Part shown: in pieces, positions 1-46,654 of the stretch | How positions within the stretch are numbered: position 1 is the first letter of the stretch | How the letters are laid out: each line of letters begins with the position of its first letter | Source: SAR202 cluster bacterium | Lineage (GTDB): Bacteria > Chloroflexota > Dehalococcoidia > Lucifugimonadales > GCA-2712585 | Assembly (NCBI GenBank): GCA_016872285.1 | Contig: VGZZ01000018.1 | Location: 1 to 46,654, forward strand | DNA length: 46,654 nt | Direction of reading: 5' to 3' | Translations under genes and position numbers: made by a program | The notes under the pieces: generated by a model | The model's database searches: none | Told to the model about the DNA's origin: nothing | The model's input: the letters and a program-made list of their open reading frames with translations, nothing else

Positions 1-34
1 CGATTCGTTTTTGAAAAATCTCAAACCGAATCGG
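1..34. repeat. family A palindromic repeat, partial copy
   Basis: The window opens in a hairpin with arms CGATTCG (1-7) and CGAATCG (27-33) around an A/T-rich middle. It matches the hairpin at 27035-27069, whose arms are CGAGTCG and CGACTCG. The fourth arm base and its pairing partner have both changed, so pairing is kept. The rest of the element lies outside the window. Positions 35-127 hold no gene that I can see. Confidence 0.6.
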
Positions 35-141
35 TAGTCCAGGGGCAGTCCTTCCTACACCCAGCCCCATCCCCACCCCTCCTTGACTTCCCTCCCTCCC
101 TAATCCTATCCTCCCATCAACGCTCCCCAAGGAGGCCCACC

Positions 142-1884
142 ATGGCGCCCAACGGAATCCCCTCTTATAGACCACCAGCTACCGGCATTAACCACGCCGT
201 GTCGTCCGGCAACTATTTCGCAACCCTCGCTGGCTACAAGATGCTGGAGGAAGGCGGCAACGCTGTCGACGCTGGCGTGGCCGCAGGCATCGCCATCAAC
301 GTCACCCAGCCCCATCGGACTTCCATCGCCGGCGTGGCCCCTATCCTCGTCTACATGGCCGAAAAGAACGAGGTCGTCTCCATCAGCGGCCTAGGACGGT
401 GGCCCAAAGCCGCCACGCTGGACTATTTCAAGACCAAATACGGCGCAATCCCCCTGGGCATGCCCCGATGCATCGTCCCCTCCGCCGCCGACGCCTGGCT
501 CACTGCCTTGGAGCGATTCGGCTCCATGACCTTCGAGCAGGTCGTCGGCCCCTCCATCGAGCTGGCCGACAAGGGCTTCCCACTGACCCGCGAAGCCAGC
601 GAGGACCTGGGTATGAAGGACTCCTTCAGCAAATGGCCCTACGACGCCACCATCTTTACCGCCAAGGGCCGCCCCTTGGGACCCTTCGAGCGTCTCGTCC
701 AGAAGGACCTGGCCCGCGTCTTTAAGAATATGGTGGAGGTTGAGCGCGCCAGCGCCTCCAAGGGCCGCGCCGGGGCTATCCACGCCGTCCGCGACTTCTT
801 CTACAAGGGTGATGTCGCCGAAAAAATGGTGGCCTTCAGCGAGAAGAACGATGGTCTGCTAACCATGAAAGACTTCGCCGACTTCTCCGTCACTGTCGAG
901 AAGCCCTGCTCCACCTCCTACAAGGACTACGAGGTCTACACCTCCGGTTTCTGGTGCCAGGGCCCCTCCATCATCGGCATCCTCAACCTCATGGAGCAGT
1001 TCGACCTCCCAGCCCTGGGCCTTAACACCGCCGACTACTTCCATGTCCTCCTCGAGTCCGTCAAGCTGGCCTTCTCCGACCGCCACTACTTCTACGGCGA
1101 CCCCGATTTCGTCGATGTCCCCGCCGACGGCCTTCTCTCCAAGGCCTACGCCAAAGAGCGCCGCGCCATGATCGATATGAAGAAGGCCTGGCCCGAGATG
1201 CCTCCTAAGGGCAACCCCTGGGCGCACCAGGGCACCAACGGCCGCAACGGGCGACGCCAGGAGGCCTCCCGGCCCCTCGCCAAGGCCGGCCCCCGCGACC
1301 CCGACACCAGCTACGCCTGCGCCGTGGACAAATGGGGCAACTGCTTCTCCGCTACCCCCAGCGACGGCGTCGGTCCAACACCCATGGTCCCCGGGCTCGG
1401 CATGATCGTCTCCTCACGAGGCACCCAGACCTGGCTTGAGGAAGGCCACCCCTCGGCTCTGGCCCCTGGCAAGCGCCCGCGACTCACCCCCAACCCAGCT
1501 ATGGCCTTCCACAAGGGCAAGCTGTATATGCCCTTCGGCACCCCCGGCGGCGACATGCAGCCTCAGGGCATGGTGCAGATGTTCCTCAACATGGTCGAGT
1601 TCGGCATGGACCCCCAGCAGGCCGTCGAGGAGCCTCGAGCCGGCTCCTGGAGCCACCCCGACTCCTTCTGGCCCCATACCTACAAGCCAGGCCAGGTAGA
1701 ACTCGAAAGCCGCATCGGTAAGGACGTGGCCGCCAGCCTGGAAAAGCGAGGCCACAAGGTCACCTGGCTCTCGGACTGGGGCTACCGCGCCTCCGGCCTC
1801 TGCGGCATCCAGGTAGACCGCAAAAAAGGCGTCCTCATCGCCGCCGCGGACCCCCGCGCCGACTCCTACGCCGTGGGTAGGTGA
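142..1884 (+). CDS. gamma-glutamyltransferase-like Ntn hydrolase
   Basis: A 580-residue member of the gamma-glutamyltranspeptidase superfamily, proenzymes that cut themselves to expose a Thr nucleophile. The AGKMLEEGGNAVDA-like N-terminal block is present as YKMLEEGGNAVDA. The cleavage site PDTSYACAVDKWGN puts the nucleophile at Thr389, and the glycine loop reads FGTPGGD. Canonical GGT has TTH at the nucleophile, SPGG at the loop, and acidic and Ser-Ser residues that hold the gamma-glutamyl group; those positions read SSRG and RLT here. No signal peptide is visible, whereas classical GGT is exported. The true substrate may therefore not be glutathione; oxamate-type amidohydrolase activity is one alternative. 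AAGGAGG at 129-135 is a good ribosome site for the ATG at 142. Superfamily is sure, reaction is not. Confidence 0.85.
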   Translation: MAPNGIPSYRPPATGINHAVSSGNYFATLAGYKMLEEGGNAVDAGVAAGIAINVTQPHRTSIAGVAPILVYMAEKNEVVSISGLGRWPKAATLDYFKTKYGAIPLGMPRCIVPSAADAWLTALERFGSMTFEQVVGPSIELADKGFPLTREASEDLGMKDSFSKWPYDATIFTAKGRPLGPFERLVQKDLARVFKNMVEVERASASKGRAGAIHAVRDFFYKGDVAEKMVAFSEKNDGLLTMKDFADFSVTVEKPCSTSYKDYEVYTSGFWCQGPSIIGILNLMEQFDLPALGLNTADYFHVLLESVKLAFSDRHYFYGDPDFVDVPADGLLSKAYAKERRAMIDMKKAWPEMPPKGNPWAHQGTNGRNGRRQEASRPLAKAGPRDPDTSYACAVDKWGNCFSATPSDGVGPTPMVPGLGMIVSSRGTQTWLEEGHPSALAPGKRPRLTPNPAMAFHKGKLYMPFGTPGGDMQPQGMVQMFLNMVEFGMDPQQAVEEPRAGSWSHPDSFWPHTYKPGQVELESRIGKDVAASLEKRGHKVTWLSDWGYRASGLCGIQVDRKKGVLIAAADPRADSYAVGR

Positions 1885-2403
1885 ACCATACATCATTTCG
1901 GTGAGCCTTTAGCCCTGAGCGTAGCCGAATGGGGTAGTCGAGAAACCTCAACGTCCCGGCTGCCACCATCACGCTCCATATGGATAACCGCGCGTTCCCA
2001 AAGCGTTGGCGAAACATTACATGGGTGGGGGATAAAAGGACTTGTCATCCTGAGCGGAGTCCGTACTCGGGCGTAGTCGAAGGATCTATGCCCATCATCA
2101 GGTCCCTTCTGGCCCCTCAGATACTTTCTCTTTGAGCGCTCGGTACCGGTCGAGGCTTGATGCATACGTAAGAATTGACCGTCACCAAGGAAATTCCTTC
2201 TCCCCTTGTGATGCCTGGTGCCAATTGAGGCTTGTGTGGCAGATACGGCGGCAACCGCCTCCAAGATAATTCCTTCTCCCTTGATGGGAGAAGGCGAAGG
2301 ATGAGGGTGAAACCCTATGGACACGCTGCTTTATCACTGCCACCTGTCACGCTGCGTGTATCCCTCCCAAAATCGCGGGAAACGTTAGCAAGGAGGCTCC
2401 CCC
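1885..2403. repeat. repeat-filled intergenic region
   Basis: I see no gene in this 519-base spacer. It holds several short repeats. About 1901-1936 (TGAGCCTTTAGCCCTGAGCG...) recurs almost unchanged at 25960-25992. About 2043-2090 (GTCATCCTGAGCGGAGTCC... with GTAGTCGAAGGATC) is of the CCTGAGC-GTCGAAGG type, also seen near 26000 and 40870. About 2304-2357 (GGGTGAAACCCTATGGACAC...) recurs at 22490-22541. Between them are remnants of CTTCTCCC-N-GGGAGAAG hairpins. The Gfo/Idh gene's ribosome site AAGGAGG sits at the right edge. Confidence 0.6.
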
Positions 2404-3507
2404 ATGCCCACCAGACTCCGCATCGGCCTCATCGGCGCCACCTCCGGCGCCGAGCGATGGGGCGCCCGCGCCCACATCCCAGCCCTCCTCGCCCTCCGCG
2501 ACGAGCTAGACTTCGCCGCTGTCTGCACCGCCCACAAAGAGACCGCCCTGGAGGCCCAAAAAGCCACCGGCGCCCGCCTCGCCTTCTGGGACTACCAGCA
2601 GCTAGTCCAATGCCCGGACATCGACATCGTCTCCGTAGCCGTCCGCATCCCCCTCCACCGTCCCATCGTCATGGCCGCTATCGACGCCGGCAAGCACGTC
2701 TTCTGCGAATGGCCCCTCGGCATGGACTCAGCCCAGGGCCAGGAGATGGCTAAAGCCGCCAAGGCCCGCAAACTCTATACCGCCATTGGCACCCAGGGGC
2801 GATTCTCTCCCGCCGTTATGTACGCCCGCGACCTCATAAAACAGGGCTTTATCGGCAAACCCCTCCACTTCAACCTCTCCCAGTTCATCGGCACCGGCAT
2901 CGGCCCGCGGCGCTCCGACCGATGGTGGTCCGTCAAGGCCGAGAACGGCGGCGGCGCGCTCAACATCTCCATGGGCCACGCCCTGGACACCATGCGCTGC
3001 TGCCTCGGCGAGGTCAGCGAAGCCTGGGGCATCACCGACACTCTGGTCAAAGAGACCACCTTCACCGATACCAAGGAGCGCGTCGATATCACCTCGGTGG
3101 ACACCGTCATGGCGACAGTGAAGCTCAAGGGCGGCGCATCGGGCGTCATGCATGCCAGCACCGTCAGCAAGACCGGCTCGGGCTTCCGCTTCGACATCTA
3201 CGGCGACAAAGGCCACCTGCTGATCGAAGCCCCTACCTACGTCCAGTACTCCCCCGGCACGGTCTCCGGCGCCACTGCCGACGATAAGTTCCACAGCCTC
3301 CCCATTCCCAAAGAATATACCCTCGTCGCCAGTCCCTCTCCCTCCGACCAGTCCTTCCAGGTCGCCCAGCTATACCATCGACTCGCCGACGCCATCCGCC
3401 ACGGCCAGCCCTTCCACCCCAACTTCGACGACGGCCTATCTCTCCACCGCACTCTAGAAGCCATCAACCGCTCCTCCACCTCCGGCCGATGGGAGAAAGT
3501 AACCTAA
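2404..3507 (+). CDS. Gfo/Idh/MocA-family oxidoreductase
   Basis: A 367-residue NAD(P)-dependent oxidoreductase of the glucose-fructose oxidoreductase/inositol dehydrogenase family. The N-terminal Rossmann fold is marked by RIGLIGATSGAERWG (about residues 6-20) and the dinucleotide-domain end by AIDAGKHVFCEWPLG (about 95-110). The usual catalytic EKP triplet reads EWP, so the conserved Lys is a Trp, as in Gal80-type members; redox catalysis is uncertain. The C-terminal half is the alpha/beta substrate domain with GGGALNISMGHALD, which supplies the His/Asp region. AGCAAGGAGG just upstream supports the ATG at 2404. The neighbouring GGT-like gene is separated by 519 bases of repeats, so co-transcription is unlikely. 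Confidence 0.85.
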   Translation: MPTRLRIGLIGATSGAERWGARAHIPALLALRDELDFAAVCTAHKETALEAQKATGARLAFWDYQQLVQCPDIDIVSVAVRIPLHRPIVMAAIDAGKHVFCEWPLGMDSAQGQEMAKAAKARKLYTAIGTQGRFSPAVMYARDLIKQGFIGKPLHFNLSQFIGTGIGPRRSDRWWSVKAENGGGALNISMGHALDTMRCCLGEVSEAWGITDTLVKETTFTDTKERVDITSVDTVMATVKLKGGASGVMHASTVSKTGSGFRFDIYGDKGHLLIEAPTYVQYSPGTVSGATADDKFHSLPIPKEYTLVASPSPSDQSFQVAQLYHRLADAIRHGQPFHPNFDDGLSLHRTLEAINRSSTSGRWEKVT

Positions 3508-3572
3508 CCCCTTGATGACGGTCCACCTTCAGAACGGGCCTTCTGGGGTCTTGTGGTTCTTCCCCTCAGGTG

Positions 3573-3704
3573 CCCCCTCTTCTCCTATTGCAAAGGAGAA
3601 GAGGGGGATAGAGCCTGCCCTGAGCCTGGCCGAAGGGGGGTGATGAGGTGATCCTTATTTCTCTTCCCCTTCCAGCAGGAGGGGGATTAAGGGGATGGTA
3701 TCCC
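3573..3704 (+). repeat. family B repeat, copy 1, with 14-bp hairpin
   Basis: The copy begins with a perfect 14-bp stem (3573-3586 and 3594-3607) around the loop ATTGCAA. It continues through a 25-base CCTGAGCCTGGCCGAAGG-type insert, a TGATGAGGTGAT block and ending TTAAGGGGATGGTATCCCG. Inverted copies lie at 36949-37066 and 46225-46363. It sits between the Gfo/Idh gene and the convergent GlcG-like gene, where it could also fold in either transcript's 3' end. Confidence 0.75.
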
Positions 3705-3737
3705 GCCTTATGCCACGCTGGTCTTTTGTGTACAGGC

Positions 3738-4157
3738 CTACGAAACCCCCAGCGCCTTTAACCCCGCCCTTGCTATATCCTCATCATCCTTCCCTGACGG
3801 CAGCCCGCCAACCCCAATGCCACCCAGCAAGCTCCCATCCTTGGCATTAATCACCAGCCCGCCCTGAAGCTGCACCAGCTGGGGATCGCCAAAGTCCGCC
3901 ACAGTTCTCCCTGTGGTCTTCAACTGCTCCGCAAAGGCTATCGTATCCATCCGCCTGATGGCCGAGGTATAGGCCTTCCTCAGGGCAAAGGTCGGCCTTA
4001 TGCACTTGTCCATCCGGGCGTAAGCCAGCAGGTTCCCCATATCGTCGACAATCGCCATATCCACGGGCCGTCGGTTGGGGTTCTTGTTAAAGTCAGCCAC
4101 CATGGCGTTAATCGCGTCCTGGCACTGTTTTAGACTCAACATTTGTTTCTGGTACAT
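3738..4157 (-). CDS. GlcG/HbpS-family (DUF336) protein
   Basis: A 139-residue protein matching the GlcG/HbpS/PduO-C family throughout: an N-terminal helix (LKQCQDAINAMV), then VDMAIVDDMGNLLAYARMD, FALRKAYTSA, the LQGGLVI segment and the C-terminal GGIGVGGLPSGKDDEDIARAGL. Some family members bind heme or cobalamin; others are found in operons for glycolate or small-molecule oxidation. Nothing here fixes the ligand. The start ATG at 4157 follows AGGAGGCGGGAG. It is convergent with the Gfo/Idh gene and stands alone. Confidence 0.85.
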   Translation of the reverse strand: MYQKQMLSLKQCQDAINAMVADFNKNPNRRPVDMAIVDDMGNLLAYARMDKCIRPTFALRKAYTSAIRRMDTIAFAEQLKTTGRTVADFGDPQLVQLQGGLVINAKDGSLLGGIGVGGLPSGKDDEDIARAGLKALGVS

Positions 4158-4238
4158 CGCTCCCGCCTCCTGCTAAATTTGTCCCGACGGGCGCATTGTA
4201 TTAAGAAGACCAATGATTATCCAGTCGACGGCCCGGCC

Positions 4239-4820
4239 CTACGCCAGCCTCAGCGCCCGCGCCACCCGCACCACCACCGTCGGCAGCGGCTCCATCCTCG
4301 GCAGGCCCCACCATACCGCCGCAGCAGACGCCACCCCGATAACCCCTCCCCCCACCACGTCCGACAGGTAATGCGCCCCCGCAAACACCCTGGATAGGCT
4401 CCACAGCGCCGCCGCCGCCAGCACTGCCCACCCTACCGGCCTAATCGCCAGCCACACGCTGAAGGCCACCGCGAAGGATAGGGCCGATGCGTTGGCAGGG
4501 AAGGACGAGTCTGTAGGTTCGTAGAACAGGAGGCGCAGGTCCAAATCGTTGAAGGGTCGTGTTCTGAAATAGAAGTCGTTGAACACAAGCATTGCTAGAT
4601 TGGCAAATCCCAGGGCAATCACAGCGCGCAACACGGCGTATTGGCGCTTTGCCCGCGTCTCGGCGTCTTTGCCCCAAAACCATAGGCCCAGCAACCCCAG
4701 GGCCAGCGCCACGGGTATTAGATAGTCGTTAGCCGCCAGCCTCGCCGCGTCGTCCAACACCTCCCACCGGCCCGCCCACTGGTTCAGCCACAAGACTATC
4801 TCCCGGTCCGCGCCGCTCAT
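4239..4820 (-). CDS. PAP2-family membrane phosphatase, partly degenerate motifs
   Basis: A 193-residue multi-pass protein of the PAP2/undecaprenyl-diphosphatase type. Motif 3 (SRVFAGAHYLSD, about residues 141-152) is intact and holds the nucleophilic His. Motif 1 is FNDFYFRTRPF, where the Lys expected seven residues before RP is Asn. Motif 2 reads SFPANAS, where families such as BcrC have a Ser-Asp-His, so the general-acid His is missing. Activity is therefore doubtful, or the substrate pocket is unusual. The start ATG overlaps the previous stop as ATGA (4817-4820), so it is coupled to the upstream membrane gene and plsY. Confidence 0.75.
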   Translation of the reverse strand: MSGADREIVLWLNQWAGRWEVLDDAARLAANDYLIPVALALGLLGLWFWGKDAETRAKRQYAVLRAVIALGFANLAMLVFNDFYFRTRPFNDLDLRLLFYEPTDSSFPANASALSFAVAFSVWLAIRPVGWAVLAAAALWSLSRVFAGAHYLSDVVGGGVIGVASAAAVWWGLPRMEPLPTVVVRVARALRLA

Positions 4821-5221
4821 CGACTGCGTATCCCCCTAAAACTGGCCGACAGCGCATGAATGAAGCTGGCGTGCCGCAATGCCGACATGCCGGCCAGATA
4901 CCGGCCGTCCTTTGGCCGCATCTGCCAGTTGACCAGCGAGCTGACCGCCATCGTAAATACCACCGCCGCCCCGCACGCCGCCACAAACAGCATCGCCTGC
5001 TGGTTGCCGTTCAGCCCGGCCTCGGTGTCCGGCACGTTTCGCGGCTCCGAGGCGAAAAACCAGCCAAAGGCCCCCGTGGTCAACGCTAGGCCGAATATGA
5101 AAGTGACTGCTCTATGCGGTATTAAGTAGACGCCCTTAAGAAGGCTGTATGATGCGGCCATCTGCAGAACGCCGAGGGCGGAGATAAAGACAAAAACTAG
5201 ATAGTCTAGGACGAAGGGCAC
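4817..5221 (-). CDS. small membrane protein of unknown function
   Basis: A 134-residue protein that I do not recognise. It has about three or four hydrophobic segments (approximately residues 5-27, 36-56 and 76-96) and a basic C-terminus ending RGIRSR. The start is a GTG at 5221, immediately after the plsY stop (TAAGTG), and its own stop overlaps the PAP2 start. This tight packing between plsY and a PAP2 phosphatase suggests a role with phospholipids or lipid carriers, but only by position. Confidence 0.65.
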   Translation of the reverse strand: MPFVLDYLVFVFISALGVLQMAASYSLLKGVYLIPHRAVTFIFGLALTTGAFGWFFASEPRNVPDTEAGLNGNQQAMLFVAACGAAVVFTMAVSSLVNWQMRPKDGRYLAGMSALRHASFIHALSASFRGIRSR

Positions 5222-5848
5222 TTAGGAACGTTCGACGGTGGGCGTGATTGCCTCTTGGCCCCCGGCCCCTGACTCCACCGTCAGTTTGCGCACGCTGGCA
5301 AAGTGACTCAGCCCCACCACCACTGGCAGAAGGATGGAATAGAAGACCTGTCCCAAACTCGCGTCCGTCATCCATGCCACCAGGGGCAGAGGTATGAAGC
5401 TCATAGCTATGGCTGTTGTGGACTTACGAAAGATAATTACGGCGCCTAAGGCCACCATACCCATGATGATACCCGCGGGGTAAACCAGCGTCATTAGCAC
5501 GCCTAGAGCCGTGGCCGCGCCTCGACCTCCTCGGAATCCTAGATAGAAAGGCCAGTTGTGGCCCGCCACCGCCGCCAACCCGGCAGCCATCTCCGCCAGG
5601 ACGCCATCCATCAACGCCTTCGTGATGAGCAGCGCCAGGACGCCCTTCAGAGCGTCTATTACACAGACTAAGGAGCCGGCCCTCAGCCCTAAAGTTCGGA
5701 AGACGTTAGCGGAGCCGGCATTCCTATCTCCCAACTCTCGGATGTCCGCGTTTATAAGCAGGCGTCCGGTAATGTAGGCCGTCGGAAAAGACCCCACCAG
5801 ATAAGCCAGGGGAACAACTACAAACCAGCCCAGGCTATCCCAGTGCAT
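5222..5848 (-). CDS. plsY: glycerol-3-phosphate acyltransferase PlsY
   Basis: PlsY transfers an acyl group from acyl-phosphate to glycerol 3-phosphate, the first step of phosphatidic acid synthesis, in the cytoplasmic membrane. The 208 residues carry the family blocks: GSFPTAYITGRL with IRELGDRNAGSANVFRTLG (about 19-55), and the second conserved loop GHNWPFYLGFRGGRGAAT (about 96-113). Several transmembrane segments fit the usual length of about 200. It leads a coupled trio with a small membrane protein and a PAP2 phosphatase. The C-terminal tail, about 20 residues past the last helix, is longer than in most. Confidence 0.95.
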   Translation of the reverse strand: MHWDSLGWFVVVPLAYLVGSFPTAYITGRLLINADIRELGDRNAGSANVFRTLGLRAGSLVCVIDALKGVLALLITKALMDGVLAEMAAGLAAVAGHNWPFYLGFRGGRGAATALGVLMTLVYPAGIIMGMVALGAVIIFRKSTTAIAMSFIPLPLVAWMTDASLGQVFYSILLPVVVGLSHFASVRKLTVESGAGGQEAITPTVERS

Positions 5849-5897
5849 AGACCCTATACCTCGCCTTCACCAGGCCTTTGCTCAGGCAATGGGTTTC

Positions 5898-6836
5898 TTA
5901 GGTCTTTACCAGGCTGGGCTTTGCCGCGGTGCACCAGTGCAGATACTTAGGGTTGTTGCCCGTCACCACCTGGAAATAGGCGTCCCGCAGCGCGCGCGAT
6001 ATCGGCCCCACCTTGCCGTCGCCGATGTTCCGGTGGTCCAGCTGCACCACCGGCGTCAGGTGCGCTGCGGTGCCGGTCAGAAACATCTCGTCGGCGGTGT
6101 AAAGCTCCGGCCTGGCGATGTGCGACTCGATGACCTCCAGCCCCATCTCTTCCCTGGCGAGGTGCATAATCGTGCTGCGAGTGATGCCCGGCAGAACGTT
6201 ATCGATAAGCGGCGGCGTGTACAGCTTGCCGCCCCGCACCACGAAAACGTTCTCGCCGGAGCCTTCCGACACAAACCCGCTGTGGTTCAGCACTATGGCC
6301 TCGTCAAAGCCCGCCAGTACCGCCTCCGTCTTCGCCAGAATGCTGTTAATGTATATCCCCGTAAGTTTAAAACGAGGCGGTATTGTCTGATCGTCGGGCC
6401 TGCGCCAGCTGGAGGTGCAGCACTTTAGCGCGTCGGCCTCCAGGTACTTGCCAAAGGGTATAGTGATGAGACAGAAGTCGCTGTCCAGCTCGTGCAGCTT
6501 CAGGTTCGCCACCCGCTCGGCGCTCTTGTAGGCCAGAGGCCGGATGTAGATGTCCTGAGTGTAGCCGCAGCGCTCCACCAGCTCCACCGTGATTTTGCAC
6601 AGGTCGTCCACAGAATACGGAAGGTTCATCATCAGGATGCGGCAGCCCTGCATCAGCCGTTCGTAATGCTCTCGAAGCCTGAAAATAAAGACCGTCTCCT
6701 TGCCGGCGTTCCAGTTGCCGCGAACGCCCTCAAAAGCGCCCGTCCCGTAGTGCAGAGCATGGGTAGTGATGCTGACCTTGGCCTCTTCAAGAGGCACAAA
6801 TTTGCCCTTAAAGAACGCCAGCGATTTGGGACTCAT
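5898..6836 (-). CDS. ilvE: branched-chain amino acid aminotransferase
   Basis: A 312-residue fold-type IV PLP enzyme that interconverts Val/Leu/Ile and their 2-oxo acids. Seen motifs are HALHYGTGAFEGVRG (26-40), IRPLAYKS (98-105), the PLP lysine in PRFKLTGIYINS (Lys157), EGSGENVF (about 192-199) and the phosphate-binding LPGITRSTI. The ATG at 6836 follows TTTTAGGAG. A probable promoter lies just upstream at 6874-6902. No other branched-chain genes are nearby, so it is a stand-alone gene reading away from comEA. Confidence 0.95.
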   Translation of the reverse strand: MSPKSLAFFKGKFVPLEEAKVSITTHALHYGTGAFEGVRGNWNAGKETVFIFRLREHYERLMQGCRILMMNLPYSVDDLCKITVELVERCGYTQDIYIRPLAYKSAERVANLKLHELDSDFCLITIPFGKYLEADALKCCTSSWRRPDDQTIPPRFKLTGIYINSILAKTEAVLAGFDEAIVLNHSGFVSEGSGENVFVVRGGKLYTPPLIDNVLPGITRSTIMHLAREEMGLEVIESHIARPELYTADEMFLTGTAAHLTPVVQLDHRNIGDGKVGPISRALRDAYFQVVTGNNPKYLHWCTAAKPSLVKT

Positions 6837-6873
6837 CGCGGACTCCTAAAATCGATTTTTTGAAAGTGTGTCA

Positions 6874-6902
6874 ATTATAATGACGCCCAATCTATAACAC
6901 AA
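6874..6902 (-). promoter_or_regulatory. probable ilvE promoter
   Basis: On the minus strand TTGTGT (6902-6897) and a perfect TATAAT (6879-6874) are 17 bases apart, giving a leader of about 30 bases before the ilvE ribosome site. The region also holds TATAAT on the plus strand (6876-6881), which could serve comEA, but I see no convincing -35 for it. Confidence 0.5.
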
Positions 6903-6917
6903 CAAAAGCGAATTACG

Positions 6918-7484
6918 TTGGATTCTAAGTTTGCTGTGAACCTGGTCCTTGTCCTCGCCGGCGCCGCCGCCCTGTCCGGCGGTATCGCCCTCGCCCTGCG
7001 CGCTGACGACAACCCGGGCATGCGCATCCTCCTTCCCACCCCCACGCCCATCCCTCAGATGGCGGTCTTTGTCAGCGGGTCCGTAGCCTCTCCCGGCGTC
7101 TACACCCTGCCTCCAGGCAGCCGCGTCCAAGACGCTGTCGACGCCGCCGGCGGCTTCCTCCGCGACGCCGACGCCTCGTCGGTGAACCTGGCCCGGCGCA
7201 TCCGCGACGAGGAGCAAGTCCACGTGTCCAGAGTCGGCGAGACCTCCACCATTGTAGCCTCAGTTCCGAATAGCCCCGACAGAATAGATATAAACTCCGC
7301 ATCCTCTGAAGAACTCCAGAAGCTGCCTGGAGTCGGGCCTGTCCTGGCCGGCCGCATTATCGAGTTTCGAGACAATAACGGACCCTTTCGCTCCGCCGAC
7401 GAGCTGCTCCTGGTCCAGGGTATCGGCCCCTCCACCTACCAAAACATGCGGGACCTGATAACCGTAGGGCCAGGCAGCCCTTGA
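6918..7484 (+). CDS. comEA: ComEA-like competence DNA-binding protein
   Basis: A 188-residue DNA receptor for transformation, held outside the membrane by an N-terminal anchor (about residues 6-28). A beta-rich SLBB domain follows (VFVSGSVASPGVYTLPPGSRV, about 50-105). The C-terminus carries two helix-hairpin-helix units: INSASSEELQKLPGVGPVLA and FRSADELLLVQGIGPSTY (about 125-180). This is the usual ComEA order. It starts with TTG at 6918, and its stop overlaps the comEC start, so the pair is translationally coupled. Confidence 0.92.
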   Translation: MDSKFAVNLVLVLAGAAALSGGIALALRADDNPGMRILLPTPTPIPQMAVFVSGSVASPGVYTLPPGSRVQDAVDAAGGFLRDADASSVNLARRIRDEEQVHVSRVGETSTIVASVPNSPDRIDINSASSEELQKLPGVGPVLAGRIIEFRDNNGPFRSADELLLVQGIGPSTYQNMRDLITVGPGSP

Positions 7485-9901
7485 GAGTGCTATTCCTTGT
7501 CGCTGCCTGGGTCGGAGGCCTGATTTTAGGCCTTCACGCCGACGTCAGCCTGTCAGTCACTTTACCTCTGCTCGCCGCAGCATTGCTGGCGGCGGCGGCG
7601 CTCCTTCTTATCAAAAAGACTCTGTGGCCCGCCCTTTTGCCTACGCTCTTTTTACTTGCCTTAATTCGGGCTGACTGGGGGCAAGCGCCAGCGCCGCCGA
7701 CTGTCCCCGACGAAGGCATCCTGGGCGTCATGGAAGGCATTATCGTCAGCGACCCCCAGGCGCGCGGCGCCAGCGTCCAGTTCGTGCTGCGGAGCGATGT
7801 ACTGGATTTAGGACAGGGCCCTCTCCAAGGGAGTCACCGCATCCAAGTCTCCGCCCGGCCATCGCGAGGTCTGGTGGAGTCGCGCCGCGAGCCCTTCTTC
7901 CGCTACGGCGACCGTCTCCGCCTCCAGGGCCGCCTCGACAAGCCTCCCATCTTCGACACCTTCGACTACCGTGACTACCTGGCGCAGCAAGGCATCCACC
8001 TCACCATAGCCTTCCCCACCGTGGAGCTTCTGACAGAAGACCAGGGCAACACCTTTCAGTCCTGGGTTTATAAATTACGCGGCCATTTATCCACGTCCCT
8101 GCGAGACGCCCTGCCGGAACCCCAAGCGTCCCTGTCCCAGGCGCTGCTTTTAGGCCAGCGCGGCGGCTTCCCCTCCGAACTGTCCGAGGACTTTCGGGAC
8201 ACCGGCACGTCACACTTGCTAGCCATATCGGGACTGCAAGTGAGCATGCTGATGGCTATCGCCCTTGGGCTGGCGGCCTTTCTTTTCGGGCGCAGACGGC
8301 AGTCATATCTTTTAATCCCCCTAGCTCTTATCTGGGCCTACACCCTGGTCAGCGGCATGTCTCCCTCCGTGGTGCGATCCGCCATCATGGGAAGCGTATT
8401 CTTGGCCGCGCTGGCGGCGGGCCGTCCGAGAAGCGTGCTGCCTTCACTAGCGGTAGCAGCCGCTGTTATGGCGGGCCTGGACCCCAAAGTCTTGCAGGAC
8501 ATCTCCTTCCAGCTCAGCTTCGCCGCCGTCGCCGGCATCGCCGTCCTGGGAGTCCCCATGACCGACACGCTGCGCTCTCGTCTTGAGACGACTCCCCACG
8601 GCCAAACCTTAGCGGCCAAGGCCTTCCTGTGGACAAGTGCGGCTATCATAATCTCCGTAGCGGCAACCGCCGCAACCCTTCCGCTGGTGGCCTTTAACTT
8701 CCACCAAATACCCCTCCTAGGTATCCTTGCCACCGTCCTCTCTCTGCCCGTCCAGCCTGCCATCCTGGTCCTATCCATCGCCACCGCCTTCGCCGGGCTT
8801 ATCAACTCGACTCTAGGCCAAGTCGTCGGCTGGTTTGCCTGGCCGGTGCTGACCTATCAAATCGAGCTTGTCGAATTTATGGCCCAAGTCCCCGCAGCCA
8901 TCATCGATGTCCCACGATTTAGCGCCGCCCTGGTCTGGATGTATTACGGTTTGCTTTCGGCAGCCGTCCTCTGGCCTTCATATCTCAAAGCTCTGGCATC
9001 CCGGGTCCGCGCCCCTGCCATCCCCAAACTTGGCCTCAACCTCGACCAGTACGCCGCAGGTAAAGTTACCCTTGCCCTCGGCCTCGTCGTCTTCGCCGCC
9101 ATGGCCTGGGCCCGTGTCCTGACCGCCCACGATGGCCGACTTCATGTAACCTTCCTCGATGTCGGCCAGGGAGACGCCATATTCGTCGAGACGCCCCAGG
9201 GCCTACAGGTCCTCATCGATGGCGGCCCCGACGCTTTCCTGGCCGCCCGCCGTCTCGCCGGCGAGCTTACCTTTTGGGACCGCAGCCTTGACGCGGTTGT
9301 GGTGACTCACACTGACGAGGACCACCTACGAGGTCTGGTCGGCGTGGCCCGTCGATTTAATCCGGGCCTTGTCCTGGAAGGGAAGTCGGATGCCTCCCCG
9401 GTATACCTGGAATGGCGCCAGGCCCTCGAAGATCGAGGCATCGAGGCGCAATTCGTGTCGCGCGGTCAGGCGGTAGCACTGGAGGACTACCTCTGGCTTG
9501 AAGTCCTGCACCCTGTATCGAACAGAGAGCATCCCAACCAGAACAACAACAGTCTGGTGCTGAGACTGGTCTATGGCGGCATAAGTTTCTTGCTGACCGG
9601 GGACATTGAGGAAGAGGCCGAAATCTCGTTAACCGAAGGCCCGGGTGTGTTAGCGAGTACAGTCCTTAAAGTCCCCCACCACGGCAGCCGCACCTCGTCC
9701 ACACCAGCTTTCCTCTCCACGGTGTCGCCGTCTGTCGCGGTGGTCCAGGCTGGCCCCGACAACCCTTTTGGCCATCCCCATCCGGAAGTCATGAACCGGC
9801 TGGCATCAGCTTCCCCCGGTCAGGTCTATACGACGGCCCGAAACGGCCACGTGAAGTTCATCACTGACGGGCAGGACCTATGGGTGAGAACCCAGCGCTG
9901 A
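7481..9901 (+). CDS. comEC: ComEC/Rec2 DNA uptake channel
   Basis: An 806-residue membrane protein that moves single-stranded DNA across the cytoplasmic membrane. It has the three family parts: an N-terminal membrane/OB-like region (DUF4131), the central Competence domain with many helices (about residues 230-500), and a metallo-beta-lactamase-like domain (about 550-800) with THTDEDH near residue 610, TGDIEEEA and VPHHGSRTS. The normally conserved His of the AISGLHV block is Gln253 here (AISGLQV). The start is TTG at 7481, overlapping the comEA stop as TTGA; a GTG two codons later is an alternative. Length is normal for the family. Confidence 0.95.
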   Translation: MRVLFLVAAWVGGLILGLHADVSLSVTLPLLAAALLAAAALLLIKKTLWPALLPTLFLLALIRADWGQAPAPPTVPDEGILGVMEGIIVSDPQARGASVQFVLRSDVLDLGQGPLQGSHRIQVSARPSRGLVESRREPFFRYGDRLRLQGRLDKPPIFDTFDYRDYLAQQGIHLTIAFPTVELLTEDQGNTFQSWVYKLRGHLSTSLRDALPEPQASLSQALLLGQRGGFPSELSEDFRDTGTSHLLAISGLQVSMLMAIALGLAAFLFGRRRQSYLLIPLALIWAYTLVSGMSPSVVRSAIMGSVFLAALAAGRPRSVLPSLAVAAAVMAGLDPKVLQDISFQLSFAAVAGIAVLGVPMTDTLRSRLETTPHGQTLAAKAFLWTSAAIIISVAATAATLPLVAFNFHQIPLLGILATVLSLPVQPAILVLSIATAFAGLINSTLGQVVGWFAWPVLTYQIELVEFMAQVPAAIIDVPRFSAALVWMYYGLLSAAVLWPSYLKALASRVRAPAIPKLGLNLDQYAAGKVTLALGLVVFAAMAWARVLTAHDGRLHVTFLDVGQGDAIFVETPQGLQVLIDGGPDAFLAARRLAGELTFWDRSLDAVVVTHTDEDHLRGLVGVARRFNPGLVLEGKSDASPVYLEWRQALEDRGIEAQFVSRGQAVALEDYLWLEVLHPVSNREHPNQNNNSLVLRLVYGGISFLLTGDIEEEAEISLTEGPGVLASTVLKVPHHGSRTSSTPAFLSTVSPSVAVVQAGPDNPFGHPHPEVMNRLASASPGQVYTTARNGHVKFITDGQDLWVRTQR

Positions 9902-9945
9902 CTTCGCCTGTTATACTACGAACAAAGCCTACTTCTGGAGACACC

Positions 9946-10686
9946 GTGCCACGCATTGACGGCCGCCGCAGCGACCAGATTCGCCCCACATCCATCACCA
10001 CCGGCTACCAGGCCTTCGCGGAAGGCTCCGTTCTTATCGAGATGGGCCAGACCAAGGTTATCTGCGCCGCCAGCATCGAAGAAAAAGTCCCGGGCTGGCT
10101 CCGGGGCCAGGGCAAAGGGTGGGTCACCGCCGAGTACTCTATGCTGCCCCGCTCCACGCTGTCACGCACCCCTCGCGAGTCTGGCGCAGGCTCGGTCAAA
10201 GGGCGCTACGCTGAAATCCAGCGCCTAGTGGGCCGCGCCCTCCGCGCTGTCACCGACCTTAAATCCCTGGGCGACCGCACCATCACCATCGACTGCGACG
10301 TTTTGCAGGCCGACGGCGGCACCCGCACTGCCTCCGTCACCGGCGCCTACGTCTGCCTCTACACAGCCCTCAACGGCCTGGTGCGAAAGGGTGTCATGAA
10401 ACGCGTGCCCTTGCATTCCGCCGTGGCGGCCGTAAGCGTGGGCCTGGTGAACGATGAACTATTGCTGGACTTGTGCTATGAAGAGGATTTCCGCGCCGGC
10501 GTGGACCTCAACATCGCCATGACCAGTCAGGGCGATCTAGTCGAGATCCAAGCCACCGGCGAAGGCGGCGCCTTCAGCCAACAAGTCCTGTCGCAGGCGG
10601 TAATTTTAGGCGAGAAGGGCATCAGGGAGCTGCTGGAAGTGCAGCAGCAAGCCCTTCAGGCCTTGAAACCCCTGCGCACCATTTAA
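9946..10686 (+). CDS. rph: ribonuclease PH
   Basis: RNase PH trims tRNA 3' ends phosphorolytically. The protein begins at GTG 9946 with PRIDGRRSDQIRP, the standard start of the family, giving 246 residues; the ribosome site is TGGAG at 9936-9940. In-frame codons upstream to 9880 overlap comEC and lack similarity, so I reject the longer form. Motifs seen: GWVTAEYSMLPRST, RTPRESGAGSVKGRYAEIQRLVGRALR (the phosphate-binding Arg region) and DCDVLQADGGTRTASVTGA. It follows comEC by 44 bases. Confidence 0.95.
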   Translation: MPRIDGRRSDQIRPTSITTGYQAFAEGSVLIEMGQTKVICAASIEEKVPGWLRGQGKGWVTAEYSMLPRSTLSRTPRESGAGSVKGRYAEIQRLVGRALRAVTDLKSLGDRTITIDCDVLQADGGTRTASVTGAYVCLYTALNGLVRKGVMKRVPLHSAVAAVSVGLVNDELLLDLCYEEDFRAGVDLNIAMTSQGDLVEIQATGEGGAFSQQVLSQAVILGEKGIRELLEVQQQALQALKPLRTI

Positions 10687-10759
10687 GGCGCTCCTAAGAG
10701 CCCGCTGCCACCTTCAGTCGTTCTGCATTTTTTGACAAGCGGGGCGTCACAGGTCAGGC

Positions 10760-10788
10760 TTGGCGTCCTTCTGCATCCCGAATAAAAT
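10760..10788 (+). promoter_or_regulatory. probable promoter of the small Cys-motif gene
   Basis: TTGGCG (10760-10765) and TAAAAT (10783-10788) are separated by 17 bases. The transcript would begin near 10795 and carry a leader of about 90 bases that includes the tandem hairpins at 10822-10862. Confidence 0.45.
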
Positions 10789-10821
10789 AGAGACATAAAC
10801 ATGCTCTTTTAGGGCTGCTTG

Positions 10822-10862
10822 CCTAATTCATAAGTTAGGTTTGCAGTGCCTAACAAATTAGG
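10822..10862 (+). promoter_or_regulatory. two tandem CCTAA-TTAGG inverted repeats
   Basis: CCTAA (10822-10826) pairs with TTAGG (10835-10839), and a second CCTAA (10849-10853) pairs with TTAGG (10858-10862). The units start 27 bases apart. They lie between the probable promoter and the ribosome site of the 66-residue protein. They could be two RNA hairpins or a double operator. Function is unknown. Confidence 0.5.
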
Positions 10863-10885
10863 GAATCCAGCAATGGAGGTGTGTG

Positions 10886-11086
10886 ATGAAGTGGCCGTGG
10901 AGTCGCAAAGAAGGAACCCAAACCACAGAGCGCAAGGAAACGCAGTCCAAGTCAGCGTGCTCTCATCCCGTGAGCCACCAAGTCCAAATGCACGAAGATC
11001 TCAAACACCCGGACAAGATAACTAGCGTTAAGTGCACCCAGTGCGGGAAGACCCTGACGCCTGCCGATCTCGGCGTAGAGGGCTAA
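10886..11086 (+). CDS. small Cys-motif (zinc-ribbon-like) protein
   Basis: A 66-residue, strongly hydrophilic protein that I cannot assign. It starts WPWSRKEG and is rich in Lys, Thr and Gln. The C-terminal half has a CSHP with nearby His residues and a KCTQCGK pair (CxxC), which together could hold one zinc ion. The start is ATG 10886 after ATGGAGGTG; a GTG one codon earlier is possible. It has its own promoter-like sequence and a structured leader, so it is probably an independent unit rather than part of the rph transcript. Confidence 0.6.
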   Translation: MKWPWSRKEGTQTTERKETQSKSACSHPVSHQVQMHEDLKHPDKITSVKCTQCGKTLTPADLGVEG

Positions 11087-11174
11087 GCCCCCGCGGTGGC
11101 AGGACCGCCAAAAGCGAGTCTCAGACCTTTGTCTAGCTTTGGTGCAGGGCCCAGGGAGGGCGGGAAATTGCCCC

Positions 11175-14100
11175 CTAGCCTACCCGCTTCACGCCCAGGG
11201 TTAACTCCATTCCGTCCACGCTCTGCTCCTCGACGTGGCCTCCGTCCTCCGCCTCGCCCTCCCTTAGCCCCTCCGACAGCGTTTCGAGCTTTACATAATC
11301 GCCGAAGCGCTCCATAACGCGGCGCACCTCGTCGGGCCCACGGTAGTAGGTGACTATTCTGTCCGTCACCTCAAACCCCGCCGACTTTCGCAAGTTCTGG
11401 ATTCGATGCACCAGCTCCCGCGCCAGCCCCTCCTCCATAAGCTCAGGCGTCACATTGGTGTCCATGCCTACCAGATACCCCGCGTCAGCAACAAACTGCC
11501 ATCCCTCGACTAATGCGGCCCGCGTCTCGCCTGCAATGGAGGTGCCAGCCTTCTGGAACAAGTCGTCATCCTTGGATAACAGTGCCAGTTCCTTAACGTT
11601 AAGCTCGTCTAGCACCTGCTCTCGAATCTGCTCCAGGTACTCCGCTTCTGACGGGTCGCGAGGAGCCACCACAGCCTTGGACAGCGGCAGCCGCACCTTC
11701 TTCCCTGACCGCGCCCTGGCATCCCGGCCCAGGCTGCATATGCGCATCGCCAGCCGCGTGGCATCCATCAGCGGCTGGTCCAGCAACGAGGCGTCGGCTT
11801 TGGGGAACCGGGCCAGGTGTACGCTCTCCGGCGAATGCCGGTCCGCCGTTCGCACCAGGTTCTGATACATAGACTCCGCCAGGTACGGCGTGTACGGCGC
11901 CAGCAGCTTGGACAACGTCGTGAGACATGTATACAGCGTCGTGTACGCCGACACCTTGTCCTGGTCGTTCTCGCTCTTCCAGAAGCGGCGGCGGCTCCGC
12001 CGCACGTACCACGTCGATAGTATATCGACGAACTCCTGTATACGGCGCCCGCCGTTAGTCGGGTCGTACTGTTCCAGGTTGTCCGTCACCTGCCGCACCA
12101 GGACGTTCAACTCAGACAATATCCACCTGTCCAGCTCCGCCGTGGGCTTCCATCCCTTCCTGACCTTCGTCGGGTCGTACTTGTCGATCTCCGCGTAGGT
12201 GACAAAGAAGGAGTAGACATTCCACAGCGTGAGGATGAACTGCCTCACCACCTCGTTCACCAGCCGCTGCGAGAATCGCCGCGACTCGCCCGGCTGCGTC
12301 GCTGTATAGAGGTACCACCGCACTGCGTCCGCCCCCTGCGAGTTAATGACCTCCCAGGGGTTCACAACGTTGCCCTGGGACTTGCTCATCTTCCGGCCCT
12401 TCTCGTCCAGAATCAGGCCCAGGCAGATAACGTTCTTGTAGCTGGGCTCGTCCGCCAGCAAGGTCGACAGCGCCAGCAAGCTGTAGAACCACCCTCGAGT
12501 CTGGTCCACCGCCTCGCAGATATAGTCGGCGGGAAACCGCCCTTCCGACTGCACTCGCTGGAAGTCATCGTCAGAGATCACATGCCACTGGGCATAGGGC
12601 ATGGCGCCCGAGTCGAACCACGCGTCCATGACCTCCGGGATGCGCTTCATGACGCCTTGGCACTCGCGGCACTTAATCTCGATTTCATCCACATAGGGCC
12701 GGTGCATGTCCAGCCCATCAACTCTGGGCTTGTAGGCCGGCGTAGCCATCGCCTTCAGCTCCGCCAGCGACCCGACGCAGTGGTAGTGCCCGCACTGGCC
12801 GCACTGCCACAAGGGTATCGGCGTACCCCAGTACCGCTCCCGCGATATCGCCCAGTCCACCAGGCCCCGCAGCCACTCGCCGAAACGCCCCTCCTTGATA
12901 TATTCCGGGTACCAGTTAATCTGCTGGTTATTGCGGATGAGGTTGTCCTTCATCGCCGTCATGCGGATGTACCAGGACTCCTTGGCGTAGTACAGCAGCG
13001 GCGTCTTGCACCGCCAGCAGAAGGGGTATGTGTGCAGGTACGTCTCACGCTTGAACAACAGACCCCGCTGCGTCAGGTCCTTCACAATCATTTCGTCGGC
13101 CTGCTTGACGAACTTCCCCGCCCACGGGTAGCTGCCCGTAAACTGTCCCTGCAAATCGACGGGCTGCACAAAGGCCAGCCCCTCGCTGCGCCCCGCGTTC
13201 AAGTCCTCCTCGCCGAAGGCCGGCGCAATGTGGACAATGCCCGACCCATCCTCCAGCGACACGAACTCCCCGCCGATAACCCGCGGCGTGTACTCCGATA
13301 CCGCCTCCAGCGACTTCGTATCCTTGACCTCGACGCCATACTGCGCGGGGTCGTATAGCTTGTGGTACGCGGCGCCAATCAGTTCGGCGCCTTTGACCGA
13401 CGTCACCGCCTCGTGCGGCACCTTCACCACCTTGCCCACCAGCGCCGACGCCATGACCATCCAGTAGGGCTGCCCTTCATTCTCGATGCGCAGGATTGAA
13501 TATTGGGCGTCAGGGTTCAGGGCCAGGGCCGTGTTGCCTGGCAGGGTCCAGGGTGTCGTCGTCCAGGCCAGGAAATAGACGTTCACAGCCGCCTCGGCGG
13601 GCAGTTTAGCTTGAAGTTTCTTGGCCTGCGGCGTGCCCTCTTTAATCGCAAACTTCACAAACACCGATGGGTCTCGCGTGTTCTCCTGGTAGCCTAGCGC
13701 CACCTCGTGAGAGCTTAGCGAGCTGACGCATCGAGGGCAGTGAGGCGTAGCCTTAATGCCTTTATAAATCAGGTCCTTGTCCCACAGGCTCTTTAGTATC
13801 CACCAGCCGGTCTCAATATAATCGTTGGTCAGGGTGACGTAGGGGTCCTTCATATCCACCCAGTAGGCGATGCGGTTCGTCAGGTCCTCCCACTCCTTAA
13901 CATAACGAAACACGCTCTCGCGGCACTTCTGGTTGAACTTTTCGATGCCATAGTTCTCGATGTCCCGCTTGGTCCTCAGCCCCAACTCTTTCTCGATCTC
14001 CAGCTCCACTGGCAGGCCGTGGGTATCCCATCCACCCTTCCTGATGGGCCGGTATCCCTGCATGGTCTTGTAGCGGCAGATGATGTCCTTGAACACCCGG

Positions 14101-14279
14101 GCCAGGACGTGGTGGATGCCGGGGCTGCCGTTGGCCGTCGGCGGGCCCTCGAAAAGCATAAATAGCGGCCTGCCGTCATCCTTGCCGCTCTTCTCAAAAA
14201 TCTGGTTCTCTTTCCAGAACTGAAGGACCTTAGTCTCCAACTCTGGAAAGCTGGCCCTGCTGTTGACCTTTTCAAACAT
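11175..14279 (-). CDS. ileS: isoleucyl-tRNA synthetase, eukaryote/archaea-like type
   Basis: A 1034-residue class I synthetase. The HIGH box lies in GSPGIHHVLARVFKD (about residues 53-67) and the KMSKS box in GRKMSKSQGN. The editing domain lies between them (TTTPWTLPGNTALA, about 240-253), and an anticodon-binding domain follows. The length, the GIHHVLAR form of the HIGH box and the long C-terminal part match the second IleS group, which includes eukaryotic, archaeal and mupirocin-insensitive bacterial enzymes. The ATG at 14279 has GGAG about 11 bases upstream. It is third in the tlyA-pfkB-ileS unit. I see no T-box leader. Confidence 0.96.
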   Translation of the reverse strand: MFEKVNSRASFPELETKVLQFWKENQIFEKSGKDDGRPLFMLFEGPPTANGSPGIHHVLARVFKDIICRYKTMQGYRPIRKGGWDTHGLPVELEIEKELGLRTKRDIENYGIEKFNQKCRESVFRYVKEWEDLTNRIAYWVDMKDPYVTLTNDYIETGWWILKSLWDKDLIYKGIKATPHCPRCVSSLSSHEVALGYQENTRDPSVFVKFAIKEGTPQAKKLQAKLPAEAAVNVYFLAWTTTPWTLPGNTALALNPDAQYSILRIENEGQPYWMVMASALVGKVVKVPHEAVTSVKGAELIGAAYHKLYDPAQYGVEVKDTKSLEAVSEYTPRVIGGEFVSLEDGSGIVHIAPAFGEEDLNAGRSEGLAFVQPVDLQGQFTGSYPWAGKFVKQADEMIVKDLTQRGLLFKRETYLHTYPFCWRCKTPLLYYAKESWYIRMTAMKDNLIRNNQQINWYPEYIKEGRFGEWLRGLVDWAISRERYWGTPIPLWQCGQCGHYHCVGSLAELKAMATPAYKPRVDGLDMHRPYVDEIEIKCRECQGVMKRIPEVMDAWFDSGAMPYAQWHVISDDDFQRVQSEGRFPADYICEAVDQTRGWFYSLLALSTLLADEPSYKNVICLGLILDEKGRKMSKSQGNVVNPWEVINSQGADAVRWYLYTATQPGESRRFSQRLVNEVVRQFILTLWNVYSFFVTYAEIDKYDPTKVRKGWKPTAELDRWILSELNVLVRQVTDNLEQYDPTNGGRRIQEFVDILSTWYVRRSRRRFWKSENDQDKVSAYTTLYTCLTTLSKLLAPYTPYLAESMYQNLVRTADRHSPESVHLARFPKADASLLDQPLMDATRLAMRICSLGRDARARSGKKVRLPLSKAVVAPRDPSEAEYLEQIREQVLDELNVKELALLSKDDDLFQKAGTSIAGETRAALVEGWQFVADAGYLVGMDTNVTPELMEEGLARELVHRIQNLRKSAGFEVTDRIVTYYRGPDEVRRVMERFGDYVKLETLSEGLREGEAEDGGHVEEQSVDGMELTLGVKRVG

Positions 14280-14313
14280 GCTCGATAAAGCTCCTATCGA
14301 TGCGCCTGCTGCG

Positions 14314-15180
14314 CTAGAACGGTTTTTCGCAGGGCGTCACGCGCAAATCTGGGTGCCTAGCCCTGCGTTCCTGGACTCGCTCTCGAGTCGGTATGCCGCC
14401 CACGCCGGCATGCTCCACCTTTACACTGGCGGCGGCGGCGGCGAATAGCGCCGACTCGGCCGGGTCCCTGGTTTCCGAATATCGTACCAGAAAGGCCGCG
14501 GCGAATACATCGCCCGCGCCCGTAGGGCTGACCTCCCGCGCCGCATATGCCGGTACACGATGCCATCGACCGTCCCATCGGCCCACGGAGCCCTGCTCGC
14601 CCTTAGTGATAATCAAGATGCCCGGCCACTCGTGCCATGTCTTCGGCAGCACTCTCTCCACCAGGTCTTCTTCCGAAAGTGCCATCACATGCGAGCAACG
14701 CAATATATCGCCGCCATCCCATTCGACGGGCTTAACGCGTCCATCCGGCAGCCGCTCCCGCATCCATCCCTGGGGGCATATCCCAACCAGGCTGTCACTC
14801 GCGCCGATTGGCAAACTTGCCTTAACCTCTCTATATACCGGCGCTATCAACTGCACTGGACACCCTCCCCACGCTTTCGGCACATCTCCGCCATCGATAT
14901 GGCCCGCCACCGAGTGTATCCGCTGCGCCCGCTTGCCATCCTTATAGATATTCTCAAAAACCGTGGCGGTCTCCGATGGCAAGTTGACCACCTCAACCCC
15001 CTCCAGCGCCGTCAGCGCCCCCTGCGGCGCCCCGCGAGTTACCAGCCCCACCCTCCGGCCCAATCGTACCGCCGCCAGCGACGCGTAAAAAGCCGCGCCC
15101 CCCGGCGCGCTTCCGCCCTTAACTATGTCTAGTGTGACATGGCCTATGACCAAAAAATCCGGGGTGCCGTCCTTCTTCAC
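14314..15180 (-). CDS. PfkB-family sugar/nucleoside kinase
   Basis: A 288-residue ribokinase-superfamily kinase. The N-terminal substrate motif reads GGSAPGGAAFYASLAAVRLG and the C-terminal ATP/anion-hole motif SPTGAGDVFAAAF, whose Asp is the catalytic base. I place the start at GTG 15180, which overlaps the tlyA stop as GTGA; the protein then opens KKDGTPDFLVIGHVTLD, the usual first strand. Longer in-frame extensions into tlyA are unlikely. The substrate cannot be read from the sequence. It is coupled to tlyA upstream and lies 34 bases before ileS. Confidence 0.85.
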   Translation of the reverse strand: MKKDGTPDFLVIGHVTLDIVKGGSAPGGAAFYASLAAVRLGRRVGLVTRGAPQGALTALEGVEVVNLPSETATVFENIYKDGKRAQRIHSVAGHIDGGDVPKAWGGCPVQLIAPVYREVKASLPIGASDSLVGICPQGWMRERLPDGRVKPVEWDGGDILRCSHVMALSEEDLVERVLPKTWHEWPGILIITKGEQGSVGRWDGRWHRVPAYAAREVSPTGAGDVFAAAFLVRYSETRDPAESALFAAAAASVKVEHAGVGGIPTRERVQERRARHPDLRVTPCEKPF

Positions 15181-15914
15181 GGCTGCTCCAGCCACAAAAA
15201 GAACTCTCGATTTCCATCGGCCCCTGTTATCGGCGATGTCGTCAGCCCTCGCAGCCTTAACCCTTGCCCCACCGACCACACCACCAGCCCCCCAAGCACC
15301 TTGGCATGCACCTTCGGGTCCCTGACAATACCACCCTTTCCCACCTCCTCCCTCTCCGCCTCGAACTGTGGCTTCACCAGCGCCGCCACCATACCTGGCC
15401 GCTCCAGATGCGGCAGCGCGTTGGGAATCACCTTGGTCAGCGATATGAACGACACGTCTATAACAACCAGTCCCACCTTTTCCGGCAGTTCGAAGGGATG
15501 GTGGGCGTTCACCTCCTCCATCGACACCACCCTAGGGTCCTGCCGCAGGCGGTAGTCCAGCTGCCCGCGCCCCACGTCTACGGCGTAAACCCGCCGCGCG
15601 CCCCGTTGCAGCAAGCAGTCGGTAAACCCGCCCGTCGAGGCCCCCACGTCCAGGCACACCAGCCCCTCGGGGTTGATTCCAAACTCGTCCAGCGCGCCGG
15701 CCAGCTTGTGCCCGCCTCGACCCACATACGGCTCCCCCTGCGCCACCGACAGCCTGGCGTCTTCAGCGACGGCGGTGCCCGGCTTCGTAACCTTCTGCCC
15801 ATCCACCAAGACCCGGCCAGCCATGACCAGCGCCTGGGCACGCTGGCGGCTTTCCGCCAGTCCCTGCTCGTGGAGCAGCACATCCAATCGTCGCTTCCCA
15901 ACTTTTGGGGCCAT
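15177..15914 (-). CDS. tlyA: TlyA-family rRNA 2'-O-methyltransferase
   Basis: A 245-residue protein with an N-terminal S4 RNA-binding domain (KRRLDVLLHEQGLAESRQRAQ, in two parts, about residues 7-62) and an FtsJ-like SAM methyltransferase domain. CLDVGASTGGFTDCLLQRGA (about 91-110) is the SAM-binding motif I, and VVIDVSFISL holds the conserved Asp. The family methylates 16S and/or 23S rRNA ribose; in some species it affects capreomycin sensitivity. Hemolysin annotations are historical. GGGAG lies before the ATG at 15914. It reads divergently from rpmH. Confidence 0.92.
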   Translation of the reverse strand: MAPKVGKRRLDVLLHEQGLAESRQRAQALVMAGRVLVDGQKVTKPGTAVAEDARLSVAQGEPYVGRGGHKLAGALDEFGINPEGLVCLDVGASTGGFTDCLLQRGARRVYAVDVGRGQLDYRLRQDPRVVSMEEVNAHHPFELPEKVGLVVIDVSFISLTKVIPNALPHLERPGMVAALVKPQFEAEREEVGKGGIVRDPKVHAKVLGGLVVWSVGQGLRLRGLTTSPITGADGNREFFLWLEQP

Positions 15915-15927
15915 AACTCTCCCAAAA

Positions 15928-15957
15928 TTGACACCTAACTTTATGATAAACTATACT
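15928..15957 (+). promoter_or_regulatory. strong promoter of the rpmH operon
   Basis: A perfect TTGACA (15928-15933) and TATACT (15952-15957) are 18 bases apart. This gives a transcript start near 15964 and a leader of about 19 bases holding AAGGAGAG before the rpmH GTG. Confidence 0.75.
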
Positions 15958-15982
15958 CGACGCCTGCAAGGAGAGTATTACT

Positions 15983-16120
15983 GTGCCCAAGAGAACCTTT
16001 CAGCCTAAAGTCCGTCGGCGGATGCGCGTCCACGGCTTCATCCGGCGCATGCGCACCCGCGGCGGCCAGTCGGTCCTGAAGCGCCGCCGCTTCAAGGGCC
16101 GGCACCGTCTCACTGTTTAA
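15983..16120 (+). CDS. rpmH: 50S ribosomal protein L34
   Basis: A 45-residue, very basic protein reading [18 protein letters not shown] and on through [15 protein letters not shown], the unmistakable L34 pattern. It starts at GTG 15983 with AAGGAGAG 8 to 15 bases upstream and stops at TAA 16118-16120. It heads the operon rpmH-rnpA-yidD-(PQQ lipoprotein)-yidC-jag. The dnaA gene that often lies on the other side of rpmH is absent; tlyA is there instead. Confidence 0.97.
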
Positions 16121-16137
16121 CAACTTATTCCTGGTGA

Positions 16138-16485
16138 ATGCGTAAAGATCAGAGGCTGAAGGGGAAAGAGCGGTTCTCACAGATTTTCGAGGGAAGCAGG
16201 GGTTGGGCCAACTCTCGTCTCGTCCTTAAAGCCTTGCCCAACTCCTCCGCCGAAACCCGCTTTGGACTCGTGACCTCTCGAAAAGTCGGCGGCGCGGTGC
16301 TGCGGAACACCCTTAGACGCAGGCTGAGAGAAATAGTGCGCGTCACGCCGGTAAAGTCCGGCTGGGACGTAGTTATTATCGTTAGGAGCGGCAAAACAGA
16401 GCCAAGTTTCCAGGAGTTGCAGGACGCCTTGCACAATCTTCTCCGCAGGGCCGGTCTGCTGGAACCCCTAAACCCTGGTCTATAA
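16138..16485 (+). CDS. rnpA: ribonuclease P protein component
   Basis: A 115-residue basic protein that helps the RNase P RNA recognise and cleave precursor tRNA. The family signature is clear: RFGLVTSRKVGGAVLRNTLRRRLRE (about residues 40-64), the RNR-like helix region. The N-terminal RLKGKERFSQIF matches the usual start. The gene follows rpmH by 17 bases. Only a weak ribosome site is visible, so coupling to rpmH translation is likely. Confidence 0.95.
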   Translation: MRKDQRLKGKERFSQIFEGSRGWANSRLVLKALPNSSAETRFGLVTSRKVGGAVLRNTLRRRLREIVRVTPVKSGWDVVIIVRSGKTEPSFQELQDALHNLLRRAGLLEPLNPGL

Positions 16486-16504
16486 GTCTGAGGAAAACAA
16501 TACG

Positions 16505-16714
16505 TTGAAGCGTCTAGCCTTACTTGCCCTTGAGCTGTACCAAAAAATTATATCCCCCTACCTGCCCGGCATCTGTCGTTACCAGCCCACCTGCTCTCAT
16601 TACGGCCATCAGGCTATCATGACCTACGGCGTGACTAAGGGCGGGGTCCTGGCCGTTAAACGGCTGGCGCGGTGCCGCCCCCTGGGAGGCAAGGGTTACG
16701 ACCCGGTCCCTTAA
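16505..16714 (+). CDS. yidD: YidD membrane protein insertion efficiency factor
   Basis: A 69-residue YidD, a small membrane-associated protein linked to YidC function. The pattern LELYQKIISPYLPGICRYQPTCSHYG, in pieces, and RLARCRPLGGKGYDPVP at the end are diagnostic, with the conserved Cys at CRYQPTC and RC. It starts with TTG 16505 after TGAGGAAA. Its stop is directly followed by the TTG start of the lipoprotein gene. Confidence 0.95.
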   Translation: MKRLALLALELYQKIISPYLPGICRYQPTCSHYGHQAIMTYGVTKGGVLAVKRLARCRPLGGKGYDPVP

Positions 16715-17935
16715 TTGAGCCACACCACTAGAACCCTCATAAAAAAGCGCCGCGCCGCCGCGCCCCTGCTCCTATCCACCCTTTTTATATTTCTCCTCGC
16801 GGCCGCTTGCACCGGCGGCGACGTCATCGGCACCGCTAAAGGCTGGACCCCCGTCGCCGTTGAAAACGGCATTGTCTACGTGGCCGCCCGCGATGGCAGC
16901 GTCATTGCCCTGGACTCCGCCGCCCTTGATCGAGACGAGCGCGCCCTGCCCCTTTGGGAGTTCCGCCCGCCCCGTTCCAACGACGTCGATCAGACCCTGG
17001 GTTCCGTCTTCGGCCCCCCGGCCGTTGGTCCCGAATATATCTACGCAGGCGGTGTTCTAGAGGACGAAGACCGGGGCCGAATCGTGGCCCTGAAAAAAGA
17101 CAGAAGCTCCTCCAGCCGTATTGAAGATGACGAGTGGGAAAAAGTCCTGGCGGGCGGCATCGTCACAGGCGTGGTCCTCCATGACCAGACGGTGCTGGTC
17201 GGCAGTGAAGACGGCCACCTCTATGCCCTCAACGCCGGGAATGGCGAGCAGCTTTGGGCCTTCCCCACCGAGGGCTTAAAACAAGGTAAGACCAAAGAGA
17301 AGCGAGTCTGGTCTACCCCCACCGTCGCCGACGGCGTCGTCTATTTCGGCGCCCTGGACGACTATTTCTATGCTGTGTCCTTGCAAGACGGCCAGCTAAT
17401 GTGGAAACACGAGACGGGCGGGGCCGTCGTCACAAAACCTCTGATTGTCGGCGACCTGGTTATCTTCGGCTCCTTTGACCGCAAGCTCTACGCCCTTCGT
17501 CGAAGCGACGCTGGAGTGGCCTGGACCTTCGAGTCCGACAACTGGTTCTGGGCCGGCCCCGTCACCGACGGCCGCACGGTCTACGCTCCATCCACCGACG
17601 GCAAGGTCTACGCCCTCCCCCTGGACCGCCAGACCAACCACCCACCCCTCTGGGTACGGGATTTAGGCAAGCCTATTACTTCGACTCCCTTCCTGGCTGA
17701 AAGACGGCTGGTAGTCTCCACTGAAAATGGCATAATCTCATTGCTTAATATTCAGGCTGGCGGCTCTGTGGAGGCGGTTCCCATTGAAATAGACAAGCGC
17801 ATCCGCGCGCCCCTGGTGGGGGAAGGGCCCGCGGCCTCGCCCAGGGTATACTTCGCCGACAGCGACAGCGTGGTGCGCTCCCTGGACGTGGAACGCTGGC
17901 GGGTAAGATGGACCTTCTCGACAAAGGCGGATTGA
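16715..17935 (+). CDS. PQQ-like beta-propeller lipoprotein
   Basis: A 406-residue exported protein. A basic start (KKRRAAAP), a hydrophobic core and LLAAACTGGD suggest lipoprotein cleavage before Cys32. The body has repeated propeller blades of the PQQ/BamB type: VYVAARDGSVIALDSA, LVGSEDGHLYALNAGNGEQLW, VYFGALDDYFYAVSLQDGQLMW in parts, VIFGSFDRKLYALR, and VYAPSTDGKVYALPL. It does not show enzyme motifs and is probably a binding or scaffold protein. It begins right at the yidD stop (TAA then TTG) and ends seven bases before yidC, so it is embedded in the membrane-insertion operon. A role next to YidC is an inference from position. Confidence 0.85.
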   Translation: MSHTTRTLIKKRRAAAPLLLSTLFIFLLAAACTGGDVIGTAKGWTPVAVENGIVYVAARDGSVIALDSAALDRDERALPLWEFRPPRSNDVDQTLGSVFGPPAVGPEYIYAGGVLEDEDRGRIVALKKDRSSSSRIEDDEWEKVLAGGIVTGVVLHDQTVLVGSEDGHLYALNAGNGEQLWAFPTEGLKQGKTKEKRVWSTPTVADGVVYFGALDDYFYAVSLQDGQLMWKHETGGAVVTKPLIVGDLVIFGSFDRKLYALRRSDAGVAWTFESDNWFWAGPVTDGRTVYAPSTDGKVYALPLDRQTNHPPLWVRDLGKPITSTPFLAERRLVVSTENGIISLLNIQAGGSVEAVPIEIDKRIRAPLVGEGPAASPRVYFADSDSVVRSLDVERWRVRWTFSTKAD

Positions 17936-17942
17936 GGAAGTA

Positions 17943-18842
17943 ATGGACGCCATTGGATTCCTGTGGAATGAAGTGATCATCAGGCCCATGATCAACGGCC
18001 TGGTCTTCCTCTATTCCATCCTCTTCAGCAACATGGGCCTGTCCATCATTTTTTTCACCCTTATCGTCCGCCTCATCCTGCTTCCCCTGACCCTGAAGCA
18101 GATACACCAGATGCGGCGTATGACCTCCATCCAGCCCAAGCTTTCCGAGCTCCGCGACAAGTATAAAGGCGACCCCAAGAGGCTCTCCCAGGAGACCCTA
18201 GGCCTATATAAGCAGGCTGGCGTCAACCCTATAGGCTGCCTTGGCCCTATGATTATTCAGTTCCCCATATGGATAGGCCTCTATCAAGCCCTTATCAAGA
18301 CCCTGCCCACCAATCCGGACAGTGTCGTCAGCCTCTCCGAAAAGCTCTACTCCTGGCTTCCCCTGGTCCACACCGCCGTGCCCCTCAGCAGCCAGTTCCT
18401 GTGGATGGACCTGGTGGAGCCGGACCCCTCCGTCATCGTTATGCCTCTGCTCGTCGGCGCGTCGACGTGGGTACAGCAGAAGATGAGCACCCTGCCTTCC
18501 TCCGATCCCCGCCAGCAGTCCACCAACTCTATGATGCTCTGGATGTTCCCTATCATGCTCGGAGTACTCTCCCTTACCTTCCCCAGCGGCCTATCTCTAT
18601 ACTGGGTAGTTTCCAACGTGGTGGGTATAGGTATTCAATATTTCATAACTGGCTGGGGACCTTTATTCGCCAAGGCGCCCGCGCCTGTTGCAGCTCCAGC
18701 GGTCGTGGAGTCCCAGCCGAAAGGGGAGAAGTCTGAAGATGGAAAAGCCACAGACTCGGGAAGTGTCCGCCAAGAGCGTCGAGGAAGCCATAGAAATCGC
18801 AATGCACGAGCTAGACGCCGCTCGCGACGAGGTCGAAGTTGA
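17943..18842 (+). CDS. yidC: membrane protein insertase YidC
   Basis: A 299-residue YidC/Oxa1/Alb3 insertase of the short type, with about five membrane segments. The first core helix reads IIFFTLIVRLILLPL and places the conserved groove Arg at 43. The cytoplasmic hairpin (QMRRMTSIQPKLSELRDKY) and NPIGCLGPMIIQFPIWIGLYQ follow. No periplasmic domain and no lipobox are present. The C-terminal tail is long and very basic (RNRNARARRRSRRGRS), as in YidC forms that bind ribosomes. Its last 104 bases are shared with the jag gene in another frame. GAGGAAGT precedes the ATG. Confidence 0.95.
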   Translation: MDAIGFLWNEVIIRPMINGLVFLYSILFSNMGLSIIFFTLIVRLILLPLTLKQIHQMRRMTSIQPKLSELRDKYKGDPKRLSQETLGLYKQAGVNPIGCLGPMIIQFPIWIGLYQALIKTLPTNPDSVVSLSEKLYSWLPLVHTAVPLSSQFLWMDLVEPDPSVIVMPLLVGASTWVQQKMSTLPSSDPRQQSTNSMMLWMFPIMLGVLSLTFPSGLSLYWVVSNVVGIGIQYFITGWGPLFAKAPAPVAAPAVVESQPKGEKSEDGKATDSGSVRQERRGSHRNRNARARRRSRRGRS

Positions 18843-19407
18843 GGTTATAAGCCGGGGCAAGCCTGGATTTCTAGGCATAGGCTCCGAGCAAGCCAGGGTT
18901 AAAGTCCGCAAGCTCAGCGGCAGCGAAAACGCCGGCGCCAGGGCTATGGGGGCCCTTAACAAGCTCCTGGACGGCATGGGCGTGTCCGCCACCGCCACCT
19001 TGCGCAGCGCCCACGACCCCCAGACCGGCGGCCCCCAGATTGACCTGGAAGGCGACGACTCTGGTCTGCTCATAGGCCGCAATGGAGAAACCCTTAGGTC
19101 CCTTCAGTATGTGGTGAACCTGCTGGTAAATCAGGACCGCGCGGACTCTGTGCGTGTTACCCTGGACGTGGAGCAGTACCGCAACCGTCGAGAAAAGGCC
19201 CTGAAGGAAATGGCCCGCCGCGTGGCCGAAAAAGTCTCCTCCAGCGGCAGGCCGGTTACCTTGGAACCTATGTCTCCCGCCGAGCGCCGCGTAATCCACA
19301 TGGCCCTGGCCAACCATCCTAGGGTCACCACCGAGAGCACCGGCTACGGCATGGGGCGCCGCATCTCTATCTCGCCGAAGCGAGGGGAACGCACAGGCCG
19401 GGGCTAA
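18739..19407 (+). CDS. jag: Jag/KhpB RNA-binding protein
   Basis: A 222-residue protein with an N-terminal Jag domain (SAKSVEEAIEIAMHELDA, GKPGFLGIGSEQARVKV), a KH domain with LLIGRNGETLRSL, and an R3H domain (AERRVIHMALANHP; Arg and His four apart). It binds RNA in the cytoplasm and commonly follows yidC. The start is ATG 18739 after GGGGAGAA. The Jag domain needs this start, so the gene truly overlaps the end of yidC by 104 bases in a different frame. Confidence 0.92.
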   Translation: MEKPQTREVSAKSVEEAIEIAMHELDAARDEVEVEVISRGKPGFLGIGSEQARVKVRKLSGSENAGARAMGALNKLLDGMGVSATATLRSAHDPQTGGPQIDLEGDDSGLLIGRNGETLRSLQYVVNLLVNQDRADSVRVTLDVEQYRNRREKALKEMARRVAEKVSSSGRPVTLEPMSPAERRVIHMALANHPRVTTESTGYGMGRRISISPKRGERTGRG

Positions 19408-19474
19408 AGGACACCTCCAGACAGTAAGAGTTTGCCCTTGAGCAAGACGGGAAGGCTTCAAAGGTCTTCCATGT

Positions 19475-19504
19475 TTGACCTGGGCTGAATCTTAAACATA
19501 TAAT
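19475..19504 (+). promoter_or_regulatory. purF promoter, possibly leaderless
   Basis: TTGACC (19475-19480) and a perfect TATAAT (19499-19504) are 18 bases apart. A start seven bases past the -10 box falls at 19511, which is the GTG start of purF. The transcript may thus lack a leader. I see no purine riboswitch fold in the 103-base gap. Confidence 0.65.
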
Positions 19505-19510
19505 GAGGTT

Positions 19511-20968
19511 GTGATTAAGAAGGCTGTCGGGGCCCAGCCTCTCTCACTCCTAGACCATCCCAAAGAAGAATGTGGGTTGGTAGCTGTCTACACACCTGAA
19601 GACCACGCAGCCCGCGCGGTCTTTTTTGGTCTCTTTGCCCTACAGCATCGAGGGCAGGAGAGCGCCGGTATCGCCTCCTCCGACGGCCAGACCCTGCGCG
19701 TCCGCACCTCCATGGGCCTGGTAACCCAGGCCTTTCGAGAGGGCGACCTGGGCTATCTCTCCGGGCCCATGGCTATCGGCCATACCCGTTACTCCACCAC
19801 TGGCTCCAGCCGGATCAGCAATGCCCAGCCCTTCCTGGTCTCCGGCGCCCACGGCCAGCTAGCCCTGGGACACAACGGCAACATTATTAACGCGCTAGAA
19901 GTGCGGCAGCAGGTCAAGGACCAGTGGGGCTGTTCCATGGCGTCCAGCAGCGATTCCGAGGCCCTGGCCTATATGCTGGTCAACGCCCCGGGCCAGGACT
20001 GGGGCGAGCGCGTCGCCTACTGTATGCGAAACGCCCGCGGTGCCTTCTCCGTCGTCGCCCAGATCAAAGACGCCATCATCGGCATCAAGGACCCCCTGGG
20101 CGTCCGGCCCCTGTGCCTCGGCAAGTTCGGCAAGGACGGCTGGGTTATCGCCTCCGAGACCTGCGCCCTGGACCATATTGGCGCCGAGTTCCAGCGCGAA
20201 CTTGAGCCTGGCGAGACCGTCGTCATCGATAAAGACGGTCCGCATTCTTATATCTGGTCAGGACGAGACGGCAAACGCGCCCTCTGCGTCTTCGAGCTTA
20301 TCTATTTCGCCCGCCCCGACAGCATCATAGAAGGCAGCCTGGTCTACTCGCGGCGCAAGGCCCTGGGCGCGCAGCTGGCACGCGAGCAGCCCGCTCAAGG
20401 CGCCGACCTGGTCATAGGCATACCCGACTCGGCCACCGCCGCCGCCGTCGGCTACGCCCAGGAGTCGGGGGTCCCCTACAGCGAAGGCCTGGTTAAGAAC
20501 CGCTACGTGGGCCGCACCTTTATCGAGCCTGACCAGCGCCTTCGAGACCTCGGTGTCCAGCTAAAGCTTAACCCCTTGCCTGGCGTCATATCCGGCAAGC
20601 GAATCGTAGTGGTGGACGACAGCATCGTCCGAGGCACCACTACGCCCAAGGTGGTGAAGATGCTGCGCCGCGCCGGCGCCACGGAAGTCCACATGCGTAT
20701 CTGCTCCCCGCCTATCGCTTGGTCCTGCCATTTCGGCGTCGACATGGCTACCCGCCGCGAGCTTATCGCCGCCAACAAGAACATTGATGAAATCCGCCAG
20801 TGGATAGGCGCCGATTCTCTGGGCTACCTCTCCGTTGATGGGCTAATGGAGGTGGTGGAGGGCAAGCAGGGAGGCTTCTGCAACGCCTGCTTTACCGGCA
20901 AGTACCCCATCCCCGTGCAGTTGGAGATGGACAAGCTGGCCCTGGAACGCTCCAACACCTCCGGCTAA
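19511..20968 (+). CDS. purF: amidophosphoribosyltransferase
   Basis: Catalyses the first committed step of purine synthesis: PRPP plus glutamine to phosphoribosylamine. The 485 residues include a short propeptide ending HPKEECG, whose Cys becomes the N-terminal nucleophile of the glutaminase domain. The PRPP loop is IVVVDDSIVRGTTT. The Bacillus-type iron-sulfur cysteines are present (RALCVFE, RICSPP, FCNACF), so it is the oxygen-sensitive 4Fe-4S form. It starts at GTG 19511 and precedes purM by 74 bases. Confidence 0.97.
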   Translation: MIKKAVGAQPLSLLDHPKEECGLVAVYTPEDHAARAVFFGLFALQHRGQESAGIASSDGQTLRVRTSMGLVTQAFREGDLGYLSGPMAIGHTRYSTTGSSRISNAQPFLVSGAHGQLALGHNGNIINALEVRQQVKDQWGCSMASSSDSEALAYMLVNAPGQDWGERVAYCMRNARGAFSVVAQIKDAIIGIKDPLGVRPLCLGKFGKDGWVIASETCALDHIGAEFQRELEPGETVVIDKDGPHSYIWSGRDGKRALCVFELIYFARPDSIIEGSLVYSRRKALGAQLAREQPAQGADLVIGIPDSATAAAVGYAQESGVPYSEGLVKNRYVGRTFIEPDQRLRDLGVQLKLNPLPGVISGKRIVVVDDSIVRGTTTPKVVKMLRRAGATEVHMRICSPPIAWSCHFGVDMATRRELIAANKNIDEIRQWIGADSLGYLSVDGLMEVVEGKQGGFCNACFTGKYPIPVQLEMDKLALERSNTSG

Positions 20969-21042
20969 GATTTCCCTCCCTTACTCTCACGTCTCTCTGA
21001 TGCTACAATCCCTCCACACGTTCCCTTGTCCACGGAGGCCCC

Positions 21043-22065
21043 TTGACCGCTGAAGCCTACAAAGCCGCCGGCGTCGACATCCAGGCCGCCGACGCTATCA
21101 AAGAGAACATCGGCGCCTTCGCCGCCATCACCCATAACGACAACGTGCTCAAGGGCGTCGGCTTCTTCTCCGGCATGTACCGGCTCAGGGGCTATAAGGA
21201 ACCTGTCCTGGTCTCCACCACTGACGGCGTCGGCACCAAGCTCAAAATCGCGGTGCGCCTAGGCCACTACGAGTCCCTGGGCATAGACCTGGTCAACCTT
21301 AACGTCAACGACCTGGTCCCCGCCGGCGCCACGCCCCTCTTCTTCCTCGACTACATATCCTTCGGCAAGCTCGACGCCCAGGTCGTCGAACCCCTGCTTC
21401 GGGGCATGGCCTGGGCCTGCCGCGAAATCGGCTGCGCGCTTATCGGCGGCGAGACCGCCCAGTCCCCCGGCCTCTACACCGGCGACGACTTCGACCTGGC
21501 AGGCACCATGGTCGGCGTCGTCGAAGAGAGCGCCATGGTCGACACCTCCCGCATCGCGGAAGGCGATGTCCTCCTCGGCCTCCCCTCCAGCGGCCTCCAC
21601 ACCAACGGCTACTCGCTAGTACGCAAGGTCTTCGGCATCGACGCCAACCCCGCCGTCCTCCATCGCCGCCACGACGAGCTAGGTCATACTCTTGGCGAGG
21701 AACTCCTTATCCCTCACCGATGCTACTACCAGTCCTTGTCTCCCCATTACTCTAAAGTCAAAGGGATGGCCCATATCTCCGGCGGCGGCCTCATCGGCAA
21801 CGTGCCGCGAGTGCTGCCCCGTGGCCTGGCCGCCGCCATCGATACCAGCGCCTGGAAACCCAAACCTATCTTCAAAATGATCCAAAGCCAGGGCCGCATC
21901 TCCACCGACGAAATGTATCAAGTCTTCAACATGGGGATAGGCATGGTCCTGGTCTCTAGCCCCCAGCGCGTCTCCGCCCTCCAAAAAGCCCTCCCTGAAG
22001 CCGTGGTCATCGGCCATGTGGTCAAGCAGGATGGCCCTGACCGTGTTATCCTCCGACGCTCCTAA
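21043..22065 (+). CDS. purM: phosphoribosylaminoimidazole synthetase
   Basis: AIR synthase, which closes the imidazole ring from FGAM with ATP. The 340 residues show YKAAGVDIQAADAIKENI, STTDGVGTKLKIA (nucleotide-binding start), VNDLVPAGATPLFFLDY, IGGETAQSPGLY and GLPSSGLHTNGYSLVRKV. It starts at TTG 21043 behind ACGGAGG. TACAAT at 21004-21009 may belong to a separate weak promoter. The next pathway gene here is purH; purN, often between them, is missing and replaced by repeats. Confidence 0.97.
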   Translation: MTAEAYKAAGVDIQAADAIKENIGAFAAITHNDNVLKGVGFFSGMYRLRGYKEPVLVSTTDGVGTKLKIAVRLGHYESLGIDLVNLNVNDLVPAGATPLFFLDYISFGKLDAQVVEPLLRGMAWACREIGCALIGGETAQSPGLYTGDDFDLAGTMVGVVEESAMVDTSRIAEGDVLLGLPSSGLHTNGYSLVRKVFGIDANPAVLHRRHDELGHTLGEELLIPHRCYYQSLSPHYSKVKGMAHISGGGLIGNVPRVLPRGLAAAIDTSAWKPKPIFKMIQSQGRISTDEMYQVFNMGIGMVLVSSPQRVSALQKALPEAVVIGHVVKQDGPDRVILRRS

Positions 22066-22593
22066 GCGCGAAATGTTTTCTCCATATTTGGCTCTCAACT
22101 TCATCTCTTCTCTTATGAAGCGCTACATTAGCAATCTATGGCGAGTGCCCTCTCTTCAATCTCCTCTCCCCTTGTGGGAGAGGATTATGGAACACCTTAA
22201 TTCCCATATAATCGTGACATCCCGATGCTAATCGGGAAGGTGAGGGGTAAACCCAGCTTTGCACGAAAACTCGGTGTGCCCTTGATCCGGAAGCAGATAT
22301 GAGGCGTAACATCTCGGCGGGGACCTTTGGGCCTGCTCCCATCAGGTTCTCCCCCTTCGGCCTGGAAGGCGAAGGGGGAGTTAGAGGGGGTTGTGGTGTA
22401 TCATTTTTCTTTCCCCTTCCTCTTCGGGAAGGGGAAAAAGGGGATGGTGGCACCGAATGAGACCAACACCCCCATTTCCGTGCAAAGCCGGGTAAACCCT
22501 AGAGGCACGATGCTTTATCACTACTACCTACCACGCTGCGAATTATCCCTTTCCCCGCTATGTGGGGGAAGGTCTAGGTAAGGAATAACTCAA
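22066..22593. repeat. repeat-filled spacer between purM and purH
   Basis: I see no gene in these 528 bases. About 22155-22260 holds a split CTCCCCTTGTGGGAGAGG-type element. About 22345-22380 is a CCCCCTTCGGCC-N-GGCGAAGGGGG hairpin. About 22376-22450 resembles the right half of family B (CTTTCCCCTTCC... AAGGGGATGG). About 22490-22541 (GGGTAAACCCTAGAGGCACG...) matches 2304-2357, and TTTCCCCGCTATGTGGGGGAA is another hairpin just before the purH ribosome site. The spacer may separate purM from purH transcriptionally. Confidence 0.6.
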
Positions 22594-24108
22594 GTGAAAG
22601 CCCTCCTCAGCGTCTACGACAAGACCGGCCTCGCCGACTTCGCCCGCGCCCTCCACGCCGCCGGTTCCTCCCTCATCAGCACCGGCGGCACCTACGCCGC
22701 CCTCGCCCAGGCCGGCCTCCCCGTCCAGCAAGTCTCAGACCTCACCGGCTTCCCCGAAATCCTCGACGGCCGGGTCAAAACCCTCCATCCCAAAATCCAC
22801 GGCGGCATCCTCGCCCGCCGCGACCTCCCCCAGCACACCGCCCAGCTAGCTCAGCAAGGCATCGAGCCCATCGACGTCCTTGTCTCCAACCTCTACCCCT
22901 TCGTCCGGACCGTCAGCAAGCCCAGCGTTACCCTGGAGGACGCCCTCGAAAATATCGACATCGGCGGCCCCGCCATGGTCCGCGCCGCCGCTAAAAACTT
23001 CCCCCATGTTACCGTTATCGTTGACCCCGCCGACTACTCGTGGGTATCCGACCGCCTCAAAAACGGCGGCACATCTCTCGACGAACGACACCGCCTCGCC
23101 CAGAAAGCCTTCGCCCACGTCTCCCAGTACGATGCCGCCGTCGCCTCCTACCTCGCTGCCAAGGGCGATGGCCTCCCCTCCAACCTCTCCCTCGCCTACG
23201 CCAAAATCAGCGACCTGCGATACGGCGAGAACCCCCACCAGCAAAGCGCCCTCTACCGCCCAGCCCACGGCTCTGGCGGCTTCGCCGACGCCCAGGTCCT
23301 CCACGGCAAAGAGCTGTCCTTCAACAACATCCTGGACGCCGACGCCGCCTGGCGCGTCGTCAGCGACTTCTCTGAGCAGGCCGTCGTCGTCATCAAGCAC
23401 ACCAACCCCTGCGGCCTTGCCGCCCACGACGACCAGGCTGAGGCCTACCGCCGAGCTTATGAGGGCGATACCACTTCAGCTTTCGGCGGCATCGTCGGCT
23501 CCAACCGCCCCGTCACCGCCGCCGCCGCCGAGGCCATGAAAGGCGTCTTCTATGAAGTTGTCGTCGCACCCGGCTACGAGGCCGACGCCCTGGAAACCCT
23601 CAAAAAGCGCAAAAACCTGCGCATTCTCCAGCTATCCCCCGTCGCCGGCTCCGCCTACGACCTCCGCCCCGTCACCGGCGCCCTCCTCGTCCAGACACCC
23701 GACGCTTCCATAGACGACCCCACGACGTGGCAGGCCGTCACCTCCCGCAAGCCCACCAGCCAGGAAATGGCCGACCTCGCCTTCGCCTGGACGGCTTGCA
23801 AGCACGTCAAGTCCAACGCCATCGTCCTCGCTAAAGACCAGGCTCTCGTCGGCATGGGCGCGGGCCAGCCCAATCGAGTCACCAGCGTCCACCTCGCCCT
23901 GCGTGCCGCCGGCGACAAGGCCAAGGGCAGTAGACTTGCCTCCGACGCTTTTTTCCCCTTCCCCGACAACGTGGAGCAGGCCGCCCAGGGCGGCATCACC
24001 GCCATCGTCCAGCCTGGTGGCTCCATCCGTGACAACGAGTCCATCGACGCCGCTAATAGACATAACATCGCCATGGTCTTCACCGGCAGGCGTCACTTTA
24101 AGCACTAG
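22594..24108 (+). CDS. purH: bifunctional AICAR transformylase/IMP cyclohydrolase
   Basis: Performs the last two steps to IMP. The 504 residues match the family from the first residue: ALLSVYDKTGLADFARAL and VKTLHPKIHGGILARR in the cyclohydrolase (MGS-like) part, then LRYGENPHQQSALY, VVIKHTNPCGLA and SDAFFPFPDNVEQAA in the transformylase part. It starts with GTG 22594 and AAGGAAT upstream. The tpx gene follows by 18 bases and may be co-transcribed. Confidence 0.97.
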   Translation: MKALLSVYDKTGLADFARALHAAGSSLISTGGTYAALAQAGLPVQQVSDLTGFPEILDGRVKTLHPKIHGGILARRDLPQHTAQLAQQGIEPIDVLVSNLYPFVRTVSKPSVTLEDALENIDIGGPAMVRAAAKNFPHVTVIVDPADYSWVSDRLKNGGTSLDERHRLAQKAFAHVSQYDAAVASYLAAKGDGLPSNLSLAYAKISDLRYGENPHQQSALYRPAHGSGGFADAQVLHGKELSFNNILDADAAWRVVSDFSEQAVVVIKHTNPCGLAAHDDQAEAYRRAYEGDTTSAFGGIVGSNRPVTAAAAEAMKGVFYEVVVAPGYEADALETLKKRKNLRILQLSPVAGSAYDLRPVTGALLVQTPDASIDDPTTWQAVTSRKPTSQEMADLAFAWTACKHVKSNAIVLAKDQALVGMGAGQPNRVTSVHLALRAAGDKAKGSRLASDAFFPFPDNVEQAAQGGITAIVQPGGSIRDNESIDAANRHNIAMVFTGRRHFKH

Positions 24109-24126
24109 TTAGAAGGAGTCGACATC

Positions 24127-24660
<534 letters not shown>

Positions 24661-24798
24661 AGTCGGGATTCACTTGCCGGTTACGTCGCCAGGCTGCGCC
24701 CTCCCTGCCACAGACTTTCTTACACAAAATGGTGATTGTTCTTACAAATTTTTAACCTTGGCCACCTATGATTCGCGCCGACATAGGATGGTGGCCAA

Positions 24799-25278
24799 TT
24801 GGCGCTTCGGCAGTTTCCACAGCTCGAAAAACAAAAACGCGGCGCGTCCCTTCGATTAGCCTTCTTTGTCGTGGCGGCCATAGCCGCGGCGCAGGCCTGG
24901 TATTATCCCTTCTCCGACGCCGATGCCGCCGCGCAATCAGGCTCTCCCTCCATACGTGCCGCCTCGCAGTCTGCCGGCGCGAACTCCATCAAGGCCGTGG
25001 AAACGGCGGCGGGCCGGGGCGGGATTGCCGGCGGGCCGGCGCTGCAAGTCTCGGTCACGGTAAAGGTTACCGGCAGCAGGCTTGTTATCGCTGACGCTTC
25101 AGGAAACATTAAGTCCATATACAGCAACACACCTGACTCCGACGCTCCTGTCCTCATTCGCCTAGGAAGCCCCTCCGGCCCCATGCCCCAGAACGCGGCA
25201 GCCGTTTTGGAGCGTTACCAGCGCCTGCAATCGCAAATAGACTGGGGGCGCTTTGGGCTAGTCTATTCCCGTCCCTAG
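24799..25278 (+). CDS. membrane-anchored or exported protein of unknown function
   Basis: A 159-residue protein that I do not recognise. A basic start (RQFPQLEKQKRG) is followed by one hydrophobic segment (about residues 18-36), a low-complexity Ala/Ser/Gly stretch, and a C-terminal part with beta-like VSVTVKVTGSRLVIADASGN. It is probably anchored facing outward. The start TTG 24799 has AGGATGG upstream but is not certain. Its last 21 bases overlap the end of the convergent endonuclease-like gene. Confidence 0.55.
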   Translation: MALRQFPQLEKQKRGASLRLAFFVVAAIAAAQAWYYPFSDADAAAQSGSPSIRAASQSAGANSIKAVETAAGRGGIAGGPALQVSVTVKVTGSRLVIADASGNIKSIYSNTPDSDAPVLIRLGSPSGPMPQNAAAVLERYQRLQSQIDWGRFGLVYSRP

Positions 25279-25935
25279 TTTCCCAGCCTTCCCCGCTTTA
25301 CAAACCTCCCTCAAACAGCACCCTTCGCACCTCGGCGCCTTCCGGCACACGTCCTTCCCATGCTTCACCACCAGCGCGTGGTACTCGTTAAACAGCGCCG
25401 CATTCCTAGGCAGCGACGAATGGAACAGCGCCTGCCACTCGCCGTAGCTCCTCACCCCGCCGCCCAATCCCAGCCTCTCGAAAACGCGTCGCGTGTAGGC
25501 GTCGATGACAAACACCGGTTTGCTGGCGGCGTACAGCACAATATCGTCCGCCGTCTCCTCCCCAATTCCCCATATCCCCAGCAGCTCCTCCCGCAGCGAC
25601 TCCGCCTCCTGCGACAGCAGCCCCTCCAGGTCTCCGTCGTAGCGGCTCCATAGATGATCGATAAACGCCTTCACCTTCCTCGCCTTCATGTTGAAATAGC
25701 CCGACGGCCTCAAAAGTTCCGCCAGCCGCGCCTCTGGCACGTCCCGCAACCCCTCCGCCGACATCACCCCCGCCGACTTCAGGTTCGCCAGCGCCTTCTC
25801 CACGTTCACCCACGCCGCCGACTGTGTCAGTATCGCACCAATGACCACTTCAAACGCCGATTCGCCAGGCCACCAATGCTGCGGCCCATAGGCTGAATAA
25901 AGGCGTTCATATACATCAACAAGGCTTGTTTTCAT
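25258..25935 (-). CDS. endonuclease III-like HhH-GPD DNA glycosylase
   Basis: A 225-residue base-excision-repair glycosylase. The helix-hairpin-helix reads LLGIWGIGEETADDIVLYAA, and Asp145 (VFVIDAYTRRV) matches the catalytic Asp of Nth. The catalytic Lys of Nth is replaced by Glu127 (GEETAD for GRKTAN), with the Lys-Asp spacing of 18 kept. The C-terminal Cys pattern C-x5-C-x2-C-x5-C should hold a 4Fe-4S cluster. It is thus likely a monofunctional glycosylase, MagIII-like, rather than a true Nth lyase. It starts at ATG 25935. Confidence 0.82.
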   Translation of the reverse strand: MKTSLVDVYERLYSAYGPQHWWPGESAFEVVIGAILTQSAAWVNVEKALANLKSAGVMSAEGLRDVPEARLAELLRPSGYFNMKARKVKAFIDHLWSRYDGDLEGLLSQEAESLREELLGIWGIGEETADDIVLYAASKPVFVIDAYTRRVFERLGLGGGVRSYGEWQALFHSSLPRNAALFNEYHALVVKHGKDVCRKAPRCEGCCLREVCKAGKAGKLGTGID

Positions 25936-25959
25936 GGATAGGAGTTTGTCATTCTGGTG

Positions 25960-26045
25960 AGCCTTTAGCCCTGAGCGTAGTCGAATGGGGAAGTCCGTAC
26001 TCGGACGCAGTCGAAGCCTGTCCTGAGCCTGGTCGAAGGGAATCT
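25960..26045. repeat. CCTGAGC/GTCGAAGG-type repeats
   Basis: The block 25960-25992 matches 1901-1936 closely. It is followed by AGTCCGTACTCGGACGCAG and CCTGAGCCTGGTCGAAGGG units, relatives of 2046-2089 and of the 25-base insert in family B copies. It lies between the divergent-looking starts of the glycosylase gene and the end of sfsA. No gene is visible between 25936 and 26125. Confidence 0.6.
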
Positions 26046-26125
26046 GTTTTGAGCGGTGTCAGCTTTGTAAAATGCTGACGCAGTCTCGCATATTCTAGGT
26101 TCTTTTTCATCGGCGACACTCAAAC

Positions 26126-26815
26126 TCACAGCCTCACGCTGATCTCAGCGTTCAGGCTAATCGCGCTCCTGCTCACCCTGCAATTGTACGCATACACCTC
26201 CACCCCTCGACCTATCGCCTCCCGCAGCGCCTCACCAAAGGCCGGGTCCGCTGTGTAGTGCGGCGAAAACGCCACCGCGTCCCGACGTTGCACCACAAAC
26301 ACCACCGCCCCTCGATGGCCAGACTCCACGGCCTCCGCCAGCTCCAGCACGTGCCTGCGCCCGCGCTCCGTCGGCGCGTCCGGGAACAGCCCCACCCCAC
26401 CCTCCACCAGCGTCACAGACTTGGTCTCGATGTAGCACAACCCTTCCGGCCCTTGCAGCGCCATGTCCACCCTGCTCCGGCCCAACACTACCTCGCGGCG
26501 CAGCGTAGTGTAATTTCTGAACTGCGGCAGCTTGCCCCTGGCGATGGCCTCCGCCACCAGGTACGGCGGCAGCCGCGCGTCCGCCGAGCACAGATGCTTT
26601 TCTATCTCCACCAGCGCCAGGTCGTACCACGTTTTGCGATGGTTGCCACTCGCCGCCTTCAAATACATCACGCAGCCCGGCGCCAAAAGCTCCCGCATCC
26701 TCCCCGAGTTCGCCACGTGCGCCATCACCTCACGTCCATCCACCTCTACCACCGCCGCAAAGCGGTTCAACCGCTTCACAAATCGGGCCAGCACCAGGTC
26801 AGAAGGTAACTGCAT
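26126..26815 (-). CDS. sfsA: SfsA family nuclease-like protein
   Basis: A 229-residue SfsA, first named for sugar fermentation stimulation. It joins an N-terminal OB-like domain (LVLARFVKRLNRFAAVVEVDG, HVANSGRMRELL) to a PD-(D/E)xK nuclease-like core with SRVDMAL and CYIETKSVTLVEGG. These supply the Asp and the ExK pair. DNA or RNA binding is expected; the cellular role is not established. The ATG is at 26815. Confidence 0.93.
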   Translation of the reverse strand: MQLPSDLVLARFVKRLNRFAAVVEVDGREVMAHVANSGRMRELLAPGCVMYLKAASGNHRKTWYDLALVEIEKHLCSADARLPPYLVAEAIARGKLPQFRNYTTLRREVVLGRSRVDMALQGPEGLCYIETKSVTLVEGGVGLFPDAPTERGRRHVLELAEAVESGHRGAVVFVVQRRDAVAFSPHYTADPAFGEALREAIGRGVEVYAYNCRVSRSAISLNAEISVRL

Positions 26816-27166
26816 AGTAGAGGCATGTTACCATACGGCTCCCCGAATGTAGGGGTAGGCGTAACCTGCCTCTATCACCTTATCCCCTACCCATGTCCAC
26901 CATCCGCTACCCCATGCCTACCTACCCCTACGATGTAGGGGCGAGGTCACCTCGCCTTTCTTTCCTTTCCTCGTTCCTCAGAAAACGAATCAATCGACTA
27001 AAACGACTCCACGCCTGGCTCATGCCTAAATATTCGAGTCGTTTTGGGAAAAAATCGCAAAACGACTCGCCAGAAACAAATCCCCATCGCCCTCTGTTTA
27101 GACCTGCATCTGGCTATGGTCTAAAATAGTAGATGTGGCTGCACCCTCGACCGGCGATAATTACGG
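26816..27166. repeat. repeat-filled spacer, with family A copy
   Basis: No gene is visible. 26844-26890 carries short GTAGGGG/CCCCTAC units. 26940-26956 is a palindrome, GGCGAGGT-C-ACCTCGCC. About 26981-27085 is the best family A copy: CCACGCCTGGCTCATGCC followed by a perfect 12-bp stem, CGAGTCGTTTTG (27035-27046) and CAAAACGACTCG (27058-27069), around an 11-base loop. An inverted relative lies at 38236-38330. Confidence 0.7.
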
Positions 27167-27195
27167 TTTTCACCGTCTGCTCGTGATGCTATCAT
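27167..27195 (+). promoter_or_regulatory. probable aconitase promoter
   Basis: TTTTCA (27167-27172) and TATCAT (27190-27195) are 17 bases apart. The transcript would start near 27202, leaving a leader of about 45 bases with CAGGAG before the ATG at 27247. Confidence 0.45.
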
Positions 27196-27246
27196 GATGC
27201 CGTAATACACAATCCAGAAGCCTTTAACCAGGAGCGCATCCCAGCC

Positions 27247-29532
27247 ATGCCCACCATTGAGTCCACGCCCGAATTTGTGCAAAGTGTCTACAAAAAGATG
27301 GACGACAACCTCAAGGTCGTCCGCCAGCGCGTCGGCAAACCTATGACTCTGGCCGACAAGGTCCTCCTCTCCCACCTCGACGACCCCGCCAGCGCCGAGC
27401 TGGTCGCCGGCGAAAGCTACATCCTCCTCCGGCCTGACCGAGTCGCCCACCAGGATGTCACCGGCCAGATGGCGATACTACAGTTCATGCAGTCGGGCCG
27501 AAAGAGCGTCGCCGTGCCTACCACTGTCCACTGCGACCACCTTATCCAGGCCCGCGTCGGAAGCAAGTCGGACACCCATGACGCCATCGTCGAGAACAGC
27601 GAGGTCTATCAGTTCCTTCAGTCCTCCTCGGCTAAGTACGGCATGGGCTTCTGGAAGCCAGGCGCCGGCATTATTCATCAGGTGGTGCTGGAGAACTACT
27701 CCTTCCCCGGCGGCCTCCTCATCGGCACCGACTCCCACACCCCCAACGCCAGCGGCCTCGGCATGTTAGCCATCGGCGTGGGCGGCGCGGACGCCGCCGA
27801 CGTCATGGCGGGCCTGCCCTGGGAGCTTAAGTACCCCAAACGCATCGGAGTCTACCTCACCGGCAAGATGAGTGGCTGGACCGCCCCCAAGGACGTTATC
27901 CTCTTCCTCGCCGGCGCTCTTACCGTCGATGGCGGCACCAACGCCGTCATCGAATACTGCGGCCCGGGCGCCCGAACCATAAGCTGCACCGGCAAAGCCA
28001 CCATCTGCAACATGGGTGCTGAGTTGGGCGCCACCGGCTCCATCTTCCCTTATGACGACCGCATGGGAATCTACCTGGCGGCCACAGGCCGCGACGGCTT
28101 GGTGCCCCTGGCCCAGCACTACAAACGCCTCCTGGAAGCTGACCCAGAGGTCGAAAAGAACCCACAGGACTACTTCCACCGCATCGTGGAGATAGACCTG
28201 TCCAGGCTGGAGCCGCACGTGGTCGGCCCCCACACACCGGACCTGGCACGGCCTATATCCAAGCTGGCCCAGGACGTTCGAGAGAAGGGCTACGTTGACC
28301 ACATCTCTTCCAGCCTTATCGGAAGCTGCACCAATTCGTCTTACGAGGACATGAGCCGCGCCGCCGACGTGGCTGCCCAGGCCCACGCCCACGGCGCCAA
28401 GGCCCACACGCCCCTTCTGGTGACTCCAGGCTCGGAGCAGATCCGCGCCACCATCGAACGCGACGGCCAGGTGGAGCTTCTGGAGTCCATAGGCGCTACC
28501 GTCCTGGCCAACGCCTGCGGCCCCTGCATCGGCCAGTGGCGCCGCTCCGACATGAAGCCCGGCGAGACCAACACCATCGTTACCTCCTACAACCGCAACT
28601 TCCCCCGCCGCAATGACGGCCGGCCCGAGACCGCCAACTTCATCGCCAGTCCTGAGATGGTCATTGCCCTGGCCCTGGGAGGCCGACTCTCCTTCAACCC
28701 CCTCACGGACCCTATCAAGCTCAACGGCAAGTCCTTCAAGCTCAGCCCTCCCAAGCCCGCGCCCGAGGTGCCCGCCAAGGGCTTCGCCAGAGGCATCGAC
28801 GTATACGTGGCGCCGCCCGCCGACGGCAGCCAGATCGAAATCAAGATCAAGCCCAACAGCCACCGCCTGCAAGCCCTTAGCCCCTTCGACGCCTGGAGCG
28901 GCGAGGACTTCAAAGACCTGCCCGTGCTGCTCAAGGCCAAGGGCAAGTGCACCACCGACCATATATCGCCCGCCGGTCCCTGGCTTCGATTCCGCGGCCA
29001 CCTCGACAACCTCAGCGACAACATGTTTCTCGGCGCCACCAACGCCTTCACAGGCGAGGCTGGCAAGGCTAACAACGTCCTCACCGGCGATAAGGGCCTA
29101 GAACCTGCCAAGGTGGCCCGCGACTGGAAGTCCAAGGGCCTGAAATGGCTAGTCATCGGCGACTTCAACTACGGCGAAGGCTCCAGCCGCGAGCACGCCG
29201 CCCTCTCCCCTCGATACCTGGGTTGTGTAGCCGTCATCGTCCGCAGCTTCGCCCGCATCCACGAGACCAACCTGAAGAAGCAGGGCATCCTGGCCCTCAC
29301 CTTCTCCGACCCCGCGGACTACGACAAGATCAAGGAAACGGACCGAGTCAGCATCACCAGCCTCAAAGACCTAGCCCCCGGCAAGGCCGTCACATGCGTC
29401 ATACGCCGCGCTGACGGGTCCAAGGAGACGATAAAACTGAGCCATTCCTTCAACGCCTCCCAAATCGAATGGTTCCGCGCCGGCTCGGCACTAAACCTCA
29501 TGAAGATAATGGAGGCGACGGGTAGGGGATAA
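27247..29532 (+). CDS. acn: aconitate hydratase, mitochondrial-type
   Basis: Interconverts citrate and isocitrate in the TCA cycle. The 761 residues carry the three 4Fe-4S ligands: Cys361 (GSCTNSSYED) and Cys424/Cys427 (ACGPCIGQW). Other hallmarks are HCDHLIQA, GTDSHTPNASGLGMLAIGVG (in part), FNYGEGSSREHAA and the C-terminal swivel domain. The length and domain order match the mitochondrial aconitase group rather than AcnA/IRP1 (about 890) or AcnB. It is a single-gene unit. Confidence 0.96.
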   Translation: MPTIESTPEFVQSVYKKMDDNLKVVRQRVGKPMTLADKVLLSHLDDPASAELVAGESYILLRPDRVAHQDVTGQMAILQFMQSGRKSVAVPTTVHCDHLIQARVGSKSDTHDAIVENSEVYQFLQSSSAKYGMGFWKPGAGIIHQVVLENYSFPGGLLIGTDSHTPNASGLGMLAIGVGGADAADVMAGLPWELKYPKRIGVYLTGKMSGWTAPKDVILFLAGALTVDGGTNAVIEYCGPGARTISCTGKATICNMGAELGATGSIFPYDDRMGIYLAATGRDGLVPLAQHYKRLLEADPEVEKNPQDYFHRIVEIDLSRLEPHVVGPHTPDLARPISKLAQDVREKGYVDHISSSLIGSCTNSSYEDMSRAADVAAQAHAHGAKAHTPLLVTPGSEQIRATIERDGQVELLESIGATVLANACGPCIGQWRRSDMKPGETNTIVTSYNRNFPRRNDGRPETANFIASPEMVIALALGGRLSFNPLTDPIKLNGKSFKLSPPKPAPEVPAKGFARGIDVYVAPPADGSQIEIKIKPNSHRLQALSPFDAWSGEDFKDLPVLLKAKGKCTTDHISPAGPWLRFRGHLDNLSDNMFLGATNAFTGEAGKANNVLTGDKGLEPAKVARDWKSKGLKWLVIGDFNYGEGSSREHAALSPRYLGCVAVIVRSFARIHETNLKKQGILALTFSDPADYDKIKETDRVSITSLKDLAPGKAVTCVIRRADGSKETIKLSHSFNASQIEWFRAGSALNLMKIMEATGRG

Positions 29533-29591
29533 GGGCGTCAGCAGCGAATGAAGCTGTACCAGTTTGTCATACTTCTAGCACAGATTCTCTT

Positions 29592-30263
29592 TCACGGTCT
29601 GATGCTTGAGCGACCTATCTTCATTAGGCACAGGTTGTGAGTGACATAAAGCTGCTCACCATCCTCGTCATAATGAATTCCCACTCCACCGAATCGGTAA
29701 TGCTGACCTCGCATATTCTCTTCATGGCCCGTGCTCTCTATCCACAACGAGACTAGTTCCGCCGCAAGAGCGTCCGTACTCATATTCAAGATGTCGCCAA
29801 CCCGGCTTGTGGTGAACAGACCATACAACCTTGACTCTGACCTAGCTCTAGGCCTCATTAAGACGTTTTCACCACATAGATATGAGGTATTCCTAAATCT
29901 GTCATCAACACTAGTCTCATTTCTCCCTTTATGGTCTATATTCCCGATTACACTTTGATAATAGGAATGCCCTCTTGAAATGTCAGAAATTTCGTCCCTG
30001 TATTCAAGATCATACAACCCAAAGCCCTGGCGGTACATGTTCACATGAAAATTTATGGATTTCTCGAGCAGGGTAATGTCATCTCTCCATGCGGGTGTCG
30101 CTTCTAACACCTCTGCACCGATCGACTTGTCATCTCGTGATCCAGCCAACATAGACACTGTAACGGCGATAACTATTACGATGCCAGTCAGACCAATCAG
30201 AGGAAGTAACTGCCGTTGCTTTCTGCCTAGGTTTTTGATTCGATTCGTAAGCCGACCAGACAT
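29592..30263 (-). CDS. CAP/SCP-domain membrane-anchored protein
   Basis: A 223-residue protein with a basic start (RLTNRIKNLGRKQRQ), one membrane segment (about residues 19-41) and an extracytoplasmic CAP (PR-1/SCP) domain. The CAP hallmarks are INFHVNMYRQGFGLYDLEY, GENVLM, LVSLWIESTGHEENM and GGVGIHYDEDGEQLYVTHN. The family occurs outside cells and its bacterial functions are mostly unknown. Base use is visibly more A/T-rich than in neighbouring genes, a possible sign of transfer. The ATG at 30263 lies inside the small CxC reading frame upstream. Confidence 0.8.
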   Translation of the reverse strand: MSGRLTNRIKNLGRKQRQLLPLIGLTGIVIVIAVTVSMLAGSRDDKSIGAEVLEATPAWRDDITLLEKSINFHVNMYRQGFGLYDLEYRDEISDISRGHSYYQSVIGNIDHKGRNETSVDDRFRNTSYLCGENVLMRPRARSESRLYGLFTTSRVGDILNMSTDALAAELVSLWIESTGHEENMRGQHYRFGGVGIHYDEDGEQLYVTHNLCLMKIGRSSIRP

Positions 30264-30430
30264 CCATCTTTGGCAGATTTAGGAGAGCCATATTGATGCT
30301 CTTCCCTATCAGCATTACGTGCAGCAGCCTCATGTCGCTCTGTATAGTGCCTGAGACGTCCCTTTGTGCACGTGGAGCAGGTACAGGCGGGCGGGTGGTT
30401 GGAGAACCAATTTGTTCTTGCGGGTGCCAT
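30227..30430 (-). CDS. small CxC-xx-C protein, possibly the lost N-terminus of the CAP gene
   Basis: A 67-residue frame starting at ATG 30430. It begins NWFSNHPPACTCSTCTKGR, a compact C-x-C-x2-C motif that looks like a short metal-binding leader, then becomes basic and hydrophilic. Its last 37 bases overlap the CAP gene in another frame. A one- or two-base frame change near 30230-30265 would join it to the CAP protein, before the membrane segment. I cannot tell whether this is a separate coupled gene, a frameshifted fusion or chance. No strong ribosome site is visible. Confidence 0.4.
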   Translation of the reverse strand: MAPARTNWFSNHPPACTCSTCTKGRLRHYTERHEAAARNADREEHQYGSPKSAKDGCLVGLRIESKT

Positions 30431-30455
30431 GACCCGAAAGGATAAGTCTTAGCCC

Positions 30456-30872
30456 TTAACCTTTCAACCTTTTCACGTAGGTTATTGGTCCCTTACCTTC
30501 GTGCTCACTACGAATATCTTCAAATACCTTTAGCTTTTCCGCCTGAAAGGCCACGCGCTTGTCATCTTCATCCAGGTAGGGATTAGGGAAGTAGCATCGC
30601 AGGATAGTCTCATCCTTGTCATCAGCGAGGCGCACGTAATAAAGGACCGGCGCGCCGTGGTCCTCGGCCTCGACAAACTGGGCGCTCTTTACCAGAGACA
30701 AGTCGAGGTGGAAATGCCAGCTTTCGGCTTCCATCATGGCCCAGTGGCCGTTGAACTTGGGGGCGGTCTTGCCGTCAGCGTACATTTCGCTGACACAGGC
30801 GCCGCCGCCCACTACAAAAAGCATCCGAGGTATGCGGGCCAGGTCTTTTAGAAGCTCCTGGAAGGACTGCAA
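30456..30872 (-). CDS. protein of unknown function, possible heme-utilisation fold
   Basis: A 138-residue soluble protein starting at TTG 30872, chosen because GGAGG sits six bases before it; a GTG two codons upstream abuts that site. The C-terminal half (SWHFHLDLSLVKSAQFVEA ... VLYYVRLADD ... RCYFPNPYLDED) faintly resembles the ChuX/HutX heme-utilisation fold, but I would not rely on this. The ribosome site begins only about a dozen bases after the encoded CCA of the tRNA, so the mRNA probably continues from the tRNA transcript. Confidence 0.6.
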   Translation of the reverse strand: MQSFQELLKDLARIPRMLFVVGGGACVSEMYADGKTAPKFNGHWAMMEAESWHFHLDLSLVKSAQFVEAEDHGAPVLYYVRLADDKDETILRCYFPNPYLDEDDKRVAFQAEKLKVFEDIRSEHEGKGPITYVKRLKG

Positions 30873-30895
30873 AGACACCCTCCAAGAAAAGAAAA

Positions 30896-30971
30896 TGGTG
30901 GCAACGGGTGGACTCGAACCGCCGACCTAGCGCTTATGAAGCGCCCGCTCTAACCGCTGAGCTACGTTGCC
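30896..30971 (-). tRNA. tRNA with CAU anticodon (Met, possibly Ile2)
   Basis: A full 76-base cloverleaf including the encoded CCA. The acceptor stem is GGCAACG/CGTTGCC, the D-stem GCTC/GAGC, the anticodon loop TTCATAA (CAU), and the T-loop TTCGAGT. The T-stem GGCGG/CCACC contains one C-A mismatch in its middle pair. CAU can be elongator Met or, if lysidine-modified, Ile2; the acceptor start GGC-ACG leans to elongator Met. Confidence 0.88.
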
Positions 30972-31066
30972 ACCTAGCAGGCCCACCGGCCAGCCGCCAG
31001 GTGTAAGCCCACGTTTAAATATAATTTAGCTACCAGCTAGTGTCAATTTGAGCGTGTCACAATTTG

Positions 31067-31981
31067 CTACTCGCCGAACCAGTCGCCGCTCTTGCCGCCG
31101 GTCTTTTTAACCAGGCGGACGGCCTCAATGCGCATGCCTTTGTCCATCGCCTTGCACATATCGTATATAGTCAGCGCCGCCACTGACACCGCCGTCAGGG
31201 CCTCCATCTCGACGCCTGTCTTGGCCTCCAGGCGCACCGTAGCAGTGATGGACACGCCGCTGCGCTGCACGTCCGGCTCCAACTCCACCGTCACCTGTTC
31301 AATGGGCAACGGGTGGCAGAGTGGGATGAGGTTAGGCGTCTGCTTGGCGGCCATGATCCCAGCCAGGCGCGCCGTAGTGAAAACGTCTCCCTTCTCTATC
31401 TTGCCGCTAGTGATGGCGGCTAGGGTCTCGGCCTTCATAGCGACGAAGCCCTTAGCGACAGCCTCGCGTCGGGTAGCCGCCTTAGCGCCCACGTCCACCA
31501 TCTGAGCGCGGCCATGAGCATCGACGTGGGTGAGGGTTGCGGGTTTGGCGGGCGGCGCTGCCTCTTCAGGGGCGACTTCCAGAAACTTAGGCTTGTCTGA
31601 AATGCCGGCCTGCCACATGGCAACAGAGTTAGCCTCCTCGTTCTCGGGGTGGCCATTATGACCTCGAAGCCACTGCCACTTTACCCTGCGGCTTTTCACG
31701 AGGTCGTCCAATCGTCCCCAGAGGTCCTGGTTGGCCTGGCGACGCCAGTTCAGGGTCATGGTCTTGACCAGGTACTCGCTGTCGCTGTGGATGGCGACCT
31801 CACCGTCTTCTGGCGATTCCTCAAGGGCGCGTATGGCGGCCAGAAGCTCCATACGGTTGTTAGTGGTGCGGTCGTCAGCGCCATAAATGTAGCGCTTGTG
31901 GCCGTCTGCGACGATGACGGCGGCCCAGCCGCCCTTCCCCGGGTTCCCCTGGCATGACCCGTCGGTGAAAACGTTAATCAT
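31067..31981 (-). CDS. rnhA-moaC: fusion of ribonuclease HI and MoaC
   Basis: A 304-residue fusion. Residues 1-128 are RNase HI, which cuts RNA in RNA-DNA hybrids: Asp7 (FTDGS), Glu45 (RMELL), Asp67 (HSDSEY) and His108 (RGHNGHPEN) match the E. coli catalytic set. The fifth residue, Asp134 in E. coli, is Asn118, and the basic handle loop is about 13 residues shorter. Residues 151-304 are MoaC, which makes cyclic pyranopterin monophosphate for molybdenum cofactor: [45 protein letters not shown], with Lys197 and Lys281 matching its two active lysines. A Pro/Ala linker (about 135-150) joins them. The ATG overlaps the moaA stop as ATGA, so both fusions are translated together. Confidence 0.93.
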
Positions 31982-33636
31982 CCGCCTATCTGGTACATCT
32001 CGATTTTGCGGCGGGGGCGGGTTGCGGAAGCGAATCGCTCTTCGGAGTACTTGTCCACGCGCTTCTGCCACGTGCCTGTGATGATGTCCCGCAACTCCTC
32101 ATCCGATGCGCCGTTTCGCATAGGGTCTCGCAGGTCCTTGCCGACGCCGGCGAAAAGGCAGGTGAAGAGCTTGCCGTCGGTGGAGAGGCGGGCGCGGGTG
32201 CAGCCCCCGCAGAAGGGCTTCGTCACCGAGGCGATGACCCCGATTTCGCCGCTGCCGTCCTTATAGCGCCATCGCTCCGCCACCTCGCCTCGATAGCTCC
32301 TGTCGGCAGGCTCGATGGGAAAGACGGCGTTGATGCGCTCGACTATCTCGGCGGCGGGCACCACCTCGGCGCTCTTCCAGTGGTTGATGTTGCCGACGTC
32401 CATATACTCGATATATCGGACGATATGGCCGGTGCCTTTGAAGTGACGCGCGAGGTCAACAATGGTATGGTCGTTGACGCCGCGCTGCACCACAGCGTTG
32501 ACCTTGATAGGCCACAACCCGACCTCTTCAGCTTTGCGGATACCTTCCAGGACGCGCTCGTGGCCGTAGCCTCGCCCATTCATACGCTTGAAGACCTCAA
32601 GGTCGAGGCTGTCCAGGCTAACGGTAATTCGGCGGAGGCCGGCGTCCTTCAAGGCCTGGGCCTGCTGGGTCAGCAGGTAGCCATTGGTGGTCAACGTCAG
32701 GTCGTTGACGCCGTCGAGGCGGGAGAGCATACCTACCAGCTTATCGACGCCCTGGCGCACCAGGGGTTCGCCGCCGGTGAGCCGCACCTTGGTAACGCCC
32801 AACCCGACGAAGACCCTGACCAGGCGGGTAATCTCCTCGAAGGTCAGGATTTCAGACTTGGGCAGGAACTGGTACCGCTCGCCATAGACCTCGGCGGGCA
32901 TGCAGTAGGGACATCGGAAGTTGCAGCGGTCCGTGACGGAGACTCGCAGGTCCCGCAAGGGACGCCGGAACTTGTCGTAGAGGGTTGTTGTCGAGGGTGA
33001 GGTAAGCATTCGCGATAATGTGCTGGCTTTCAGTGCTTTGTGCGACTCAACCAGTAAAGCCGCCGCCTTCCTGGCGGCCTGGCCTCGATGGCTAAGCTGA
33101 TTTTTGATATCGGTGGGGAGTTCTGCCGTGGTGTGGCCTTTCTCGGGTAGGTAAAAGACTGGGTCGTAGCCGAAGCCGTTAGCGCCCGAGGGCCTGAAGT
33201 GTATTATACCGCTTACTATGCCTTCCACAGTCTTAACCCGGCCATCGGGCCAGGCTAGCGCGATGACGCATCGGAAGCGGGCAGTGCGCAGCTCCCAAGG
33301 CACGTCCTTTAGCTCCTGAAGTAGAAGATTGACTCTGTCCTCATCGGAAGCCTCCAGCCCCCCATATCGCGCCGAATAGACGCCGGGGCGTCCGCCGAGG
33401 GCGTCGACTTCGATGCCCGAGTCATCGGCGAGGGTGAGGAGACCGCTAAGGGCGGAGTAGGCGCTGGCCTTGAGGATGGCATTCTTCTGAAAGGTATCGC
33501 CAGTCTCTTCGACGGTGTCAGTGATACCTACGTCGTCCAGAGAGACGAGCTTATAGGGCAAGCCGGTCAGGAGTTGGTGGAACTCCCGCATCTTGCCTTT
33601 GTTACGAGTGGCGACCAGCAGCTTTTCCATAGGCAT
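31978..33636 (-). CDS. rdgB-moaA: fusion of RdgB/HAM1 NTP pyrophosphatase and MoaA
   Basis: One uninterrupted 552-residue frame. Residues 3-200 are the RdgB/HAM1 enzyme, which removes XTP, ITP and d[39 protein letters not shown] (in parts; Asp71/Asp72), [10 protein letters not shown] and SHRGQAARK. After about 15 linker residues, residues 218-552 are MoaA, the radical-SAM GTP 3',8-cyclase: Cys238/242/245 (CNFRCPYC), [10 protein letters not shown], the second cluster Cys476/479/493 (CGGC ... C) and the terminal Gly-Gly. The start is ATG 33636 or 33630; longer frames run into the fbp gene. TACAAT just upstream hints at a transcript starting at the coding region. Confidence 0.93.
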
Positions 33637-33646
33637 ATATTGTAGC

Positions 33647-33682
33647 GCAAAAGGAAAGGCCCTCCGAGACTGGAGGGTCTTT
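33647..33682 (-). terminator. rho-independent terminator of the FBP aldolase/phosphatase gene
   Basis: On the minus strand CCCTCC-AGTCTC-GGAGGG (33677-33660) forms a 6-bp G/C stem, followed by CCTTTCCTTTT. It lies 20 to 55 bases after the fbp stop and just before rdgB-moaA, separating the two units. Confidence 0.6.
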
Positions 33683-33701
33683 AAGGCTTGTTGAATGACG
33701 C

Positions 33702-34883
33702 CTAGGAAGCGCGGGCTTCTGAGCGAGCGCCGCCCGCGGGAGACTTGCCGTTGCCATTCCGGAAGGCGAAGCGGCTGACCAGGCCTTCCACGGTGTCGCG
33801 GAAGCCGCTGTACTCCAATTCCTGGTAGGGGAGCATGGCGGCGCCGGACCAGCCCTGGTCGCGCATGGCGAAGGCCTTTTGCTGCGCCCTTATTCGCACT
33901 TCGTCCCAGGCGGGGTTGTCGAAGAAGTCCACATAAGACTCGGAGAAGCGGCCCGCGGCGTCGACGGAGAAGCCGACGCAGGAGACCAATGGCAGGCAAT
34001 AGAGGCCCGTCACCGGCGTGTTGATAGCAACGGGCATTAAAGGCATGACGTGGGAGCCCCGGGCGTCGCCGCCGACAAAGTGGGCTTTGGCGTAGGCCGA
34101 CAGCAGCTCCTCGGGAGCGGGGAATACGCCCTGGTTACGCACGATGGCCACAGGGTCGTCCTTGCCGGTGTAGCTGCCGGCGATGTTGTGCAAACGCTGG
34201 GTGGAGATGGAGGCGGACTGCTCGTTATAGGTACGGGAGATGATGGCTTCGATGCCGAAGCGTTCGTTGTCGCGGAGGAGGGCGGTGAGGCGGTAATAGT
34301 CCTCGGGGGTGTTGAGATCGAACATACTGTCGCCGTCGGTGTTATTCATGTCGACGATGCGGAAGGTGAAGCCTTTGATGAGCTTGGGGAGCATGAGGCC
34401 GGCGCAGTACATAGGGTCGGCGAAGCCGAGGAACATGGGGAGGTTGTAGGCGCCGGGGCCGCACTTGTCGGCGGCCAGCATCATAAAGGACTCGGCGGGA
34501 CGCACTTTGTTGGTCTTGACTGGATCGTGGTTGAACTCCAGCTCCGCGACGGCGGGGCCGGCGCCCCGGACGTTGCCGGAGGGGGCGTCGACCAGGAGGT
34601 CCTGTCCCGCGCCATAAAGGCCGTGTTTGGATGCGATGGCGGTGGCCTTGATGAAGGAGTTCCAGGCAAACTGGTGAATATCAGTGTTGTCCACGCCCCG
34701 AGTATGGGACATAAGGATGGCGATATCGTCGCCGGTATGAGATACAAAGGCGTCTATGAGCAGACCCTTCTGGATAACGGCGCGGACTTCTTCCTTTACC
34801 GACTCGATCATCTTGGCCGAGGGCCTGGTGTGGCCGCCGATGGAGCCAACGTCCGCTTTGAGAATGGATAGAGTGAGCTTCAA
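33702..34883 (-). CDS. fbp: bifunctional fructose-1,6-bisphosphate aldolase/phosphatase
   Basis: A 393-residue class V enzyme, known from archaea and deep-branching bacteria, which makes FBP from triose phosphates and dephosphorylates it, a one-way gluconeogenic step. Metal-binding acidic residues start in [11 protein letters not shown]. The aldolase pair is present as Tyr238 and Lys241 in SYTGKDDP; Lys241 would form the Schiff base, with the same spacing as in Sulfolobus enzymes. The start is TTG 34883 six bases after AAGGAGG. The low-GC 194 bases upstream hold no gene. Confidence 0.92.
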
Positions 34884-35077
34884 CTAGGTCCTCCTTCGGT
34901 TCTTTGGATTAGGCGCATTGCTCCAGGATGGTTCCTAGGCTAGGCACGGTCACTGTACCAAAGGACTGATATCACTGTCAACGTTTATAGTAGTACATTT
35001 TTGTGGTAAATGTTAAAAAGCAAGAGCTTGGTTACGAAATCCTTTATACTAGTCCAAATATACTATGATTAATCGTC

Positions 35078-36742
35078 TTATATGCCCCATTGGGACACGT
35101 ATTCTCCAAACACGTTCCTGAAAACGCCTGTAATTTCACCAAGAGTGGCGTAAGATTTCACAGCTTCCAGGATAGGAGGCATAAGATTTTTGCCTCCGCG
35201 AGCCGCTTGTTCAAGGTATTTCAGCCTCTGAGTCACGTCTCGCTTATCGCGGCGGCGGCGCAGATCGTTGAGGCGCTGGACCTGGTGTTGCTGGCCTTCC
35301 ATGTCCACGCGCAGCAGCGGGATTTCGATACCATCCTCGGTGACGTAGGCATTGGCGCCCACGGTTATCAGTTCGCCGCGGTCGTACTCACGCTGGTAGC
35401 CGTAGGCCGCGGTAGCGATTTCATGTTGGATGAAGCCCGACTCCAGAGCGGGGATAACGCCGCCGATGTCCTCGATGCGCTTGAAATAATCGTAGGCGAC
35501 CTGCTCAACTTGCCGTGTCAGGGTTTCCAGGTGGTAGCTGCCGCCCAGGGGGTCGACGATGCCGGCGACGCCGGTCTCTTCGGCGATGATTTGCTGGGTG
35601 CGTAGGGCTAGAAGGACGGCTTTTTCGGAAGGCAGCGCCCAGGCCTCGTCCATGGAGTTGGTGTGGAGGGACTGGCATCCGCCAAGGACGGCGGCCAAGG
35701 CCTGGAGGGATACCCGCACCACATTGTTCTCGGGCTGCTGGGCTGTGAGGGTACAGCCTGCCGTCTGCGCATGGAAGCGCATCCACCAGGAGCGCTCGTT
35801 CTTGGCCTTATATTTATCACGCAATTCCTGCGCCCATATTTTTCGGGCTGCGCGGAACTTGGCGATCTCCTCGAAGAAGTCGTTGTGGACGTTGAAGAAG
35901 AAGCTGAGGCGTGGCGCAAAGTCATCGATGGCGAGGCCGCGCTCCAGGCACCAGTCCACATACTCGAAACCGTCGGCCAGGGTAAAGGCCAGCTCCTGGA
36001 CGGCGGTGGAGCCGGCCTCGCGGATGTGGTAGCCGCTGATGCTGATGGGGTTCCATTTTGGCATGTGGCGGCTGGCAAATTCGATGGTGTCCACCACCAG
36101 CCGCATGGAGGGCTTAGGCGGGAAGAGGTACTCATTCTGGGCGGCGTACTCTTTGAGGATATCGTTCTGGATGGTGCCGCCTAGCTGCTCCATAGGGATG
36201 CCGCGCTTTTCGGCGGCGGCGATGTACATGGCCCAAATGACGGCGGCGGGGCCGTTGATGGTCATCGATGTGGTGATCTGGTTGAGGGGAATGCCGTCGA
36301 AAAGCACCTCCATATCGGCCAGGGAGGAGATGGCGACGCCGCACCTTCCGAACTCGCCGGCTGCCTTGGGGTCGTCGGTGTCGTAGCCGTAGAGGGTAGG
36401 CATGTCAAAGGCGACGCTGAGGCCGGTCTGGCCGCCTTCGAGAAGGTACTTGAATCGAGCGTTGGTCTCCTCGGCGGTGCCGAAGCCGGCGAACATGCGC
36501 ATAGTCCAGAGTCGCCCTCGATAGCCGGTAGCATGGACGCCGCGAGTGTAGGGAAACTCGCCGGGGAAGCCTATGTCCTTTAGATAGTCCAGGTCTTTGA
36601 GGTGGACGGGAGTGTAGGCGCGGTCTAAGGGGATGCCAGCCAGGGTCTTGAAGGAGGGTTTGCGTTCAGACGAGGAGGCATTGCGCTCTTGCCACTGGGC
36701 TTCCTGCCGGGCCAGACGCTTTAGCTCGTCAGAAGAATACAA
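35078..36742 (-). CDS. B12-dependent acyl-CoA mutase large subunit, isobutyryl-CoA-mutase-like
   Basis: A 554-residue TIM-barrel catalytic subunit of the methylmalonyl-CoA mutase family, without the B12-binding domain, which must be a separate protein outside the window. Motifs include [20 protein letters not shown] (61-82 region), [25 protein letters not shown] and [14 protein letters not shown]. The two residues that sort substrates are Phe84 (MRMFAGFG) and Gln202 (EYAAQNEY), 118 apart. Methylmalonyl-CoA mutases have Tyr and Arg there at the same spacing; isobutyryl-CoA mutases have Phe and Gln. I therefore expect isobutyryl-CoA/n-butyryl-CoA interconversion rather than methylmalonyl-CoA. 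Confidence 0.92.
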
Positions 36743-37131
36743 GGGCTAAATCTCCTGTGCCTCCCCGATTCGCATGGGGGTCTCGGGATTGATGGAGATA
36801 TAGGTGCTCGACTGAGTTCGAGTTTAACAATGGCTGTGCGGTGCGTCAATTTAATAGTGTCACATCTTGCTGGATTGTAGGTGGCGATTGGGAGCGCCAA
36901 CTCCGCTGCGGGAAGCTTGATGCAGATTACATTCCTTGTCATAAGCGGAATACCTTCATCCCCTTTGTCCCCTTCTTCCAGCAGGAAGAAGGGGAAAGAA
37001 AAAAGAGCACCTCATCACCCTCTAACTCCCTCTTCTCCTTTGCAATAGGAGAAGAGGGAGAACCAGAAGAGACCACAGAGGATGCGGCCGGTACCCAGTT
37101 GAATTCTGCACCTGGCTATATAGACACACTG
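36743..37131. repeat. spacer with family B repeat, copy 2
   Basis: No gene is visible in these 389 bases. 36949-37066 is an inverted family B copy: ATCCCCTTTGTCCCC, then CACCTCATCACCCT, then a perfect 14-bp stem (37026-37039 and 37047-37060) around TTGCAAT. Unlike copies 1 and 3 it lacks the 25-base CTGAGCCTGGCCGAAGG insert. 36743-36940 likely holds the promoter of the mutase gene; I could not place it. Confidence 0.65.
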
Positions 37132-37347
37132 TCACGCTTTGCTTGTATCAGCATCAGGTCTGGCGCGAGGTTCGAGGGCGGTTACGCGGCGCTCCAACTG
37201 GGAGCGGGGCATCATAGTGCGGCGCTGGCAGCCAAGGCATTCCAGGCCGATGTCTCCACTGAGGCGGTACACGAGCCACTTGTCGCTGCCGCAGGGGTGG
37301 CGCTTCTTGAGGGTGAGGACGTCGTCCAGATGGAGGTCTAAGGCCAA
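37132..37347 (-). CDS. DUF951 (YyzM-like) protein
   Basis: A 71-residue protein: LDLHLDDVLTLKKRHPCG, then SDKWLVYRLSGDIGLECLGC, then RRTMMPRSQLERRV. This is the full DUF951 pattern, with Cys19 and the pair Cys37/Cys40 likely binding metal and a basic C-terminus that suggests nucleic acid binding. The function is unknown. I place the start at TTG 37347, inside the end of pyrF and behind AAGG; the stop is at 37132-37134. The ten-base overlap with pyrF indicates coupling. Confidence 0.85.
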   Translation of the reverse strand: MALDLHLDDVLTLKKRHPCGSDKWLVYRLSGDIGLECLGCQRRTMMPRSQLERRVTALEPRARPDADTSKA

Positions 37348-38162
37348 CCTTTGCCTTCCGAAGCGAGGATGGCGTTGATGGAGTCTCGAGTTTCCTGGGC
37401 CTTGCGGCGGGCGGCCCCGGCGAAGTCGGGGCCTTTGGAAGCGTAGAGGATGCCGCGGGAGGAGTTGATTACGGCGCGCCGTCCGCTCTTGTCCACGCCG
37501 GCGAGGACAGCGGTCTTGAGGTCGCCGGCCTGAGCGCCGACGCCGGGGATAAGGAAGGGCATGTCCGGGGCGAGGGCGCGAAGCTGGGCCAGCTCGCGAG
37601 GGTAGGTGGCGCCGACAACGAGGCCGATGTTGCCGTTTTTGTTCCACGTTTGCGCTTGCCGAGCCATGTGTTGGTAGAGAGGCTTGTCGGAAGGGGCGAG
37701 GTCCTGGAAGTCGTGAGCGCCAGGGTTAGAGGAGCGGCACCAGATAAAGACTCCACGGTCGGCGTAGGAGAAGAAGGGGGCCAGGGAGTCGCCGCCGCCC
37801 CAGGCGTTGACGGTGACGGCGTCGAAGCCCCATACCTCAAACAGAGCTTTGGCGTAGGCGGCGCTGGAGGAGTCGATGTCGCCGCGCTTGCCGTCGCCGA
37901 TGAGGAGGGCGTGGGGAGCGGCGCGGCGAGCGTGGTCGACGGTGCGCTGGAGGGCTTCCAGGCCTTTGAGGCCCAGGGCCTCGTAGAAGGCGAGGTTAGG
38001 TTTATAGGCGCAGACGAGGTCCGCGGTGGCGTCGATGATGGCGCGGTTGAAGTCGAAGACATTGGCCACGGGCATGCGGGGGGGGTCGGGATCGAGGCCG
38101 ACGCAGAGGAGACTCTTAGAGGAAGCGCAGGCGGCGTCTAGCTTTTGGAGGAAGGTGGTCAC
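37338..38162 (-). CDS. pyrF: orotidine-5'-phosphate decarboxylase
   Basis: A 274-residue enzyme of the longer pyrF subgroup, making UMP. The catalytic Asp-Lys-Asp array is in IGDGKRGDIDSSS (Asp90, Lys92, Asp95). VGLDPDPPRMP, YKPNLAFYEA and the phosphate-binding NSSRGILYAS are also seen. It starts with GTG 38162. TATACT lies ten bases upstream, so the leader would be only a few bases long. The DUF951 gene overlaps its end. Confidence 0.95.
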   Translation of the reverse strand: MTTFLQKLDAACASSKSLLCVGLDPDPPRMPVANVFDFNRAIIDATADLVCAYKPNLAFYEALGLKGLEALQRTVDHARRAAPHALLIGDGKRGDIDSSSAAYAKALFEVWGFDAVTVNAWGGGDSLAPFFSYADRGVFIWCRSSNPGAHDFQDLAPSDKPLYQHMARQAQTWNKNGNIGLVVGATYPRELAQLRALAPDMPFLIPGVGAQAGDLKTAVLAGVDKSGRRAVINSSRGILYASKGPDFAGAARRKAQETRDSINAILASEGKGWP

Positions 38163-38811
38163 GGCGGGATTTAGTATAGCAGTCTGGACTTAGCACTTAC
38201 GTGTGCTTCATGATGACCTGTGTCCTCTTATTATAGGATTCGTTTTGGGTGAGTCAATTTGCGATTTTTTCCTAAAACTAATCGAATATTTAGGCACGTG
38301 CCAGGAGTGGAGTCGTTTTCGTCGTTTTTCAAAGTACCAGGTTGAATTACTTGGGAGAGGATAGGAGGCGGATGTAGGTTGCTTCTCCAAAAAGGGATCT
38401 GTTTTGTACCTAAAGTGTCAAAAAACAACCAAAACAACCTCCTAGCAGTCAATCTATTTTGATGAATGTCCGGGGTTAACATCTTTTTTATTTGACAAAC
38501 GAATCGCAAACGAATAAATGGTGGACCCCTTTTGTTTCATGTAAAAAAAGTTTTGCGAAAACAATTCAGATTTTCAGGCACGAGCCAGGCACAGAACTGT
38601 TTCGGAAGATAATTCGGAACAATTCGATGGCTGGCCCAGGGTAAAGGATTGTAGGGTAGAGCGAGGCGGAGTTATGGGTTAGAGGTAGAGGTATTAAGTA
38701 TAGGCGTAGTGTAAGGGATGGGAGATGCTTAAGACAATAAGAAGTTGTCACAGCGGTAGGAGGGAAGAAGGGGCGAGGTGACCTCGCCCGTACATCAGCA
38801 CCAAGTGTTGG
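38163..38811. repeat. A/T-rich spacer with family A repeats
   Basis: No convincing gene lies in these 649 bases, which are the most A/T-rich of the window. 38236-38330 is an inverted family A copy: read on the minus strand it matches 26995-27085 over about 85 bases, including CCTGGCACGTGCCTAAATAT. 38480-38640 is a more diverged relative with GGCACGAGCCAGGCACAG and several ACGAATCGCAAACGAAT units. 38395-38470 shows further AAACAACC repeats without a clear partner. 38640-38760 shows nothing that I recognise. Confidence 0.6.
38771..38789. repeat. GGGCGAGGT-ACCTCGCCC palindrome after oppF
   Basis: A near-perfect palindrome, nine-base arms around one base, 23 bases past the oppF stop. On the minus strand it is followed by CTTCTTCCC. 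It could end the transporter transcript. Relatives lie at 26940-26956 and 40784-40802, so it is also a repeat family. Confidence 0.55.
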
Positions 38812-39780
38812 CTAGTACAGGTGACACGCCGCCCAGTGGCCGGGGCGGAGTTCGCGGAGGGGTGGGTCGGTGACATCGCAGGTGCCGCCGATGAATTTGG
38901 GGCAGCGGGGGTGGAAGCGGCAGCCGGCGGGGATACGCGACGGGTTGTGAGGCTCGCCGGCGATGATGGGCCTGGGCTTGAGGCGGTTGGCGGGGTTGGG
39001 AGTGGGCACGGCGGCGATGAGGGCCTGGGTGTATGGGTGCAAAGGATGGTGGATGACATTCTCTTTGGGGCCGAGTTCCACAACTCGTCCAAGATAGAGG
39101 ACGGCGATACGGTGGGAGAAGTGGTGGGCGGTGGCGATGTCGTGGGTGATGTAGAGGAAGGTGAGACCACAGCTCTCCTGGAGGCCGCGAAGCAGTGACA
39201 GGAGGCCGGCGCGGCTGGAGGCGTCGACCATGGACACAGGCTCGTCGGCGACAATGAAGTCAGGGTCTAACACCAGGGCGCGGGCGACGGAGACGCGCTG
39301 GCGCTGGCCGCCGGACATCATGTGGGGGAACTTTTCGGAGAACTCGTGGGGCGGCGTCAGCCCGACTTGCGACAGGGCGTCAAGCATTTTCTGGCGGCGC
39401 TGGTCGGCGTCACCGATTTTATGAACGACCAGAGGTTCCTGGATGATCTGCGAAACGTTCATGTAGGGGTCGAGGCTGGAGAAGGGGTCTTGGAAGATGC
39501 CCTGAATGCGGCGTCGCAGGGCGCGAAGGCTGCCGTCGGCCATAGAAGACACGTCCATGCCGTCGAAGACGACGCTGCCGGAGGTGGGCCTAAGGAGGCC
39601 CAGGCAGACGCGGCCCAGGGTAGTCTTGCCGCTGCCGGACTCGCCGACGACGGCCAGGGTCTCGCCCTTGCCCAGGGACAGGTTGACGCCGTCGAGGGCG
39701 CGCACGGGGGTGGTCTTGAGGAGGCCGGTGCGGGCCTGGAAGACCATGCCGACGTTTTGAATATCGACGAGGGCGTTCAT
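38812..39780 (-). CDS. peptide/nickel-type ABC transporter ATPase, OppF-like
   Basis: A 322-residue ATPase of a dipeptide/oligopeptide importer. Walker A is GESGSGKTT, the signature MSGGQRQR, and Walker [13 protein letters not shown] with Ser-Met-Val where most have Ser-Ala-Leu. The C-terminal oligopeptide-type extension has CRFHPRCP and two more Cys, a known iron-sulfur site in some homologs. The ATG overlaps the oppD stop as ATGA. It is the last gene of the unit. Confidence 0.93.
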
Positions 39781-40745
39781 GACTTTTTATCGACGAGCCA
39801 GCACCTGGATTGGTGGTCTGAAGCGACGGCCAGAAGGCCGGGCGCCTCCATTATGCACCGGTCGAAGCGCAGGGGGCATCGGGGGTGGAAGCGGCAGCCA
39901 GCGGGGGGCGCGGTCATATCGGGGGGCGCGCCGGGGATGAAGTCGGGGAGGGACTCCTGGTCGAGGCGAGGGATGCTGGCGAGGAGTTTTTGGGTGTAGG
40001 GATGATTGGGCCTCGATAGCATCTGCTCGACAGGCCCTATCTCGACAATCTGGCCGGCGTACATGACAGCCACAGAATCGCAGAGGTCGCTGGCGAGGGC
40101 GATGTCGTGGGTGATGAAGATGTAAGAGAGGCCGCTTTTTCGCTTGAGGTCTTTGAGCAAGTTCATGATCTGGGCCTGGACACTGGTGTCGAGGGCGGAG
40201 GTAGGCTCGTCCAGGATGGCGAGGGCGGGGTTCAGGGAAAGGGCCATAACGATGAGGGCGCGCTGCTTCATGCCACCGCTGAGCTCGTGGGGGTATCGCT
40301 GGTAGGTCTCGGCGGGGAGGCCGACGAGGTTGAGGAGGCGCAGGGCTTCATCGCGGGCGGTGTCTTTGCTCATGTCGCCGTTCAGAAGCAGAGGCTCGGC
40401 GACCTGCTGGCCGACGCGGGCGACGGGGTTAAAGGAGTCCATGGCGCCCTGAAAGACCATGGCGATTTTCTTCCACCGCACCTGGCGGCGGAAGGCGTCG
40501 TCGCTGAGGGATAGGGAGTCTACGCCGTCCAGAAGCACCTGGCCGTCGAATCGGGCGACGTTGCGGGGCAGGACGCGCATGAGGGCGAGGCCGAGGCTGC
40601 TTTTGCCTGCGCCGGACTCGCCGACGAGGCCGAGGGCTTGGCCGCGCTCCATGGAAAAGCTGACGCCGTCGACGGCCTGGACAACGCCGGAGGCGGAGCG
40701 GTAGTGGAGGAGGAGGTCTTTTACCTGGAGGAGGGGAGTGGTCAT
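39777..40745 (-). CDS. peptide/nickel-type ABC transporter ATPase, OppD-like
   Basis: A 322-residue ATPase paired with the next gene. Walker A GESGAGKSS, Q-loop region AMVFQGAMDSFNP, signature LSGGMKQR, Walker B LAILDEPTSALD and the switch His in FITHDIA are all present. The C-terminal extension has [14 protein letters not shown]. It is separated from dppC by 175 bases that contain two hairpins, unlike the tight packing elsewhere in the unit. Confidence 0.93.
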   Translation of the reverse strand: MTTPLLQVKDLLLHYRSASGVVQAVDGVSFSMERGQALGLVGESGAGKSSLGLALMRVLPRNVARFDGQVLLDGVDSLSLSDDAFRRQVRWKKIAMVFQGAMDSFNPVARVGQQVAEPLLLNGDMSKDTARDEALRLLNLVGLPAETYQRYPHELSGGMKQRALIVMALSLNPALAILDEPTSALDTSVQAQIMNLLKDLKRKSGLSYIFITHDIALASDLCDSVAVMYAGQIVEIGPVEQMLSRPNHPYTQKLLASIPRLDQESLPDFIPGAPPDMTAPPAGCRFHPRCPLRFDRCIMEAPGLLAVASDHQSRCWLVDKKS

Positions 40746-40783
40746 GGGGAAGGTATCCGGAGGGGAGAGGAGACCAGAAAGAA

Positions 40784-40816
40784 GGGCGAGGCGACCTCGC
40801 CCCTACATTGTAGGGG
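40784..40816. repeat. two adjacent hairpins between dppC and oppD
   Basis: GGGCGAGG-CGA-CCTCGCCC (40784-40802) is followed at once by CCCCTAC-ATT-GTAGGGG (40800-40816). They sit in the 175-base gap inside the transporter unit. About 40867-40905 holds a GTACGG/CCTTCG repeat remnant. The hairpins may tune expression between permease and ATPase genes. Confidence 0.55.
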
Positions 40817-40920
40817 AAGCGTGGGAGACGGATGGTGAGAGCGCGGCTTTAGAGTTAACAGATGCTTCGGCTTCGGGCCGAGTACGGCCCTTCGTTCAGA
40901 GTGACAAGACATTGGTGCGA

Positions 40921-42369
40921 TCACTGGCCGGTCCTTAGTCGTGGGCTGACGATGGGTTCCAGAGCCATGGTCAGCAGCACGAAGCAGAGGGCGGTGACGG
41001 CTATGAGGATACCCGGAGGCAGCACCCACCACCAGTAGCCGACAAAGACAGCGCCGGTGCGGAAGCCGCTTTCGAGTATCTGGCCCCAGGTGGGGATGGA
41101 GGGGTCGCCGAGGCCGAGGAAGCTGAGGCCGGCTTCGGCCAGAATGGCGGCGGGAGTGAAGAAGATGACCTGGGCCAGGAGGAAGGGGGCGATCTGAAAG
41201 ATGACGTGCCGGAACATTATCCGCCACTGGGACGCGCCCAGGGCCTGAGTGGCTTCGACGAGCTGGCCGGAGCGGATTTGCAGCACCATGGAACGGGTGG
41301 TGATGGTAAGGCCGGGCCAGCCGAAGAGGGCCAGGATTAGCACCACCAGCCAGAGTTTAGCGCCGAGGACGAAGATAAGGAAGATGAGGATGGGCAGGAG
41401 GGGGATGTTGGTGAAGACGTCGGCGGTGCGCTGGATGATGATGTCCGTCTTGCCGCCCCGATAGCCGCTGATGATGCCGAGGGCGGCGCCGATGGCCGAG
41501 GATATGAGCGCCGTGCTGATGCCGATGGTGAGGGCGACGGGGAAGCCGAAGAGGAGGCCGGTGAAGAGATCCCGGCCCGTGGCGTCGGTGCCCATGAGGC
41601 CATAGACGGTGCCGCCTCGCACAAACTTGACCGAGTCCACGAAGTTGGCCCTGTCGCGGGCGTCACGCATTTGAAGGTCAACGATGGCAGTGTAGCCGCC
41701 TCGCAGGGGCTGGAAGCCGCCGCCGGGCTGGGGCGTGCCGAAGAGGACGCTTTCGACGCTGCCTTGAAGCTGGGAGGGCTGGGCCTGGAGGCTGAACTCT
41801 TGGAACAAGAAATCAGCAAGGTTGACCTGGACTGAGTCATTGCCGGAGAGGAAGACGCGGTAGGGGGTGTCATCGAAGCGAGTCTGAGGGGTGACGCCGT
41901 CGCCCTGGGGGCCGCGGACCACCTCCTGGAGGACGGTGACGAGGCGGCCGTCGGGGCGTCGAAGGCGGAGAGTGACGACGGGGGGCGTCGAGTAGTAGCT
42001 GACGCCGGAGAGGGAGATGGAGGTGAAAGAGGGGATGGCGCCGGAGGACGCGTCGAAGCTGAAGTTATATCGGAGGAGGGGGCCGGTGTCGCGGGGGTCG
42101 ACGGCGGAGGGGGAGCCAGCGGAGTGGATGTGGTGGACGATGTGGTCTTTGCCGGTGAAGAACCGCCACCAAGAGGGCGGGACGCTCTGGGGGTTGTCGG
42201 CCCAGTAGGCGGGGTTGTTCCACTTGGTCTTGCCGAAGTCCAGGGGGTATACGGCCACCACCACCAGGGATATGACGACCATGCTGAGGAACAGCGCGAC
42301 GCCGATGCGGCCCGAGTTGCTGGACAGCATGAGCTTGAGGGTGCCCTGGCGTCGCAGGAAGCTAAGCAT
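40921..42369 (-). CDS. DppC-like ABC permease with large extracytoplasmic insert
   Basis: A 482-residue permease, about 180 longer than usual. One membrane helix (about 22-42) is followed by some 215 extra residues (about 45-258) outside the cell, beginning WNNPAYWADNPQSVPPSWW and rich in beta-like segments. The normal DppC core then starts at GTDATGRDLFTGLLFG (260-275), with the cytoplasmic coupling loop EATQALGASQWRIMFRHVI and the end GLGDPSIPTWGQIL. The insert may dock the anchored binding protein. The start overlaps the dppB end by eight bases. Confidence 0.9.
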   Translation of the reverse strand: MLSFLRRQGTLKLMLSSNSGRIGVALFLSMVVISLVVVAVYPLDFGKTKWNNPAYWADNPQSVPPSWWRFFTGKDHIVHHIHSAGSPSAVDPRDTGPLLRYNFSFDASSGAIPSFTSISLSGVSYYSTPPVVTLRLRRPDGRLVTVLQEVVRGPQGDGVTPQTRFDDTPYRVFLSGNDSVQVNLADFLFQEFSLQAQPSQLQGSVESVLFGTPQPGGGFQPLRGGYTAIVDLQMRDARDRANFVDSVKFVRGGTVYGLMGTDATGRDLFTGLLFGFPVALTIGISTALISSAIGAALGIISGYRGGKTDIIIQRTADVFTNIPLLPILIFLIFVLGAKLWLVVLILALFGWPGLTITTRSMVLQIRSGQLVEATQALGASQWRIMFRHVIFQIAPFLLAQVIFFTPAAILAEAGLSFLGLGDPSIPTWGQILESGFRTGAVFVGYWWWVLPPGILIAVTALCFVLLTMALEPIVSPRLRTGQ

Positions 42370-43429
42370 AGCGGACTCGAGGGTCGAGGATTACATAAAG
42401 GACTTCGAGGACAAATCGGGCGGCCACGTACATGAGGGTGAAGACGAAGGTCAGGGCGACGATGACGGTCTCGTCGGCGCTCTGGATGGCGTCGAAGTAG
42501 AGGCGGCCCATGCCCGGCCAGTTGAAGACGGTCTCGGTGAGGATGGCGCCGCCCAGGGAGCCGGTGAGGCCGAGGATGAGGCTGGTGACGATGGGCGGCG
42601 CGGCGGCGCGGAGGATGTATCGCCGCATGACCTGGCCTTCCGACAGGCCTTTGGCCCGGGCGACGGTGACGAAGAACTCCTGGCTGGTGTTGAGCACCAT
42701 GGTGCGGACGGCATAAATCCAGCCGCCGAGGGAGACGACGGTGAGGGTGAGGATGGGCAGCAGGGCGTGATATAGGAGGTCGCCGAAGCGGGCGAGGCCG
42801 CCTTCGGGCGGGGGCGTGCCGTAGAGGCCGCCTTCGGGGAAGACGTCGAGATGAAAAGCGAAGATGAGGATGAAGAGGATGCCGGCCCACCAGGCGGGGA
42901 GGGCGAAGGAGACGGCGGAGAGGTAGGAGACGGCCTTGTCCCAGCCGGTGCCGGCGCGGGTGGCCAGCTTGACCCCGACCCACAGGCCGATGACCGAGGT
43001 GATGACCGAGGCGGTGGTGACGAGAAGTATGGTGCGAGGCAGGCGTTCCATGATAAGGCTGCTGACCTTGGAGGAGCCGTCGGAAGTGCGGAGGGTACGG
43101 GCCTGGCCCAGGTCCAGGGTGACGACGCGCCGCGTGACGTTGGGGAGGTTCTGGTACCAGGGCTTGTCGAGGCCGTAGAAGCGGACCAGCTCGTCGCGGC
43201 GGGCCTGAAGGGCGTTTTCGAGCTGGAGGGGGTCGCGGATGGTGCGTGCCAGGACCTCGCGCTCGCCGCGAAGCTGCTCGCTCATGGTGGCGGTGAGGAT
43301 GCGCTCGGAGAAGCCGGTGGCGCCCAGGGTGATGATGACGAGGAGAAGCACGACCACCAGGACGCCCAGGAGGGTGAGGCCGCGTATAGCGAGGGTTCTA
43401 CCTAGCGACATAGATCCCGTGTCGTGCAA
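42362..43429 (-). CDS. DppB-like ABC permease
   Basis: A 355-residue permease with an N-terminal helix, an extracytoplasmic stretch (about 40-130) including LVRFYGLDKPWYQN, and five further helices. The coupling loop reads VARAKGLSEGQVMRRYILR and the core ends ETVFNWPGMGRL, typical of the family. The start is TTG 43429 or, as likely, ATG 43411 (SLGRTLAIRG). It forms the membrane channel with the DppC-like protein. Confidence 0.93.
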   Translation of the reverse strand: MHDTGSMSLGRTLAIRGLTLLGVLVVVLLLVIITLGATGFSERILTATMSEQLRGEREVLARTIRDPLQLENALQARRDELVRFYGLDKPWYQNLPNVTRRVVTLDLGQARTLRTSDGSSKVSSLIMERLPRTILLVTTASVITSVIGLWVGVKLATRAGTGWDKAVSYLSAVSFALPAWWAGILFILIFAFHLDVFPEGGLYGTPPPEGGLARFGDLLYHALLPILTLTVVSLGGWIYAVRTMVLNTSQEFFVTVARAKGLSEGQVMRRYILRAAAPPIVTSLILGLTGSLGGAILTETVFNWPGMGRLYFDAIQSADETVIVALTFVFTLMYVAARFVLEVLYVILDPRVRYA

Positions 43430-43531
43430 GTAACTGACCCAAAAATGCGGGCAGCATGATTACTTATACTACGAATTAGGATTTTCTGTAAGGACATCGG
43501 AGGTGTCCAGTCTCATTGAGGGAATAAATAG

Positions 43532-43566
43532 AGCCTGCGCAGCAGAAAGTTCATACTGCGCAGGCT
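43532..43566 (-). terminator. strong hairpin between binding protein and permease genes
   Basis: A perfect 11-bp stem, AGCCTGCGCAG and CTGCGCAGGCT, around 13 bases, starts 19 bases after the binding-protein stop. The following minus-strand bases CTATTTATT are only partly U-rich, so it may be a leaky terminator or an mRNA-stabilising hairpin that keeps binding protein in excess over permease. Confidence 0.6.
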
Positions 43567-43584
43567 ATTGTGATCGAACCAATG

Positions 43585-46149
43585 TTAGGCGGGAGTGCCG
43601 GGCCGTCGCGCCATACGCATGAGGAAGAAGCCGCCGACGCCCAGCAACGCTACCAAGGCCACCGCTACCACGGCGATGAGGATTATGCCGGAGCCGCCGC
43701 CGTCATCGTCGGTGGCGGGGGGCTGGCCGTCGATGGGGAAGTCCTGGCTGCTAGCGGCGCCGGGGCGCTCCGCCACCTCCAGGTTCACGCGGCGCTCGGC
43801 CAGGGCGGAGACCTGGTCGCTGAAGGCGGTGATGTATAGCTGGTAGAGGCCCAGAGAGAGTTTGTTGGTGTCATCCTTGGAGAGGCTGATGCGGTACGCG
43901 CCGTCGCCGGTGCGCTGGGCGTCGCCGGAGGCCGCCAGCTTGTTGGCGACGGGGTCGAAGAGGCGATACTTGACGCCGAGGGCGCCCGGGCCTTGAGCCT
44001 GGATGTCGATGGCGCCGTCGAAGCCTTTGCCGAGGACGGGGGCGCGGACGCTGCTAATGGCGACGGCGGGGGGCGCGCCGAAGTGCCAGTCGCCGGGCTT
44101 GAAGGGGTAGGAGCTATCGCGGTAGGCCTGGAGCTCGGCAAACTGGGCGGGGGCATCGAAGCGCGTCAGCATATAGGAACCGTTGCTGATAACAGCCAGG
44201 TTGCGCTGGGCGATCCATTCGGAGGAGGCGGTATAGCGCTTCACGGCGTCGTCACGGCTGACGAGGGTGGTGCTGCCGACTTTGAAGACATTTTCGGGGA
44301 CCTTGCCGGCGGTCTGGAACTCGCGCAGGGTGTTGCGAACCTCGCGGGCGTGGCGGTCCAGGATAAGGCTGAGCCAGTCGACGCCGAAGCGGGAGGCGGC
44401 GGTATCGCTGTAGGCCAGGCGGCGCTTGGTGAACACCAGCTCGTCCATGGCGGCCAGCATCTCCCAGGGGGTGGTGAGACCGGAGGGCGTGGCGTATTCG
44501 GCGATGTAGTCGGGAGCGAAGTGCCAGTAGTCGACGTAGACTTCCAGACGGCTGCTGTCCACGATTCGGTAGCCCTTGATGGTCTCCAGGTAGGGCTTGC
44601 TGGTGGTGGCCTGGGCGAATTCGATGTTGGCCTTGTTGGGGTTGTAGGCGATATCGAAGCCCTGGTAGATGGAGTAGATAACGTCCGCCATGGTGATGGG
44701 CTGGCCGTTGTGCCACTTGGCGTTGAAGTACTTGGAGAAGTCGAAGGTGACCTTGCTGGTGGCCTGGGCGCCGGAGGCGACGTTTTTGAAGGCGTTGGAA
44801 GGCACGTCCCACAGGACGGCTTCGCCGGGGATGGCGAGCTTGCCGCTGGGGCCGGAGGTTTCCACTTTATAGCTAACGCGGAAGGGTATGGGGAGGCCGG
44901 TGAAGGGGTGGCGGGCCATGGGCGGGTCGAAGATGTTGCGCCAGATATCGACGCTATAGACGTCGCCGAAGCCGCCCTCGGGGTTCCAGGTGGTGCGCTC
45001 CGTCCACACCCACTGGTTGCCGATGGTAACGCTGTCCTTGCCCTCAATGTAGGCCTCGCGCAGGGTCCAGAGAGCCTTGGGGCCGGAGGCGATGTCCTGG
45101 GTGACGCCGTGGACCTTGTCGGTGGCGGGGAAGGTGTTGGAGACGGTGGCGACCCAGAGGCGGATGGACTCGTCCAGGCTGAGGCGCGTCATCTCCTGGT
45201 ATAGACGGGTGCGCTCGTTGACGTCGGCGAACTGGCCTCGATAGATGCGCTGTCCGATTTCGTCCAGCTTCTGGTTGGCGTACTGCCAGTAACCGACCTC
45301 CTGCCAGCCGGGCATGTTGCCCAGCCAGGGGGCGGACATCTGGTTGATGGTGACGTAGTCGTAACGCTCAGCGGCGCCGCGGCCCCAGCCTTCGGTATAG
45401 ATATGCCACTGGAACTGCTGGGGGTCGGTGCTGTAGACGTTGAGGACGGCGGGGGCGAACTGGTGGTAGACGCGGCTGACGGTGAAGCCGAGCTTATCGA
45501 GTTCGGCGCTGACCAGGTCGCCGATTTCACGGCGCTCGTCCTCGACTCGGATGATGAACTTTAGCTGGATAGGCCGGCCGTTGAAGCTCCACTTGCCGTT
45601 GGACATGGTGGCGCCGGCGGAGGTCATGGCCCGGTCGACAAGCTGTTTGGCCTTCTGGGGATCGTAGGCGATGTCGAACTCCTGGGCCAAGGCGGCGACA
45701 TCCAGGTAGTCGTAGTCGGAGGGGCTGACGTGGGTGACCATGGGCTCCGCCAGGCCCTCGTAAATCTCCTGGGATATGAAGGGGCGGTTGATGACGTGCT
45801 GGATGGCGCGGCGGACCTCTTTGATGGAGAAGGGGTTAAACTCGCCGCGGACGGCGGGGGCGGGGTTGAGGATGAGGGAGAGGGTGGAGGCAGGGGCGCG
45901 ATAGGTGGCGACGCCCTGGGCACCTTCCAGCTGCTTGGCCGCGGCGGTCTTGAGGCTGAAGACGTACATATCGATGTCGCCGTTGCGGAGGGAGTTGGAG
46001 GCGACGTCGTTGTTGACGGCGCGGAAGAGGAGGCGGTCGGCGGCGGGGCCGGGCCGGCTATGGGGCGGCTTGTAGGTCTGGGCGGAGACAGCGCCCAGGG
46101 CGAGCATAGAGAATAGAGTCAGGGTTAGCAGAATTAAGGCTAATCGCAT
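43585..46149 (-). CDS. membrane-anchored peptide-type binding protein with swapped halves
   Basis: An 854-residue extracytoplasmic solute-binding protein of the SBP_bac_5 type, about 300 longer than usual. A Sec signal (1-23, cut near VSA-QT) is followed by residues 38-350, which look like the C-terminal half of the family (LRNGDIDMYVF, FSIKEVRRAIQHVINRPFIS, YDPQKAKQLVD, LDKLGFTV). Residues 355-690 look like the N-terminal half (KWHNGQPITMADVIYS, NGSYMLTRFDA). A beta-sandwich (690-793), an acidic linker, a membrane helix (821-844) and a basic tail end it. AAGGA lies ten bases before the ATG. Confidence 0.85.
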   Translation of the reverse strand: MRLALILLTLTLFSMLALGAVSAQTYKPPHSRPGPAADRLLFRAVNNDVASNSLRNGDIDMYVFSLKTAAAKQLEGAQGVATYRAPASTLSLILNPAPAVRGEFNPFSIKEVRRAIQHVINRPFISQEIYEGLAEPMVTHVSPSDYDYLDVAALAQEFDIAYDPQKAKQLVDRAMTSAGATMSNGKWSFNGRPIQLKFIIRVEDERREIGDLVSAELDKLGFTVSRVYHQFAPAVLNVYSTDPQQFQWHIYTEGWGRGAAERYDYVTINQMSAPWLGNMPGWQEVGYWQYANQKLDEIGQRIYRGQFADVNERTRLYQEMTRLSLDESIRLWVATVSNTFPATDKVHGVTQDIASGPKALWTLREAYIEGKDSVTIGNQWVWTERTTWNPEGGFGDVYSVDIWRNIFDPPMARHPFTGLPIPFRVSYKVETSGPSGKLAIPGEAVLWDVPSNAFKNVASGAQATSKVTFDFSKYFNAKWHNGQPITMADVIYSIYQGFDIAYNPNKANIEFAQATTSKPYLETIKGYRIVDSSRLEVYVDYWHFAPDYIAEYATPSGLTTPWEMLAAMDELVFTKRRLAYSDTAASRFGVDWLSLILDRHAREVRNTLREFQTAGKVPENVFKVGSTTLVSRDDAVKRYTASSEWIAQRNLAVISNGSYMLTRFDAPAQFAELQAYRDSSYPFKPGDWHFGAPPAVAISSVRAPVLGKGFDGAIDIQAQGPGALGVKYRLFDPVANKLAASGDAQRTGDGAYRISLSKDDTNKLSLGLYQLYITAFSDQVSALAERRVNLEVAERPGAASSQDFPIDGQPPATDDDGGGSGIILIAVVAVALVALLGVGGFFLMRMARRPGTPA

Positions 46150-46504
46150 ATTTACGCCGTCCTTTATGACTGCCGGGGTTTGTTGACTCTAAAGGTGTAA
46201 GAGAAAATCCAGCGTGTCTTCAATCGGGATACCATCCCCTTTGTCCCCTTGCTGCTGGAAGGGGAAAGAAAAGTAAGATCACCTCATCACCCTCCTTCGG
46301 CCAGGCTCAGGACGGCGTCTAACTCCCTCTTCTCCTTTGCAATAGGAGAAGAGGGAGAACCAGAATGGGACACCCAGACCCACCGATTCATACGGTGAAT
46401 GGATCGCTTGAGCTAGCCCAAGCTGTCCTCAGAGCTTGAAACATTGTCGCTGTATTAAATATATGCCCTATATTAATCTTCCTGCAAAGCGGCCCAGCGG
46501 ACGG
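46150..46504. repeat. spacer with family B repeat, copy 3
   Basis: No gene is visible. 46225-46363 is an inverted family B copy with the 14-bp stem at 46323-46336 and 46344-46357 and the 25-base insert at 46294-46318. On the minus strand near 46490-46455 there is TTGCAG followed 18 bases later by TATATT, a weak candidate promoter for the binding-protein gene. Confidence 0.65.
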
Positions 46505-46654
46505 TCATGTGACGGGGCTGGCGGGGCGGTTATAGCGGCGGATGAGGAGGAAGCCGCCAATGAAGGCCAGGACCATGGTGGGGATGGCGCCGGCCAGGAG
46601 GCCGATGATGAGCCAGAGGGCCTTATTGTCATCGCCGTCGTCGGAGCCGCCGGC
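46505..46654 (-). CDS. C-terminal end of a second anchored binding protein (partial)
   Basis: The last 49 residues of a gene that starts beyond the window. They read as an acidic/glycine linker (GGSDDGDDNK), a membrane helix (ALWLIIGLLAGAIP and on to FIGGFLL) and a short basic tail (IRRYNRPASPVT). This is the same linker-helix-tail layout as the end of the neighbouring binding protein, so it is probably a paralogous binding protein of the same transporter cluster. Only the layout supports this. Confidence 0.6.
   Translation of the reverse strand, partial: AGGSDDGDDNKALWLIIGLLAGAIPTMVLAFIGGFLLIRRYNRPASPVT

Follow-up and report, generated by a model that had tools for sequence, protein, structure and literature searches.

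The gene at 43585-46149 raises the question of whether its product carries the two halves of an SBP_bac_5 binding domain in swapped order, as a preliminary description had read it, and, if so, what the protein does and how the arrangement came about. The window is the whole stretch of 46,654 nucleotides from a SAR202 cluster bacterium that was analysed. The reading frame starts with an ATG at 46149, has an in-frame stop upstream and is open for 867 codons. The layout of the encoded chain is as follows.

43585-46149, minus strand: permuted SBP_bac_5 gene, 854 aa, complete within the contig
46081..46149, minus strand: signal peptide, residues 1-23 (helix 2-21 in the model, hydrophobic N-terminus in homologues, predicted cleavage site)
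45037..46062, minus strand: native C-terminal half ("B"), residues 30-371 (PF00496; alignment to 7fi3 and DppA)
44068..45036, minus strand: native N-terminal half ("A"), residues 372-694 (PF00496; own AlphaFold model)
43762..44067, minus strand: Ig-like beta-sandwich, residues 695-796 (strands in both models; VIA-align)
43693..43761, minus strand: low-confidence linker, residues 797-819 (pLDDT under 50 at 809-822)
43609..43692, minus strand: C-terminal transmembrane helix, residues 820-847 (hydrophobic helix 820-847 in the model, then basic residues, RMARR)

Order of the two halves in the chain

Motifs of the native second half stand early in the chain (GDIDMY at 57-62, VRRAIQHVINR at 112-122 and YDPQKAKQL at 162-170) and those of the native first half late (WHNGQPITMADV at 479-490 and SNGSYML at 655-661), where the preliminary description had placed them. 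The Pfam matches, which it had proposed to map, fall in reversed order: PF00496 (SBP_bac_5) is the sole family matched, profile positions 146-357 falling on residues 35-266 (89 bits) and positions 26-62 on the C-terminal part (22.7 bits alone), with a total of 107.1 bits that lies above the curated Pfam cut-off of 32.4. The canonical N-to-C order of the profile is thus absent from the native chain, and because of this the protein is a permuted variant of SBP_bac_5 and not an ordinary member. Continuity was recovered by rotating the sequence computationally, with residues 372-694 placed before residues 30-371, which yielded one PF00496 stretch (profile 26-357, 116.4 bits) as against two stretches and 107.1 bits for the native sequence.

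Comparison with solved proteins gave the same picture. The best PDB match of the native sequence is the OppA of Thermococcus kodakaraensis (TkOppA, 7fi3), in crossed pieces, with 22-304 aligned to 387-677 and 333-596 to 47-283 (E 5e-39), and these pieces were recovered again, likewise crossed, when an alignment profile was searched against PDB sequences (E 3.9e-76), whereas the rotated sequence matches TkOppA in one stretch, 22-596 (E 1.4e-41). Full-length homologues in other genomes of the window's taxonomic order share this chain order at 48-60% identity, which rules out chance or a misread frame.

The full chain was modelled by AlphaFold2 from a 56-row alignment with a pLDDT of 90.2 and a pTM of 0.86, and residues 366-806 modelled alone reached a pLDDT of 92. 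The halves were superposed on 7fi3 separately and not in one frame: residues 30-371 align by VIA-align to 332-755 (Z 26.8, rmsd 2.6, 336 aa) and also to DppA (1dpp) 199-507, while residues 372-694 align from residue 34 of 7fi3 (Z 32.3, rmsd 2.5, 304 aa; the range is given as ending at 738, with a few pairs near the chain end) and also to NikA 4-190 and DppA 1-210. Together the two DppA segments make up a complete cluster C fold. Among the matches listed by Foldseek, no solved protein spans the whole model in its own chain order (TMq at most 0.33). Neither of the arrangements that would speak against a permutation was seen, as the AlphaFold models lack ordinary connectivity and tandem full-length SBP domains are absent, each half occurring once. 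The reversed Pfam order, the rescue by rotation and the fold matches of both halves therefore uphold the reading of the gene as a circular permutation.

The new termini lie at the domain-I boundary, at about residue 200-210 of mature DppA and just before the strand DRLLFRAV, and the join from B to A at about residues 366-372 (EAYIEGKD) is a short loop that unites the native termini; its length is nearly invariant among 174 permuted proteins (0-8 extra residues, median 1). Since sequence order alone cannot tell intra- from intermolecular assembly, the B half of one molecule might instead pair with the A half of another in a domain-swapped dimer, but the pTM of the monomer and the very short loop between the halves favour intramolecular packing and leave such a dimer very little probability.

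Beyond the permuted binding domain, the beta-sandwich and the C-terminal membrane helix that the preliminary description had noted were both recovered, the former with VIA-align Z scores of about 10 against Ig-like domains of Cel9A, beta-glucuronidase and TRAP, and one relative has a FlgD_ig match at this position. The anchor is not a fixed part of the family, given that a simple hydropathy test found a hydrophobic C-terminal helix in only 94 of the 174 permuted proteins.

Transporter partners and proposed function

Downstream of the SBP gene and on the same strand lie four genes that form an operon with it.

42362..43429, minus strand: OppB-type permease, 355 aa (BPD_transp_1, 122.7 bits; Opp4B, 186 bits)
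40921..42369, minus strand: OppC-type permease, 482 aa (family matches begin only at residues 257 and 294)
39777..40745, minus strand: OppD-type ATPase, 322 aa (OppD subfamily, 296 bits)
38812..39780, minus strand: OppF/DppF-type ATPase, 322 aa (dipeptide ATP-binding subfamily, 314 bits)

The OppC protein has about 200 extra residues ahead of its permease core (window positions about 41605-42237), and an OppC of 470-510 aa is the typical partner of the family in permuted and normal order alike. The gene order SBP-OppB-OppC-OppD-OppF is kept across several phyla and in both chain orders, with some local rearrangement. As the SBP gene heads an OppB-OppC-OppD-OppF operon, the operon most likely encodes a working oligopeptide importer.

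Our overall reading is that an Opp-type ABC importer very probably uses this protein as its extracytoplasmic substrate-binding subunit, and that the binding domain has the archaeal OppA fold in circularly permuted form. The native C- and N-termini, neighbours in domain I, would be fused by a loop of few residues, and the rotated domain would fold into the usual two-lobed clamp with an oligopeptide held between the lobes. The clamp would hand the predicted oligopeptide to OppB and OppC, with OppD and OppF providing ATP, and the rotation would be limited to the binding domain, the secretion signal and the membrane anchor staying at the chain ends. Cluster C proteins related to this one bind sugars or metal complexes; a peptide ligand and the same clamp motion are suggested here by analogy, because of the kinship with TkOppA, which was crystallised with an endogenous pentapeptide and has the RVEDER and YTEGW motifs in common with the 854-aa protein. 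An anchored protein bearing an Ig-like domain might also be a sensor, or an adhesin at the cell surface, whose binding domain has decayed and which plays no part in transport, yet its motifs are strongly conserved, the two permeases and two ATPases accompany it in a conserved operon across phyla, and the anchor is absent from many members in other phyla, all of which makes this reading highly improbable.

Distribution and history of the permuted order

No second protein in permuted order was seen in the genome from which the window comes, where the remaining long PF00496 matches have the ordinary order. The permutation is nevertheless not peculiar to that genome and characterises a large family across archaea and bacteria. 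A single-protein scan of GTDB contigs detected no relative, while an alignment scan detected 216, the best 80 of which include members from Chloroflexota, Thaumarchaeota/Nitrososphaerota, Caldarchaeum, Thermoprotei, Calidithermus, Trueperaceae, Spirochaetota, Atribacteria, Aerophobetes and Poribacteria. Permuted relatives at 40-60% identity occur in Chloroflexota, Nitrososphaerota, Thermoproteota, Deinococcota, Spirochaetota and others, and distant relatives at 21-27% identity have the permuted order too. With a broader profile, 124 of the 200 genomes sampled from the archaeal phylum to which G374 belongs gave a match (this phylum was sampled twice and is counted once), as did 29 of 301 Chloroflexota genomes and 13 of 111 from the phylum of Calidithermus; protein searches of plasmids gave no relative.

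When the halves were scored separately in 242 ORFs, which include some loci entered twice, 236 had B before A, one was a contig fragment, and the five A-then-B entries came down to three distinct proteins (L155, L226 and L227); no ORF of the form ABAB, BAB or ABA was present among those scored. The permuted order thus dominates in the long OppA family and the normal order is rare.

The normal-order proteins L226 and L227 come from two genomes, lie on large contigs and share about 80% identity. In both halves they are 35-41% identical to the permuted proteins L215-L218 (38-41% to L215), and they share with their permuted relatives the operon type, a Thr-rich linker and a C-terminal helix, although no sandwich domain was detected in them. 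In Pfam searches the native C-terminal half falls late in L226/L227 and early in the permuted sister. A careful tree joins L226/L227 and L215-L218 in one clade (100/99), and a single clade of all permuted proteins is rejected (p-AU 8.7e-5). In a quick tree of the B half with ordinary SBPs as outgroup, all long OppA proteins including TkOppA form one group (97), within which normal-order members appear at three places. Because of these placements and the rejected single clade, the chain order must have changed at least twice in the long OppA family. The breakpoints look identical in both chain orders.

The direction of these changes depends on the root. A search of 200 archaeal genomes with TkOppA as query found no close relative at E 1e-40, and the rooting therefore rests on one long branch and the ordinary SBPs. 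We suggest tentatively, at somewhat less than even chances, that the dominant, permuted order is also an old one and that the canonical order was regained by reverse permutation at the same breakpoints in L226/L227 and perhaps in TkOppA and L155. Two or more independent forward permutations may instead account for the pattern. Were the reversal true, with the permuted order ancestral, a natural circular permutation would have been undone in evolution. L155 (L288:2-1339), of the Chloroflexota subfamily, has the end of an A half followed by a B half, is without an anchor and lies upstream of OppBCDF; as the protein begins at a contig edge, it may be either a normal-order AB relative or a BAB intermediate.

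For the permuted order itself we propose, as the preliminary description had tentatively done, an origin by duplication and loss: the binding domain would have been duplicated in tandem and in frame, and the first A and the last B would then have been lost. The same swapped order would also result if the C-terminal half of one paralogue were fused to the N-terminal half of another, with no rotation of a single gene. However, TkOppA is the closest solved relative of both halves by sequence and by fold, which points to a single parental family for the two, both halves of L226/L227 share the same nearest permuted protein (L215/L228), and the halves jointly cover the entire fold, so that we regard a fusion of two genes as a most doubtful origin.

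Two candidate reasons for the rotation were also considered. A tie to the enlarged OppC was rejected, since the normal-order loci L286 and L289 have an enlarged OppC as well, and a role in C-terminal tethering is weakened by the many permuted members without an anchor and by the C-terminally tethered, normal-order L226/L227. Neither tethering nor the enlarged OppC thus explains the rotation.

Relation to known binding proteins and variants of the family

TkOppA belongs to the same long archaeal OppA family, but has the ordinary order, its residues 22-309 matching 387-677 of the 854-aa protein and its residues 316-618 matching the N-terminal half. E. coli DppA and NikA (cluster C) likewise share the fold, PF00496 and adjacent Opp-type permeases and ATPases, but are of ordinary order and about 500 residues, whereas the present protein is rotated and carries a sandwich and an anchor in addition. 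The one natural precedent found for a circularly permuted substrate-binding protein is TpMglB-2 (Tp0684) of Treponema pallidum, which keeps ligand binding and conformational change and for which a "cluster Bc" was proposed (PMC4990184). Natural permutation of an SBP is what our protein shares with cluster Bc; by description, the fold of TpMglB-2 is type I (cluster B) and sugar-binding, while ours is cluster C and OppA-like, to judge from its PF00496 match and from every top fold match of the binding domain, so that the rotation would have arisen independently.

The permuted long OppA family is apparently unreported, as no permuted cluster C protein was present in the PDB copy or the open literature searched, although an earlier description in subscription papers is possible. 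Few transport proteins have been studied as thoroughly as those of SBP_bac_5, and yet this apparently rotated family, common in archaea, is unflagged in the Pfam and NCBIfam models searched. This affects the annotation of archaeal OppA-like proteins, through split matches and wrongly set domain boundaries, as well as their homology modelling and construct design. One archaeal binding protein that has been studied is the OppA of Sulfolobus (OppAss), for which a role as virus receptor has been considered possible (PMC4456609). In addition, relatives of opposite order in the same operon represent a natural experiment on chain order versus folding, secretion and permease docking.

The family also varies at its C-terminus. 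Four permuted members from Calidithermus, Spirochaetota and Atribacteria (L069, L079, L086 and L100) stop directly behind the sandwich, have neither an anchor nor an obvious lipobox, and from their sequences look like soluble secreted proteins. Several members from Dehalococcoidia (L027 and L056, an 837 aa ORF, as well as L028, L029, L030, L032 and L037) have a C-terminal GGFSC[AS]GP or similar short Cys motif and no helix, and the C-termini of L039/L041 consist of GGGCGRG, a hydrophobic stretch and RRR; these Cys-containing ends are possibly C-terminal sorting or Cys-processing signals. Finally, at G000:C23:22497-23631 (L021, L023) PF00496 is split over two adjacent frames, with profile positions 3-187 and 210-353, which may reflect either a disrupted SBP gene or a fault in the assembly.
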